Below, one piece after another: positions 1 to 64,000 of a stretch of DNA of 64,000 nt. The DNA comes from Pseudobutyrivibrio sp. (GTDB lineage Bacteria > Bacillota > Clostridia > Lachnospirales > Lachnospiraceae). Below the pieces are notes generated by a model. It searched no databases. It worked only from the letters and a program-made list of their open reading frames with translations, and had not been told where the DNA came from. The position numbers and the translations under genes were made by a program. The stretch lies in assembly GCA_024693775.1 (NCBI GenBank), contig JAILKL010000075.1, positions 1-64,000 of the forward strand. Reading direction: 5' to 3'. Positions within the stretch are counted from its first letter, which is position 1. Each line of letters starts with the position of its first letter.

Positions 1-2
1 CT

Positions 3-140
3 CAGTTCGCTGGTTCATCTTCAGTTCCTGCACACGTTGAGATGATGGGTCTTATCGGTATGGGTAACAACCCAATGGTTGGTGCTACAGTTGCTGTAGC
101 CGTTTCTGTTGAGGAAGCTGCTAACGCTGGTAAGTTCTAA
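3..140 (+). CDS. C-terminal end of a CDS truncated by the window edge; ...QFAGSSSVPAHVEMMGLIGMGNNPMVGATVAVAVSVEEAANAGKF*; possibly a GGGtGRT-family protein
   Basis: Open frame 3 from the window start to TAA at 138-140, followed by a terminator hairpin; family is a weak recollection only. Confidence 0.4.
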   Translation, partial: QFAGSSSVPAHVEMMGLIGMGNNPMVGATVAVAVSVEEAANAGKF

Positions 141-160
141 TATATCATGTAGAATTTTTT

Positions 161-192
161 AAGCTCTTGGCCTTGTGCCAAGGGCTTTTTTA
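161..192 (+). terminator. Rho-independent terminator
   Basis: aagctcttgg-ccttgtg-ccaagggctt followed by ttttt. Confidence 0.8.
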
Positions 193-234
193 ATGTCCTA
201 TTGCTTTTAGAAAAAGCTCTTTTATAATTATTAT

Positions 235-263
235 TTGACAATATAGTTTATAATAATTATAAT
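235..263 (+). promoter_or_regulatory. Sigma-70/SigA-type promoter for the aldolase-like gene
   Basis: TTGACA (235-240), 17 nt spacer, TATAAT (258-263). Confidence 0.7.
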
Positions 264-319
264 CACTTTATCGCTTTTAATCGCTAAAGCGTATTTATTA
301 TTCTTAGGAGGACAGAAAA

Positions 320-1294
320 ATGAAAGAGGTTTCAAAGCTTCTCGAAGTTAGAGAAAGCATACGTGTAGTTGACGCAACACTTCGTGATGGAGGTCTTGTT
401 AATGACTTCTATTTTACAGACGAGTTTGCTAAGGCTTTATATTTAACTAATGTAAAGGCTGGGGTTGATTACATGGAGATGGGTTATCGCGCTGACAAAG
501 AGCAGTTCGATGAGTCAAAGTTTGGACCTTGGAAGTTTTCTTCAGATGAATATATCAGAAAAATTGTTGGAGAGAATGATACTGATCTAAAGCTTGCTAT
601 TATGGCAGATGTAGGCAGATGCAATTACAAGGAAGACATTCATAATAAAAATGAGAGTCCAGTAGATTTAATACGTGTTGCAACATACCTTCATCAGTTG
701 CCAGGTGCAGTAGCTATGATTGAGGATGCCACAAAGAAGGGCTATGAGACTACATGTAATATTATGGCTATTTCTTCTGCATCTATGGACGATATCAAGT
801 CAGCTCTTGATATTGTATGTCAGACTCCAATTTCTTGTGTTTATATTGTAGACAGCTATGGCTCACTTTACCCAGAGCAGATAGAGCGTATTGCTGATGT
901 TTACTGCAACGCAGCTGCAAAATATGGTAAAAAGGTGGGAATGCACGCACATGACAATCAAAAGCTTGCATTTGCCAATACTATCGAGGCATGTGGTGAT
1001 AATGTAGATTACCTTGATGCTACATACAGCAGCATGGGCCGTGGTGCAGGTAATTGCGCAATGGAATTGCTACTAGGATTTTTAAAGAATCCAAAATACA
1101 AGGAAAGATATGCTATTAAATTTGTAGAAGACTACATGAATCCATTAAAAGAACAGGGCGTTGTATGGGGATACGATATGCAGTATCTTACAACAGGCCT
1201 ATTAAATCAGCATCCACGTACTGCTATTGAATTTACAAAGCAGGGTAGAAAGGACTATTTTGCATTCTACCAGGAGATGCTTACACTTGATTAA
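320..1294 (+). CDS. HMGL-like / DRE-TIM metallolyase-type aldolase domain protein
   Basis: N-terminal DATLRDGGLVNDF motif, MHAHDNQKLAFAN metal-binding-like motif; RBS aggagg upstream. Confidence 0.8.
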   Translation: MKEVSKLLEVRESIRVVDATLRDGGLVNDFYFTDEFAKALYLTNVKAGVDYMEMGYRADKEQFDESKFGPWKFSSDEYIRKIVGENDTDLKLAIMADVGRCNYKEDIHNKNESPVDLIRVATYLHQLPGAVAMIEDATKKGYETTCNIMAISSASMDDIKSALDIVCQTPISCVYIVDSYGSLYPEQIERIADVYCNAAAKYGKKVGMHAHDNQKLAFANTIEACGDNVDYLDATYSSMGRGAGNCAMELLLGFLKNPKYKERYAIKFVEDYMNPLKEQGVVWGYDMQYLTTGLLNQHPRTAIEFTKQGRKDYFAFYQEMLTLD

Positions 1295-2444
1295 TACTTT
1301 CTATTAATAACTGAGCAATATTAGTCCAGGTATGGTTTTGAAATGACTTTTCATAGCCGGCCTGGGCTATTTTTTTGAGCATTTGAGGGTTATCTAAATA
1401 ATAGTCCACCATTTCTGAAACTGTATCCATATTATCTAAATCATAAAACAAAATATCATGGCCATGGGTATATTCTCTTGAAAGCAGAGTTGTAGAGTCT
1501 GTAAGAGCGACGGCTCCATTTAACTGAGAGGAAAATACTCTATCATGACTGCCTGCTTTAAAGTTTGGCATTATATTTACGGACAGCTTGGATTTTGCAA
1601 AAATAGTAAAGGTTAGATTAAACGGAATTTCCCTATGCAAAGTGGCATGCTTTAATTCTAGTTCATCCCATAAGGAGCCAAATAAATGAAGCTCGTGCTT
1701 ACAATTATCCAGTGATTCTACTAGTCGCTTTCTGTTAAGGCATCTTACATATGCATCTGCTAGATAAAAGGTCTGGGTATGAAGAGGCTTATCTGAATTT
1801 ATATAGTCATAGATTTCATTTGAGGCCAATATATCTACGGCATCTTCAATGGTGAGCTTTGTGTTATCCTTCATCATATCTATTAGCTCATAAATATTAT
1901 TTTGAATCATATCAGGTAGCTTTTTAATAGAGGCTTCTAATCTGGCTGGAGCAGTATATGTTCCGGAAAACATAATATCGTATTTACGATTATCATAATC
2001 GTTAAAATCTACTGTGTCCTTTCCAAAAGCCAACTCGCCTGTCATTGGTGTGACAGTAATAGATTTAATATGAGGATAGTATTTTTCAATATATTTTCTA
2101 TGATTGTCATCCAAGCATACAATATGAAAATTTGATAGTTTATTTTTAAGGGAATCGTGATGGTAAAGCGGATGGTCTAATAGAACGTCAAAGAAAGGTG
2201 CATCTACATGATCTAAGAAAAATGTATCATCATCCATAAGAGCACGAGGAAGATCCGAATTAAAGTCGATAAGGGCATCATATTTTTTGCCCACATATTT
2301 TTCCAAGTCGTCTAAGGACTCATCGCCCATTCGAAAATATTCTACTGTATGACCAAGAGATGCCAGAGCTGCTCCTAATGCATCACCAAAATATAAATAT
2401 GAATTGTAGCAGACTGTTTTCATTTCAAAGATAAGAATTTTCAT
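1281..2444 (-). CDS. CgeB/glycosyltransferase family 1-like protein
   Basis: C-terminal KAGSHDRVFSSQLNGAVALTDSTTLL...YDLDNMDTVSEMVDYYLDNP resembles the glycosyltransferase C-terminal half; N-terminal DUF3880-like. Confidence 0.65.
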   Translation of the reverse strand: MKILIFEMKTVCYNSYLYFGDALGAALASLGHTVEYFRMGDESLDDLEKYVGKKYDALIDFNSDLPRALMDDDTFFLDHVDAPFFDVLLDHPLYHHDSLKNKLSNFHIVCLDDNHRKYIEKYYPHIKSITVTPMTGELAFGKDTVDFNDYDNRKYDIMFSGTYTAPARLEASIKKLPDMIQNNIYELIDMMKDNTKLTIEDAVDILASNEIYDYINSDKPLHTQTFYLADAYVRCLNRKRLVESLDNCKHELHLFGSLWDELELKHATLHREIPFNLTFTIFAKSKLSVNIMPNFKAGSHDRVFSSQLNGAVALTDSTTLLSREYTHGHDILFYDLDNMDTVSEMVDYYLDNPQMLKKIAQAGYEKSFQNHTWTNIAQLLIESINQV

Positions 2445-2563
2445 AATTTGCCCCCGGATAAAATCTATTAAATATTACAACGATTAGTAACATTTAATAG
2501 AATTTTAACATACTTTTTTCTCACTATGTTATACTTTGTATTATAAAGGAAAAGGGGAATGGT

Positions 2564-3220
2564 ATGATTAAAGCGGCAGCGTACAATTGTGAGGCATTAC
2601 AAAATCCGTTTATATTTGATGAAGTTTACGATATGATTAGTCCTCAAAGAAGGGCTCATGTTGACGAGGCTAAAACTCTTAAGGGAAAATGTGAGAGATT
2701 AGGTGCGTCTCATTTGCTTGAAAAGCTTTTGTGGGAGAATCATATTGAAAGACCCTATGTTTATTCAAACACTTCTCAGGGCAAACCCATTTTTATACAA
2801 CCGAAGAATGTCTATTTTAGCATGTCACATTCTAATTTATTTGCAGTGGCAGCTATTTCTAACGAGCCAGTTGGCATTGATGTGGAGCGTATTAGGACCT
2901 ATGATGCCGATTTGGTAAAGCGTTTCTTTACAAAAAATGATCAGGACTTTTTAGCAGCTTGTCCAGCAAAGGAGGTAGACAAGAAGTTTACCGAAATGTG
3001 GACCTTTAAGGAGGCAACCTGTAAAATGCTTGACCGTCCGCTGATGCAGGTGCTTCAGTGGATTGATTTTAGTGAGTATTGCGATTGCGAAAAGGGCAAT
3101 AAAGCATGGACCAAGCAGGGCTTTGAGTTTAGAGATTTTTATATCACACTTTGCTATGAAACAAAGCGTCAGCCTATTCAAATGGGACTATATAATCCAT
3201 ACGATGGAAAATATTACTAA
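2564..3220 (+). CDS. 4'-phosphopantetheinyl transferase superfamily protein (Sfp type)
   Basis: FSMSHSNLFAVAAISNEPVGIDVERIR and FTEMWTFKEATCKM motifs. Confidence 0.9.
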   Translation: MIKAAAYNCEALQNPFIFDEVYDMISPQRRAHVDEAKTLKGKCERLGASHLLEKLLWENHIERPYVYSNTSQGKPIFIQPKNVYFSMSHSNLFAVAAISNEPVGIDVERIRTYDADLVKRFFTKNDQDFLAACPAKEVDKKFTEMWTFKEATCKMLDRPLMQVLQWIDFSEYCDCEKGNKAWTKQGFEFRDFYITLCYETKRQPIQMGLYNPYDGKYY

Positions 3221-3271
3221 ATGTTCAATTTAATTATTGTTATAAATGTATTATTTTAGTGGTAAATGTAG

Positions 3272-3299
3272 TTGACATTAATAGTATTTGTGATAGAAT
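3272..3299 (+). promoter_or_regulatory. Putative promoter upstream of ilvN
   Basis: TTGACA (3272-3277), 16 nt, TAGAAT (3294-3299). Confidence 0.55.
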
Positions 3300-3369
3300 T
3301 CTAACTAGTTTCGTACTTTCAAGTATTAAAGTATAAAACTATTGAAGTAATAAGTACAGGAGAGTAATT

Positions 3370-3870
3370 ATGGAGTCTAAAAAAGTACTTTCTATTTTAG
3401 TAGAAAACACACCAGGTCTTACAAGCCGCATTTCCGGCTTATTTTCACGAAGAGGTTATAATATTGATAGTTTTTCAGCAGGCGTAACAGCTGATCCTAG
3501 ATATACTAGAGTTACTATTGTTACACATGGTGATGACATGATTCTCGAGCAGATTGAAAAGCAGGTATCTAAGCTTACTGAGGTGGTAGATCTCAAGGTA
3601 TTAGAGCACGGTATGTCTGTAAAGAGAGAGCTCATGTTGGTTAAGATTTCTGTAATCAATACAAATCGTCAGGATGTTCTTACAATCGTAGATATATTCC
3701 ATGGCAAGGTTGTAGATGTTACACATGACTCAATGATTCTTGAACTTACTGGCAATCAAGATAAATTAGAGGCATTCCTAGATATGTTGGGTGATTATGA
3801 TATTTTAGAGCTAGCACGTACTGGACTCACAGGACTTAGCCGTGGTTCAGACGATGTTGTAATTCTTTAA
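3370..3870 (+). CDS. ilvN: Acetolactate synthase small subunit
   Basis: ACT domain N-terminus LSILVENTPGLTSRISGLFSRRGYNIDSFSAG; followed by ilvC. Confidence 0.95.
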   Translation: MESKKVLSILVENTPGLTSRISGLFSRRGYNIDSFSAGVTADPRYTRVTIVTHGDDMILEQIEKQVSKLTEVVDLKVLEHGMSVKRELMLVKISVINTNRQDVLTIVDIFHGKVVDVTHDSMILELTGNQDKLEAFLDMLGDYDILELARTGLTGLSRGSDDVVIL

Positions 3871-3944
3871 TATAAATTTAATAATGCGGTCGAGCTACAT
3901 AAGACTTATTTGTTAACAGGGTTTTTAATTTTTTATTTTAATAG

Positions 3945-4985
<1,041 letters not shown>

Positions 4986-5024
4986 TAATAAATAATATTC
5001 CCTTTTGAGATTATTGTTTATTTA

Positions 5025-5066
5025 AAGAAAACCATCCGAGAGATTAATGCTACGGATGGTTTTCTT
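5025..5066. terminator. Bidirectional terminator between ilvC and the AP2 protein gene
   Basis: aagaaaaccatccg ... cggatggttttctt inverted repeat. Confidence 0.75.
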
Positions 5067-5077
5067 AGTATTTAGCT

Positions 5078-5911
5078 TTAGGCCTCTCTGAAATTTTTAT
5101 TGCGGAAAAATTTGTAAAGATGAGAGGATATTTTGATTTCAGTATAAATGTCGGCATATTCTCTAGGAGTATACTCTGACACAAAATTTGTTGGGAATTT
5201 TTTTGTCATACCACGTGCTTTACAAAGATCTACAGCCTTGTTATAGGCAATTGCGGCAGTGGATTCATTTGGATAACGGCCTACGATAAAGTCTCCGTTG
5301 AGGTGAATTTTGGCAACGTATCGAACACGTCCTCGTTTTTCTTCCTTTGAGACGCCATGATATTTATTTACTAATATTATATTTGAGTATCTATAATCGG
5401 TCTCGTCGCCATTTGCAAATAGATAATCCTTTCCCTTTATGCTATATGGCTTTATTCCATAGCGGGACAGGATATTATATTGCATTCCATAATCGCTGAC
5501 AAACATATGGCCACCGCGGTTTTGGATTTTATGACTAGAGTAATAAAACAAATCATCATTATCGAATTTTAGGATTGTTTTGGAATCAATATAGTAGTTA
5601 AAGTAATTTTTCTGAAGATAAATAGGGGTTTTAATATACATATGATTATCCCTGTAATTAATAAGTGATACATACTTATTAAAGGGCAGTATATTTTTTT
5701 TAACGCTGAAGGAAAGTATCCCGATTTGAGGGTCACTAAGAAGAGCCTTGGCTTCTAGATATGCTTTATTACAGGCTTCTTCGGTGTCATAACTACCAAT
5801 GCTAATATGTTTTCCTAGATAGGTTATATTGGCGCGATAATAAATTTCACCATTTTTTCTTTTGGCTTGAAAAACTCCTGGCTGCATATAAACCTCCCGA
5901 AATTCTCCCAT
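5078..5911 (-). CDS. Protein with two AP2/ERF-like domains flanking a degenerate HNH-like core
   Basis: GVFQAKRKNGEIYYRANITYLGKHISIGSYDTEEACNKAY and YHGVSKEEKRGRVRYVAKIHLNGDFIVGRYPNESTAAIAYNKAVD match the AP2 pattern. Confidence 0.75.
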   Translation of the reverse strand: MGEFREVYMQPGVFQAKRKNGEIYYRANITYLGKHISIGSYDTEEACNKAYLEAKALLSDPQIGILSFSVKKNILPFNKYVSLINYRDNHMYIKTPIYLQKNYFNYYIDSKTILKFDNDDLFYYSSHKIQNRGGHMFVSDYGMQYNILSRYGIKPYSIKGKDYLFANGDETDYRYSNIILVNKYHGVSKEEKRGRVRYVAKIHLNGDFIVGRYPNESTAAIAYNKAVDLCKARGMTKKFPTNFVSEYTPREYADIYTEIKISSHLYKFFRNKNFREA

Positions 5912-5971
5912 GTCATTATTTTACATTATTGAGAAAATTTAATGATGAACAAACTATGAAAGTTTAAAAGT

Positions 5972-6697
5972 ATGAATAATAGTAAGACTAAAAAACAAAT
6001 ATTTTTAGAAGGAATTAAAGATGGCTTTCCAATTGGATTAGGCTATTTTGCAGTAGCCTTTTCTCTAGGTATTCTTGCACGAAAAGCAGGACTAAATCCT
6101 GTTCAGGGTTTTATTAATTCATTTTTAAATCATGCAAGCGCAGGAGAATATGCTGTTTATACAGTTATAAAGGAAGGAGCCACCTTTTTGGAGATGGCGA
6201 TTATGACCTTAGTCGTCAATGCCAGATATTTGCTTATGTCCACAGCCCTCAGCCAAAAATTTGATACAAAAACATCTATATTTCAAAGAATCCTGGTGGG
6301 ATTTGGCGTTACGGATGAGATATTTGCAATCACAATCAAAAGACCTGGCTTTGTGGAGCCCTTATATAATCACGGAGCATTTTTGATTGCAGCACCTTGC
6401 TGGGCAATGGGAACAGCTCTTGGAATTATAGCAGGAGAGCTAATGCCTGTAAGAATTGTTTCAGCATTATCTGTTGCTTTATACGGAATGTTTTTGGCCT
6501 GTATTATGCCTGAGGCTAGAAAGCATAATATTGTTGCAGCACTAATAATAGTTAGCTTTATTTTGAGCTATATTGCAAATCGTGCAGCTATTTTTTCTGG
6601 TATATCAAGTGGCACAAAAACTATTATTTTAACAGTAGTAATAGCGTCAGCTGCGGCAATTTTATTCCCACACCCGGAGGTAGAAGATGATGACTAG
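5972..6697 (+). CDS. azlC: AzlC family branched-chain amino acid exporter large subunit
   Basis: GFPIGLGYFAVAFSLGILARKAGL, NARYLLMSTALS; overlaps the AzlD-like ORF. Confidence 0.9.
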   Translation: MNNSKTKKQIFLEGIKDGFPIGLGYFAVAFSLGILARKAGLNPVQGFINSFLNHASAGEYAVYTVIKEGATFLEMAIMTLVVNARYLLMSTALSQKFDTKTSIFQRILVGFGVTDEIFAITIKRPGFVEPLYNHGAFLIAAPCWAMGTALGIIAGELMPVRIVSALSVALYGMFLACIMPEARKHNIVAALIIVSFILSYIANRAAIFSGISSGTKTIILTVVIASAAAILFPHPEVEDDD

Positions 6698-6998
6698 AAT
6701 CTATATTTACATTTTAATTGCTGCTTTGGTGAGTACGATTATCAGAGTTCTTCCGGTGACAATTTTTAGAAAACCTATTAAAAATAGATTTGTAAGATCT
6801 TTTTTATATTATGTGCCATTTGTAACCTTGGCAGTTATGACTTTTCCAGCTATTATCGATGCAACCCAGGTAAAGCTGGCAGGAATTTTGGCCTTAATAG
6901 TGGGAACTATTGCAGCCTGGTTTAGACAGAGCTTATTTACTGTAGCTGTACTGTGTTGCGTCGTAGTATTTTTAGTAGAATTAATTCCTATTCTGTAG
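6687..6998 (+). CDS. azlD: AzlD family branched-chain amino acid exporter small subunit
   Basis: about 100 aa hydrophobic protein overlapping azlC; FVRSFLYYVPFVTLAVMTFPAI. Confidence 0.85.
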   Translation: MMTRIYIYILIAALVSTIIRVLPVTIFRKPIKNRFVRSFLYYVPFVTLAVMTFPAIIDATQVKLAGILALIVGTIAAWFRQSLFTVAVLCCVVVFLVELIPIL

Positions 6999-7137
6999 TG
7001 ATGTGGTCTTCAAAGAAGTAATTTATCTTCCCAGGATCTACAGCTATTTTACCTAAATAATGAATAATAGAGTTATTATTGGCAACTGTAACGTCAAAGC
7101 TATTTTGGCCCTCAGTTGCCTTTTTTAGTGTAGAATT
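6988..7137 (-). pseudogene. Possible C-terminal gene remnant without start codon (NSTLKKATEGQNSFDVTVANNNSIIHYLGKIAVDPGKINYFFEDHITTE*)
   Basis: Open frame of 49 codons plus stop on the minus strand, convergent with azlD, no ATG; protein-like composition. Confidence 0.25.
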
Positions 7138-7248
7138 TCATATTTTTTTCATAGAATTTTGTATTTTAAACAAAAAAGTGAATTGTTACAATCAAAATAT
7201 AGTAAAAAGCAACAAAACGTTGCACAGTTTAATAGGAGGAGAAGTAAA

Positions 7249-8382
7249 ATGAAAAAACGTGTTCTAGGGTTTTTACTGACAGCTGTTATGGCAATGGGGT
7301 TATTTGCTGGATGTGGTCCTGCTGACACAGGGGCTCCTGCAGATTCTGGTTCGACAGATGCAGCTACAGAAAGCGGCGATACAGCAGCTTCTACAGGAAA
7401 GAAGGTTGCTGTTGCAATGCCTACACAGTCATCAGAAAGATGGATTAATGATGGTAACAACATGAAGGCAAAGCTAGAGGCTCTTGGCTATGAAGTTGAT
7501 CTTCAGTACGCTGAGGATGATGTTCAGGCTCAGGTTTCTCAGATTGAGAACATGATCGCTGCTGGTGCTGATTGCTTAGTTATCGCAGCTGTTGATTCAT
7601 CAGCTCTTGTAAACGTTGAAGCTCAGGCTAAGGAAGCTGGTATTCCTATCATTGCTTACGATCGTCTTCTAATGGACACAGACGCTGTTTCTTACTACGC
7701 AACATTCGATAACAAGGGTGTTGGTACTGCAATCGGTAAGTACATCGAAGAGTCTAAGGACCTTGCAAACACAGATGAGTCATACACAATCGAGTTCTTC
7801 ATGGGCTCACCAGATGACAACAACGCTGTAATGCTTTACAACGGTCTTATGGAAGTTCTTCAGCCATACCTTGATGACGGTACATTAGTATGTAAGTCAG
7901 GTCGTACATCATTCGAAGATACATGTATCCTTAGATGGTCTCAGGAGACAGCTCAGCAGAACTGTGAGAACTACCTTACAGGTTTCTATGCTGATGACAA
8001 GCTTGACATCTGTGCTACAGCCTTTGATGGTTTTGCATATGGATGTAAGGCAGCTCTTGAAGGTGCTGGATACAAGGTAGGCGAGGATTGGCCACTTATC
8101 ACAGGTCAGGATGCTGAGCTTATGGCTACAAAGAACATCATCGCTGGATCACAGACAATGTCTATCTACAAGGATACACGTCTTCTTGCAGATAAGTGCG
8201 TTACTATGGTACAGGCAGTTCTTGAAGGCGCAGAGCCAGAAATCAATGACGAAGAGCAGTATGACAATGGTAAGCTTGTAGTTCCTTCATACCTTTGCAC
8301 ACCTGTTGCAGTTGACAAGGATAACTATAAAGAAATCATTGTAGATGGCGGTTACTACACAGAAGAGCAGTTAGCTGAATAA
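7249..8382 (+). CDS. chvE: Multiple-monosaccharide ABC transporter substrate-binding lipoprotein (ChvE-like)
   Basis: Start corrected to ATG at 7249 after RBS aggagga; lipobox LFAGCG; periplasmic-binding motif [39 protein letters not shown]; followed by ATPase and permease. Confidence 0.88.
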
Positions 8383-8402
8383 TAAAAAATGTCAATATTT
8401 TA

Positions 8403-8429
8403 TAGTGGCGGCTTTTATAGTCGCCACTA
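8403..8429 (+). promoter_or_regulatory. Intercistronic hairpin downstream of the substrate-binding protein gene
   Basis: TAGTGGCG (8403-8410) / CGCCACTA (8422-8429) perfect 8 bp stem, no strong T-run. Confidence 0.6.
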
Positions 8430-8449
8430 GTTTTAAGAAGGAGAATAGT

Positions 8450-10012
8450 ATGTCAGATTACATCTTGGAAATGAAACATATTGTAAAAGAGTTTTCCGGA
8501 GTAAGAGCCCTTGATGATGTAAATCTGCAGGTTAAAAAGGGAGAGATTCATGCCCTTTGTGGTGAGAACGGTGCAGGAAAATCTACTCTGATGAATGTAT
8601 TGTCGGGTGTCTATCCATACGGTACTTACGATGGGGATGTTGAGTATCATGGAGAGATTTGCAAATTCCATAATCTTAGAGATTCTGAAGCAAAAGGCAT
8701 TGTTATTATTCATCAGGAGTTGGCATTAAGCCCTCTTCTTTCAATTGCAGAAAATGTTTTCTTAGGAAATGAGCAGCTTTCAATGAAGGGTGTTATTGAC
8801 TGGACCAAAACTCGTCAAAAAGCACAGGAAATGTTAGCAAAGGTAGGACTGGAGCATGAGAATGTAAATGCGCCAGTAAATTCGCTTGGTGTAGGAAAGC
8901 AGCAGCTTATTGAAATTGCAAAGGCTATGGCTAAAAAGGTTGAGCTTTTGATTTTGGATGAGCCTACAGCTGCATTAAATGATGAAGAATCTAAAAAGCT
9001 TCTAGATATTATGCTAGAGCTTAAAAAACAGGGAATTACATGTATTATTATTTCCCATAAATTAAATGAAATTAGTTACGTAGCTGATGCGGTTACAGTA
9101 ATTAGAGATGGTAAGACCATCGAAACCCTTATAAAAGGAGTAGATGATTTCTCCGAGGATAGAGTTATAAAAGCCATGGTTGGTCGTGAGCTTACAAACA
9201 GATATCCAGAAAGAGAAGGCGTCACAATTGGCGATACAATATTTGAAGTAAAAAATTGGAATGTATTCCATCCAGATGATCCTGATCGTCAGGTTCTAAA
9301 GGATATTAACATCGAAGTTAAGGCAGGAGAAGTAGTTGGTCTGGCAGGACTTATGGGAGCTGGTCGTACAGAGTTTGCCATGAGTGTTTTTGGACATAGC
9401 TACGGACAGAAAATCTCTGGTACAGTAAAGATTAACGGGAAAGAGGTTAATCTAAAGACTGTAAAAGATGCAATTGATAATAAGCTTGCTTATGTTACTG
9501 AGGATAGAAAGACAAATGGTCTAATTCTCATTGGCGATATCAAGGAGAATATGACAATTGCAGCCCGTCCTAAGTTCTTCTCAAAGCGTGGTGTAATCAA
9601 TGGCAATGAAGAGATTCTTGCTGCTGAAGAATATAAAAAGAGAATTAATGTTAAAGCAAATTCCATCAATCAGGTTGTTGGCTCTCTTTCAGGTGGTAAC
9701 CAGCAAAAGGTAGTACTTGCAAAATGGATGCTTACACAGCCTGATGTACTTATTTTGGATGAGCCAACTCGAGGCATTGATGTTGGTGCTAAATACGAAA
9801 TTTATTGTGTAATTAATGAGCTGGCAAAGGCTGGCAAGGCGGTAATTGTAATATCATCTGAAATGCCTGAAATCATTGGTACTTGCGACAGAATCTACGT
9901 TATCAATGAGGGAGAAATTGCAGGTGAACTTTCAAGTGCTGAGGTATCTCAGGAGAAAATTATGCAGTGCGTAATGGCGCATAATAGAAAGGGTGATGGA
10001 AATGAAAAATAA
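8450..10012 (+). CDS. mmsA: Multiple-sugar ABC transporter ATP-binding protein (two ABC domains)
   Basis: Start corrected to ATG 8450; two Walker/ABC modules: [58 protein letters not shown]. Confidence 0.92.
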
Positions 10013-11168
10013 AAGAGTAAATTTAGACATGAAACAATATGGTATGTTTATTGCCTTAATTGTTATCTATTTAATTTTTGCGGTTCTTACAGGTGGTAAA
10101 AACCTTACACCTATGAACATTAACAACCTGGTAATGCAAAATGGTTACGTAGTAATTCTTGCAATTGGTATGTTACTTTGCGTATTAACAGGTAACGTCG
10201 ACTTAGGCGTTGGTTCTGTAGTTGCTCTTTGTGGTGCCACAGCAGGTATCATGATGATGGACTACAAGATGAATATGTGGGTGGCAATTATTGCTGCACT
10301 TGCAATTGGTCTTTTAGTAGGTATGTTTGCTGGATTCTTTATTGCTTATCTTAGCATTCCACCATTCGTAGTTACACTGGCTACCATGCTTATGGGTAGA
10401 GGCTTAACCTACACACTTTTACAGGCTCAGACAAAGGGACCTCTTCCTACAAATTATAACTTTATTGGTGCAGGATTCCTTCCTACATATAAGATTTTCT
10501 TTGGTGATGGAGTATTAGACCTTGTAACAATAGCTGTTGCAATTATTGCATCAGTACTTCTTATTTGGGCTGAATTAAGAAGTATTAAGACAAAGAAAAA
10601 ATATAATTTTGCACTTGCTCCAACATGGCAGACAGTTTTAAAGCTTGTTGTTGAGTTATTTATTATCTGGTTCTTCTTTACAAAGCTTGCTAGATACAAT
10701 GGTTTACCATTTGTTCTTTTAATCATGGTAATTCTCATTGCAATCTATGCGTTTATTACTACTAAAACAGTAGCTGGTCGTCAGATTTATGCTCTTGGTG
10801 GTAACAGAAAAGCAGCAAACCTTTCTGGTATTGATACAAACAAAGTATTCTTCTGGGTATACACAAACATGGGTGTACTTGCAGCTGTTGCAGGTATCGT
10901 TCTTTCAGCTAGAAACGGATCATCTACACCAAAGGCTGGTGACGGATTCGAGATGGATGCCATCGCATCTTGCTACATTGGTGGTGCAGCCGTAGCTGGT
11001 GGTTCTGGTACAATCCTTGGTGCTGTTGTTGGTGCCTTTGTAATGGGTATTCTAAACAATGGTATGTCACTTTTTGGATGGTCAACAGATATCCAGAAAA
11101 TCGTAAAAGGTGCAGTACTTCTTGGCGCTGTAACAGTTGATGTTCTTTCAAAGCGCAAGAAAGCTTAG
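10002..11168 (+). CDS. mmsB: Multiple-sugar ABC transporter permease
   Basis: Multi-[61 protein letters not shown]; overlaps the end of mmsA. Confidence 0.9.
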
Positions 11169-11194
11169 CGATATTTAAATAATAAAAACAATTA

Positions 11195-11246
11195 CCCTAC
11201 AATCCTTGAAATGATGACACATTTAAGGGATTGTGGGGCTTTTTTA
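11195..11246 (+). terminator. Terminator after mmsB
   Basis: ccctacaatcctt ... aagggattgtgggg followed by ctttttt. Confidence 0.7.
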
Positions 11247-11321
11247 GTTAAAACTTCATTTTAATCAATAGGCGGTTTTGCTATAATTAGTTTAGGTTTT
11301 TACGTAATTGGGGGATTACAT

Positions 11322-12920
11322 ATGTATAATGTTATGCTTGTTGACGATGAGGAAGAGGTCCGCATCGCTATTGAAAAAAAGATTAATTGGGAGGACTTGG
11401 GCTTTCAGGTGGTAGCATCTGCTGAAAATGGTCAGGATGCGCTAGAGAAGGCTTTGGACAATCAGCCGGATGTGGTTCTCACCGATATAAATATGCCTTT
11501 CATGAATGGCTTAGAGTTTTCAAAGCTTTTAAAATCAGAGCTTCCTGCTACAAGAATTGTTATATTTTCTGGATATGACGAATTTGAGTATGCAAAGGAG
11601 GCTATTGAGCTTTCAGCAGAAGAATATATATTAAAGCCTATTGATGCTGAGGAGTTAAAAGGGGTTTTTTCACGTCTAAAAAATAGCTTGGATGAGGAAT
11701 TAGACAAGCGACGAAATCTAGAAAATCTCAAAAAATATTATCAGGAAAGTGTTCCCTTTTTTAAGGAACAATTTATCATCGGCCTTATCGAAGGCCACAT
11801 TGAAACAAATCGTATCAAAGAAATCTACAATGAATACGGTCAGGGCATGGAGGGAAACTACTATGCTGTTGGAATAATACGTCTGATATTTGACAAGGAC
11901 GAAAGTATGGACGTGGATTCGAGACGTTTATTTTCTGTATCCTTAAATCAACTGGCTTTAGAAAAGCTATCAGAGCATTCCAATTATCACTGCGTCAATT
12001 ACCTAGGCAATGTTATTGTATTAGGCTGCTTTGACAGTGAGGAAGAATATGACAATTTCCTATTAGATTTAGATATGATCTGTAAGCTTTCTTCAAAGCT
12101 ATTACAAATTAATACAACGGCAGGTGTTGGTACAATAGTAAGCGAGCTAAAGGATTTATTTAGTTCCTTTAAATCTGCCAAGGATGCCATTTCCTACAGG
12201 ATTTTATTTGACGATAATCAGGCCATTTCTATAAGGGATGTGGAGCCAAATGATAGCGCGGTAAACCTCTTTGAAAATGATAATGTTAATAGAATTTTAA
12301 AGCAAATAAAGATAGGATCCAAGGCAGACCTTTCAGAGGAAGTAAACAATTTCTTTATGGATTTAATAGAAAAGAATATTTCCTTGTATCAATTAAAGCT
12401 TTCAATCATAGAAGCCTATTTTGAATTATTTAAACTGGCAAAATCCTATACAGAGGAGTCCACTTCATTTGATCAAAATATTGATGTATTAGCTACTCTT
12501 GATAACTTTGATTCTATGGATGAAATGCAAGAGTGGTTTTTGGAAAAATGCCTGTCTGTTAGAGCTTTGATTAAACAAAACAGAACAGACTCAACTACCT
12601 TGCTGATAAATAAAGCAAAGGAATATATTTCTGAGCATTATAATGAATCAGAGCTTTCTGTGGACCAGGTGTGCTCTTATTTAGGTGTTAGTGCTACTTA
12701 TTTTTCAGCATTGTTTAAAAAGAATACAGGGGTGAGCTTTGTAACCTATCTTACCAATTTGCGCTTAGAAAAGGCTATAGAACTGCTTAATACAACGGAT
12801 GAAAAAAGCTATGTAATTGGAAAAATGATAGGCTATGATGAGCCAAATTATTTTAGCTACGTATTTAAAAAGGCATATGGTATTTCGCCTTCAAAATATC
12901 GTAAACAGATGGAGAAATAA
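11322..12920 (+). CDS. YesN-like response regulator, AraC family C-terminal domain
   Basis: REC domain MLVDDEEEVRIAIEKKINWEDLGF...VLTDINMPFMNGLEF; C-terminal HTH SVDQVCSYLGVSATYFSALFKKNTGVSFVTYLTNLRLEKA. Confidence 0.95.
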   Translation: MYNVMLVDDEEEVRIAIEKKINWEDLGFQVVASAENGQDALEKALDNQPDVVLTDINMPFMNGLEFSKLLKSELPATRIVIFSGYDEFEYAKEAIELSAEEYILKPIDAEELKGVFSRLKNSLDEELDKRRNLENLKKYYQESVPFFKEQFIIGLIEGHIETNRIKEIYNEYGQGMEGNYYAVGIIRLIFDKDESMDVDSRRLFSVSLNQLALEKLSEHSNYHCVNYLGNVIVLGCFDSEEEYDNFLLDLDMICKLSSKLLQINTTAGVGTIVSELKDLFSSFKSAKDAISYRILFDDNQAISIRDVEPNDSAVNLFENDNVNRILKQIKIGSKADLSEEVNNFFMDLIEKNISLYQLKLSIIEAYFELFKLAKSYTEESTSFDQNIDVLATLDNFDSMDEMQEWFLEKCLSVRALIKQNRTDSTTLLINKAKEYISEHYNESELSVDQVCSYLGVSATYFSALFKKNTGVSFVTYLTNLRLEKAIELLNTTDEKSYVIGKMIGYDEPNYFSYVFKKAYGISPSKYRKQMEK

Positions 12921-14740
12921 TGTTAAAAAATAGGATTGAGGGGAAATTTAGTCGTTTTAGACAGGCGTCTAAACGTAGAAGCATCCAGCTGGTTATTTCT
13001 ATTTCTTTTACCCTTGTTGCCATTATTAGTATGACCTTTATGGCCTTTGCCTTTTACACCAATTATGTAAACACGGCCAGACAAAGAGCTATTGAAGATA
13101 ACAAGCAGGTGATTGAACAGGTTAGCTGGAACTTAAACTCATACCTTAGAAATATGATGGGTATTTCAAACGGTATGTATTATAACGTAATTAAAAATAT
13201 GGACATGACTTCGGATTCCATGACTGAGGAGATGGATTTGCTATACGAGGCAAACAAGGATGATTTGATTAGTATAGCCTGCATCTCTGAGGATGGAGCC
13301 CTTATTTCTGCTGCGCCAATTGCCACCAGAAAGGCGGGAGTGGATTTTACCGACCAGGAATGGTTTGTAGGAACTGAGGAGGATATCGAAAATTTTTATT
13401 TTTCAAAGCCTCATGTTCAAAATATGTTTGAAACTAGTAATTATAGGTATTACTGGGTAGTTTCTCTGAGCCGAAGTATAGATTTAAATTATATGGGCTA
13501 TACCAGACCTGGAATTTTGTTGGTAGACATGAACTATTCATCTATCGAGCAAATGTTTTCCAGGGTAAATGAAAATGGTACTGGCTATGTGTACTTGATA
13601 GATTCAAATGGCGAAATTATTTATCATCCAAAGCAAAAGGCTATTTATGCTGGCATTGTAGAGGAAAACAATGTACAGGCGGCAAGCTACGATGATGGAG
13701 ATTACATAGAAAATTTTAATGGAGATAAACGTTCTGTTATTGTCAAAACTGTAGGCTACACCGGCTGGAAGATTGTTTCTGTTGTGCCTATGAACGAGTT
13801 GGCTGGTGACTATACTCAGCTACGGGCATTTATGCTAATTATCATAACAGTAACGATTTTCTTAATCTTGTTTGGAAACATTTTTATTTCAAAAATTGTA
13901 ACTGATCCTATTAAAAAGCTTGAAAATTCTTTGAATGATATTGAAGCTGGAAAATTTGAATCAGACAAGATATATATTGGTGGTTCTCATGAAATCAGAC
14001 ACTTGGGACGTACCATTAAGTCCCTTGTCGACCAAATGAAGGAATTGATGGATGAAAGAGTAAAGGAGCAAAAGGAGAAGAGAAAATCCGAGTTAAATGC
14101 TCTTCAGGCTCAGATTAATCCTCATTTTTTATATAATACACTTGATTCAGTAGTATGGATGATTGAGGCGGATAGAAATCAGGATGCAATTTCTATGATT
14201 ACTAGCCTGGCCACCTTGTTTAGAATCAGTCTAAGCAAAGGAAACAATATTATCACTATAAAGGATGAGGTAACTCACGCAAAGAATTATTTAGCTATCC
14301 AGAAGGTGCGCTATAAGAATAAATTTGAAGCAAATATAAATATTGATCCTGCAATAGAAAATTGCATAACTATAAAGCTAATTATTCAGCCTTTAATTGA
14401 AAATGCTATTTATCATGCCGTGGGTGATTTGGACGATGAAGGAATTATCGATATAAACGGTTATGAGAGGGATGGAGATATTTATATAGAAGTAAGGGAT
14501 AATGGAATGGGAATTCCTCCAGAAATCCTAGAAGGGCTATTAAAAGAAAAGACAGAGTCAAAGGGCAAAGGTTCTGGAATCGGTCTATGGAATATAAATC
14601 AAAGAATTAATCTATATTTCAAAGGAGATTACGGCTTGAGACTGGAAAGTGAGCTGGATGAGGGCACCACAGCTATTATCAAGCTTCCTAAGATTACTTA
14701 CGAGGAATACAAGGGAGGTGACAAGAGTGCTGAAAAATAA
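12920..14740 (+). CDS. YesM-like sensor histidine kinase with extracellular Cache-like domain
   Basis: TM - dCache-like - TM - HAMP; His_kinase motif LNALQAQINPHFLYNTLDSVVWMI; HATPase GKGSGIGLWNINQRI. Confidence 0.93.
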   Translation: MLKNRIEGKFSRFRQASKRRSIQLVISISFTLVAIISMTFMAFAFYTNYVNTARQRAIEDNKQVIEQVSWNLNSYLRNMMGISNGMYYNVIKNMDMTSDSMTEEMDLLYEANKDDLISIACISEDGALISAAPIATRKAGVDFTDQEWFVGTEEDIENFYFSKPHVQNMFETSNYRYYWVVSLSRSIDLNYMGYTRPGILLVDMNYSSIEQMFSRVNENGTGYVYLIDSNGEIIYHPKQKAIYAGIVEENNVQAASYDDGDYIENFNGDKRSVIVKTVGYTGWKIVSVVPMNELAGDYTQLRAFMLIIITVTIFLILFGNIFISKIVTDPIKKLENSLNDIEAGKFESDKIYIGGSHEIRHLGRTIKSLVDQMKELMDERVKEQKEKRKSELNALQAQINPHFLYNTLDSVVWMIEADRNQDAISMITSLATLFRISLSKGNNIITIKDEVTHAKNYLAIQKVRYKNKFEANINIDPAIENCITIKLIIQPLIENAIYHAVGDLDDEGIIDINGYERDGDIYIEVRDNGMGIPPEILEGLLKEKTESKGKGSGIGLWNINQRINLYFKGDYGLRLESELDEGTTAIIKLPKITYEEYKGGDKSAEK

Positions 14741-15665
14741 ACTATTTATAGGCTCCTTTTTGGCGATCCTTCTTTTAATTGTTGTGGAATTTTTGATTTA
14801 CAATACGTATATTTTTGGCGACAAAAGAATAGTAAACATTTCGTTTATTGTCTGTGATGATACCCTGACTAACTGGGAGAGTATGAAATCAGGAGCTGCG
14901 GCATGCTCCAACGATTATGACAGCTCGGTCATTTTTTTGAATTCCTCAAAGGACGCTGGGGCCCAGGGACAAATCGATTTAATAAAGTCCCAATTAGATG
15001 CAGGAACAGATTATGTTGTGGTTGTTCCTTATGACTATGAGGAGATTGCCAATTATATTATTGATAATGATTTAGAGAAAAGGGTAGTAATAGTTAGAAA
15101 TGGAGCTAAGAACAAAAAGCTTAAGTCTGTTCTTGCTGATGAAAAGCTATTAGGCTCTGATTTGGCTGAATATATAGCTGAGCATTCCGATTGCAAGAAT
15201 CTGGTTTTATTAACTCACCAAAATGATTTGGATAAGGAGCAGCTAATTGTAGGCCTAGATGAGACTTTGGCGGACTCTGGAATAAATTTAAATATCAAAT
15301 ATTATGAGGACTATAGCAAGGAAAATGATTTGATTTTTTACAATTATATTGCCTCTGGAATGTATGATGGTATTGTTACGTTAGATGAAAAATCCATTGA
15401 TAATGCTGTTGCTGCTAAGGATAATATTTCCTCAGAAATACCGATTTATAGCTTAGATAATAGACCCATTGCTGTTTATTATTTAGAAAAAAACCAAATA
15501 AATGCCTTGGCCTTCAAGGATGATTATACCATGGGCTTTTTAGCAGTAGATATGCTGATGAACCCTAAGAATCATACTAATACAGACGGGCTATACTATA
15601 TAGTAGATAAGGAGAATATGTATTTGGAGCAAAATCAAAAGGTATTGTTTCCATTTGCAAAATAG
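14727..15665 (+). CDS. Membrane-anchored periplasmic-binding-protein-like domain protein
   Basis: Likely GTG start 14727 (aggtgacaagaGTG); N-terminal TM LFIGSFLAILLLIVVEFLIY then sugar-binding fold pattern. Confidence 0.75.
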   Translation: MLKNKLFIGSFLAILLLIVVEFLIYNTYIFGDKRIVNISFIVCDDTLTNWESMKSGAAACSNDYDSSVIFLNSSKDAGAQGQIDLIKSQLDAGTDYVVVVPYDYEEIANYIIDNDLEKRVVIVRNGAKNKKLKSVLADEKLLGSDLAEYIAEHSDCKNLVLLTHQNDLDKEQLIVGLDETLADSGINLNIKYYEDYSKENDLIFYNYIASGMYDGIVTLDEKSIDNAVAAKDNISSEIPIYSLDNRPIAVYYLEKNQINALAFKDDYTMGFLAVDMLMNPKNHTNTDGLYYIVDKENMYLEQNQKVLFPFAK

Positions 15666-15670
15666 AGGCT

Positions 15671-16705
15671 ATGAAACGAATAATATCAATTGCACTGGTA
15701 TTTGCAATATTGATTTGTACTGGATGCTCAAAAAAGACTACAACTGAAGAAACAAAGCAATCTGTAAAGATTGGTATTACTATGTACAATGAGTTTGATG
15801 TCTTTACAGAAGAAATCCTAAAAAATATTGAAAATGACCTGGCTGAATATGCCAAGAATAACGATGTGGAAATTTCCACAACAGTAGTGTATTCAGGAGA
15901 AAACCAGCTGGTCCAAAATGATCAGGTAGATGATTTTATAGACAAAGATTATGATGTTGTTTGTGTGAATTTGGTCGATAGAACGGATCCATCTGTTATT
16001 ATAGAAAGAGCAAAGAATACCTCCACACCAATCATATTTTTTAATAGAGAATTGGTAAAGGATGATCTAAAAAGATACGACAAGCTATACTACGTGGGGG
16101 CTGATCCAGCTCAAAGTGGGCAGCTTCAGGGAGAGCTGGTTCTTGAAGCCTTGAATGATCCAGAGATTTTTGAAAAGATTGATTTTAATCATGATGGAGT
16201 TATTCAATATGTACTACTAGAAGGCGAGGCTGGTCATCAGGATGCAATTGTTAGATCTAGAGTTTCTGTAAACACCATAAAAAATAATGGCTATGAAATG
16301 GAAATTCTGGGCGATGAAATTGCCAATTGGGACAGACAACAGGCCAAGACAAAAATGAATTCTTTATTAGAAGGGCACCCATGGCAGATAGAGCTAATCT
16401 TAGCAAATGATGATAATATGGCACTTGGCGCAATAGATGCGCTTGAAAGCTACGGAGTAAAGGAAATGCCATTAATTGTAGGCGTGAATGGTCAGCAGGA
16501 GGCTCTTGAGGCCATCAATGATAAGAAAATGTATGGTACAGTTCTAAATAATGCCGAGGAAAAGGGTAGTATTATTGCTAGCATGGCAGCAGGCTTAGCT
16601 TTAAATGGAAGCGTTCCAGATGATATCGAATTATCTGATGGAAAATACATTTATGTGGACTATGAACCTATTAATCAGGATACTGTTTTACAGTATTTGG
16701 AGTAG
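15671..16705 (+). CDS. Galactose/sugar-binding periplasmic lipoprotein
   Basis: Lipobox LICTGCSK; VKIGITMYNEFDVFTEEILKNIENDL..., ELILANDDNMALGAIDALESYG. Confidence 0.85.
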   Translation: MKRIISIALVFAILICTGCSKKTTTEETKQSVKIGITMYNEFDVFTEEILKNIENDLAEYAKNNDVEISTTVVYSGENQLVQNDQVDDFIDKDYDVVCVNLVDRTDPSVIIERAKNTSTPIIFFNRELVKDDLKRYDKLYYVGADPAQSGQLQGELVLEALNDPEIFEKIDFNHDGVIQYVLLEGEAGHQDAIVRSRVSVNTIKNNGYEMEILGDEIANWDRQQAKTKMNSLLEGHPWQIELILANDDNMALGAIDALESYGVKEMPLIVGVNGQQEALEAINDKKMYGTVLNNAEEKGSIIASMAAGLALNGSVPDDIELSDGKYIYVDYEPINQDTVLQYLE

Positions 16706-16797
16706 AAATTTTGGTTGATATCTTTACCTTTATGGGGTTATAATCTTATGGTCTGAAATTATGTAAATATAGTTATTACCAAAACGGAGGTAGAGAT

Positions 16798-17664
16798 TTG
16801 TTAGATAAGCTAGAAAGAAAATTTGGTAAGTACGCTATTAATAATTTAATCGTATATTTGTTATGCGGATATATAATTGGCTATTTACTACAGTTCGGCA
16901 GCAGTTTTACAAACGTTAATTATCTTGGCGCTATTACATTAGAGCCATATTATATTATTCACAATTTCCAGATATGGAGATTGTTTACCTGGGTACTTAT
17001 GCCACCAGGGGTCAGTCCTTTATGGGCCATTATTATGTTCTTGCTTTACTATCAGCTAGGTAGTACTTTAGAGCGCACATGGGGCGCATTCCGTTTCAAT
17101 GTTTACATCTTTGGAGGTATGCTCTTCACTGTTATTGGTGCCTTTATCATTTATTTTGCTACAGGCGGCAATACAGTAGGTATTGGTAATTTAATTAGTA
17201 CATATTATATTAATTTATCAATATTCTTAGCATTTTCTGTATGCTTCCCAGATATGCAGGTTATGCTATATTTTATCATTCCAATAAAAATGAAATGGAT
17301 GTCTATTTTCTATGTAGTTATCGTTGGATACGAGGTTATCAAGTATTTCAGCGTAGGCGCTTGGTACTATGCCGTGCCAATTATTGCGTCTCTACTTAAC
17401 TTTGGAATTTTCTTCCTTATGACTAGAAAGAACTTGAGCCGCTTTAATCCAAAGGATATACATAGAAGAGCAGAATTTAAACGTCAGGCGACACCACCTC
17501 GTACACAGTATAGAGATGGCACACCTATTGCTCGTCACAAATGTGCAGTTTGCGGTCGCACGGAGATTACCAATCCAGAGCTTGAGTTTAGATTTTGCAG
17601 TAAATGCAACGGTAATTATGAATATTGCTCTGAGCATTTATTTACTCACAAGCATATTATGTAA
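16798..17664 (+). CDS. Rhomboid-like membrane protein lacking catalytic residues, C-terminal zinc-ribbon-like tail
   Basis: TTG start; QIWRLFTWVLMP...LLYYQLGSTLERTWGAFRFNVYIFGG resembles rhomboid TM1-TM3; C-terminal HKCAVCGRTE...FRFCSKCNGNYEYCSEH. Confidence 0.65.
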   Translation: MLDKLERKFGKYAINNLIVYLLCGYIIGYLLQFGSSFTNVNYLGAITLEPYYIIHNFQIWRLFTWVLMPPGVSPLWAIIMFLLYYQLGSTLERTWGAFRFNVYIFGGMLFTVIGAFIIYFATGGNTVGIGNLISTYYINLSIFLAFSVCFPDMQVMLYFIIPIKMKWMSIFYVVIVGYEVIKYFSVGAWYYAVPIIASLLNFGIFFLMTRKNLSRFNPKDIHRRAEFKRQATPPRTQYRDGTPIARHKCAVCGRTEITNPELEFRFCSKCNGNYEYCSEHLFTHKHIM

Positions 17665-17666
17665 AT

Positions 17667-17690
17667 AAAAGCTGATTTTCAGCTTTGCTA
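17667..17690 (+). terminator. Short hairpin (possible terminator)
   Basis: aaagctga-ttt-tcagcttt. Confidence 0.4.
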
Positions 17691-17720
17691 TAAATTAACG
17701 TGAAGGGATTTAATTTAATA

Positions 17721-19391
17721 ATGAGTGAAGAAGTAGTTAGTAAAAATTTCATCGAGCTAGAAATCGATAAGGATTTAAAGGAAGGTGTATACGATCATGT
17801 ATGTACACGTTTCCCACCAGAGCCAAATGGTTACTTACATATTGGCCATGCAAAGTCAATTATCCTTAACTATGGTTTAGCCGAGAAATACAACGGTGAG
17901 TTCCACATGAGATTTGATGATACAAACCCTACAAAGGAAAAGGTAGAGTTCGTTGATTCAATCAAGGCTGATATTCAGTGGCTTGGAGCTGACTGGGGAG
18001 AACACTTATATTTCGCATCAAACTATTTTGATAGAATGTACGAAGTAGCTGTAGACCTTATTAAAAAGGGATTAGCTTATGTATCTGATCTTACAGCAGA
18101 TGAGATTAGAGAGTATCGTGGAGATTTTGAAAAGCCAGGAAAAAATGATCCAAACAGAGACCGCAGTATCGAAGAAAACCTTGCTCTTTTCGAAGATATG
18201 AAGGCTGGTAAGTTTGAAGATGGTAGCCATACACTTAGAGCGAAAATCGATATGGCATCACCTAACATCAACATGAGAGATCCAATTCTTTACAGAGTTG
18301 CTCATATGACACATCACAATACAGGAGATAAATGGTGCATTTATCCAATGTACGATTTTGCACATCCACTTGAGGATGCATTTGAAGGTATTACTCATTC
18401 AATTTGTACACTTGAGTTCGAGGATCATAGACCTCTTTATGATTGGGTAGTTAAGTCTGCAGGATTTCCAAATCCACCTCGTCAGATCGAGTTTGCAAAG
18501 ATGTACCTTACAAATGTTGTTACAGGAAAGAGATATATCAAAAAGCTTGTAGAGGATGGAGTAGTAGATGGATGGGATGATCCACGTCTTGTATCTATCG
18601 CAGCTCTTCGCCGTAGAGGCTTTACACCATCATCTATTCGTAAATTCGTAGAGCTTTCAGGTGTTTCAAAGGCTAACAGCTCTTCTGATTACGCAATGCT
18701 TGAGTATTGTATCCGTGAGGATTTAAAGACTAGCCGTTCTAGAGTTATGGCAGTTCTTGATCCTGTAAAGCTTGTTATCGACAACTATGAGAGCGATGAC
18801 GTCGAATGGCTTGAGGCTCCAAACAACCTTGAAAATCCAGAGCTTGGTAGCCGTAAGGTTCCATTTGGCAAGGAGCTCTACATTGATAGAGAAGATTTCA
18901 TGATTGAGCCACCTAAGAAATACTTCAGACTTTTCCCAGGTAATGAAGTACGTCTTATGAATGCTTACTTTGTTACATGTACAAGCTATGAGACAGACGA
19001 AGATGGCAATGTTACATGCATCCATTGTACATATGATCCAGCTACAAAGGGTGGAGATAGCCCAGATGGCCGCAAGGTAAAGGGAACTATTCATTGGGTA
19101 GCTGCAAAGACTGCATTAAACGCAGAGGTACGCCTCTATGAAAACATTGTAGACGAAGAAAAAGGAGTGTATAATGAAGATGGAAGTTTGAATGTAAATC
19201 CAAACTCCCTTACAGTTCTTAAAAATTGTCTCGTTGAGCCATCTTTAGCAGACGCAAAGGCTTATGATAGCTTCCAGTTTGTTAGAAAAGGATTTTTCTG
19301 CGTAGATTCAAAGGATTCAAAAGAGGGTTCCCTTGTATTTAACAGAATTGTTTCATTAAAGAGCTCATTCAAGTTACCTACAAACAATTAG
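17721..19391 (+). CDS. glnS: Glutaminyl-tRNA synthetase
   Basis: [26 protein letters not shown] (HIGH), class I GlxRS architecture; start corrected to ATG 17721. Confidence 0.95.
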
Positions 19392-19404
19392 AAAAGGATT
19401 AATT

Positions 19405-20271
19405 ATGAATTTATTATCAGGAATGGAAAAGTTTGGCTTCTCTGAGGGGGAGCTTGACATTTTAGCGGATGACAAACCAAAGGCTAAATCAAAGTCTAGT
19501 CAGACCGCAGCGGCTCCTGTTAAAAAAGAAGAAAAGGACTTCATTTTAGACAAGAAGGTTAGATGTCCTGTTTGTGACAAGGAATTTCCTATCAAGGCTG
19601 TTCTTACCACAAAGCTAAAACGACTAGAGCCAGACTTCGATTTGAGACCTAACTATGAGTATGTAGACAAATGTAAATATGATTTTATTTCATGCCCAAG
19701 CTGTGGATATTCTGCGCTTGATACTATGTTCTCAAAGATTGATACTGCACGTGTCAAATTAATCAGAAACGAATTCTGCCCTAGCTTCAAGCCACAACCA
19801 GGAGAGAAGCTTCCTGATATTTATGATTATGATTATTCTATAGAAAAATTTAAGCTCGCACTTATTTGCACCATGAAAAAGCGAGGCAAGATGTCTGAAA
19901 AGGCATATGTATGCCTAAAGATTGCATGGCTTCGCAGAGCACAGCTCAAGATTCTAGAGGCTGACAAGGAGGCCAATGCAAAGAAGATTGTTATGGCTAC
20001 TCAGGAGTACGAAGGCTTTTACAAGCAGGCCTATGAAGGCTTTATGAAGGCTATTTCATCAGAGACTCCTCCATACTGCGGTATGGCTTCAGAGGCTGTA
20101 GAGTTCATGCTTGCAAACATGTCGATGCACTATAAGAAATACGATAATGCATTAAAGCTTATTGCTAGACTTATTCAGTCGCCTAGCACATCTAGAAAGC
20201 TTAAAGACAAGTGTGTAGACCTAAAGGATGAGATAACAGCTGCACAGGCTGCAGCCAAGACTCAGGGTTAA
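19405..20271 (+). CDS. DUF2225-like protein with Cys pairs
   Basis: VRCPVCDKEFPIKAVLTTKLK... FISCPSCGYSAL. Confidence 0.75.
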   Translation: MNLLSGMEKFGFSEGELDILADDKPKAKSKSSQTAAAPVKKEEKDFILDKKVRCPVCDKEFPIKAVLTTKLKRLEPDFDLRPNYEYVDKCKYDFISCPSCGYSALDTMFSKIDTARVKLIRNEFCPSFKPQPGEKLPDIYDYDYSIEKFKLALICTMKKRGKMSEKAYVCLKIAWLRRAQLKILEADKEANAKKIVMATQEYEGFYKQAYEGFMKAISSETPPYCGMASEAVEFMLANMSMHYKKYDNALKLIARLIQSPSTSRKLKDKCVDLKDEITAAQAAAKTQG

Positions 20272-20284
20272 TAAGATTTGATCA

Positions 20285-20310
20285 GGAGTGCATCAATTTG
20301 ATGTCACTCC
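20285..20310 (+). terminator. Hairpin downstream of DUF2225-like gene
   Basis: ggagtgcatcaatttgatgtcactcc imperfect hairpin followed by ttc. Confidence 0.45.
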
Positions 20311-20334
20311 TTCAATTATGTTAAGGACATTATT

Positions 20335-21291
20335 ATGAATTGGATAAAATATTCTATTAATACAACTACAGATGCCGAAGATTTTGTCAGTGCTTCCCTT
20401 ATGGAGCTAGGCATCGATTCTATTGAAATTGAAAACAATGTGCCTGTATCAGGAGAAAAGCAGGGAGGAGAATATGAAGAGCTTCAGCCTGATTTGCCTG
20501 AGGATAAGGGCCTTTCAAAGGTTTGCTTTTACCTTGGCGACGATGAAAATCACGAAGAGCTTTTAGCTCAAGTAAAGTCAGAGCTTTTAGATTTAAAAAG
20601 CTATATGAATATCGGAGAGGGCACTATTGATACTTCCCTTACAAAGCAGGAGGATTGGATTAACAATTGGAAGCAGTTCTTCAAATCCTTCTATATCGAA
20701 GATATTCTCATTAAACCTACTTGGGAAGAGATTGCACCAGAGGATCAAGGAAAAATTTTTGTTGAAATTGATCCAGGTGTCTCATTTGGTACTGGAAAGC
20801 ATGAGACAACACAGCTTTGTATTCGTCAGCTTAGAAAATATCTTCATGAAAATGACGAGATTTTAGATATCGGATGTGGTTCAGGTATTCTTTCGATTAT
20901 TGCTTACAAGCTATTAGAGGGCAGATGCCATCTTGTGGGTACAGATATCGATGAAGATTGTATTGAGTCCACATATGAAAACTTCGCTGTAAACCATATT
21001 CCTGAAACTGCAGGAGATTTCTTTGTAGGAAATCTTGCAGATGATAAGGCCACACAGGACAAGGTAGGATATGGTAAATATGATGTTGTTGTGGCAAATA
21101 TTTTGGCTGATATTATTATTGCCATGGCTCCAGCTATTCCACCAGCATTAAAGGACGGGGCATATTTTATTTCCTCAGGAATCATTGATTTCAAGGAAAA
21201 CGAAGTAAAGGAAGCCTTAGAAAAGGTCGGCCTTACAATTGTAGAAATCAACCATCAGGGCGAGTGGGTAAATATCACAGCCCGCAAATAG
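20335..21291 (+). CDS. prmA: Ribosomal protein L11 methyltransferase
   Basis: DPGVSFGTGKHETTQLCIRQL, ILDIGCGSGILSIIAYKL, VVANILADIII. Confidence 0.95.
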   Translation: MNWIKYSINTTTDAEDFVSASLMELGIDSIEIENNVPVSGEKQGGEYEELQPDLPEDKGLSKVCFYLGDDENHEELLAQVKSELLDLKSYMNIGEGTIDTSLTKQEDWINNWKQFFKSFYIEDILIKPTWEEIAPEDQGKIFVEIDPGVSFGTGKHETTQLCIRQLRKYLHENDEILDIGCGSGILSIIAYKLLEGRCHLVGTDIDEDCIESTYENFAVNHIPETAGDFFVGNLADDKATQDKVGYGKYDVVVANILADIIIAMAPAIPPALKDGAYFISSGIIDFKENEVKEALEKVGLTIVEINHQGEWVNITARK

Positions 21292-21298
21292 GAGTGCT

Positions 21299-22030
21299 AT
21301 GCAACAGATTTTTATTGATTACGAGCCAGAGGACGGCAAAATACGTATTACAGGCGATGATGCTCATCACCTAGTTAGAGTTGTCAGACTTAGAGCAGGT
21401 GAGAAAATCAGAGTTTCTACCACTTCAAATCACAATTATATTTGCGCCGTTGAGGAAGTAATTGATAAGGATTTGGTGGTAAATGTAGTGGAGGAGGTTC
21501 CTTCTACAGAGCTCACTAACAAAATTTATCTTTTCCAGGCTATTCCAAAGGGTGATAGAATGGAAAACATTATCGAAAAATGCGTAGAGCTTGGCGCATA
21601 CGAAATCATTCCTGTAGAAATGAAAAACTGCGTTGTAAAGCTAGACGACAAAAAGAAAAAGAATAGAGTTGAACGATACAGATCTATTGCCAAATCAGCG
21701 GCAGAGCAATCAAAGCGTTCAATTATTCCAAATATACATGAAATCATGTCATTTAAAGAAGCTGTTGACTACGCTAGTGATTTGGATGTACGATTGCTTC
21801 CATTCGAAAGCAAAAATGGCATGCTAGACACCTTTGAAGCGCTAAATGATTTGCAGATTGGCCAATCAGTAGGCGTGTTTATTGGTCCAGAGGGCGGATT
21901 TGCGCCTTCAGAAATAGAAATGGTAGAGGGCCAGGTAAAATTAATATCACTTGGACATAGAATACTTAGGACAGACACAGCAGCAATATGTTCTCTCAGC
22001 ATGTTGATGCTTAAATGTGAGGAGTTTTAA
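21299..22030 (+). CDS. rsmE: 16S rRNA (uracil(1498)-N(3))-methyltransferase
   Basis: AIPKGDRMENIIEKCVELGAYEIIPV; FIGPEGGFAPSEIE; LGHRILRTDTAAI. Confidence 0.95.
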   Translation: MQQIFIDYEPEDGKIRITGDDAHHLVRVVRLRAGEKIRVSTTSNHNYICAVEEVIDKDLVVNVVEEVPSTELTNKIYLFQAIPKGDRMENIIEKCVELGAYEIIPVEMKNCVVKLDDKKKKNRVERYRSIAKSAAEQSKRSIIPNIHEIMSFKEAVDYASDLDVRLLPFESKNGMLDTFEALNDLQIGQSVGVFIGPEGGFAPSEIEMVEGQVKLISLGHRILRTDTAAICSLSMLMLKCEEF

Positions 22031-23178
22031 TGATTTACTTTGACAATTCAGCTACAACTAGATGCTCAGACGAAGCTCTTAATATTATGAAAGAGGCTTT
22101 ACAGGAAAACTTTGGAAACCCTTCATCCCTCCATAATATGGGATTCCGAGGAAAGGAATATTTGAAAAATACTAGAGAAATCATTTCTGGTATTTTAAAA
22201 TGTCAGCCAAAGGAAATATATTTTACCTCTGGTGGCACAGAAGGAAATAATTTAGCCATTCGTGGATCTGCTATGGCAAAGAAACGTTTAGGTAATCATA
22301 TTATTACTACTAAAATTGAACATGCCAGCGTTTTGAATCCAGTAAAGGCTCTTGAAAAGGAAGGCTTCGACGTTACTTATCTTGGAACAGATGAGTATGG
22401 AGTTATCGATTTAGATGAGCTTAAAAATGCTATTAGACCAGATACTATATTGGTATCTATCATGATGGTTAACAACGAAATTGGCGCATTGCAGCCTATA
22501 AAAGAAGCTGGAGAAATCATTAAAAAGGCTAATCCTGAAATTATCTTCCATGTAGACGCTATTCAAGCTTTTGGTAAGATGACAATCATTCCTAAAAAAT
22601 TAAATCTTGATATTCTTACAGTCAGCGGACATAAAATTCATGGTCCAAAGGGCTCAGGCTTTATTTATATCAAGGACAAGGTTCGCGTGGTTCCAATGAT
22701 TCTAGGCGGAGGTCACGAAAATGGAATGCGTTCTGGCACAGAGAATGTTCCAGCTATTGCAGCCCTTGGAATAGCTGCAAAGGAAGCTTATGACAATTTA
22801 GAGGCAAATAGAGCTCACCTTTATGAGATGCGTGCTAGATTAATCGAGGGAGTTACCTCCATTGAAGGTGTTACTGTAAATGGTCATCATGATGAAAATA
22901 GCGCGCCACAGATTGTCAGTGTTTCAATTAAGGGAAACAGAACAAGAGCGCAGGTTATTTTAAATGCTCTTCAGGACAATTATGGTATATACGTATCGGC
23001 TGGTTCTGCATGCTCTTCAAACAAGCCAGCTATCAGTGAAACACTTAAATCCATTGGGCTTGAAAAGGACCTATTAGAGCGTACAATTAGATTTAGCTTT
23101 TGTCCTGAAAACACAATGGAAGAAATTGAAACCGCTATAGGAGCACTTAAAGAATTAGTTCCTATGATGGTATTGTAA
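22030..23178 (+). CDS. Cysteine desulfurase family protein
   Basis: YFDNSATTRCSDEAL; SGHKIHGPKGSGFIYIK; SAGSACSS active-site Cys; adjacent to thiI. Confidence 0.95.
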   Translation: MIYFDNSATTRCSDEALNIMKEALQENFGNPSSLHNMGFRGKEYLKNTREIISGILKCQPKEIYFTSGGTEGNNLAIRGSAMAKKRLGNHIITTKIEHASVLNPVKALEKEGFDVTYLGTDEYGVIDLDELKNAIRPDTILVSIMMVNNEIGALQPIKEAGEIIKKANPEIIFHVDAIQAFGKMTIIPKKLNLDILTVSGHKIHGPKGSGFIYIKDKVRVVPMILGGGHENGMRSGTENVPAIAALGIAAKEAYDNLEANRAHLYEMRARLIEGVTSIEGVTVNGHHDENSAPQIVSVSIKGNRTRAQVILNALQDNYGIYVSAGSACSSNKPAISETLKSIGLEKDLLERTIRFSFCPENTMEEIETAIGALKELVPMMVL

Positions 23179-23202
23179 TAAATATATTTTAAAGGAGTTT
23201 AT

Positions 23203-24384
23203 ATGACATATCAGGCATTTTTGATCAAGTATTCAGAAATCGGCGTCAAAGGAAAAAACAGATATGTTTTTGAGGATGCCCTTGTTCATCAAATAAAAAG
23301 AGCTCTCGACAGAGTAGAAGGCAATTTTACCGTTAAAAAGCAAAGCGGTAGAGTTTTTATTGCTGTTGATGGCGAGTACGATTTTGATGAGACTATTGAC
23401 GCATTACAGCACGTATTTGGTATCAGTGCTATTTGCCCTACAGTTGTTGTTCCTGATGAGGGCTTCGACGCTATGGCAGACGCTGTTATTAAATATATTG
23501 ATGAGGAATTCGAGGACAAGAACTTTACCTTTAAGGTAATGGGACGTCGTGCAAACAAAAAATACCCTATGACATCTATGGAGGTTGCATCAGAAATCGG
23601 TGCCAGACTTTTAGATGCATTTCCTGAAATGAAGGTAGACGTTCATCATCCAGATAAAATGATTAATGTAGAGGTGAGAGAGAACATTGCTATCTATTGT
23701 ACAGAAATTCCTGGACCTCATGGTATGCCAGTAGGTACAGCAGGAAAGGCTATGCTTCTTCTTTCTGGTGGTATTGATTCACCTGTTGCAGGCTACATGA
23801 TTGCAAAACGTGGCGTAAAGCTCTCTGCAACATATTTCCATGCACCACCTTACACATCAGAGCAGGCAAAGCAAAAGGTTGTAGATTTAGCAAAACTAGT
23901 AGCAAAGTACTCTGGACCTATTGATTTACATATTGTTAATTTTACAGATATTCAGCTTTATATTTATCAGAATTGTTCACACGAAGAGCTCACCATTATC
24001 ATGCGTAGATATATGATGAGACTTGCAGAGCATTTTGCAAAGGAAAATGATTGTCTTGGACTTGTTACAGGAGAGTCAATCGGACAGGTTGCCAGCCAGA
24101 CAATGCAGTCACTTAATTGTACAAATGCAGTTTGTACATTACCTGTATATAGACCACTTATCGCATTTGATAAGCAGGATATTATTGATATATCTGAAAA
24201 GATTGATACATATGAGACTTCTATATTACCATACGAGGATTGCTGTACTATTTTCGTAGCAAAGCATCCTGTTACAAAGCCAAAGCTTGAGGCTATAGAA
24301 AAGCACGAACACAACTTAGATGAAAAAATCGATGAGTTGATGAAAGAGGCTATAGAATCAGTAGAAGTTATTCGTTGTAGATAG
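23203..24384 (+). CDS. thiI: tRNA 4-thiouridine synthase
   Basis: YSEIGVKGKNR; THUMP; LLLSGGIDSPVAGYMIAKRG PP-loop; no rhodanese extension. Confidence 0.95.
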   Translation: MTYQAFLIKYSEIGVKGKNRYVFEDALVHQIKRALDRVEGNFTVKKQSGRVFIAVDGEYDFDETIDALQHVFGISAICPTVVVPDEGFDAMADAVIKYIDEEFEDKNFTFKVMGRRANKKYPMTSMEVASEIGARLLDAFPEMKVDVHHPDKMINVEVRENIAIYCTEIPGPHGMPVGTAGKAMLLLSGGIDSPVAGYMIAKRGVKLSATYFHAPPYTSEQAKQKVVDLAKLVAKYSGPIDLHIVNFTDIQLYIYQNCSHEELTIIMRRYMMRLAEHFAKENDCLGLVTGESIGQVASQTMQSLNCTNAVCTLPVYRPLIAFDKQDIIDISEKIDTYETSILPYEDCCTIFVAKHPVTKPKLEAIEKHEHNLDEKIDELMKEAIESVEVIRCR

Positions 24385-24394
24385 ACAAATAAAA

Positions 24395-24420
24395 AGGAGC
24401 TTTGCTTTTGCAAAGCTCCT
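24395..24420. terminator. Terminator, T-run oriented for the minus-strand HPr-like gene
   Basis: aggagctttg-cttttg-caaagctcct perfect 10 bp stem; minus-strand tail is tttttattt. Confidence 0.8.
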
Positions 24421-24444
24421 AATGTTTAATACTAAGTTAAGGGA

Positions 24445-24675
24445 TTAAACGATATAATCCTTTAATGTAGACATTACATCTTCTGCATCACCTTCTGCAT
24501 GAACAGTAAGATCGATTGGCTTAGAAAGATCAAGGGAGAAAATACCCATGATAGACTTAGCATCGATGACATAACGTCCACTTACAAGGTCAAAATCATA
24601 ATCAAACTGGCTGATTGTATTTACAAAAGATTTTACCTTGTCGATTGAGTTAAGAGAAATTTGAACTGTTTTCAT
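24445..24675 (-). CDS. HPr/Crh-like protein lacking the phosphocarrier histidine
   Basis: 76 aa; GRYVIDAKSIMGIFSLDLSKPIDLTV aligns with the HPr Ser46 region; start corrected to ATG with RBS ggagga. Confidence 0.75.
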   Translation of the reverse strand: MKTVQISLNSIDKVKSFVNTISQFDYDFDLVSGRYVIDAKSIMGIFSLDLSKPIDLTVHAEGDAEDVMSTLKDYIV

Positions 24676-24697
24676 CCTACGTGCCTCCTCCAAAGTA

Positions 24698-24718
24698 TTT
24701 ATATGATGTTCATATAAA
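24698..24718. promoter_or_regulatory. Perfect palindrome near the predicted start of HPr-like transcription
   Basis: tttatatga-tgt-tcatataaa; minus-strand TTGACT - 17 nt - TAGTAT lies just upstream. Confidence 0.5.
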
Positions 24719-24793
24719 TAAATACTAAAGCAATCACATTTAAAAGTCAACAAACTTGTTAGTTTTTCACAATAAAAGAAAGGTTTTTTTACA

Positions 24794-26119
24794 ATGAAAA
24801 AAGCAGCTTTACATAACCTTGGTTGCAAGGTAAATGCATACGAAACTGAAGCAATGGAAGAATTACTAAAAAAGGACGGTTTTGAAATCGTTTCCTTTGA
24901 CGATATTGCTGATGTTTACGTTATAAATACATGCTCAGTTACGAATATTGCTGACCGTAAATCCCGTCAGATGATACATAAATGCAAGAAACTAAACCCA
25001 GATGCCTGCGTAGTAGCAGCTGGCTGTTACGTTCAAAATTTTGGCAAGGATTTAGCAGATGAATTGGGTGCTGATATTATTATTGGTAACAATAAAAAGA
25101 ACGACTTAGTATATCGTATACACGAATATTTTAGCGACCTTGATAAGCAGGATGGACCTATCCTTGACTACATTGATATCAATGAAGGACAGGTTTCCTA
25201 TGAGAACATGATTATCGAAAAAGATTCTGAACATACACGAGCTTTTGTAAAGGTTCAGGATGGCTGTAATCAGTTCTGTAGCTATTGTATTATTCCATTT
25301 GCAAGAGGACGTATCAGAAGTCGTGATATAGATGATGTAATTAAAGAAATTACAATGCTTGCAAAAAATGGTTATAAGGAAGTAGTAATTACGGGAATTC
25401 ACCTTAGCTCTTACGGCAGTGGAACAGATTATGACTTAGCTGATCTACTTGAGGCTGTTGCTAAGGTTGACGGAGTGGAGCGTATCAGACTTGGATCTTT
25501 GGAGCCACAGATTGTCACAGAGGATTTTGCAAGACGTGTTTCTGCTCTCGATAAAATGTGTCCACATTTCCATTTATCACTTCAATCTGGATGCGATACA
25601 GTTCTTAAGAGAATGAACAGAAAATACACAATTAAAGAGTATACTGAGGGTGTCGAAATTCTAAGAAGATATTTTGATGATCCAGCAATAACTACAGATA
25701 TCATTGTAGGTTTTCCAGGTGAAACAGAAGAAGAATTTGATATAACAGCTCAGTACGTAAAGGATATTAAATTTTACGAGCTACATGTATTCGCTTTTTC
25801 AAAACGTGCAGGTACAAAGGCTGCAACTATGCCAGGTCAGCTCACTAATGCAATTAAAAAGGAGCGTAGCGCTAAGCTAATTAGCATAGGAGACGAGACA
25901 ACGGAGCATTATAGACAGGCACATATTGGAAAAGAATTAGATGTATTATTCGAAGAAAAGATTGAGATAGATAACGAGGAATATTTCATCGGCTTTTCAA
26001 AGGAATATATCAAATGTGCTGTTAAGGCAAAACCAGATGTAGATTTAGCAAACGAAATTAAAAAAGTAAAGGCTGTTTCATTAATAAATGATAATCAGTA
26101 CTTGCTTGTTGAAATTTAA
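24794..26119 (+). CDS. mtaB: tRNA (N6-L-threonylcarbamoyladenosine(37)-C2)-methylthiotransferase MtaB
   Basis: LGCKVNAYETEAMEELL; radical SAM QDGCNQFCSYCIIPFARGRIRSR; TRAM-like C-terminus. Confidence 0.93.
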   Translation: MKKAALHNLGCKVNAYETEAMEELLKKDGFEIVSFDDIADVYVINTCSVTNIADRKSRQMIHKCKKLNPDACVVAAGCYVQNFGKDLADELGADIIIGNNKKNDLVYRIHEYFSDLDKQDGPILDYIDINEGQVSYENMIIEKDSEHTRAFVKVQDGCNQFCSYCIIPFARGRIRSRDIDDVIKEITMLAKNGYKEVVITGIHLSSYGSGTDYDLADLLEAVAKVDGVERIRLGSLEPQIVTEDFARRVSALDKMCPHFHLSLQSGCDTVLKRMNRKYTIKEYTEGVEILRRYFDDPAITTDIIVGFPGETEEEFDITAQYVKDIKFYELHVFAFSKRAGTKAATMPGQLTNAIKKERSAKLISIGDETTEHYRQAHIGKELDVLFEEKIEIDNEEYFIGFSKEYIKCAVKAKPDVDLANEIKKVKAVSLINDNQYLLVEI

Positions 26120-26202
26120 AGATTTCTATATTACAATGAAATCAATAATGGTTGCTATATTGTGGGATAGTATTTACTTTTTTTATGAGAGACGAGGTTA
26201 TT

Positions 26203-26469
26203 ATGGCAGATTTAAGTAACACACAATATTTTAAGGTTCAAAAGGAGAATCCTGTTGGAGTAAAGGATGTAATCGAGCAGGTGTATAGTGCACTTTCCGA
26301 AAAAGGCTACAATCCTGTGAATCAAATTGTGGGATACATTATGTCTGGTGATCCTACATATATTACCAGTCATAATAATGCAAGAAGCCTTATTATGAAG
26401 GTTGAACGTGATGAGCTTGTAGAGGAGCTTTTAAAAGAGTACATCTCTAACGAGAGTTGGAACAAATAA
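26203..26469 (+). CDS. IreB family regulatory phosphoprotein
   Basis: [38 protein letters not shown]; next to ruvX; start corrected. Confidence 0.93.
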
Positions 26470-26900
26470 TGAACGGCAGAATTTTAGGTTTAGATTATGG
26501 CACTAAAACTGTAGGGGTCGCTATTAGTGACCCTTTGCTTTTGACTGCCCAGGAAATGGAAACTATTACTAGGGATAGGGCTAGTGCGCTTAGACATACT
26601 CTGGTTCGTATCAAGGATATTTGCGAAGAATATCAGGTGGAGCAGATTGTCTTAGGGTACCCTAGAAATATGGACGATTCAGAAGGGTTCCGTTGTGAGG
26701 ATACCCTTAAATTTAAGGCATTATTAGAAAAGCGTGTTGATATTCCAATTACCCTTGTTGATGAGAGACTTACTACAATGTATGCGGACGAGATTCTAGA
26801 AGAATCTGGTGTTGATAAAAAAGACCGCAAAAAATATATAGATCAAATTGCGGCAGCTATTATTTTACAAGACTATCTTGACAATTATCGTAAAGTTTAG
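26469..26900 (+). CDS. ruvX: Holliday junction resolvase RuvX / YqgF
   Basis: RILGLDYGTKTVGVAISDPL; LVDERLTTMYAD; start ATG 26469. Confidence 0.93.
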   Translation: MNGRILGLDYGTKTVGVAISDPLLLTAQEMETITRDRASALRHTLVRIKDICEEYQVEQIVLGYPRNMDDSEGFRCEDTLKFKALLEKRVDIPITLVDERLTTMYADEILEESGVDKKDRKKYIDQIAAAIILQDYLDNYRKV

Positions 26901-26912
26901 AAAGAGGATTTT

Positions 26913-27176
26913 ATGGAGCAAATTATTTTATCCGGAGCCGATGGCGAAGATTTAACTGTTTATGTACTTGAGGAGACCCAGCTTTCAGGCAATAAATATT
27001 TACTTGTTTGCGATAGCCAGGATGAAAATGAGGATAGTGAAGGTTTTATTTTAAAAGAGGTTATTGAAGAGGATTCTGACGTGGTATACGAGATTGTAGA
27101 GGACGACGTAGAATTTGAGGCGGTAGCCAAATTATTCGAAGAGTTAGTTGGCGACGAAGCTGACATTGATTTTTAA
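26913..27176 (+). CDS. DUF1292 domain protein
   Basis: Small acidic protein downstream of ruvX as in many Firmicutes (YrzB-like). Confidence 0.8.
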   Translation: MEQIILSGADGEDLTVYVLEETQLSGNKYLLVCDSQDENEDSEGFILKEVIEEDSDVVYEIVEDDVEFEAVAKLFEELVGDEADIDF

Positions 27177-27197
27177 AATTATATAGGAGGTTTATAT

Positions 27198-28874
27198 TTG
27201 AAAAAGAAAACTGAACAATCAGCTGAGAGGCTAAAGATTATACCACTTGGTGGTCTTGAGCAAATCGGCATGAATATTACTGCTTTCGAGTATGGAGACA
27301 GTATTATTGTGGTGGATTGCGGTCTCTCATTTCCTGAGGACGATATGCTGGGCGTAGATCTGGTTATTCCAGATGTTTCATATCTAAAGGAAAATCAGGA
27401 TAAGCTAAAGGGATTTTTTATTACTCATGGTCACGAGGATCACATTGGTGCCATCCCTTATGTATTTAAGGAGCTTAATGTTTGCCCTATTTATTCTACC
27501 AAGCTTACAAATGGCCTTATCGAGCACAAGCTTGAAGAGCATAAGATGCTTACAAAGGTAAAAAGAAAGGTAGTAAAGTACGGCACACACATTAATGCCG
27601 GTGACTTTAGAGTAGAATTTATTCGTACAAATCACAGTATTCAGGATGCAGCTGCACTTGCAATTTATTCACCTGCAGGCATTATTGTGCATACTGGCGA
27701 TTTCAAGGTTGATTACACACCAGTTTATGGTGATCCTATCGACCTTCAGAGACTTGGCGAAATTGGAAAGAAGGGTGTTCTTGCACTTATGTGCGATAGT
27801 ACAAACGCAGAGCGTCCTGGCTTTACTGCTTCTGAAAAGACAGTAGGAAAGACTATCGATTCTATTTTTGCTGACAACGACAAGACACGTATCATTGTTG
27901 CAACCTTTGCATCAAATGTGGATCGTGTACAGCAGATCATTAATTCTGCTTACAAATATGGTAGAAAGGTATGTGTAGAGGGCCGTTCTATGGTCAACAC
28001 CATCGACACAGCTTCAAAGCTTGGCTATCTACAGATTCCTGATAATACACTTATTGATATTGAATCATTAAAGGCCTACCCAGATGACAAGATTGTACTT
28101 GTTACAACAGGTTCTCAGGGCGAGTCAATGGCCGCATTATCTAGAATGGCAAATGGTACTCATAAAAAAGTCCAGATCAAGCCAGGTGATATGATTGTAT
28201 TTTCATCTCATCCAATCCCAGGTAATGAAAAGGCAGTATCAAATGTTATAAATGACCTTACACTTCGTGGTGCTGAGATTGTTATGCAGGACGTTCATGT
28301 TAGTGGACATGCCTGTGCTGAGGAGATTAAGCTTATCTACTCATTAGTTCGCCCTCAGTTCTCAATTCCAGTTCATGGTGAGGTAAAGCATTTACATGCT
28401 CAGGCAAAGATAGCAGAGGCACTTGGATGGGATCATGATCACATCAAGATTATGCATTCCGGTGATGTATTAGAGCTTGGCGACAATTACTCTAAGGTAG
28501 TAGGACACGTTCATACTGGCGCTATTATGGTTGACGGTATCGGTGTTGGTGATGTTGGAAACATCGTTCTTAGAGATAGACAGAAGCTTGCAGAGGACGG
28601 TATCATTATTGTTGTTCTCACACTTGATGGAGCTTCTGGTTCAGTTTTAGCAGGTCCAGATATTGTTTCTCGAGGATTTGTATATGTTAGAGATTCCGAG
28701 GATCTTATGGAAAGTGCTAGAGCTGTCCTAAACGAGACTATGGATGGTCTCCAGGAAAAGAATATTACTGATTGGAACAAGATCAAATCTGAGATTAGAG
28801 ATAATCTTTCAGACTTTGTATGGCATGAGACACAGAGACGTCCTATGATTATTCCAATCATAATGGAAGTATAA
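27198..28874 (+). CDS. rnj: Ribonuclease J
   Basis: FFITHGHEDHIGAIPYV, GIIVHTGDFKVDYTP, MCDSTNAERPGFTASE. Confidence 0.95.
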   Translation: MKKKTEQSAERLKIIPLGGLEQIGMNITAFEYGDSIIVVDCGLSFPEDDMLGVDLVIPDVSYLKENQDKLKGFFITHGHEDHIGAIPYVFKELNVCPIYSTKLTNGLIEHKLEEHKMLTKVKRKVVKYGTHINAGDFRVEFIRTNHSIQDAAALAIYSPAGIIVHTGDFKVDYTPVYGDPIDLQRLGEIGKKGVLALMCDSTNAERPGFTASEKTVGKTIDSIFADNDKTRIIVATFASNVDRVQQIINSAYKYGRKVCVEGRSMVNTIDTASKLGYLQIPDNTLIDIESLKAYPDDKIVLVTTGSQGESMAALSRMANGTHKKVQIKPGDMIVFSSHPIPGNEKAVSNVINDLTLRGAEIVMQDVHVSGHACAEEIKLIYSLVRPQFSIPVHGEVKHLHAQAKIAEALGWDHDHIKIMHSGDVLELGDNYSKVVGHVHTGAIMVDGIGVGDVGNIVLRDRQKLAEDGIIIVVLTLDGASGSVLAGPDIVSRGFVYVRDSEDLMESARAVLNETMDGLQEKNITDWNKIKSEIRDNLSDFVWHETQRRPMIIPIIMEV

Positions 28875-28875
28875 A

Positions 28876-29523
28876 ATGATTGTAGATGAAAGATATACAA
28901 CTTATTTAAATAGCTTATACAAAGAACTTAGTCCAGTGCTTTCTGAAATTCAAAAGGAAGCACTGGATTCCTATGTTCCTATAATTCGTCCAGAGACAGT
29001 CAATCTACTTACACTGCTTGTAAGGATGAACAAGCCAAAGCGAATTCTTGAGGTAGGAGCAGCAGTTGGATTCTCGGCCAATGTTATGGCAGAGGCCGCA
29101 GATGAGGATACAACTATTACTACAATCGAAAATTATGAGCCTCGTATTCCTATTGCAAAGGCAAATTTTGCAAGAACTGGCCGTGAAAATCAAATCACTC
29201 TCTTAGAGGGAGATGCTATGGATATTCTTCCTACATTAGAGGGCCCATTTGATTTTATTTTTATGGATGCAGCCAAAGGGCAATACATCAATTTCTGGCC
29301 TGAAATCAAGCGATTAATTGCTGATGAGGGTGTGATTGTTACTGACAATGTATTGCAAGATGGAGATATTATTCAGTCTAGATATGCAATTACTAGACGT
29401 AATCGTACCATCCACAAGAGAATGCGAGATTATTTGTATGAGCTTACTCATGATGAGGATTTTACGACTACCATTCTTCCATTAGGAGATGGAGTCAGCA
29501 TTAGTGTGAAAGGAAAGAAATGA
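28876..29523 (+). CDS. trmR: O-methyltransferase, TrmR-like (tRNA 5-hydroxyuridine methyltransferase)
   Basis: RILEVGAAVGFSANVMAEA; FDFIFMDAAKGQYINFWPE; followed by U32 peptidase-family gene. Confidence 0.85.
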   Translation: MIVDERYTTYLNSLYKELSPVLSEIQKEALDSYVPIIRPETVNLLTLLVRMNKPKRILEVGAAVGFSANVMAEAADEDTTITTIENYEPRIPIAKANFARTGRENQITLLEGDAMDILPTLEGPFDFIFMDAAKGQYINFWPEIKRLIADEGVIVTDNVLQDGDIIQSRYAITRRNRTIHKRMRDYLYELTHDEDFTTTILPLGDGVSISVKGKK

Positions 29524-30746
29524 GAAAGACAGAGTTACTAGTTCCAGCAAGTAACCTTGAAGTATTAAAGGTTGCTGTTATATATGGAGCTGATGCGGTT
29601 TATATTGGTGGAGAGGTTTACGGTCTTAGAGCAAAGGCAAAAAACTTCTCTAAGGAGGATATGATTGAGGGAATTAAATTCGCTCATGAGCATAATGTAA
29701 AGGTTTACGTTACAGCTAATATCTTAGCTCACAACGAAGATTTAGAGGGTGTTAAAGAATACTTAAAAGAGCTCAACGAAATAAAGCCTGACGCTCTTAT
29801 TATTGCAGATCCAGCTATCTTTATGTTGGCAAAGGAAATCTGCCCTGATATCGAAAGACATGTCAGCACTCAGGCTAACAACACAAACTATGGTACATAT
29901 AAATTCTGGTATGACCTAGGTGCTAGTCGAGTAGTTTCAGCTAGAGAGCTTTCTTTAAAGGAAATCAAAGAAATTAGAGCAAACATTCCTGATGATTTAG
30001 AAATTGAGACCTTTATTCATGGTGCCATGTGCATTTCATATTCAGGCCGTTGCTTACTTTCAAATTATTTCACAGGTAGAGATGCAAATCAGGGTGAATG
30101 CACACACCCATGTCGCTGGAAGTATTCAGTTGTAGAAGAGCAGAGACCTGGCGAGTACCTTCCTGTTTACGAAAACGAAAGAGGTACATACATTTTCAAC
30201 TCAAAGGATTTATGTATGATCGAGCATGTTCCAGATTTACTTTCCTCTGGAATCGACAGCTTCAAAATTGAGGGTCGTATGAAGACAGCCCTTTACGTTG
30301 CAACTGTTGCTAGAACATATAGAAAAGCTATTGATGATTGCAAGGAATCTGAGGAGAAATACCTTGCCAACCTTGATTGGTACAAGGAGCAGATTTCAGC
30401 ATGTACTTATCGTCAGTTTACAACTGGATTTTTCTATGGAAAGCCTTCTGAGGAATCTCAGATTTACGATAATAATACATATAATGTTGGATATACTTAT
30501 TTGGGCATCTGCGGTGCAAAGAATTCAGAGGGACTCTTTGAAATTGAGCAGCGTAATAAATTTTCCGTTGGTGAAACTATTGAAATTATGAAGCCAAATG
30601 GTGATAATATAGAAGTAACAGTTCAACGAATAATTGATGAAGATGGAAATGAGATGGAGAGCTGTCCACATCCAAAGCAGAAATTATTCATCAAGCTCAG
30701 TGTTGATCCTGATGAGTTTGATATTATTAGACGTAAAGAGGACTAG
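29520..30746 (+). CDS. U32 family protein (TrhP-like tRNA hydroxylation)
   Basis: ELLVPASNLEVLKVAVIYGADAVYIGG; ETFIHGAMCISYSGRCLLSNYFTGRDANQGECTHPCRWKY. Confidence 0.9.
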   Translation: MRKTELLVPASNLEVLKVAVIYGADAVYIGGEVYGLRAKAKNFSKEDMIEGIKFAHEHNVKVYVTANILAHNEDLEGVKEYLKELNEIKPDALIIADPAIFMLAKEICPDIERHVSTQANNTNYGTYKFWYDLGASRVVSARELSLKEIKEIRANIPDDLEIETFIHGAMCISYSGRCLLSNYFTGRDANQGECTHPCRWKYSVVEEQRPGEYLPVYENERGTYIFNSKDLCMIEHVPDLLSSGIDSFKIEGRMKTALYVATVARTYRKAIDDCKESEEKYLANLDWYKEQISACTYRQFTTGFFYGKPSEESQIYDNNTYNVGYTYLGICGAKNSEGLFEIEQRNKFSVGETIEIMKPNGDNIEVTVQRIIDEDGNEMESCPHPKQKLFIKLSVDPDEFDIIRRKED

Positions 30747-30772
30747 TTTAAACTACTTTAAGGAGAATTAAC

Positions 30773-31825
30773 ATGGCAAAGAAAAAATATGTGGCTTATG
30801 TAGGTACATACACTCATGAGACTAGTGTTGGTATCTATGTATATGATGTAAATCCAGATACTGGAAAACTTACAGAAAAGAGCGTTGCTCCTATAAACAA
30901 CCCTTCAGATATTATCAATTCACACGATAATAAGTTCCTTTATTCAATCGCAGATGAGGGTGTTGCTTCCTTCAAGATTTTAGAGGATGGAAATCTCGAA
31001 AAGATAAATCAGGAATGGGTAGGAGGCATGCGAGGCTGCAACCTTTGCGTTGATTCCCAGAATAGATATCTTTTTGTAGCAGGCTATCACGATGGTCGTG
31101 TTACTATGATGAAATTAAATGAAGATGGTAGCATCGCAGGCATCGCTGATGGTATTTTCCATCAGGGTATTGGAAAGTCTGTAGCTGATAGACCACTTTA
31201 TCCTCACTGCACATGCGTAGAGCTTACTGCAGATGAAAAATTCTTATGCGTTGTAGAAAATGGTCTACATCAGATTAAGATTTACGAGGTTGATTACGAA
31301 AATGGAAAGCTTCATCTTGTAGACATTGTTAGATGCGCTATGGGTTCAGCACCTCTTAAAATGAAGTTTTCAAATGATGGCAAATATGCTTATGTCATTA
31401 CTGAGATGTCAAACGAAATATTAGTATATGATTATCATGTAATTGATGGACATCCTGATTTTGAAAATATCCAGACTGTATCACTTCTTGTTGGCGTAGA
31501 TGAGGAGATTAGCACTGGTACAAATATCAAATTTGGTGATGACGAGAATTTCTTATATGCCAGCGTTGATGGTCTTAATGCTGTTTGCATGTACAAGAGA
31601 AATCCAAAAACAGGAAAGATTGAGTATTTTGCTCATAGCTTTATCAGTGGAGATTATCCAAAGAGCTTTGCAGTTCTTCCTGGTGACAAATACTACGTAT
31701 CATTAAATCACGATACAAATGAAATCCGTAGCTTCACTATTGACAAGGAAGAGGGACATTCACTTATGCAGAATGCACCTATCAAGATTGCTAAGCCAAA
31801 TAGTATTGTTATTGTTGAAGTCTAA
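30773..31825 (+). CDS. Lactonase family protein (6-phosphogluconolactonase-type beta-propeller)
   Basis: YVGTYTHETSVGIYVYDVNPDTGKLTE; GNPSD/H-type repeats. Confidence 0.88.
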   Translation: MAKKKYVAYVGTYTHETSVGIYVYDVNPDTGKLTEKSVAPINNPSDIINSHDNKFLYSIADEGVASFKILEDGNLEKINQEWVGGMRGCNLCVDSQNRYLFVAGYHDGRVTMMKLNEDGSIAGIADGIFHQGIGKSVADRPLYPHCTCVELTADEKFLCVVENGLHQIKIYEVDYENGKLHLVDIVRCAMGSAPLKMKFSNDGKYAYVITEMSNEILVYDYHVIDGHPDFENIQTVSLLVGVDEEISTGTNIKFGDDENFLYASVDGLNAVCMYKRNPKTGKIEYFAHSFISGDYPKSFAVLPGDKYYVSLNHDTNEIRSFTIDKEEGHSLMQNAPIKIAKPNSIVIVEV

Positions 31826-31844
31826 TAAATATTGTTTTTTATGG

Positions 31845-31871
31845 GGCTGTTTTTATAAACAGCCTCTTTTT
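31845..31871 (+). terminator. Terminator
   Basis: ggctgttt-ttat-aaacagcc followed by tcttttta. Confidence 0.8.
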
Positions 31872-31942
31872 ACTTTAAAACCACTTTTATGTATTAGGTA
31901 TTTTACTATTAATTTTTGCTAGTTATTTGGGAGGATGATTAC

Positions 31943-33037
31943 ATGGCAGGATCTACTTTTGGCAACAATATTACTATTACAACCTGGGGTGAGTCACATG
32001 GAGCAGCATTAGGTGTTGTAATTGACGGTTTTCCAGCAGGTCTTTCTATTTCAGAAGAGGATATTCAAGAATATCTTGATAGAAGAAAGCCTGGACAATC
32101 CAAATTTACAACAGCACGCGCAGAGGGGGATTCAGTAAGAATTCTTTCTGGTGTATTCGAAGGCAAAACCACAGGTACACCTATTTCCTTGATGGTTGAG
32201 AATAAAGACCAGCATTCAAAGGATTACGGTAATATTGCTACCACTTTTAGACCAGGACATGCAGATTTTGTTTTTACAGAAAAATATGGTTTTAGAGATT
32301 ATAGAGGTGGCGGTCGTTCCTCAGGTCGAGAGACAATAGGTAGGGTGGCTGCTGGCGCACTTTGTGCCAAGCTTCTTTCAGAAATTGGTATTACAGTCAC
32401 AGCATATACCAAGTCTATTGGAGATATTGCCTGTTCAAAAATAGATCTCAAAGAAAAAGAGAATAATAAGCTTTATATGCCAGATGCTGAAGCTGCTGAA
32501 AAAGCTAGCGAATATTTAGAGGCATGTATGCTTAACCAGGATAGTGCAGGTGGTGTTGTAGAATGCATTATCAAAGGCGCACCTACTGGTTTAGGTGATC
32601 CTGTTTTTGAAAAGCTGGATGCAAAGCTTGCTCAGGCCCTTGTTTCTATTGGAGCAGTAAAGGGTGTAGAAATTGGTGATGGATTTGCCGTTAGCAAGAC
32701 CACCGGTAGCATCAATAACGATTCCTTTAGAATCGATAATGGTAAGGTGGTAAAGGAAACCAATCACAGTGGCGGTATTTTAGGTGGTATATCAGATGGC
32801 AGCGATATTATTGTAAGAGCTGCAATCAAGCCAACACCTTCTATATCTCAGACTCAGGCTACGGTTAACGAAGCTGGAGAAGAGATTGAAATAAATATTC
32901 ATGGCAGACATGACCCAGTTATTGTTCCTAGAGCAGTTGTTGTGGTTGAATCAATGTGTGCCATTACTATTGTAGATGCTCTTATGTCACATATGACAGA
33001 TAGAGTAGAGTATATTAAGGAGTTTTATAAAAATTGA
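31943..33037 (+). CDS. aroC: Chorismate synthase
   Basis: TTWGESHGAALGVVIDGFPAG; FRPGHADFVFTEKYGFRDYRGGGRSSGRETIGRVAAGA. Confidence 0.97.
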   Translation: MAGSTFGNNITITTWGESHGAALGVVIDGFPAGLSISEEDIQEYLDRRKPGQSKFTTARAEGDSVRILSGVFEGKTTGTPISLMVENKDQHSKDYGNIATTFRPGHADFVFTEKYGFRDYRGGGRSSGRETIGRVAAGALCAKLLSEIGITVTAYTKSIGDIACSKIDLKEKENNKLYMPDAEAAEKASEYLEACMLNQDSAGGVVECIIKGAPTGLGDPVFEKLDAKLAQALVSIGAVKGVEIGDGFAVSKTTGSINNDSFRIDNGKVVKETNHSGGILGGISDGSDIIVRAAIKPTPSISQTQATVNEAGEEIEINIHGRHDPVIVPRAVVVVESMCAITIVDALMSHMTDRVEYIKEFYKN

Positions 33038-34170
33038 AGTACGAGTTATTAAAAACTGAAGGAAGAGCCAAAAGAGGTCGCTTCCACACAGTTCACGGTG
33101 TAATTGAAACACCTGTATTTATGAATGTTGGTACAGTTGCAGCAATTAAGGGAGCTGTATCTACAGACGATCTTAGAGGAATTAAATGTCAGGTAGAGCT
33201 TTCCAATACATATCATTTACATGTGCGTACTGGAGACAAGCTTATCAAGGAGTTAGGAGGCCTTCACAAGTTTATGGCTTGGGATAGACCTATTCTTACA
33301 GATTCTGGCGGATTCCAGGTATTTTCTTTAGCTGGTATGCGTAAAATCAAAGAAGAGGGCGTTACCTTTAATTCTCATATTGATGGCCACAAGATTTTCA
33401 TGGGGCCAGAGGAGTCTATGCAGATTCAGTCAAATCTTGGCTCTACTATTGCTATGGCATTTGACGAGTGTCCACCTGCTCTTGCAGAACGTAAATACGT
33501 AGAGGATTCTGTGGCACGTACCACTAGATGGCTTCATAGATGTAAGGACGAAATGACTCGTCTTAATTCTTTAGAGGATACTATAAATAAAGAGCAGCTT
33601 TTATTTGGTATTAATCAGGGTGCTATTTACAATGATATTCGTATTGATCATGCAAAACGTATAAGCGAATTAGATTTACCTGGATATGCCGTTGGCGGAC
33701 TTGCTGTAGGTGAGTCACATGAGCAGATGTATGATGTTCTTGATAATGTAGTTCCACATTTACCACAGAACAAGCCTACATACCTTATGGGTGTTGGTAC
33801 ACCTGCAAATATTTTAGAGGCTGTAGATAGAGGTGTAGATTTCTTTGATTGTGTATACCCTAGTAGAAACGGTCGTCACGGTCATGTTTATACAAATCAT
33901 GGAAAGCTCAATCTTTTCAATCAAAAATTCGAAAAGGATATGAGACCTATCGAAGAAGGCTGTGGCTGTCCAGCATGTAAGACTTATTCTAGAGCCTATA
34001 TTAGACATCTTTTAAAGGCAAAGGAAATGCTTGGTATGAGACTTTGCGTTCTTCACAATTTATACTTTTATAACACTATGATGGAAGAAATCAGAGATGC
34101 TCTTGATGCTGGCAATTTCGCAAGCTACAAAAAATTCAAGCTTGAGAGCATGGAAGCAGGCGAAAACTAA
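33034..34170 (+). CDS. tgt: Queuine tRNA-ribosyltransferase
   Basis: VFMNVGTVAAIKG; ILTDSGGFQVFSL; CGCPACKTYSRAYIRHL zinc site; overlaps the aroC stop. Confidence 0.97.
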   Translation: MKYELLKTEGRAKRGRFHTVHGVIETPVFMNVGTVAAIKGAVSTDDLRGIKCQVELSNTYHLHVRTGDKLIKELGGLHKFMAWDRPILTDSGGFQVFSLAGMRKIKEEGVTFNSHIDGHKIFMGPEESMQIQSNLGSTIAMAFDECPPALAERKYVEDSVARTTRWLHRCKDEMTRLNSLEDTINKEQLLFGINQGAIYNDIRIDHAKRISELDLPGYAVGGLAVGESHEQMYDVLDNVVPHLPQNKPTYLMGVGTPANILEAVDRGVDFFDCVYPSRNGRHGHVYTNHGKLNLFNQKFEKDMRPIEEGCGCPACKTYSRAYIRHLLKAKEMLGMRLCVLHNLYFYNTMMEEIRDALDAGNFASYKKFKLESMEAGEN

Positions 34171-34285
34171 ATCTTAAATTATTATTAATTAGTGTAATAA
34201 ATGTTGCCTATATATAATAATTTTTGTAAAATAGATTTCAGTTTAAAAAGACTTAATATAGTCGATATTAGGAGGATTTTATCGA

Positions 34286-34621
34286 ATGGAAGGAATGAAT
34301 AGTTCACTCAGCTTAGTCATTTGGATGGTAGTAATGTTCGCATTTATCTACTTCTTTATGATTCGTCCACAGAACAAGGAGCAGAAGGCAAAGACAGCTA
34401 TGATGTCTGCACTTGCTGTAGGTGATACAGTTCTTACAACTAGCGGATTCTATGGCGTAGTAATTGATGTTCAGGAAGACACAGTTATCGTAGAATTTGG
34501 TAGCAACAAAAACTGCCGTATTCCAATGCAGAAGGCTGCAATCGCTCAGGTAGAAAAGCCAGAGGATGCGGTTAAGGCAAAGGAAGATACAGATAAAAAG
34601 GCTGACAAGAAGACTAAATAA
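34286..34621 (+). CDS. yajC: Preprotein translocase subunit YajC
   Basis: FAFIYFFMIRPQNKEQKAKTAMMSALAVGDTVLTTSGFYG. Confidence 0.95.
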   Translation: MEGMNSSLSLVIWMVVMFAFIYFFMIRPQNKEQKAKTAMMSALAVGDTVLTTSGFYGVVIDVQEDTVIVEFGSNKNCRIPMQKAAIAQVEKPEDAVKAKEDTDKKADKKTK

Positions 34622-34631
34622 CACCAATAAT

Positions 34632-34663
34632 AAAAGGCTACAAGCAAATGCTTGTAGCCTTTT
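34632..34663. terminator. Bidirectional terminator
   Basis: aaaaggctacaagca-aa-tgcttgtagcctttt. Confidence 0.85.
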
Positions 34664-34667
34664 TAGT

Positions 34668-35528
34668 TTATCTATTTTGTTTATGTCTAAGGTACTCAGA
34701 TCCCTTTTCTAAGAGTTGCTTTGTAGAACCAACTGGATGTGTGAACTTTGCAATATGTCTAAACTGTCCGCGCTGAGTTTCAGTGGCATTCATAATCCAT
34801 TGTTTAACAGCCTCTGTAGATAGCTGTTCTTTAAACTCTGCAATTTTCTCAGCTGTTAATTCACGTTTAACAAAAGCAGCTTCCTTTCGTTCGTTTGATT
34901 TTTCGATTCGAGCAAGCTTTGCATCCTCTAAGCTTGTTTGAATATTTTCTACGTATTCAGCCATCTGAGTGTTGACCTGTTCATTGATGCGCTCAAAGTC
35001 CTTAGCAAAAGTAGTAAGAGCAGATATTGTAAGAGCCATATCCATTCCGAACATAAACATAAAAATAAGTGCAAATAACTCGATAACAACCGCCGGTATA
35101 TAGGATATGCTAGACATAATAGGTGGAATTATAATCTGTGTAACAATAATACCTGCGATACCAAAACAGCAGGTAAATGGAAGACAGACACGACCATTTA
35201 TATTAAGTGGCATATTAGAATAGTCCCACCATCTAGCATGGAATTTTTTCTCCAAAATATAAGAGGTTCCATATTCCAAAAAGAAGGAACCAATGGCACA
35301 ACCAAAAAATATTCCAACATAAGAAGCGTTATGAACAACATCAAATGGAAGATCAATAAAAATGATTTGTGCTAGCGTGGCACCGACTCCATATAATGGA
35401 ATGCAGGGCCCATATAAAAACCCTCTGTTTTGCCAAGATTTTTCGTTAATAGTGCAATAGATTGTCTCATATATCCAACCTATAAAACTATAGATTATAA
35501 AGAATACAAAATATTTACAAATAAACAT
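34668..35528 (-). CDS. Putative ABC transporter permease, CmpB-like multi-TM protein
   Basis: FIIYSFIGWIYETIYCTINEKSWQNRGFLYGPCIPLYGVGA. Confidence 0.8.
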   Translation of the reverse strand: MFICKYFVFFIIYSFIGWIYETIYCTINEKSWQNRGFLYGPCIPLYGVGATLAQIIFIDLPFDVVHNASYVGIFFGCAIGSFFLEYGTSYILEKKFHARWWDYSNMPLNINGRVCLPFTCCFGIAGIIVTQIIIPPIMSSISYIPAVVIELFALIFMFMFGMDMALTISALTTFAKDFERINEQVNTQMAEYVENIQTSLEDAKLARIEKSNERKEAAFVKRELTAEKIAEFKEQLSTEAVKQWIMNATETQRGQFRHIAKFTHPVGSTKQLLEKGSEYLRHKQNR

Positions 35529-35651
35529 TTTTTCCCCTTTTATATATAGATTTTACATTGAATGTTTTAAAATAATGATAAGTAAAAATCAAAATACTTT
35601 CAATAAATATCTTAGCAAAATTAAGTTCTTTGGGAATGTTTTGTCAAGTGG

Positions 35652-35680
35652 TTGAAATGTCTGTTTTGCTATGATATACT
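35652..35680 (+). promoter_or_regulatory. Putative secG promoter
   Basis: TTGAAA - 17 nt - TATACT. Confidence 0.6.
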
Positions 35681-35719
35681 TCGTATGTTGCAAATATGTA
35701 ACTATTTCAGGAGGGATTT

Positions 35720-35962
35720 ATGGAAGTATTAAAGATAGTTCTTATTATATTACTTATTTTAATTTGTGTGGCACTTACAGTCATCATTCTATTCCAGGAA
35801 GGAAAGCAGAACGGACTTGGTTCATTATCAGGACAGCAGTTCGATTCATATTGGAGCCGTAACAAAGGCCGCTCACGTGAAGGATTATTAGTAAAGCTTA
35901 CTACAGCTTTCGTTGTACTTTTCTTCATTATTTCTGCTGTACTTAATATTGGAAGCTTTTAG
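35720..35962 (+). CDS. secG: Preprotein translocase subunit SecG
   Basis: LKIVLIILLILICVALTVIILFQEGKQNGLGSLSG; RBS aggaggg; upstream of rnr-smpB. Confidence 0.93.
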   Translation: MEVLKIVLIILLILICVALTVIILFQEGKQNGLGSLSGQQFDSYWSRNKGRSREGLLVKLTTAFVVLFFIISAVLNIGSF

Positions 35963-35979
35963 AATTTGTATTTTATTAC

Positions 35980-36006
35980 GCCACCCACTTAAGGGTGGCT
36001 TTTTGT
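35980..36006 (+). terminator. Terminator/attenuator between secG and rnr
   Basis: gccaccc-acttaa-gggtggc followed by tttttg. Confidence 0.75.
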
Positions 36007-36019
36007 TTATAGGAGGAGT

Positions 36020-38275
36020 ATGAAGGAATTCGAAAAACAGAAACATTTTTTAATGGACGTCTTCAAAAGTCAGGCGTACATACCAATGAAAAAGAAAGAT
36101 CTAGAGATTCTTCTAGATGTTGAAAAGGATAAGCGTTCGGAATTTGCTGCTGTTTTGCAGGAGCTTGTGGATGAAAATCAGGTGGAAATTACTAAAAGAG
36201 GCAAATATCAAATACCTGAAAATCGTCCAAAGTTTATTAAAACAAAGGACCACAAGAAGAAAAAGAACTCAAAATCAGAAACCTCAGCGAAAAAGCAAAG
36301 CTTAAACGAGGTTGCAAAGCGCGCTAATCGTCCATCTGATGCCAATAGAGAGCCAGATATTATTGGTAGATTCATTTCTCACAAGGATGGGTTTGGATTT
36401 ATCGAGGTAGAAGGTCAGGAAGAGGATTATTTTGTAGGCAGAGATAATACTGGCTTTGCTATGCAGGATGATGTGGTAGCTGCTGTGTTTGTGAATGGTA
36501 CTGCCGGAAAACGTCAGGAGGCTAGAGTTATTAGAATCATTACTCACGGATTTTCTGATGTAGTTGGTACTTACGAAAAAAGCGAAAATTTTGGCTTTGT
36601 AGTTGCTGATAGTACAAAGATGCTTAGGGATGTATTTATTCCTTCTGGTAAGGATATGGGCGCTGTTAGCGGTCACAAGGTAGTATGCCATATAAATGAT
36701 TATGGTGATGAAAACCACAAGCCAGAGGGCGTCATCACAGAGATTCTTGGACATAAAAATGATCCAGGAGTAGACATTTTATCTATTGTACGTGCTATGG
36801 GAATTGATACAGAATTTCCTGAAAAGGTAATAAAGCAGGCTTCCAATGTGGCAAAGCCTGTTTCTGAAGCTGATATGGCAGGTAGAAACGATTTACGTAA
36901 CCTTTGCGTAGTCACAATTGATGGAGAGGATACAAAGGATATTGATGATGGTGTTTCTCTTACAATGGATGGAGAAAACTATTGTTTAGGTGTTCATATT
37001 GCAGACGTTACAAATTACGTTCAGGAATCCTCAGCACTTGACGTAGAGGCCTTAAAGAGAGGTACATCTGTCTATTTAGCAGATAGAGTTATTCCTATGC
37101 TTCCACATACACTTTCAAATGGTATGTGTTCCTTAAATGAGGGCGTAGATAGACTGGCACTTTCATGTATAATGACCTTCAATCCAAAGGGAGAGTTAAT
37201 TGATCATGAAATATGCGAATCTGTTATAAATAGTAATCATAGAATGACATACACATCCGTATATGCGATAATGACAGGCGACGAGACTGAGCGCGAGAAA
37301 TACGCTGATGTGGCTGAAATGATTGATAAAATGTATGAGCTTTCTCAGATTCTTCGCAAAAAGCGAAAGAAGAGAGGTTCTATTGATTTTGATTTTCCAG
37401 AGACTCACATTATTATTGATGAAAACGGAAAGGTTGTAGGCCTAGCCCCATATGAAAGAAATGATGCTCACAAGCTAATCGAAGACTTTATGTTAGCAGC
37501 CAATGAGACTGTAGCAGAACACTTTGATTTAATGGAATCACCTTTTGTATATCGTATACACGGAGCACCGGATCCAGAAAAGATGCAAGGTCTTGCTAGA
37601 TTTTTAGGTGCCTGCGGATATGCGCTAAAGGGACATACTGATTCTATTCATCCAAAGGAAATCCAAAAGATGTTAGAATCTTTAAAGGGACATGAGGATG
37701 AGGCTGTTATCACAAAGATGACCTTACGTAGTATGCAACAGGCCAAATATGATACAGAGTGCAAGGGTCATTTCGGACTCGCAGCACAGTATTATTGCCA
37801 CTTTACATCACCAATTAGACGTTACCCTGATTTACAGATTCATAGAATCATAAAGGACCATTTACGTGGTCGTATGAACGAGAGAAAGCTTTCACATTAT
37901 GAGTCAATTCTTCCTACTGTAGCCCAGGAGGCTAGTCGTCTTGAAAGACGTGCTGAGGAATGTGAGAGAGAAGTTGACAAATTAAAGATGGTTCAATATA
38001 TGAAGGATTTTATTGGCCAGGAATTTGTTGGCTCTATTTCATCTGTCACAGGATGGGGACTGTATGTGGAGCTTGAAAATACTGTAGAGGGATTGGTTCA
38101 CATTTCTACTCTATACGATGATCACTATGAATTTGTAGAAGAAAATCTTACACTTGTAGGTGAGAGGACAGGCCGTATCTTTAAATTAGGCCAGCCTGTA
38201 AATGTAATTCTTGATTCAGTTGATGAGCAGGCCAGAACTATTGATTTTATATTAAAGGAATTTGATAGATTTTAG
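36020..38275 (+). CDS. rnr: Ribonuclease R
   Basis: VVTIDGEDTKDIDDGVSLTMDGENYCLGVHIADVTNYV; HFTSPIRRYPDLQIHRIIK; C-terminal S1. Confidence 0.97.
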   Translation: MKEFEKQKHFLMDVFKSQAYIPMKKKDLEILLDVEKDKRSEFAAVLQELVDENQVEITKRGKYQIPENRPKFIKTKDHKKKKNSKSETSAKKQSLNEVAKRANRPSDANREPDIIGRFISHKDGFGFIEVEGQEEDYFVGRDNTGFAMQDDVVAAVFVNGTAGKRQEARVIRIITHGFSDVVGTYEKSENFGFVVADSTKMLRDVFIPSGKDMGAVSGHKVVCHINDYGDENHKPEGVITEILGHKNDPGVDILSIVRAMGIDTEFPEKVIKQASNVAKPVSEADMAGRNDLRNLCVVTIDGEDTKDIDDGVSLTMDGENYCLGVHIADVTNYVQESSALDVEALKRGTSVYLADRVIPMLPHTLSNGMCSLNEGVDRLALSCIMTFNPKGELIDHEICESVINSNHRMTYTSVYAIMTGDETEREKYADVAEMIDKMYELSQILRKKRKKRGSIDFDFPETHIIIDENGKVVGLAPYERNDAHKLIEDFMLAANETVAEHFDLMESPFVYRIHGAPDPEKMQGLARFLGACGYALKGHTDSIHPKEIQKMLESLKGHEDEAVITKMTLRSMQQAKYDTECKGHFGLAAQYYCHFTSPIRRYPDLQIHRIIKDHLRGRMNERKLSHYESILPTVAQEASRLERRAEECEREVDKLKMVQYMKDFIGQEFVGSISSVTGWGLYVELENTVEGLVHISTLYDDHYEFVEENLTLVGERTGRIFKLGQPVNVILDSVDEQARTIDFILKEFDRF

Positions 38276-38314
38276 TTTTCATTTTAGTTTATAAATGAAA
38301 ATCAGGAGACAGAT

Positions 38315-38782
38315 ATGAATAAAGAAGGCAGAAAATTAATAGCTAATAACAAAAAAGCATATCACGAATATTTCATGGAGGAAGAGTACGAGGCAGGCAT
38401 TGAGCTGCACGGTACAGAAGTAAAATCCATGAGAATGGGCCAGTGCTCTATTAAAGAAGCCTTTGTACGTATAGATAATGGTGAAATGTTTGTTTATCAA
38501 ATGCACGTTAATCCATACGAAAAGGGCAATATATTTAATAGAGATCCTTTGCGTCCTAGAAAGCTTCTTTTACACAAAAGCGAGATTAATAGATTGCTTA
38601 ACAAGACAAAGGAAAACGGATATACGATAGTTCCACTAGAGGTATATTTGAATAACGGTCTTGTAAAGGTAAAGGTAGCTTTGGCAAAGGGTAAAAAGCT
38701 CTATGATAAGAGGGCTGATATCCAAAAGAAGGATTTGAAACGCGAGGCAGAGCGTGATTTCAAAGTTAGAAACTTAAGATAG
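38315..38782 (+). CDS. smpB: SsrA-binding protein SmpB
   Basis: LIANNKKAYHEYFMEEEYEAGIELHGTEVKSMR; YDKRADIQKKDLKRE. Confidence 0.97.
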   Translation: MNKEGRKLIANNKKAYHEYFMEEEYEAGIELHGTEVKSMRMGQCSIKEAFVRIDNGEMFVYQMHVNPYEKGNIFNRDPLRPRKLLLHKSEINRLLNKTKENGYTIVPLEVYLNNGLVKVKVALAKGKKLYDKRADIQKKDLKREAERDFKVRNLR

Positions 38783-38793
38783 TAGGATTTATT

Positions 38794-39351
38794 ATGAAAA
38801 TTATACTTGCATCAGGTTCACCTAGACGAAAAGAATTATTAGAGCAAGCTGGAATTGAATACGAAGTAATTCCAGCAGATATAGATGAGACCACCTCAAA
38901 AACACTTCCAAATGAAGTTGTAGAGGAGCTTAGCTACAACAAAGCTATGGCAGTAGCCCAGGCCAATCCAGGAAGAATCATTCTTGCTGCTGATACTGTT
39001 GTAGCCTTTGATAACACTATACTTGGCAAGCCAAATGACGAAGAGGATGCCTTTAATATGCTTATGGCATTATCAAATCGTGAGCATCATGTATATACAG
39101 GGGTAACTATCGTAAATGCGAATGGTTTCGTAAATACGTTTTCAGAATGCACCACAGTTTGTATGTACGATAATTCTGAAAAGCTTATCAAGGATTACAT
39201 TGCCACAAAAGAGCCTATGGATAAGGCTGGAGCCTATGGCATACAGGGCAAGGGTGCTATTTTAGTATCTGGTATCCGTGGAGACTACAATAATGTAGTG
39301 GGACTGCCTTTGGCGCGAGTTTGTCGAGAACTGGCAAAAATGGTTGATTAA
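38794..39351 (+). CDS. maf: Maf family nucleotide pyrophosphatase
   Basis: IILASGSPRRKELLEQAGIEYEVIP; GAYGIQGKGAILV. Confidence 0.95.
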   Translation: MKIILASGSPRRKELLEQAGIEYEVIPADIDETTSKTLPNEVVEELSYNKAMAVAQANPGRIILAADTVVAFDNTILGKPNDEEDAFNMLMALSNREHHVYTGVTIVNANGFVNTFSECTTVCMYDNSEKLIKDYIATKEPMDKAGAYGIQGKGAILVSGIRGDYNNVVGLPLARVCRELAKMVD

Positions 39352-39384
39352 ATTGGAGTTTTGTCTTAGAATATAAGGGCTGCG

Positions 39385-39446
39385 AAAAGGAATTCTTCCC
39401 GCTAAAGGAATTCTTCCCTCTCATTAAGTAAACATAAATGTTTACT
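39385..39446. repeat. 15 nt tandem-like direct repeat plus a perfect 9 bp-arm palindrome upstream of ssrA
   Basis: aaaggaattcttccc at 39386-39400 and 39404-39418; agtaaacat-aa-atgtttact at 39427-39446. Confidence 0.6.
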
Positions 39447-39510
39447 AAATTCGATGGAAGAAAGATCATATTTTTTCCTGCGCAGAATGTGCTCGGGAAA
39501 AACATGATAG

Positions 39511-39852
39511 GGGCTAGTTATGGTTTCGACAGGGGTCATGCAGCGGAAGAAGCGAGTCCCATGGCGATGGGTTAAATGGCCAAACTTAAAATTAAACGCT
39601 AACGATAATTTAGCATACGCTGCCTAGTTGCGGCAGTCTGACCTAGGACACCTACATCTTAGGACCCAGACTTCGACTTTGTAGGAAACGACGTTATCAA
39701 AGCTTTGAGATAATGGGCGTATCATGAAGCTACTAAAGCATGTATCTTGTTTGTAAGAGCCATGTGGAGGGAATGTAAAATTACAAACTACACTCGTAGA
39801 AGGGCCGGGAATTGGCTTTTGGACACGGGTTCGACTCCCGTCTAGTCCACTA
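39511..39852 (+). ncRNA. ssrA: Transfer-messenger RNA (tmRNA)
   Basis: 5' gggctagttatggtttcgacagg; 3' ggttcgactcccgtctagtcca; acceptor GGGCTAG/CTAGTCC; tag ORF GCT AAC GAT AAT TTA GCA TAC GCT GCC TAG (ANDNLAYAA) at 39598-39627. Confidence 0.95.
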
Positions 39853-39853
39853 G

Positions 39854-39885
39854 AGAGCAATGCTTGCATTGCTCTTATTTTTTTT
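39854..39885 (+). terminator. tmRNA terminator
   Basis: agagcaatgc-tt-gcattgctct followed by tattttttttg. Confidence 0.85.
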
Positions 39886-39972
39886 GTTTAATTTGCGCAA
39901 CATATGGATTTTGCATTGAATGCATTACACACTAATGATATTATTTTATCATTAGGATGGTGAATAACGTTT

Positions 39973-41097
39973 ATGAAATCATATAGAAAAGACATGACAC
40001 CTGAGGAGCGTAGGGCTTATAGAAAAAAGAAAAAGCTTATGCGTAGAATTCAGGTTTATATAGAATTAGGATTAATAGCTTTTGTGGTGTTTGCTATTTC
40101 CTTTTTAGTTTACACAAAGACCACAGGTAAAAGTATTAGCCTAGCTAGTAATAAAACTGAAAAAACTGATGCTGTCACTACTGAAAAAGAAGAAAAATCC
40201 GGCCTAAAGGTGGGAGCAAAGGCATCTCAAAATGACTCTAGCGCAGAGGAAGACACCACAGCCGAGGAAGAGACAGTAACTAGTGCATATTCTGCAAAGG
40301 ATGCTGCTTCAGTGGCTGAGATATCATCTGATGTAGTCAGTGAATACGGCATTTTGATTAACAATGATACAAAAGAGGTTATAGCAGGCAAGAATGCTCA
40401 TGAAAAGATTATTCCTGCTTCTATGACAAAGGTTATGACTGTCCTTGTGGCTGCAAATAATATTACAGCAGATCAGCTGGATGACAAGGTTACATTATCC
40501 CATGAGGCTGTTGATTATTCTTATGCAGGCGGAGGCTCTACCTCGGGTTTTGTTGAGGGAGAAGAGGTGACGGTAAAGGATTTGTTCTATGGTACAATCC
40601 TTCCATCAGGTGGAGATGCTGCCGCTCAGCTGGCCATGTATGTTGCTGGAGATATTGATACTTTTGTGGGCATGATGAATGACGAGCTAAAAACTCTTGG
40701 CTTATCTGATACCAGTCATTTTACTAATCCAGTAGGTTTTTACGCTGATGATCATTACAGCACACCATATGACATAGCCATTATCATGATGGCAGCCATG
40801 GATAATGATATTTGTAATGAGGTGTTAAATACAAAGGTTTATTATTCAACTGCTACAAATATTAATCCAGAGGGAATCATTATTTCCAACTGGTTCTTAC
40901 GTAGAATAGAAGACAAGGATATCGGTGGCACCATCGGTGGCGCAAAGACTGGATATGTAGACGAATCCGGTAGCTGTGCTGTCAGCACCATGACCACTGA
41001 GGCTGGAGTAGAATATATTTGCTGTACAGCCAAATCCTCTAGCTCATGGCAGTGCATAAATGATCATGCCACTATTTATAACAATTATGTAAACTAA
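39973..41097 (+). CDS. D-alanyl-D-alanine carboxypeptidase (serine-type, PBP5-like)
   Basis: KIIPASMTKVMTVLVA (SxxK), PSGGDAAAQLA (SGG/SxN-like), GGAKTGYVDESGSCAV (KTG). Confidence 0.92.
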   Translation: MKSYRKDMTPEERRAYRKKKKLMRRIQVYIELGLIAFVVFAISFLVYTKTTGKSISLASNKTEKTDAVTTEKEEKSGLKVGAKASQNDSSAEEDTTAEEETVTSAYSAKDAASVAEISSDVVSEYGILINNDTKEVIAGKNAHEKIIPASMTKVMTVLVAANNITADQLDDKVTLSHEAVDYSYAGGGSTSGFVEGEEVTVKDLFYGTILPSGGDAAAQLAMYVAGDIDTFVGMMNDELKTLGLSDTSHFTNPVGFYADDHYSTPYDIAIIMMAAMDNDICNEVLNTKVYYSTATNINPEGIIISNWFLRRIEDKDIGGTIGGAKTGYVDESGSCAVSTMTTEAGVEYICCTAKSSSSWQCINDHATIYNNYVN

Positions 41098-41099
41098 AA

Positions 41100-41134
41100 A
41101 AGTCGTTTGCTAAGAATTACTTGGCAAACGACTT
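41100..41134. terminator. Bidirectional terminator
   Basis: aagtcgtttgc ... gcaaacgactt. Confidence 0.8.
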
Positions 41135-41146
41135 TTCTTTTTAATA

Positions 41147-41794
41147 TTAAATGCAATTAATTAAATCCTTGATATTATCGATAAATGCAACTGGCTTGAA
41201 ATCCTTTAAGTCATCCATATCTCTAAAGCCATAAGTACATAGAACATAGTCTAAATCAGAATTTTCAGCGGTGGCTGCATCCACATCAGAATCCCCTACG
41301 TATAATACCTTTGATTTATCTGTAACTCCCAGCTTTAAAAGGGCAAGATCAATAGGCTCTGGGTCTGGCTTTCTTTTATGAGTTCCATCATCACCAATAA
41401 TAAGGGATACTGCAGGTCTAAAATAGTCATCCATGAGAGAATTAGCAGCTGTCTGTCCCTTGTTTGTTACAATAGCTAGATTTAACCCCATATCAGCTAA
41501 AGTCTTTGTTGTTTCTAAAACACCATCATAGGGCTTTGTTTTAATTCTATTGTGATGATTATAATAATCGATGAATTCCTCTAAAAATTTATCAAAATGC
41601 TCATAGTTTTCACCATCTGGAAGAGAATCAATTACTAAGTTTTTAAGTCCGTTTCCTAAAAATCTACGAATTTCGCCATTAGAACGAGTAGGTAAATTAT
41701 ATTTTTTTAGCATGTAATTCACACTATCTGCTAAATCCTCAAGGGTGTAGAGCAGAGTGCCATCTAAATCAAATAAAATTGTATTGTATTTCAT
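41147..41794 (-). CDS. HAD family hydrolase (phosphoglycolate phosphatase-like)
   Basis: ILFDLDGTLLYTLEDLADSVN; IVTNKG; VLYVGDSDVDAATAENS. Confidence 0.92.
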   Translation of the reverse strand: MKYNTILFDLDGTLLYTLEDLADSVNYMLKKYNLPTRSNGEIRRFLGNGLKNLVIDSLPDGENYEHFDKFLEEFIDYYNHHNRIKTKPYDGVLETTKTLADMGLNLAIVTNKGQTAANSLMDDYFRPAVSLIIGDDGTHKRKPDPEPIDLALLKLGVTDKSKVLYVGDSDVDAATAENSDLDYVLCTYGFRDMDDLKDFKPVAFIDNIKDLINCI

Positions 41795-42002
41795 AAAAAT
41801 TCCTCTTTTTCTTTGTATCCTTATGTTATAAGAGAATATGCGGTATTTGTAAAGTTTCTGATAACTTCATCCATTATCACCAAACTCTCAAATATAAGAA
41901 AATTGAAATATAAATAAATATAAAGAATCCTCTCAATTCATTGAATTAAGTATTACATTTTGGTATTCTTGTTGTGTTACTGATTTACGAGAGGGACTAG
42001 AA

Positions 42003-42524
42003 ATGAATTACAAAATTAGAGCTGCAAAGGTGGAGGATGCCACAGCTATTCATGATATTTATGGATACTATGCAGCAAACACCTTTATTACATTTACTGA
42101 AATAAATCCATCAGTTGCTGAATATGCTGATAGTATCACGGAGACACAGAAAAACTATCCATATTTGGTAGCATATGATGAAAATAATAAAATACTTGGC
42201 ATGGCATATGCTGGTCAGATTAGACATCACGATGCCTACAGATATTCTGTGGAGACTACTATTTATGTAGCTCCAGATGTGCCAAAGCACAGTGGAATTG
42301 GTTCTGCTTTATATGCGGAACTTGAAAAGCAATTATCTTACATGGGTTACAAATTCATGTATGGAGTTATTACAGATGACAATGAGGCAAGTATAGCCTT
42401 CCATAAAGCACTTGGATTTACCGAGGTTGGACATTTTACTGATATTGGTTACAAGTTTGGCCAGTGGAAGGGTATTGTTTGGTATAGAAAGCAGATAGGT
42501 GATCTATCTCAAATGAATAATTAG
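42003..42524 (+). CDS. GNAT family N-acetyltransferase
   Basis: IRAAKVEDATAIHDIYGYY...; HSGIGSALYAELEKQL; NEASIAFHKALGFTEVGHF. Confidence 0.92.
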   Translation: MNYKIRAAKVEDATAIHDIYGYYAANTFITFTEINPSVAEYADSITETQKNYPYLVAYDENNKILGMAYAGQIRHHDAYRYSVETTIYVAPDVPKHSGIGSALYAELEKQLSYMGYKFMYGVITDDNEASIAFHKALGFTEVGHFTDIGYKFGQWKGIVWYRKQIGDLSQMNN

Positions 42525-42535
42525 GAGTTTATGTT

Positions 42536-43537
42536 ATGAAAAAAGGGTTCAGGTATTTTTTTACCTCTGTCTTATCTATCTTTTTAACATTAATTGTTGT
42601 TTCAGTTATTTATATAGTCTGCGACAATGATTCAAAGGTAGATGTTGAAAAAGGACAGACCTACACCAGCGAAGAGGTAGAGGTAATGGTGGAGGATGCA
42701 AAGGAAGAGGGAAGACAGGGCCTTCTTGATCAGATCAGAACATCCCTTGAGGAGGGCAATCCTATCATCTCTATTTTAAAGGGATTTTATCCTGATTACA
42801 TAATTGTTGCTGCAAATAGCAAATACAATTTTATTCAGATTGATCATTCTCTTGCTATGAATAGCTACAATATTGACAACCTTACAGAAAATGAAAATGG
42901 TGTTTATCAGTATTCTGTTGATGGTGATGTTGTTTCTCACTTTGGTATAGATGTATCTTCGCACCAGGGTGATATTGATTGGCAGTCAGTTGCCGATTCT
43001 GGAGTAGAGTTTGCAATAATCAGAGCTGTGTATCGTGGATACGGTACAGGCAAGATTGTAGTAGATGAAAAATGTATCCAAAATATCGAGGGTGCCCAGG
43101 CCGCTGGAATAAAGGTTGGTGTTTATGTATTCTCACAGGCTATTACACAGGCAGAGGTTTTAGAGGAGGCATCTACTGTAAAAACACTATTAGAGGGCTA
43201 CACCTTAGATTTACCGGTTGTATTTGACGTAGAAAAGGTTACTGACAAATCAGGACGTATGAATCAGCTCACAGTTGATGAGCGTACAAATGTTACAAAG
43301 GCATTCCTTGAGGACATGGAAGCCTCTGGCTATGATACCATGATTTATCACAACACTGAAATGGGTGCAATGCTTTTAGATCTTTCTCAGTTAACTGAAT
43401 ACAAAAAATGGTTTGCAGGCTACAATAAAGAATTTTATTGGCCATATGAATTTGATGTATGGCAATATTCTGAATCTGGCAAGGTCAGTGGAATTGACGG
43501 AAATGTTGATTTTGATATTTGGCTTGGAGATTATTAG
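42536..43537 (+). CDS. GH25-type lysozyme, membrane anchored
   Basis: HFGIDVSSHQGDIDWQSVADSGVEFAIIRAVYRGYGTG; VVFDVEKVTD; KWFAGYN...FDVWQYSESGKVSGIDGNVDFD. Confidence 0.92.
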   Translation: MKKGFRYFFTSVLSIFLTLIVVSVIYIVCDNDSKVDVEKGQTYTSEEVEVMVEDAKEEGRQGLLDQIRTSLEEGNPIISILKGFYPDYIIVAANSKYNFIQIDHSLAMNSYNIDNLTENENGVYQYSVDGDVVSHFGIDVSSHQGDIDWQSVADSGVEFAIIRAVYRGYGTGKIVVDEKCIQNIEGAQAAGIKVGVYVFSQAITQAEVLEEASTVKTLLEGYTLDLPVVFDVEKVTDKSGRMNQLTVDERTNVTKAFLEDMEASGYDTMIYHNTEMGAMLLDLSQLTEYKKWFAGYNKEFYWPYEFDVWQYSESGKVSGIDGNVDFDIWLGDY

Positions 43538-43547
43538 AAATATAATA

Positions 43548-43569
43548 AGCAGGGATTTAACTCCCTGCT
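43548..43569. terminator. Convergent terminator
   Basis: agcaggga-tttaac-tccctgct followed by atttta. Confidence 0.7.
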
Positions 43570-43579
43570 ATTTTAATGC

Positions 43580-44668
43580 TTATTTTAATAATATAGCTGC
43601 TAATTTATCATTGTCCTCAGGATTCATAAAACAGAATCTTATGTAATTTTCTCCAAGGTATGGGAAAGTAGAGCAATCGCGAATCATAAGACCTTCTTTG
43701 ATGCATCTATCAAATAATTCCTGACTGGTAAGACCATCCTCCATAATTTGTAGTAGCATGAAATTGCCTTGAGGCTTGTAAGGCTTAAATCTTGATGACT
43801 TTTTAAATAAGTCATACATTCGATTTCGCTCTGTTGTAATAAGCTTTCTAGTGGCCTCAATATATTCTGAATCGGAGAACATAATAGTGCCAGCCACAAC
43901 TGCAATTGAATTGATAGTCCATGGATCCTTGCGTCTATTCATGGTTTGCATCAAATCTGCATCTGAACAAATTGCATATCCCAAGCGAAGACCAGGAGCT
44001 GCAAAGAATTTGGATGTACCGCGCAAAATTACAATGTTTCCATAGGTTCTTGTAAGTGGAACAGAAGAGATTTCTTTGATGTTTTCAGCAAACTCAACGT
44101 AAGTCTCATCAACCATTACAAAAATATCGCATTCCTTGCATGCATCTAGAATTAGTCGCATGTCATGGTTATTTATAGCTGTTCCTGTTGGATTGTTTGG
44201 ATTACATATTACAAGTAAATCAATATCTTCAGAAAGCTTGGAAATAAAATGATTTACATCTAAAACGTAATCATTATCCTCCCTGAGAGGATAGTAGATG
44301 GTTTTGCCACCTCCCAATGAGATTTCTCTTTCATATTCGGAATATGTAGGCCCTAAAATCATTGCCTTTTTAGGCTCTTTAATTTGAATAAATAAAGAAA
44401 TTAGCTCTGTGGAGCCGTTTCCTACAATTATATTTTCAATTTCAGTATTGCAATAATCAGCTATGCTCTGACGTAGTGTCACATAATCTCTATCTGGATA
44501 TGTGGTAATGCAATCAATTTCACTAGCTATTTTTTCTCTAAGGCGAGGAGATATACCTAGTGGATTTACATTTGCAGAAAAGCTGATAATGTCTTCCTTT
44601 TTTATACCGTAAATCTTTTCTATTTTTTCCAAATCACTGCCGTGAAAATGGTCTTTATGCTTAATCAT
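43580..44668 (-). CDS. Histidinol-phosphate aminotransferase / CobD-like class I/II aminotransferase
   Basis: SFSANVNPLGISPRLREKI; CNPNNPTGT; VILRGTSKFFAAPGLRLGYAI; start corrected to ATG ending at 44668. Confidence 0.88.
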   Translation of the reverse strand: MIKHKDHFHGSDLEKIEKIYGIKKEDIISFSANVNPLGISPRLREKIASEIDCITTYPDRDYVTLRQSIADYCNTEIENIIVGNGSTELISLFIQIKEPKKAMILGPTYSEYEREISLGGGKTIYYPLREDNDYVLDVNHFISKLSEDIDLLVICNPNNPTGTAINNHDMRLILDACKECDIFVMVDETYVEFAENIKEISSVPLTRTYGNIVILRGTSKFFAAPGLRLGYAICSDADLMQTMNRRKDPWTINSIAVVAGTIMFSDSEYIEATRKLITTERNRMYDLFKKSSRFKPYKPQGNFMLLQIMEDGLTSQELFDRCIKEGLMIRDCSTFPYLGENYIRFCFMNPEDNDKLAAILLK

Positions 44669-44741
44669 GTCCCTGCCTCCTTGTCTTGCATGTAATTCTA
44701 TCACCACTGAATAAAAAATTCTATTATATAATCTATTTGAT

Positions 44742-44769
44742 TTCAAAACACAACATGTTGTGCTATAAT
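44742..44769 (+). promoter_or_regulatory. Putative promoter with embedded operator-like palindrome for the 44.8-51.7 kb operon
   Basis: TTCAAA (44742-44747) - 16 nt - TATAAT (44764-44769); perfect palindrome CACAACATGTTGTG at 44749-44762. Confidence 0.5.
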
Positions 44770-44816
44770 TTTTAGTGAATATCCTAGAATTAGTATGCGT
44801 AAAAGGGAGCATTGTT

Positions 44817-47800
44817 TTGAGAAAGAGAATCTATCGAATTTCCGAAGATAAATTCGACGACTTAAAACCTAATATAGAATTTGATTCTGAAGACATTCAG
44901 GAGACCTGCTTCATTGGAGAAGAATTCAAGGGCTCATTTTCATTCAAGAGCACTAATGAAGTAAACATGAAGGGTATTGTTTATTGTAACAATCCATACG
45001 TTACAATAGCAGATCCATGGTTTTCAGGAGAAAATGTTAGGATTGAGTATTCAGTCAATAATCTTAATTTTAAAGTTTCAGAGTATTTAGAGGGAATTTT
45101 TACGGTAATCTGTCCAGGTATCGAAAAAGAAATCCCATTCAAAATTACATACACAAAGCCATCTTTGGTAGTTTCCACTGGAGAAATACATTCATTAGAT
45201 GACTTTTCAAAGTTTGCACAATCTCGATTTTCAGAGGCTGTAGCATTGTTTTATTCTGACCGTTTTGCAGACTTTATTTCAGAATACGACAAAAAGACAC
45301 GCCTATTATATAGAGGCTTCAAGGGCGCACCTTTATCGGCAGTAAATGTAGACGAGTTTTTGGTAGCCTGTGGCCAAAAGGAGACCATGAACTTTGATCT
45401 ACCTCAGGAGACCAGACACTACTATGAGGTTGCAGAAAATATAAAGGGCGAGATTGAAATCACTAGAAATACTTGGGGTTATATCGACATCCATGTTCAG
45501 TCAGATGCGGATTTTGTATCTGTTGAAAAGGATTACATTACCGCCGATTTCTTCCTTGGCTCTATCTTCAATATGAATTATTACATTCACAAGGAAAAAA
45601 TGCATGCTGGTATGAATTATGCCCGCATTTCCTTTGATTATCGTGATATTCATAAAGAGATTATTATTATGGCCACTGCTGATAAGGAAGGTCTTGTTTT
45701 AGACAGCGTTTCTCACGAAAAAAACAAGCTGGTCCTTAAGCTATTCCGTAATTACGAAGAATTTAGACTTAGAAGAATCACAACAGGACAGTGGTGCAAG
45801 GATACAATGGACATCCTTGAAACCATAAATGACAATCCAGAAAATGAAAACTTCATTCTTCTTGTTCGCGCTCTACTTTTTATTACAAACAAGCAAAGAC
45901 AAGAGGCCTTATGGATTATTCAGGATCTAAAGCGCACCATAGAAGATAAGCGCAGTACAGAATGGGCGTTCTTGCTTTATTTATGCACATTAATAGAGCC
46001 TGAGGAATCCTACGTAGATAGACTGACAGACAATATTGAAACTATTTTCAAGGAACACCCTGATGATATTAATATTTTCTGGTTCTTATTATTCCTTAGA
46101 AAGGAATATTTAAAGAATCCATCTGCAAAGCTTAGAGATATTGCTGAGTGGGTTGAGTCAGGCAACGAAACACCGCTTTTATTTATAGAGGCTTATTATA
46201 TATATTTACAGGACACTTATCTAATTAATACTTTTGATGATTTTACATTAAAGGTATTAGGCTGGGCCAAGAAACGTGGAGCCATTACAAAGGACATTGC
46301 CATTCAGATGATTCATGTTCTTGAATCAGAAAGAGTGTACAATCCAAAGGCTTTCGAAATCCTAGAGGCTTGCTACGAGGTTTATCCTGATTTACAGCTT
46401 TTATTTGGCATAGTTACTTATATTCTAAAGGCGGAGACCTCAGAGGAAAAATTCCTCAAATGGTACCGCATGGCTATAGAATCAAATCTTCATATCTCTG
46501 GTATTTTTGAAGCCTATATGAATGCCTTGCCTACTCAGTCTGTAGATAGATTACCTCAGCTTGTTACTATGTTTTTCAAATATAACAACGAGCTTACAGC
46601 CGATAGAAAGGCTCTTTTATATGCCAATATTATTTTGCACAAGGATGAGGATCCAGAGACCTACAATGATTACGAGCGCACCATAGAGACCTTCGCATTA
46701 GAGCAGCTCAAGTTTGGTAGACTAGATGACAATCTTGCTATTTGTTATCAGTGCCTTATGGATATGGGCATTTTCGATAATGAGGTGGCAAAACGTATTT
46801 CCGAATTAGTATTCAAGAAAAAGATTGCGGTTATTTCACCTACCATCAGACGAGTTATCCTATACCAGGATGAGTTCAAGGGGCCTACAACGGCGCCAGT
46901 CATAGATCATCAGGCATATATTAATTACGTTGGCACTGAGGGTGTTATATTTCTTGAAAACAAAGAGGGCTATTTGATTGCAGATGAAAATGGCTATTTG
47001 GTCGAGGAGATTTTAGCCTCTGAAAACCATATAGAAAAGCTTCATGAGCTTTCACCAGATACATTTTCATTTGTTTTAGAGGATATCAATAAAAAGAACG
47101 ACATTACTGATTTTACAGCCGACGATGTGAAGGGGGCCATAACTTTACTGCATTCTCCACTTATTTCAGAAGAGTACAGAAACAGCTTATATCCAAAGCT
47201 AATTGAGTTTATGCGCATTCAAAATCAAGAAGAGGTTCTTGAACAGCATTTTATGGAAGAGGCTGATCTAAAGCTTTTATCAGAGAATATTATTGCAGAG
47301 GTTATTGATTTATTTATTTCTCGGGGAAAATATGATGAAGCTTATTATATGATGCAGCACACAAATGCTAGATGTCTAAAGCTGGACGCTGCCACAAGAC
47401 TTTGCCAGCATTTAATCAGCAAAGAGACCACAGAAACAGATGATTTCCTTATCACACTTACTGCAGACTTGGTATCTAGAGGCTCAGTAAATAATGATAT
47501 GGTCTATTATTTAGTTCAGCACTACGTTGGCCCTACAAAGACCATGATGGTTATTTATAAAAATGCCTATGAAAAGGGCGGAGATGTTGTAGAATTTGCG
47601 GAGCGTATACTTATCCAGTGTCTTTACAGAGATTTCCTTTGTGAGGACATTATTACAGTATTTGATTCCTATATGGCCAGAAAGCACAACAGAATGGTTG
47701 TGGAGGCCTTCCTTACCTACGAAGCCCACGATTATCTTGTTAATGGCGCAGATATTCCAGAGAGAGTTTTTGCTTACATTTTCAATCGTTTTTCAAAGGC

Positions 47801-48353
47801 TCAGTCAGTAAACGAAAGCATGCGAATTGCATTACTCAAATTCCTATGTCTAGAGGAAACCCTAGACGAGGAGGAAGAGGATATGTTAGATATGCTTATG
47901 GGCGATTCCATCATTAGAAATCAATACTTTGGTTTCATGAAGAATTGCAACTCAAAGCTAAAAATTAAATATCATCTTTATGATAAATATTTCGTTGAAT
48001 ATAGAGGCGAAAAGAGAGCATATATTTCTATCAATTATTCTATTAATGGCTCTGAGGAAAAGACAGAGGATATGATAGAAATGTATGATGGCTATTATGT
48101 AAAACAATTTATTCTATTCTTCGGAGATGAGCTTAAATATCAAATTATTGACGAGGGCAATCCATCAGAGCCACTTGTTTCAAAGGAATATACACGTGGA
48201 GATGATGTGGATGACAATATCGGCGGTAGATTCCAGATGATGAACGATATAAAGCGTCACAAAATCTACAACGAGCAAGAAGAATTAGTTAGAGATTTAA
48301 AGAAATATCAGGGACTTAATGTTGTCGCTGATGAATTATTTACTATTATCTAA
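44817..48353 (+). CDS. Large uncharacterised protein (DUF5717-like): N-terminal beta-sandwich-like region and long alpha-helical repeat region
   Basis: TTG start after aaaagggagc; about 1178 aa; family name from memory of Lachnospiraceae annotations. Confidence 0.7.
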   Translation: MRKRIYRISEDKFDDLKPNIEFDSEDIQETCFIGEEFKGSFSFKSTNEVNMKGIVYCNNPYVTIADPWFSGENVRIEYSVNNLNFKVSEYLEGIFTVICPGIEKEIPFKITYTKPSLVVSTGEIHSLDDFSKFAQSRFSEAVALFYSDRFADFISEYDKKTRLLYRGFKGAPLSAVNVDEFLVACGQKETMNFDLPQETRHYYEVAENIKGEIEITRNTWGYIDIHVQSDADFVSVEKDYITADFFLGSIFNMNYYIHKEKMHAGMNYARISFDYRDIHKEIIIMATADKEGLVLDSVSHEKNKLVLKLFRNYEEFRLRRITTGQWCKDTMDILETINDNPENENFILLVRALLFITNKQRQEALWIIQDLKRTIEDKRSTEWAFLLYLCTLIEPEESYVDRLTDNIETIFKEHPDDINIFWFLLFLRKEYLKNPSAKLRDIAEWVESGNETPLLFIEAYYIYLQDTYLINTFDDFTLKVLGWAKKRGAITKDIAIQMIHVLESERVYNPKAFEILEACYEVYPDLQLLFGIVTYILKAETSEEKFLKWYRMAIESNLHISGIFEAYMNALPTQSVDRLPQLVTMFFKYNNELTADRKALLYANIILHKDEDPETYNDYERTIETFALEQLKFGRLDDNLAICYQCLMDMGIFDNEVAKRISELVFKKKIAVISPTIRRVILYQDEFKGPTTAPVIDHQAYINYVGTEGVIFLENKEGYLIADENGYLVEEILASENHIEKLHELSPDTFSFVLEDINKKNDITDFTADDVKGAITLLHSPLISEEYRNSLYPKLIEFMRIQNQEEVLEQHFMEEADLKLLSENIIAEVIDLFISRGKYDEAYYMMQHTNARCLKLDAATRLCQHLISKETTETDDFLITLTADLVSRGSVNNDMVYYLVQHYVGPTKTMMVIYKNAYEKGGDVVEFAERILIQCLYRDFLCEDIITVFDSYMARKHNRMVVEAFLTYEAHDYLVNGADIPERVFAYIFNRFSKAQSVNESMRIALLKFLCLEETLDEEEEDMLDMLMGDSIIRNQYFGFMKNCNSKLKIKYHLYDKYFVEYRGEKRAYISINYSINGSEEKTEDMIEMYDGYYVKQFILFFGDELKYQIIDEGNPSEPLVSKEYTRGDDVDDNIGGRFQMMNDIKRHKIYNEQEELVRDLKKYQGLNVVADELFTII

Positions 48354-48361
48354 GGAGTACT

Positions 48362-49600
48362 ATGAGCAATCAAGATGGTGCATATTTAGGCGTAGACATT
48401 AGCGCAAAAAGCACAGTTTTAAGTGTATACAAATCAAATATGGATGAGCCTTCTACGGTTAGCACAATTCTTGGTCAAGAAAATTTTACTATACCCACAG
48501 CCTTGGCCAAAAGAATAGGCATGGGACAATGGTTTTTTGGTGATGAGGCCATTAAAAAGAGTAAGTCTAAGGAAGCCGTGCTTGTGGATGATTTATACAA
48601 CAAGGCTAGAGATAATGAATCTATCTATATCGACGGCGAGAGCTATGCGGCCAGAGAATTGCTAGTGATTTATTTCAAAAAGCTATTTTCCATTCCTGGT
48701 CCAATGGCAGCTATTTCTTCCATTGAAAAGCTGGTTATCTGCGTCGAGACAATTTCATTAGAAGTAATGGAATTGATGAATTTTATTGCTTCTAGATTAA
48801 ATATCTCCTCTGATAATCTTATGCTTTTAGATAGAAGAGAAAGCTTTTACTACTATGCTTTATCCCAAAAGCCCGAGTTGTTTTTATACAATGTAGCTCT
48901 TTTTGATTACAGTGGCACTAATATGGTATCTTGCGTTTTATCTAGAAATCAAAATACAAGACCACAAATTATATCTTTAGATGTCATTAACCATGGTGAG
49001 CTTGATGATAATCATGATCAGAGCTTTGACAGAATTATTTCTGATACCTTCGGCTCTACATTGTTCTCTTGCGTTTATCTTGTGGGAGATGGCTTCGATG
49101 GTCAATGGATGAAGGAAAGCCTTACTCACCTTTGCCGTGGCAGAAAGGTTTACCTTGGCAAAAACCTTTATTCAAAGGGGGCTTGCTACGCCGGATTAAT
49201 CAAATCCACAGATAAGGATTGGCCATTTATTTATATTGGTGACAATGATTTAAAGCTAAATCTATCCATAAAGATTTTGGATAACAATGAGATGAAATTT
49301 TTGACACTCATTGACGCAGGACAGAGCTGGTATGACGCAAACGGAGAGTGTGAGGTCATTCTCGACGGTGATCCAGAAATAGAATTCTATATTCAAAAGC
49401 CAGAATCCAGAGAGGCTCATATAGAGCTTTTGGAGCTGACTGATATTCCGAAAAACCGTGAAAACAGAACTACTAGACTTAGAATAGAAGCATCACCTAT
49501 TTCTGATGTGGCTATTTCAATTACTATTACAGATTTGGGCTTTGGAGAGATTTCTCCATCCTCTGGTCTCACCTGGGATCATACTATTTCATTAAAGTAG
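48362..49600 (+). CDS. Hsp70/ASKHA-like ATPase (DUF5716-like)
   Basis: phosphate-1-like AYLGVDISAKSTVLSVY, phosphate-2-like VALFDYSGTNMVSCVL, adenosine-like VYLVGDGFDGQWM, YSKGACYAGL; C-terminal IELLELTDIPKNRENRTTRLRIEASPISDVAISITI resembles the Hsp70 beta-SBD. Confidence 0.7.
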   Translation: MSNQDGAYLGVDISAKSTVLSVYKSNMDEPSTVSTILGQENFTIPTALAKRIGMGQWFFGDEAIKKSKSKEAVLVDDLYNKARDNESIYIDGESYAARELLVIYFKKLFSIPGPMAAISSIEKLVICVETISLEVMELMNFIASRLNISSDNLMLLDRRESFYYYALSQKPELFLYNVALFDYSGTNMVSCVLSRNQNTRPQIISLDVINHGELDDNHDQSFDRIISDTFGSTLFSCVYLVGDGFDGQWMKESLTHLCRGRKVYLGKNLYSKGACYAGLIKSTDKDWPFIYIGDNDLKLNLSIKILDNNEMKFLTLIDAGQSWYDANGECEVILDGDPEIEFYIQKPESREAHIELLELTDIPKNRENRTTRLRIEASPISDVAISITITDLGFGEISPSSGLTWDHTISLK

Positions 49601-49607
49601 GTATTTT

Positions 49608-50438
49608 ATGAGCACATTGATTTATTGCAAAAATTCCATAGCGGCTTCTCCCTATTACATCGAAGAGGCATCTTTAAATGTTTATTCCTTAGAAGAGCTT
49701 AGCTACTTTATTTTGAACAACGTATATTTGTTGTCAAACAAGCTAGAGTCTGTTGAATTATGCAATTGGATAGGGAGAGAGCTAAAGCAAAAAAAGCTTT
49801 CTGAGGACTTGATGAATCTGGTTCAAAGCAATGCACCTTTACATATTTTTGTGGGACATATTTTGGCTTCAAACGGATATGCTTCACCAAAGGAAATAAA
49901 GGATTTGTTGTCCATCATAGCAACCTTTGAAAACAAATCAGAATCAGAGCGCAAAAAAATGCGTGCCGACAGATTAATGAAATCTGGAAAATACGTAGAT
50001 GCCATATATGAATACGAAACCCTACTATCTGAGGATGTGGTAAAAACCATGTCAAAAACTGTTGAAGGTGATGTTTATCACAATTTAGGCTGCGCATTTG
50101 CAAAATTATTTTTATTTGATGAAGCTGTAAAAAGCTTTGATGAAGCCTATAAGAAAAATCAAAAAAAGCAATCCTTGTATTGCCTACTATATTCCATTAG
50201 ATGTATGGGCGATAAAGAGCTTTTTGATTCATATATAGCAAAATATCAGGTATCACCTGAATATGTAGAGGATGTTAGAGAAATAGTAAAAAATGCAACA
50301 GTAAAGGACGAGATTTTATCCTTCAATCAATCCATCCAATCACTTGTAAAAGAAGGGGACAATGATAGATTTTCACAGGTGGTTGCAAAGGTAATCGATG
50401 GTTGGAAGGACGAGTATATAAAGACCTGTAGAATCTAA
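49608..50438 (+). CDS. TPR-containing protein
   Basis: DVYHNLGCAFAKLFLFDEAVKSFDEAYKKN TPR motif; preceding ADRLMKSGKYVDAIYEYETLL. Confidence 0.65.
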   Translation: MSTLIYCKNSIAASPYYIEEASLNVYSLEELSYFILNNVYLLSNKLESVELCNWIGRELKQKKLSEDLMNLVQSNAPLHIFVGHILASNGYASPKEIKDLLSIIATFENKSESERKKMRADRLMKSGKYVDAIYEYETLLSEDVVKTMSKTVEGDVYHNLGCAFAKLFLFDEAVKSFDEAYKKNQKKQSLYCLLYSIRCMGDKELFDSYIAKYQVSPEYVEDVREIVKNATVKDEILSFNQSIQSLVKEGDNDRFSQVVAKVIDGWKDEYIKTCRI

Positions 50439-50465
50439 ATAATTGAGTTATGAGGGGATAATGCA

Positions 50466-51698
50466 ATGGGGATTTTTACTAGACGAAAAACAAAAAAGGA
50501 ATTGCGAGCAGCCAAAATAGATGATGCTTTTAACAGGGTTTATTCTCAAATAGACAATATTGAATCCTGGGAAGATCCCAAAAAACTAGAGCATTATATT
50601 TTGGATTCCTGTGAGCAAATCATTGCCTCCACCAAGGAGATGGAACGTCAAAAAACAGAGTATCGTATAGTGACCACATATCTAAACGATATTAAAAAAA
50701 TAGAAAACCTTCCAAGAGATGAGGCAAAAGAGCTAAGAAATACCGCCTCTCGTATTCTAGAGCTGGAGCATTCTATTTTGACCACTAAAAATGTTCAGCG
50801 CAATATTTCAGAAGAGCAGTTTGAGGTGATTTCTGCTGACGAAGCCACCATGGCTGAAATTATTAATCGTTTTGCATCAGATGAAATATATCAAGCAAAG
50901 CTTAAAAAGAATCTGGCCTATATGGAAGGCGAAAAGAGCAGATGGGAAATAGAGCGAGAATTACTTAGTACTCAAAATAAAGCATTGAAGCGTAGTGCTT
51001 TGATTCTTACCACCAGCTTTATGGCATTTATTCTATTTCTTGCCATAATTATTATTTCCACTAAGGCAGATTTGTCTGGTCTATTGTTTGCATTATTCTT
51101 TTTATGTGCACTAGGCGGATTTTTGATTTTTCTTCGTCAAAATGGTATTCGAAAGGAAAACCATGAAGCTATTGTCCGATTAAATCAATCTATTAGCATG
51201 TTAAATGTAGAACGAATGAAATTTGTAAATGTTACAAATGGAATCGAATATCAAAAGGACAAGTATCATGTACATAATTCTGCAGAGCTACAATACGTAT
51301 GGGAGCAATACATTGATAAAATAAAGGATCAGCAGCGCTACATTAAAAATAACGAGGATTTAGAATTTTATAGCAGCAAGCTAGAGCGAATCCTTGAGGG
51401 TATCGGATTAAATGATGATAAGATTTGGATGAATCAAATCAACGCTTTAATCAACAAAGAGGATATGAGCGAATGTAGGCACAGACTTGTGCTAAGACGT
51501 CAAAAAATTCGTGATAGAATGGATGATAACAGACGTATTATTCAAGGTGAGAGAGACGAAATTGAGAGAATGATGACAGCCCACGACCATTACTTGCCAG
51601 AAATAAAAGAGATTATAAAATCAGTGGACAAGCTTTGTGGCACTCATGCCAGCAGCAATGTAGTGCTTATGAATAATCATAAAAATATAGGTTTTTGA
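50466..51698 (+). CDS. Coiled-coil membrane protein of unknown function
   Basis: Charged helical N-terminus, two TM helices (ALILTTSFMAFILFLAIIII; LLFALFFLCALGGFLIFL), long charged helical C-terminus; same operon. Confidence 0.6.
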   Translation: MGIFTRRKTKKELRAAKIDDAFNRVYSQIDNIESWEDPKKLEHYILDSCEQIIASTKEMERQKTEYRIVTTYLNDIKKIENLPRDEAKELRNTASRILELEHSILTTKNVQRNISEEQFEVISADEATMAEIINRFASDEIYQAKLKKNLAYMEGEKSRWEIERELLSTQNKALKRSALILTTSFMAFILFLAIIIISTKADLSGLLFALFFLCALGGFLIFLRQNGIRKENHEAIVRLNQSISMLNVERMKFVNVTNGIEYQKDKYHVHNSAELQYVWEQYIDKIKDQQRYIKNNEDLEFYSSKLERILEGIGLNDDKIWMNQINALINKEDMSECRHRLVLRRQKIRDRMDDNRRIIQGERDEIERMMTAHDHYLPEIKEIIKSVDKLCGTHASSNVVLMNNHKNIGF

Positions 51699-51740
51699 TT
51701 TTCCTCAGAAAAACGGAAATCGTAAATACCAAGAAAAATA

Positions 51741-51768
51741 AAAGCCGATGCTATTAAGCATCGGCTTT
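51741..51768. terminator. Bidirectional terminator
   Basis: aaagccgatgc-tattaa-gcatcggcttt. Confidence 0.85.
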
Positions 51769-51772
51769 GGTT

Positions 51773-52861
51773 TTATTCATTTAAAACAAAGTCCATATAA
51801 ATAGGATTGTGATCCGAATATGCGAACTGAGTATCTAAAACTTTTGATTCCTCTACTGTAATATTTGAGGAAACAATAAATCCATCGATTGTCAGAACAA
51901 ATGAATCCTCGGAATAAGGAATATCAGCATTTCGACAGGATGGAACAGGATTTGATTTATCAATTGGTCCTACTACTGTAAAATCATCATCTAGCAAATC
52001 AACTGGAAATGGCTGCGCCCAGTTGTCGGCAGAATCGCTAGCTCCAAAGTATTCACTAGAATCTCCCAAAACATCCTTATTCATATCGCCACCAGCAATT
52101 ATATAATTGCCTTTTGCAAATTCCTCAGCCATATCCTCATTAAGCATTATCACTTGATTTTCAGCAGTGGAAGGATCTGTAGTATATGCAGATAAATGCA
52201 CATTATAGACAACTAGCTGCTTTCCATTTGATACATCAATATAGTTTTTTGAATAGCATCGGTCTAAATCAATGAGCTTTGAAAAGCCTTCTTCAATTGG
52301 AAGAGAGCGTCTTATGCTATTTTGGATAGTAAAGGTGGAAACAGTATATTCGCCAGCCTTTGATTTGCCGTGTGGCTGAGTAAGTGGGTACATTAAAAAT
52401 GGACTATCGTAGTTAATGGCAAAACTTGTTGAAGTATCTGGGAATCCATTTTGATTTAATACATTTGAAATAAGATCCTGCTCATTTACATGATATGATC
52501 TGGTAGAATCTAAATCCACTTCCTGAAACAGCATAATATCAGGATTTAATGTGGTAATTGCATTTGTGGAGCCGGTAATATTTTCGAAAACAGCATCCTT
52601 TGAATATGCCCATGATTCTGTGCCTCCATCCATAAAGAAGGAATAGTCCGCAGAATAAGCACCAAAGCCCAAATTGGCAGAGGATATCCTATAAGAATCA
52701 TTTGTATTGATAACATCCGTTAATCCATCCCCTATAACCTCCAAGGAAAGATTGTCTTCAATACGATAATATGCAGTAAGAACATAGGCAAAATAGCCTA
52801 CAATTATAACAATTAAAGCTATAAGAATTGCTAAAATAGCTTTTATTATTTTCTTCACCAT
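51773..52861 (-). CDS. Endonuclease/exonuclease/phosphatase family protein with N-terminal TM
   Basis: PDIMLFQEVDLDSTRSYHVNEQDLI; VYNVHLSAYT; IIAGGDMNKD; SDHNPIYMDFVL. Confidence 0.9.
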   Translation of the reverse strand: MVKKIIKAILAILIALIVIIVGYFAYVLTAYYRIEDNLSLEVIGDGLTDVINTNDSYRISSANLGFGAYSADYSFFMDGGTESWAYSKDAVFENITGSTNAITTLNPDIMLFQEVDLDSTRSYHVNEQDLISNVLNQNGFPDTSTSFAINYDSPFLMYPLTQPHGKSKAGEYTVSTFTIQNSIRRSLPIEEGFSKLIDLDRCYSKNYIDVSNGKQLVVYNVHLSAYTTDPSTAENQVIMLNEDMAEEFAKGNYIIAGGDMNKDVLGDSSEYFGASDSADNWAQPFPVDLLDDDFTVVGPIDKSNPVPSCRNADIPYSEDSFVLTIDGFIVSSNITVEESKVLDTQFAYSDHNPIYMDFVLNE

Positions 52862-52990
52862 ATGACCTCCTAGTATTTAAAAACTAGAATAATTTTATCA
52901 TATATATTATGTTTTTTATTATATTATAATTTAAATATTTTGTTAAAAAGCATATAATAGTAAAATAGAGTGGGCATATGGAGGAGAATA

Positions 52991-54223
52991 ATGTTAGACA
53001 GAATTAACGAATCACTAGAATCAAAGCTGAATTTTAAATACATACTTGCTCAGGGTTTGTATTGGATGATGGTTTGTGTATGTGTCAGCTTTGCCAGCGC
53101 ATATCTTACTGGCAAGGGCTACGGTACATTTGCAATAGGTTTTCTACTTGCAATTTCATTTTTAATCGCTGCTATACTTCAGCAAATCATCTCGATTTAT
53201 GCAGATAGTTCCACAAGGTTTAATGTAATCGATATTTTGGCCATTAGCGCCGCTATTTTATCAGTGGATATGATTATCGCAGCACTTACACCAAATAAAG
53301 GCTTTTGGGCAGGTTTTACATTTATAGTTGGAGCAGTAATTGCCACAATTATTCAACCATTTCTTAATGCACTTAATTTCCATTTAGAAAAATATAAAGT
53401 TAATATGAATTATGGTGTAGCCAGAGCAAATGGCTCGTTTTGCTTCTTTGTAGTCAGTCTTATAGCAGGTGCCTTAATTCAAAATATATCCGTAAATGCG
53501 GCGCCATTTATTGGCTTTATTGTTGCTGTATTATTTGTGGCAGTATTGTTTTGGATCAACACTGATTTAAAGAATAGTGGCATAGATATAGAAGATGAGT
53601 ATGACCCATTTGAGGTTCAGGAATCAAAAGGATTTTCAGTTTATGAAGCAATGGATTTCTTAAAGGCTCACAAAATGTTTTTCATCTTTTTGATTGGTAT
53701 GATGGGCTATTATTTTGGTCACATTATAGTAAATAATTTTTTGTATCAGATAGTTGTAAATGTTGGTGGAAATGCCAGCGACAATGGAGGATTGCTTGCT
53801 ATTCAGGCGATAGTAGAATTGCCGGCAATGATCTTTTTCTACAAGCTAAGAGATGTTTTTGGTAATAAAGCTTTACTTGCCTTTTCAGGTATTTTTTATG
53901 TAGTAAAAATATTCTTTACCGCCATTGCTACAACAGTCGGTATGCTTTACTTCAGTATGATTTTCCAGGCATTAGCCTTTGCTATTTTCATTCCAGCTTC
54001 AGTACATTTTGTAGATGAAATCATGGATAAAAAGGATGCAGTAAAGGGGCAGGGATTTGTCACAGTTGCTATGACAATTTCTCAGCTTTTAGCTAGTTTA
54101 CTTGGAGGTTTTATCATCAATATTAGCTCCGTAAATGCGGCCTTATGGTTTGGATTTATTCTTAGCATGGCAGGAGCTATTGTATCAGTTTATGGACTTG
54201 TCAGAATTAATTCGAAAAAATAA
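52991..54223 (+). CDS. MFS transporter
   Basis: 12-TM-like; start corrected to ATG after ggaggagaata. Confidence 0.8.
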   Translation: MLDRINESLESKLNFKYILAQGLYWMMVCVCVSFASAYLTGKGYGTFAIGFLLAISFLIAAILQQIISIYADSSTRFNVIDILAISAAILSVDMIIAALTPNKGFWAGFTFIVGAVIATIIQPFLNALNFHLEKYKVNMNYGVARANGSFCFFVVSLIAGALIQNISVNAAPFIGFIVAVLFVAVLFWINTDLKNSGIDIEDEYDPFEVQESKGFSVYEAMDFLKAHKMFFIFLIGMMGYYFGHIIVNNFLYQIVVNVGGNASDNGGLLAIQAIVELPAMIFFYKLRDVFGNKALLAFSGIFYVVKIFFTAIATTVGMLYFSMIFQALAFAIFIPASVHFVDEIMDKKDAVKGQGFVTVAMTISQLLASLLGGFIINISSVNAALWFGFILSMAGAIVSVYGLVRINSKK

Positions 54224-54293
54224 ATATATTAATAGATTTTTTATTTATTAATTGGTAAAATGAAATTAGGTTTAAAGATAAAAGGGAAATCAT

Positions 54294-54911
54294 ATGGCTA
54301 AATACAATATTGGTGGGGTTATCTTTAATGATGAAGCCAGTGCTAAAAAAGCCGCAAAAGAGCTTAAAGTTGTGGAGTATATTTTGGGTCAATTAAAGAC
54401 TGCAGATGAGGATGATGTCCTCAAGGTCTATAACAAATTATTGGATCAAAATCTTTTTACAACTGAAGTCGGTATCAGCTTTTTAGAACAGCTTCGTACA
54501 AATCTTTTAAGTTCAGGTAAATTTTCTGCAGATCAAATACGTGACGTACAAAAATCTACCGAAGAAACCATTTCAAACGAACCTAAAGAAATTTTCAAAG
54601 AAGATATATCCGATATTAAAGAAGAGAAAAAAATAGCCGATAAAAAAATTGGTAAAAAAACTAAGTCTTCCAAAAAAGAGCCCGTTGATTCCCAGGTCAA
54701 AAGACTTAGAATTGCCAATCGTTTTTTAATTGTGGCTTGCATTGCATTGTTATTGTGTGTATTGGGGATGTTTTATGTGAGCACAACAATTAACAGTCCA
54801 ACTATCTTAAACTATGAGGAGAAAATAGTGGACAAATATTCTTCCTGGGAGCAGCAGTTAACTGAACGTGAAAAGGCTGTTTCCGAAAGAGAAAAGCAAT
54901 TGGAACAATAA
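54294..54911 (+). CDS. Uncharacterised single-TM coiled-coil protein
   Basis: MAKYNIGGVIFNDEASAKKAAKELKVVEYILGQL...VYNKLLDQNLFTTEVGISFLEQLR; TM FLIVACIALLLCVLGMFYV; coiled-coil tail. Confidence 0.65.
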   Translation: MAKYNIGGVIFNDEASAKKAAKELKVVEYILGQLKTADEDDVLKVYNKLLDQNLFTTEVGISFLEQLRTNLLSSGKFSADQIRDVQKSTEETISNEPKEIFKEDISDIKEEKKIADKKIGKKTKSSKKEPVDSQVKRLRIANRFLIVACIALLLCVLGMFYVSTTINSPTILNYEEKIVDKYSSWEQQLTEREKAVSEREKQLEQ

Positions 54912-54941
54912 CAATATTATTTCAAGGATGGGGTAGATGTT

Positions 54942-55631
54942 ATGGCTAAAAACAAAATTCTTGTGGCTGACGATGAGAGCAGAATGAGAAAGTTAATTAA
55001 GGATTACTTAGTTAGAGAAGATTACGAGGTAGTTGAGGCAGAAAACGGCGAACAAGCGCTTGATATGTTCTATATGGATAGTGATATTTCACTAATCATT
55101 CTAGACGTTATGATGCCAAAGGTAGATGGATTCGCTGTATTAAAGGAAATCAGAGAGACTTCATCTATTCCAATTTTAATGCTCACAGCAAAGGGCGAAG
55201 AAAATGATGTCCTTAATGGATTTGAATTAGGTGCTGATGAGTACATCAACAAACCTTTCTCACCAAAGATTCTTATGGCTCGAGTTAATGCCGTACTACG
55301 CAGAAGCGTAGATGAAGCAATAGGCAAGAAGGTTGTCGAGGCCGGTGGTATCCAGCTTGATGTGGATGCTCACGTTGCTACAAACGACGGCACACCGGTT
55401 GAACTTTCAGTTAAAGAATTCGAACTTCTATATTATTTTATCAACAACGAGGGAATTGCATTATCTAGAGAGAAGATTCTTAATCATGTCTGGGATTATG
55501 ATTACTTCGGTGATGCAAGAACCATCGATACTCACGTTAAAAAGCTTCGTAGTAAACTAGATGATAAGGGCAATTATATTAAGACTATTTGGGGCATGGG
55601 GTATAAATTTGAAGTTGATGCGCAAGTCTAA
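54942..55631 (+). CDS. OmpR/PhoB-family response regulator
   Basis: KILVADDESRMRKLIKDYL; IILDVMMPKVDGFAVL; winged-helix HVWDYDYFGDARTIDTHVKKLRSKL. Confidence 0.96.
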   Translation: MAKNKILVADDESRMRKLIKDYLVREDYEVVEAENGEQALDMFYMDSDISLIILDVMMPKVDGFAVLKEIRETSSIPILMLTAKGEENDVLNGFELGADEYINKPFSPKILMARVNAVLRRSVDEAIGKKVVEAGGIQLDVDAHVATNDGTPVELSVKEFELLYYFINNEGIALSREKILNHVWDYDYFGDARTIDTHVKKLRSKLDDKGNYIKTIWGMGYKFEVDAQV

Positions 55632-57120
55632 TAAGATTAATCGCCAAATAGTAGGCTTAGTAGCAGTAGCAGTATTTATTGCATTATTCATCTGCTTTCT
55701 ACTAAACGCCTACTTTTTAGGCGATTTTTATTTGTCTAATAAAAAATCTGATATGAAGAAGCTTTTTGCGGAGCTCCAGACAAGATGTGAAGAAGATGCT
55801 CTGTATGGCGATGAGTATAATCTAGAACTATATAAAAATTTTGAAACAAAGGGCGTTGCTTGCTTGATTGCAAAATCAGATGGCTCACCTGTTTTCTCGA
55901 CAGATTCAGATCCCGAATCCTTGGTTGATCAATTGGATTACACCATGTTTACTCAGAATGAATCTGAATTCTCTTTAAAGCCAAACAAAAACTATAAGAT
56001 TTTTACACAGAAATATCCTGAGCTTGATGCTGATTATTTGATTTTAATCGGCTTTCTTTCTGATGGAAATGTGGTCTATTTAAGAAGCTCTGTAGATTTA
56101 ATTGAAAATACTGCCAGCAGTAGTAAGCTATTTTGCTTTTTAAGCTATATATTTGCAATTGTATTAGCTGTGTTAATTAGCCAAATATTAGTTGCTCGAT
56201 TTACTAGACCGCTGTTTGACATTATCGAAATTACGAAGCGTATTTCTAATTTTGATTTTGATGCTAAATACAAGCCACAGCCTATATATAATGAGCTAGA
56301 TGATTTGGGTGAGCATATAACAGAAATGTCCACCACCTTAAAGCGCGCTATTAATCAGCTACGATCTGCAAATGATCGTCTTCAAAAGGATTTGGAAATC
56401 AGAGAAGAGACAGAAAATATGCGTAAGGAATTTGTCTCAAATGTTTCCCACGAATTAAAAACTCCAATCGCCTTGATTCAAGGATATGCCGAAGGCTTAC
56501 AAGAAGGCATAATGGACGACGAAAACAGCAGACAGATTTATCTTGATGTAATATTAGATGAGGCAAACAAGATGAATCGTTTGGTTCGTGAAATGCTTAT
56601 CTTAAATCAGCTTGAGGCTGGACAGATGAACATGGATCTAGCTGATTTTAATGTGACAGAAATGATTGATAGTGTTGTAGAAAACAACAAACTTTATTTT
56701 ACAGCGCAAAATATCAGCTATCAATTCATTAACAAAGAAGATTGTATTGTAAAAGCGGATGAATTCTTGGTTGAACAGGTTGTTACAAACTTTATCAGTA
56801 ACGCTATTCATTATGTAATGAATGAGAACGTAATCACAGTTAGATATGAATTCGCGAAAAAGGGAAAAGTTCGAATAATTGTATTCAATTCCGGAAATAA
56901 CATCGCTAAAAAGGATATTAAACATATTTGGGAAAAATTCTACAAAGCTGATAAGGCTAGAAGTCGAGAATATGGCGGAAGTGGTATCGGTCTTTCAGTT
57001 GTTAAAGCAACTATGGATTTATTACACGAAAAATTCGGTGTGGAGAATTTGTCAAACGGAGTTGAGTTTTGGTTTGAGTTAACTTTGGCAAAAGACACAA
57101 AAAACAAACAAAATTCATAG
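55618..57120 (+). CDS. Sensor histidine kinase (HAMP, HisKA, HATPase_c)
   Basis: EFVSNVSHELKTPIALIQGYAEGL; YGGSGIGLSVVKATMDLL; overlaps the response regulator stop. Confidence 0.95.
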   Translation: MRKSNKINRQIVGLVAVAVFIALFICFLLNAYFLGDFYLSNKKSDMKKLFAELQTRCEEDALYGDEYNLELYKNFETKGVACLIAKSDGSPVFSTDSDPESLVDQLDYTMFTQNESEFSLKPNKNYKIFTQKYPELDADYLILIGFLSDGNVVYLRSSVDLIENTASSSKLFCFLSYIFAIVLAVLISQILVARFTRPLFDIIEITKRISNFDFDAKYKPQPIYNELDDLGEHITEMSTTLKRAINQLRSANDRLQKDLEIREETENMRKEFVSNVSHELKTPIALIQGYAEGLQEGIMDDENSRQIYLDVILDEANKMNRLVREMLILNQLEAGQMNMDLADFNVTEMIDSVVENNKLYFTAQNISYQFINKEDCIVKADEFLVEQVVTNFISNAIHYVMNENVITVRYEFAKKGKVRIIVFNSGNNIAKKDIKHIWEKFYKADKARSREYGGSGIGLSVVKATMDLLHEKFGVENLSNGVEFWFELTLAKDTKNKQNS

Positions 57121-57203
57121 AATTTTCTGAATTTATTTATTGAAGATTGCCCATATTAATGCTAACATACTATCAATGATTGGTTTATTTATGAGGAGTC
57201 TAC

Positions 57204-57983
57204 ATGAAAATTAAAAGAACGATGCTTTTAATTTCAATAGTTAGTTTTTCTCTACTTTCAACCGGTTGCGGCACACCTCTTTTTGTTATGACAGAAGATG
57301 AAGAGGCGGTCATTACTATGTACGCTGCTAGTATGGTCAGTAAATTCAACAAAAATCAGACCATAGGAGTCGCCAATGCACGTATTCGAGAAGGCGAACT
57401 TGACGAGGCTTATGGACTCGCACCTGATTCAGAAGAAGAATCAACGGAACCTGAAGTAACGGATGATGAAAATATCTCCGAAGAACCTCAGATTGATCCT
57501 GAAACTGGAGAAACAATTGCAGTTGAAGACGAGACTGGTGAAGAAACAGCAGAGGAAACTGAGTCTGCAGATGCAGGTTATTCCTTCACAGACGCTATCG
57601 GCATCGAAGGAATGGAATTTACATGCTCAGATTTTAACGTTTCAGATGAATTTAAACCATCTTCGGCCTTCGTATTAACGCAGGTTAGCGGTAAAAAATA
57701 TGTTGTTCTTAATATTAAGGGCACTAACACAAGTGATAGCAGCATAAATTTCAAGGATTTAGGTTCTAGAAAATTTTCACTATCTATTAATGGAGGCTCC
57801 GCTGAGCAAACGCAATATACTCCATTATCAAACGACTTATCTACATTTGACGGGACAATAAAAGCAGGTGATTCAAAATCATTTGTACTAGTATTTTTGT
57901 TTAGTAACTCTACTGTTGAAGATATATCCTCAATTCAGTTAAATGTTTCTGATGGGGATCAAACACGAGGGACTACCATATAA
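57204..57983 (+). CDS. Lipoprotein of unknown function (DUF5067/DUF4352-like beta-sandwich)
   Basis: Lipobox LLSTGCG; Glu-rich linker; YVVLNIKGTNTSDSSINF...GTIKAGDSKSFVLVFLF. Confidence 0.7.
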   Translation: MKIKRTMLLISIVSFSLLSTGCGTPLFVMTEDEEAVITMYAASMVSKFNKNQTIGVANARIREGELDEAYGLAPDSEEESTEPEVTDDENISEEPQIDPETGETIAVEDETGEETAEETESADAGYSFTDAIGIEGMEFTCSDFNVSDEFKPSSAFVLTQVSGKKYVVLNIKGTNTSDSSINFKDLGSRKFSLSINGGSAEQTQYTPLSNDLSTFDGTIKAGDSKSFVLVFLFSNSTVEDISSIQLNVSDGDQTRGTTI

Positions 57984-58015
57984 ATCAATATTGATTTAAA
58001 TGAGAGGAGATTTGC

Positions 58016-58939
58016 ATGGATACTAATATTTTATTGGAATCAGGTACTAATGAGCTGGAGGTTCTCGAGTTCAAGGTTGGCAATAATTTTTATGGAATTA
58101 ACGTTGCCAAGATAAGGGAAATTTTGTTATATCAGCAGGTTACTCCATTGCCAAACGCACATCCTTGTATCGAAGGAATTTTCATGCCACGTGATATTAT
58201 GATTTCTGTTATTTCGTTGCATAAATGCTTGGGTATCGAAGATAATTCTGATACTGACGGATTATTCATTATCACAAATTTCAATAGCCTAAATACAGCT
58301 TTCCATGTAGATGAGGTTCTTGGTATTCATCGTGTATCTTGGGAAGATATTATAAAGCCAGACGCAACAATTTCTTCTGATGAATCTGGTGTTTCAACTG
58401 GTGTTATCAAACTAGAGGATAGATTGGTTGTTATTCTTGATTTTGAGAAAATCGTTACAGATATCAATCCAGAAACTGGTCTTAAAGTATCTGAGATGGA
58501 TGATTACGAGACAAAGGATCGAAGCAAATCACCTATTATGCTTGCTGAGGATTCGCCACTTCTTTCAAAGCTTATTGTTGAGTGCTTAAAGAAGGCTGGC
58601 TATACAAATCTTATTGTAAATATGAATGGACAGGAAGCTTGGGATAAGCTAGTTCAGTTCCATAAGAATGGTACAGTTTTAAATGATGTTCATTTGATTA
58701 TTACAGATATTGAGATGCCATTGATGGATGGTCATCGCCTCACAAAGCTAGTTAAAGAAAATGATACATTAAAGAATATACCAGTAATTATTTTCTCATC
58801 TCTTATTAATGACGAGATTCGTAGAAAGGGCGAAAGCTTAGGCGCAGATGCCCAGCTTACAAAGCCTGAAATTGGTAAGCTAATCACTGTAGTTGATGAG
58901 TTAGTTGCTAAATATGAAAGCTCAAGAAAAGGTCAATAA
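58016..58939 (+). CDS. cheV: Chemotaxis protein CheV (CheW + receiver)
   Basis: FKVGNNFYGINVAKIREIL (CheW); SPIMLAEDSPLLSKLIVECLKKAGY...LIITDIEMPLMDGH (REC). Confidence 0.93.
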   Translation: MDTNILLESGTNELEVLEFKVGNNFYGINVAKIREILLYQQVTPLPNAHPCIEGIFMPRDIMISVISLHKCLGIEDNSDTDGLFIITNFNSLNTAFHVDEVLGIHRVSWEDIIKPDATISSDESGVSTGVIKLEDRLVVILDFEKIVTDINPETGLKVSEMDDYETKDRSKSPIMLAEDSPLLSKLIVECLKKAGYTNLIVNMNGQEAWDKLVQFHKNGTVLNDVHLIITDIEMPLMDGHRLTKLVKENDTLKNIPVIIFSSLINDEIRRKGESLGADAQLTKPEIGKLITVVDELVAKYESSRKGQ

Positions 58940-58949
58940 TTAAAACTTT

Positions 58950-58980
58950 AAAAGGGGTGTGAAATTTTCACATCCCTTTA
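58950..58980 (+). terminator. Terminator
   Basis: aaaggggtgtgaaa-ttttcacatcccttt. Confidence 0.8.
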
Positions 58981-59026
58981 TTAGGTTATAGCGGGTTTTT
59001 ATCACATCCAAAGGGGAGGATGCCAT

Positions 59027-60889
59027 ATGTCTCAGTCAGAAGACTACTTAGATGGACTACTAAATTCAATAAATAAAGCTAAGACTGATGCAGTGCAGGG
59101 ACAGGAAAATGCCCAAAAGGTCCAGCAGGAAATTGTGGAGAGCAGAAAAAATATTGCTCCAGAAGAAGATTTCTTTACTGCAACTGGTATTACTAGCACG
59201 CCAAAGCGTCGTAAAAGCTCTCATCCATATCTCAGAAAGGTTCTTTCTGAGGATGACTTTTTGCGGGAATTTGAGGAAGAAATATCTGCCGAAGATACAG
59301 ATGCTTTCATAGAATCCTTTGAACAGGAAATTGATGAGGAAGAACGTATTTTCCAGGAAACTGGCGAATTACAAACAACAGACAGCACTGTTGATGCTCT
59401 TTTAGATAATATAAATGCGGTCGTAGATACTGCCACAAATGCCCTTGAAGAGGATGATACTCCTGAAGAAGAGCCTGAATCAAATGATGTGGATTTATCT
59501 GTTGAGGATCCTATAGAAGAAAATGATTCTGAAGCTTCTTTACAGGAGGATGACATAGATAACTCAGACAACATTGATGCAAAGGTTTCTGAGGACGGAG
59601 AGGTTAATACTCTATTAGACGAAGATTTATCTGCATTATTTGAAAATATGGATGAGCCTGAGGTTACTCCAATAGATGAGGATTCTGAAGATACTGGTGC
59701 TGAAGCTGAAGAAGCCGAGGAGGATGACTTTGGATTTTCTTTAGATGATGCAATAGATGAATCAGGGGAGGAAGAGCCTTTAGATGATTCTCTAAAGGAA
59801 TTCTTACCAGATGAAATGGATGCACTTGATGCTGCCGAATACGGCGAAGGTGAAGAGCCAGATTTATCTGGTGACGGAGATTTAGATTTAGAAAATCTGT
59901 TAGGTGATGACGAAGATTTATTAGATATACAGTCTCTATTAAATGGAGATGAAGAGGGAGCCGAAGCTGGCGATATAGATGAATCAGCTGAAGGTGGAGA
60001 CGAGGCCGAGGAAGAAGACGGCAAAGATAAAAAGAAAAAGAAGAAAAAAGATAAAAAGGAAAAGGGTGAGAAAAAACCAAATCCTATTATCAGTAAGCTT
60101 CTATTAATTCTATTTGGTCCACCTGATGAGGATGAGCTAGCTGAAATGGCTGCGGCAGAAGCAGCTAAAAATGCTCCACCTGCTGAGATTACCTATGACG
60201 AGGATGGCAATCCTATTGTCCCAGAGGGAGCCGAAGAAGGCGGTAAAAAGAAAAAGAAAAAAGAAAAGAAAGAAAAGCCACCTAAGGAAAAGAAGGAGAA
60301 AAAGGAGAAACCACCAAAGCCTCCTAAGCCTAAAAAAGAGAAAAAACCAAAGGAACCAGATAATTCTCCAAAAATTCCTATTTCCATTATTGCTACTTTT
60401 TTGGTATTATCTATATCAATAATTGGTGTAGTTGTTGTGGGAATGAATTACATGGGCATTCAGCGACATACGGCACAGGCCAGAGAGCTATTTGAGAATC
60501 ACGATTACATCTTAGCTTATGAAAAGCTAAATGGCTTAAATCTTACAAGCGAAGAAGATGTTTTAATGCGTAATCAGGCTCGTACTCTTGCCGACGTGCA
60601 ACAATGTCAAAATAAATATGATGCCTTTATTCAGTATGAATTATATGATGTAGCGTTAGACTCATTAATTATCGGTATTGGCCGTTACGAAGAATACAAA
60701 GAAGCAGCTATTGAATACGGTATTCAGGAGGAGTATGACGCATATGGAGATGCTTTTGTTTCTGAGCTAAACGAACAATTTGGTTTATCAAAGGAGGAAG
60801 CTTTAGCAATTTACAATCAATCAAATAGACACTACTACACTGTGGAACTAAGAAAAGTGCTTATAAAGTTAGGACTAGAGGAAAAATGA
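59027..60889 (+). CDS. Large charged single-TM protein: acidic N-terminus, Lys/Pro-rich segment, TM, helical C-terminal domain
   Basis: 620 aa; D/E-rich ~60-320, KKKKKKEKKEKPPKEKKEKKEKPPKPPKPKKEKKPKEP, TM IPISIIATFLVLSISIIGVVVVGMNYM. Confidence 0.7.
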   Translation: MSQSEDYLDGLLNSINKAKTDAVQGQENAQKVQQEIVESRKNIAPEEDFFTATGITSTPKRRKSSHPYLRKVLSEDDFLREFEEEISAEDTDAFIESFEQEIDEEERIFQETGELQTTDSTVDALLDNINAVVDTATNALEEDDTPEEEPESNDVDLSVEDPIEENDSEASLQEDDIDNSDNIDAKVSEDGEVNTLLDEDLSALFENMDEPEVTPIDEDSEDTGAEAEEAEEDDFGFSLDDAIDESGEEEPLDDSLKEFLPDEMDALDAAEYGEGEEPDLSGDGDLDLENLLGDDEDLLDIQSLLNGDEEGAEAGDIDESAEGGDEAEEEDGKDKKKKKKKDKKEKGEKKPNPIISKLLLILFGPPDEDELAEMAAAEAAKNAPPAEITYDEDGNPIVPEGAEEGGKKKKKKEKKEKPPKEKKEKKEKPPKPPKPKKEKKPKEPDNSPKIPISIIATFLVLSISIIGVVVVGMNYMGIQRHTAQARELFENHDYILAYEKLNGLNLTSEEDVLMRNQARTLADVQQCQNKYDAFIQYELYDVALDSLIIGIGRYEEYKEAAIEYGIQEEYDAYGDAFVSELNEQFGLSKEEALAIYNQSNRHYYTVELRKVLIKLGLEEK

Positions 60890-61491
60890 TAGCGATACTT
60901 GATTATGATGCAGGAAACATTAAGAGTGTAGAAAAAGCTTTTAAAATCCTTGGTGAGGATACTGTCCTCACCAGGGATTTTGCTGTAATTAAAAAGGCGG
61001 ACAGGGTGGTTTTGCCTGGGGTTGGTTCCTTTGCCGATGCCATGAATCACCTAAAAAAATATGAGCTAGACAAGGCAATCAAAGAATTTGTGGCAACTGG
61101 AAAGCCATTTCTTGGCATTTGCCTAGGATTGCAGCTTTTATTTGAAAGCAGTGAAGAATCCGAGGGGGTAGAAGGCCTTAATATTCTTCCTGGAAAGGTA
61201 ATACGTATTCCCGATAATGCTGGCTTAAAGGTACCACATATCGGATGGAATTCATTAGATTTTCCTAACAAGGGACGTCTATTCTCCGGAATTGATGAAG
61301 GGGCCTTTGTATATTTCGTCCATTCCTATTATTTGCAGGCTAAGGACCCATCCATTGTCACAGCCACCACGGAATATGGAGTAAACATCCATGCATCAGT
61401 AGAAAAGGATAATGTTTTTGCCTGCCAGTTCCATCCAGAAAAATCTTCATCAGTGGGACTAAAGATACTTGAAAACTTCGCAAAGATCTAA
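60886..61491 (+). CDS. hisH: Imidazole glycerol phosphate synthase subunit HisH
   Basis: IAILDYDAGNIKSVEKAF; VVLPGVGSFADAM; FLGICLGLQLLFE; CQFHPEKSS. Confidence 0.97.
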   Translation: MIAILDYDAGNIKSVEKAFKILGEDTVLTRDFAVIKKADRVVLPGVGSFADAMNHLKKYELDKAIKEFVATGKPFLGICLGLQLLFESSEESEGVEGLNILPGKVIRIPDNAGLKVPHIGWNSLDFPNKGRLFSGIDEGAFVYFVHSYYLQAKDPSIVTATTEYGVNIHASVEKDNVFACQFHPEKSSSVGLKILENFAKI

Positions 61492-61509
61492 TATGTATTA
61501 GGAGAGAAT

Positions 61510-62271
61510 ATGTTTACTAAAAGAATTATTCCATGTCTAGATGTAAAGGATGGACGTGTTGTTAAGGGAGTAAATTTTGTTGATTTGCGTGATGCAGGAG
61601 ATCCTGTTGAAATAGCAGCAGCCTATGATAAGGCTGGAGCTGATGAGGTGGTTTTCTTAGATATCACTGCATCCTCAGACCATAGAAATACCGTTGTAGA
61701 TATGGTTAGACGCGTGGCTGAGCAGGTTTTTATTCCATTTACTGTTGGAGGCGGTATCAGAACGGTAGAGGATTTTAAAGCTCTGCTTCGAGAGGGCGCT
61801 GATAAAATCTCTGTAAACTCTGCAGCAATAGACAATCCTACATTAATCAGTGAAGCTGCTGATAAATTTGGTAGCCAATGTGTTGTAGTTGCTATTGATG
61901 CAAAAAAAAGAGCTGATGGCTCTGGATTTAATATCTATAAGCATGGCGGAAGACTAGATTGTGGTATTGATGCCGTTGAGTGGGCCCTTAAAGCTGAAAA
62001 ATTAGGTGCAGGCGAAATACTTCTAACCTCTATGGATCAGGATGGTACAAAGGCAGGCTTTGACTTGGAGCTTACTAGAGCAATTTCAGATGCTGTAAAT
62101 ATTCCTGTCATAGCATCCGGTGGAGCAGGAGAAAAAAAGCATTTCTTAGACGCACTCACAGTGGGCGGAGCAGATGCAGCTCTTGCAGCTTCGTTGTTCC
62201 ACTACAAAGAGCTTGAAATTAATGATTTAAAAAAATATCTTCGAGATGCAAAGGTTCCAGTTAGACTCTAA
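61510..62271 (+). CDS. hisF: Imidazole glycerol phosphate synthase subunit HisF
   Basis: [55 protein letters not shown]. Confidence 0.98.
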
Positions 62272-62282
62272 CTGGAACCTTT
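62250..62282 (+). terminator. Hairpin overlapping the hisF stop codon
   Basis: aaggttccagttaga/tctaactggaacctt followed by taac. Confidence 0.6.
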
Positions 62283-62379
62283 AACAATTTAAACACATAT
62301 AAAGAGTATTATACTAACAGGTATAACTATGTGGAGACATAATGCCATGGATGGTTAGTGTATCAAAGGAGTGATTAAT

Positions 62380-63153
62380 ATGTCTTTAACAATCAATTCA
62401 TTTGGGTATAATTCTATTTCATCGTTATTTGGAGGAACCTCTAGTTCTTCAAATAGCCTTGGTCTTGCTGGTTCCCTCACTGATTTATCTTTAATTAAAA
62501 GCGGTGCTTACGGAAAGCTCACTAGGGCTTATTATGACAAGATTGATTCAGGGGATTCTACTTCAAGCACGGATAAAAGCTCAAAGGCAAACACAGCTGC
62601 CACCTCAGCCTTAAGTGAAATTAAAAATGATTCTGCAGCCTTATCTAAAGCCACAGATGAGCTTTTGGCAAAGGATAAAAATTCTATTTGGAACAAGGTT
62701 GAAACAACAGATGAGAACGGCAATACCACAACTGATTACGACAAGGATAAAATTTATAAAGCCTTATCTAGTTTTGTTGATGCCTATAACGACTTGGTTG
62801 ATAGCGGGCAGGAAGCTGATAGCACTAATGTTTTAACCCAAGTGGCTGGAATGGTTACAGGAACAAGCTCAACCCTATCAACACTGGGAAAAGCAGGAAT
62901 TTACCTTACAAAGAATAATCATTTGGAAATTGATGAGGATTTTCTTAAAAATGATGCTGATATGACCACTGTAAAGGATTTATTTAATGGTACAGGAAGC
63001 TATGCCTATCAGATTGCCACAAAAGCGTCTATGATAAATAGCTATGCAAACAGCCAGCTTTCAGATATTACAGGATTAAAGTCATATAACAGTGGCGGAT
63101 CCTATTCTTTATCAACTGCAGATATGCTTTCAGCATTTAATACAACAACTTAA
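62380..63153 (+). CDS. FliD C-terminal-like small protein
   Basis: YKALSSFVDAYNDLVDSG; LSTLGKAGIYLTKNNHLEIDEDFLKNDADMTTVKDLFNGTGSYAYQIATKASMINSYANS resembles the FliD C-terminal signature. Confidence 0.6.
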   Translation: MSLTINSFGYNSISSLFGGTSSSSNSLGLAGSLTDLSLIKSGAYGKLTRAYYDKIDSGDSTSSTDKSSKANTAATSALSEIKNDSAALSKATDELLAKDKNSIWNKVETTDENGNTTTDYDKDKIYKALSSFVDAYNDLVDSGQEADSTNVLTQVAGMVTGTSSTLSTLGKAGIYLTKNNHLEIDEDFLKNDADMTTVKDLFNGTGSYAYQIATKASMINSYANSQLSDITGLKSYNSGGSYSLSTADMLSAFNTTT

Positions 63154-63164
63154 TGATTTTTTTG

Positions 63165-63194
63165 TAGACAATACACCATGGGTTCATGTATAAT
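63165..63194 (+). promoter_or_regulatory. Putative promoter of IMP cyclohydrolase gene
   Basis: TAGACA - 18 nt - TG-preceded TATAAT. Confidence 0.5.
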
Positions 63195-63225
63195 TTTGGC
63201 GGAAATTAAATTAAAGGAGGACCCC

Positions 63226-63939
63226 ATGGTAGTAAAATCTTTAGCAAAAGAATTATCAGAAACCACTTATCCAGGCAGAGGCATTGTCATTGGTAGATCA
63301 TTAGATGGAACCAAGGCTGTCACTGCCTATTTTATTATGGGCAGATCTGAAAATTCTAGAAACAGAGTATTTGTAGAGGATGGTGAGGGCATTCGCACTC
63401 AGGCCTTTGACCCATCTAAGCTTACAGACCCAAGTCTTATTATTTACGCTCCGGTTCGCGTATTGGAAGGGGACACAATCGTTACAAACGGAGATCAAAC
63501 AGACACAATTTACGATTATATGAAGTCGGGAGAGACTTTTGAGCAGGCGCTTCGCCATAGAGAGTTCGAGCCAGATGGCCCTAATTACACTCCTCGTATT
63601 TCTGGTTTACTTCATTTCGAAAATGGAGAATTTAGTTATTTAATGTCAATTCTTAAATCAAACATGGGTGACGGAGATTCTTGCAACCGTTATACATTTG
63701 ATTACGCAAATCCAAAGGCTGGTTCTGGCCGCTTTATTCACACATATATGAACGATGGAAATCCGCTTCCTTCATATGAGGGCGAGCCAACACCTGTAGA
63801 GATTTCAGGGGATATTGATGAATTTACAAATATGATTTGGACAAATTTAAATGAAGACAACAAGGTTTCATTATTTGTTCGTTATATTGATATTGCAACA
63901 AAGGCAGTAGAAACAAGAATCATTAATAAGAATCACTAA
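63226..63939 (+). CDS. IMP cyclohydrolase (PurO-like)
   Basis: YPGRGIVIGRSLDGTKAVTAYFIMGRSENSRNRVF; start corrected to ATG 63226 after aaaggagg. Confidence 0.85.
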   Translation: MVVKSLAKELSETTYPGRGIVIGRSLDGTKAVTAYFIMGRSENSRNRVFVEDGEGIRTQAFDPSKLTDPSLIIYAPVRVLEGDTIVTNGDQTDTIYDYMKSGETFEQALRHREFEPDGPNYTPRISGLLHFENGEFSYLMSILKSNMGDGDSCNRYTFDYANPKAGSGRFIHTYMNDGNPLPSYEGEPTPVEISGDIDEFTNMIWTNLNEDNKVSLFVRYIDIATKAVETRIINKNH

Positions 63940-63968
63940 TAGTAAAAATTATTTAGGAGTGTATTGTC

Positions 63969-64000
63969 ATGAAAGAATTAGAGTTAAAGTATGGTTGTAA
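63969..64000 (+). CDS. 5' start of probable phosphoribosylaminoimidazolecarboxamide formyltransferase, truncated by window end
   Basis: MKELELKYGC... N-terminus recalled from clostridial AICAR transformylases; RBS aggag. Confidence 0.5.
   Translation, partial: MKELELKYGC

Follow-up and report, generated by a model that had tools for sequence, protein, structure and literature searches.

What can an operon do whose two leading products belong to Pfam families, DUF5717 (PF18984/PF18983) and DUF5716_C (PF18980), for which the entries give no function? The question is raised by positions 44817-51698 of the window (the whole 64,000-nucleotide stretch of Pseudobutyrivibrio DNA analysed here), where ORF calling places four + strand ORFs separated by gaps of 8, 7 and 27 nt, confirming the coordinates of the same-strand operon described in an earlier note made from the sequence alone. 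The operon and its putative control elements are:

44742..44769, + strand: conserved promoter-like site TTCAAA-16-TATAAT upstream of the operon; the spacer carries a 14-bp palindrome
44749-44762: the 14-bp palindrome CACAACATGTTGTG in the promoter spacer, kept across the genus
44817-48353, + strand: gene 1, TTG start, 1178 aa, DUF5717_N and DUF5717
48362-49600, + strand: gene 2, 412 aa, DUF5716; lid-less pseudo-Hsp70 with a nucleotide-binding domain (NBD) lacking subdomain IIB and a substrate-binding beta domain (SBDbeta)
49608-50438, + strand: gene 3, 276 aa; TPRs and, at the N-terminus, a conserved region with the YSLEELSY motif
50466-51698, + strand: gene 4, 410 aa; optional, helical, with a TM hairpin at about 174-224
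51741..51768, no strand assigned: strong intrinsic hairpin with a 12-bp stem, terminator-like in both directions, closing the operon

The TTG start of gene 1 is also found in Pseudobutyrivibrio relatives. A palindrome regulon was considered and rejected, the exact site occurring only once per genome in seven genomes of the genus, and an Rfam search gave no match near the operon.

The neighbourhood is conserved across Lachnospiraceae: DUF5716 is present in 117 of 120 genera, and genes 1, 2 and 3 stand together in this order in 60 of 61 loci. More than 100 genera keep the operon, which rules out chance, and the distribution of genes 1-3 in the family is near-universal, single-copy and vertical. 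Two genera out of 120 (G029 and G091) lack the system, which is therefore not absolutely indispensable. The TPRs of gene 3, already recognized by eye, are matched by the Pfam profile (E 2e-7); in some genera this gene is fused to gene 2, and such fusions arose at least twice. Gene 4, which is found in 53 of 120 genera, was rightly read as a two-TM protein (two hydrophobic segments in 75 of 86 homologs), and its search for kin in the PDB returned coiled-coil noise only. No consistent TM segment was found across the homologs of genes 1-3. The envelope association put forward earlier is thus unsupported, its sole hint being the optional gene 4.

Gene 1 matches DUF5717_N with E 3e-221 and the C-terminal DUF5717 profile with E 9e-78, far above the Pfam gathering cut-offs (737 bits vs 25 for PF18984; 262 vs 25 for PF18983), so that the family name given in the earlier note was right, as was that of gene 2. 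The outline of a beta-rich N-terminus followed by a helical solenoid is also borne out: two Ig-like beta domains (residues about 20-120 and 195-286) precede a TPR-like alpha solenoid (residues 298-1050) that has a beta unit inserted at 667-731, and a C-terminal beta domain lies at residues 1057-1126. Fold searches returned partial Ig-like domains and TPR-type solenoids only, and named no homolog. The sole PDB sequence match, to BamD, had an E-value of 0.03 and was rejected; a wider solenoid profile searched outside the order gave weak partial matches, mostly to proteins of about 300 aa, which we ascribe to generic repeats.

Gene 2 scores 329 bits against PF18980, the gathering cut-off being 34.7 (DUF5716_C, E 3e-98), and its kinship with Hsp70, also claimed in the earlier note, is backed by three approaches. 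First, hmmsearch against the PDB retrieved DnaK (E 2e-6), and a further, weak stretch of similarity falls in the SBDbeta. Second, profile-profile alignment (hhalign) is colinear with DnaK residues 2-468 (E 6.6e-8). Third, the AF2 model (pLDDT 90.4) has DnaK as its top Foldseek match (E 2.9e-18). The order of an actin-like NBD colinear with DnaK followed by an SBDbeta sandwich is that of the Hsp70 superfamily, and the SBDbeta-like domain is retained throughout. A relationship with MreB/actin was discarded, as profile-profile comparison gave no MreB match. Altogether, alignment and predicted structure identify gene 2 as an Hsp70 relative along its full length, comprising a nucleotide-binding domain and a substrate-binding beta domain.

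Does gene 2 then work as an ATP-driven switch, as first proposed, its ATPase activity being coupled to clients with helical repeats and to a membrane anchor? Beyond the fold and the colinearity with DnaK, this reading can draw on the first aspartate (D12), which is kept in 113 of 123 DUF5716 sequences, and on sister paralogs (HspA, HspC and HspD, see below) that look active from their sequences. The counterparts of K70, E171, T199, D201 and of the glycine-rich phosphate loops GTTN and GGGT are, however, not conserved in DUF5716, and the D194 position is retained in 64 of 123 sequences. Subdomain IIB, which in Hsp70 provides the exchange-factor contact and the nucleotide clamp, is deleted in all 60 Lachnospiraceae members compared, the spacing between D194 and G341 being 59-79 aa in DUF5716 vs 140-143 in DnaK, 132-152 in HspB and 139 in the sister genome G706. 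The protein also ends after the SBDbeta, with nearly empty alignment columns for the SBDalpha, and hence has no C-terminal helical lid. Gene 2 therefore departs from a canonical ATP-driven Hsp70 in its catalytic residues and phosphate loops, in its subdomain IIB and in its lid. Since subdomain IIB and almost every catalytic residue are gone, and since the dedicated GrpE-like factor was lost in Lachnospiraceae, we consider an ATPase switch improbable. Gene 2 may nevertheless bind nucleotide without hydrolysing it, as D12 is mostly kept and the GxGF motif is conserved.

The origin of this reduced Hsp70 is suggested by the other families of the order. A class-scale search had seemed to limit PF18984 to one family, a view overturned by the order-level search: many other families carry the operon as an eight- or nine-gene version, with synteny conserved on the chromosome, so the system extends beyond Lachnospiraceae, contrary to what had been supposed. 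A CobD-like aminotransferase flanks both the window operon and 17 sister loci. These sister operons encode DUF5717 as two proteins, four Hsp70 paralogs, a long GrpE-like protein, a TPR protein and sometimes gene 4. Parts lie on separate contigs or are non-adjacent in sister genomes L287, L303, L310, L311 and L315, which indicates that the operon arrangement is not obligatory; that of G707 is split over two contigs. The halves of DUF5717 are separate genes in most sister loci, and locus comparison indicates that their fusion occurred repeatedly; on this evidence, gene 1 unites what were ancestrally two proteins.

Three of the four Hsp70 paralogs, HspA, HspC and HspD, have intact catalytic positions D8, K70, E171, D194, T199 and D201 and intact phosphate loops (21 of 21 sequences each), the exceptions among the sites examined being N13, replaced by H in two HspC, and S343, replaced by T in two HspA; position N170 is changed in HspA, HspC and HspD alike. 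One of the three is fused to a VWA domain that replaces the lid, and none of the four paralogs has a recognizable classical lid. The fourth, HspB, a pseudo-ATPase and the ortholog of DUF5716, keeps D8, D194 and G341 and has lost K70, E171, T199 and D201. The GrpE domain of sister gene c2 was detected with E-values of 4e-12 and 3e-13 (46.4 and 50.1 bits vs a Pfam cut-off of 25.8) in proteins of about 565-645 aa. No full-length relative of this long GrpE-like protein was found in 120 Lachnospiraceae genomes, and its loss goes along with that of the GrpE-binding lobe in gene 2. The absence of HspA, HspC and HspD in Lachnospiraceae was checked at the loci and, for Hsp70s generally, in the window's genus. 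No J-domain gene was recognized among the operon proteins scanned, which cover a subset of the sister-locus ORFs. This comparison suggests that the window operon is a streamlined remnant of a larger four-Hsp70 machine with a helper and a giant scaffold; the Hsp70-GrpE-TPR make-up of the ancestral operon supports the earlier idea of a chaperone or scaffold machine of some kind.

A literature search found no paper on DUF5716, DUF5717 or the operon. The nearest work (Kaur et al. 2020, eLife, PMC7159879) describes GTPase-centred GAP1-N2/Hsp70/GrpE conflict operons, in which Hsp70 and GrpE occur with a further, reduced Hsp70 and with FNIII/TPR or DnaJ proteins. Is the present operon such a conflict or defence system? 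The parts are similar (Hsp70, GrpE, a second, domain-reduced Hsp70, TPR), and VWA occurs in related themes (PMC7159879). We regard this as very unlikely, because the distribution is near-universal and single-copy rather than patchy, chromosomal synteny is conserved throughout the order, and the scanned operon proteins include neither the MoxR AAA+ or TRAFAC GTPase core of NTP-dependent conflict systems nor a toxin-like effector. PADLOC gave no match for genes 1-4, and weak matches to the sister Hsp70 and TPR parts only. Unlike the GAP1-N2/Hsp70/GrpE systems, the operon has no GTPase that we could find, four Hsp70s in its sister form, DUF5717 and a family-wide vertical distribution.

A more serious alternative is that of a pure structural scaffold devoid of chaperone activity, in which the Hsp70 fold would be a protein-protein module (cf. 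FtsA, PilM-like) organising the giant scaffold near the membrane, e.g. in envelope growth or division. The loss of catalytic residues in gene 2, the large Ig-like and solenoid protein, the two-TM partner in 53 of 120 genera and the near-universal, single-copy, vertical distribution all fit this reading. By contrast, the ancestral operon, in which three Hsp70s have intact catalytic residues and a GrpE-like factor is encoded beside them, points to client cycling, the SBDbeta is kept throughout, and the membrane gene is dispensable. Furthermore, the recurrent flanking genes identified are mostly metabolic and not of division character. We therefore see a pure scaffold as possible but rather doubtful.

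We propose instead, with about even confidence, that the operon encodes the surviving core of a dedicated complex, derived from Hsp70s, for client binding or assembly, which works without ATP cycling in Lachnospiraceae. The direct basis of this model is gene content and order, homologies, catalytic-residue loss and structure models. In the ancestral form, three ATP-competent Hsp70s without a classical lid, one of them with VWA, and one pseudo-ATPase Hsp70 would have acted jointly on clients with a dedicated GrpE-like exchange factor, a TPR adaptor and the Ig-like and solenoid scaffold, joined in some lineages by the membrane coiled-coil protein. Lachnospiraceae would have lost the Hsp70s driven by ATP together with the exchange factor, and the scaffold halves would have merged as gene 1; the pseudo-Hsp70 would have stayed and kept its beta domain of peptide-binding type, and it probably docks to the TPR protein. 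Acting as a holdase or assembly scaffold, the complex would bind or position clients with no need of ATP hydrolysis, and gene 4, where present, would tether it to the membrane.

How does this proposed complex compare with known Hsp70 systems? It resembles DnaK-GrpE (PF00012, PF01025) in the colinearity of gene 2 with the DnaK NBD and SBDbeta and in the three catalytically intact Hsp70s and GrpE-domain protein of sister operons, and differs from it in the four distinct paralogs, the missing classical lid and the length of the GrpE-domain protein of those operons, and, in Lachnospiraceae, in an Hsp70 without catalytic residues and GrpE-binding lobe. Ssz1, the non-canonical Hsp70 of the ribosome-associated complex, needs no ATP hydrolysis. 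It is found among the Foldseek matches to the gene 2 model, is likewise lid-less and, as proposed for gene 2, works in a complex (6sr6, 5mb9); its partner is, however, a J-protein on the ribosome, whereas those of gene 2 would be the Ig-like and solenoid scaffold and the TPR protein, and gene 2, unlike Ssz1, has subdomain IIB deleted. New here are the recognition of DUF5716 as an Hsp70 relative, the derivation of DUF5717 from two proteins and the operon with multiple Hsp70s. More tentatively, and at somewhat less than even confidence, these may reveal an undescribed multi-Hsp70 hetero-oligomeric assembly device, with four paralogs (three apparently active, one of these with VWA, and one pseudo-ATPase) and a dedicated GrpE-like factor on an Ig-like/solenoid scaffold, which would have turned into an ATP-independent, near-universal core component in Lachnospiraceae.

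In the human and ruminant gut, Lachnospiraceae rank among the most abundant bacteria, and genes 1-3 are a near-universal gene set of this family without assigned function. The comparison names DUF5716 a pseudo-Hsp70, traces DUF5717 to two partner proteins and outlines a path of reduction along which the exchange factor, its would-be binding lobe and catalysis have gone in one lineage while the scaffold, the TPR protein and a client-binding-type domain have been kept. A clear hypothesis on the role of Hsp70 parts in the absence of ATP cycling thereby becomes directly testable in a culturable species.

We rechecked the ORFs in the window and found the four genes at the positions and with the intergenic gaps (8, 7 and 27 nt) described in the earlier note; a Pfam scan bore out the family names given there for genes 1 (DUF5717_N plus DUF5717) and 2 (DUF5716_C), as well as the TPRs of gene 3, and assigned no family to gene 4. 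The genes and their neighbours are as follows:

42003–42524, + strand, GNAT acetyltransferase gene, resembling ArsN1 family B (E 4e-48, under that family's cut-off)
42536–43537, GH25 lysozyme-type gene, 3' of the GNAT acetyltransferase gene
43580–44812, − strand, CobD/HisC-like aminotransferase gene, divergent from the operon
44817–48353, + strand, gene 1 (DUF5717)
48362–49600, + strand, gene 2 (DUF5716)
49608–50438, + strand, gene 3 (TPR)
50466–51698, + strand, gene 4 (two-TM)

Gene 2 encodes a lid-less Hsp70, because sequence-profile, profile–profile and structural comparisons lead to DnaK or lid-less Hsp70s. Its family profile matches DnaK in the PDB (E 2e-6), a second, weak stretch falling in the DnaK β substrate-binding domain, and the profile–profile alignment is colinear with DnaK 2–468 (E 6.6e-8). 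Its AF2 model (pLDDT 90.4, pTM 0.78) resembles DnaK and lid-less Hsp70s across both domains (E 2.9e-18, TM about 0.5). Kinship with MreB was rejected, the profile–profile alignment not being colinear with that protein. Within the family, 113/123 have kept the first phosphate-1 aspartate; the phosphate loops and the DnaK-type catalytic positions K70, E171, T199 and D201 are not conserved. From the phosphate-2 to the adenosine motif there are 59–79 residues instead of 140–143; therefore, subdomain IIB, which a GrpE-type exchange factor contacts, has been lost.

DUF5716_C is present in 117 of the 120 sampled Lachnospiraceae genera (97/100 among genomes at least 90% complete) and in none of about 295 genomes from other families in a phylum sample. 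In one of the three exceptions, G098, gene 1 sits at the edge of a contig, which leaves only G029 and G091 as genera that seem truly to lack the system. In 60/61 family loci, genes 1, 2 and 3 form a cluster in that order; a lone gene 2 homolog (locus L045, 8547–9773, − strand), with genes 1 and 3 not nearby, comes from a small, 67% complete genome in which genes 1 and 4 were not found genome-wide. Likewise, genes 1 and 2 are adjacent, in this order, in all 80 named loci, followed by gene 3 and usually gene 4 unless the contig ends. Genes 2 and 3 form a single ORF in four genera, reflecting at least two fusion events. Gene 4, found in 53/120 genera (marginal matches excluded) and gained or lost eight or more times, adjoins gene 2 whenever both are on one contig; its 967-aa homolog in Lachnospiraceae bacterium C7 (locus L164, 12129–15032) has a long, highly charged C-terminal extension. 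The alternative explanation, that the operon is a conflict system, is weakened by this universality and synteny, and by PADLOC, which gave no match to genes 1–4. We found no publication on these DUFs or the operon in the searchable literature, the nearest composition being that described by Kaur et al. (2020).

A search for Hsp70 genes including other families of the order uncovered Hsp70 gene clusters adjoining gene 1 homologs. DUF5717 occurs in 95 of the 196 genomes of the order-level search, 73 of these outside Lachnospiraceae. As read from 39 loci fetched from these sister families, the full layout runs as follows:

gene 1 N-part (about 400 aa), then C-part (about 900 aa)
HspA, about 559 aa
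protein of 565–645 aa with a GrpE domain at its end
HspB (the DUF5716 ortholog), 456–565 aa, then HspC, about 546 aa
HspD, about 693 aa, with a C-terminal VWA domain
longer TPR protein, plus gene 4 in eight loci

All four Hsp70 genes are intact ORFs in 21 of these loci; in L260, HspD is split across two frames. A large gene recurring downstream is probably a valyl-tRNA synthetase, judging by its length and N-terminus. In 14 sister loci (e.g. L262, 2709–3650), a gene for a TM-bearing protein of one cluster (c5, 313–482 aa) directly precedes gene 1; these proteins never co-occur with gene 4 and may be an alternative membrane partner, or the pattern may simply track clades. A separate cluster in a genus relative (L265, 7466–10938, − strand) comprises a gene for an Hsp70-like protein of 574 aa and, after it, a 577-aa gene whose N-terminus is J-domain-like in appearance.

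In an Hsp70 tree whose long branches make the exact branching unsure, DUF5716 groups with HspB, in agreement with operon position, and HspA, HspC, HspD and DnaK form separate clades. The catalytic residues of HspA, HspC and HspD are retained in 21/21; HspB lost them with IIB still in place. G706, which the gene 1 tree places as sister to Lachnospiraceae, retains all operon parts, with a shortened GrpE-like gene (279 aa) and an HspB IIB spacing still of 139. The 120 Lachnospiraceae genomes yielded no relative of the GrpE-like gene over its full length; matches there fall only at the ends of ordinary-GrpE-sized proteins. The Lachnospiraceae lineage thus lost the exchange factor and the lobe it would contact, and likewise, in the loci examined, three ATP-competent Hsp70s.

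Fusion of the two gene 1 halves took place in the stem of Lachnospiraceae and on two or more occasions elsewhere, an argument for their working as a single unit. An apparent split in L313 is a contig end. The gene 1 model (pLDDT 86.9, pTM 0.60) comprises two Ig-like domains (so labelled from fold matches), a long α solenoid with an inserted β unit and a C-terminal β domain. Fold matches are only partial, to axonemal central-pair structure chains (about 280–300 residues) and to TPR-type solenoids (Ski3, Ctr9 and OGT among them); they represent resemblance, not kinship, and a sensitive profile search found no convincing relative outside the order.

Among Pseudobutyrivibrio relatives, the TTG start and promoter region of gene 1 are kept; of the named relatives found, the closest is Pseudobutyrivibrio ruminis (77% identity for gene 2), same-species records being possibly absent from the search. 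The operon ends in a strong bidirectional hairpin. A perfect 14-bp palindrome, CACAACATGTTGTG (44749–44762), lies within the promoter spacer; its form is kept genus-wide (16 loci) while its flanks diverge. Seven genus genomes each contain a single exact copy, and the element may therefore act in autoregulation or be the target of one dedicated regulator. A homolog of the CobD/HisC-like aminotransferase adjoins the operon in 24/61 family loci and 17 loci of sister families, making it an unusually stable neighbour whose link to the operon is not obvious.

The operon belongs to an Hsp70-derived, multi-gene system that is order-wide and reduced in Lachnospiraceae. We infer that its proteins form a complex and that the remnant would bind or position clients without ATP cycling.
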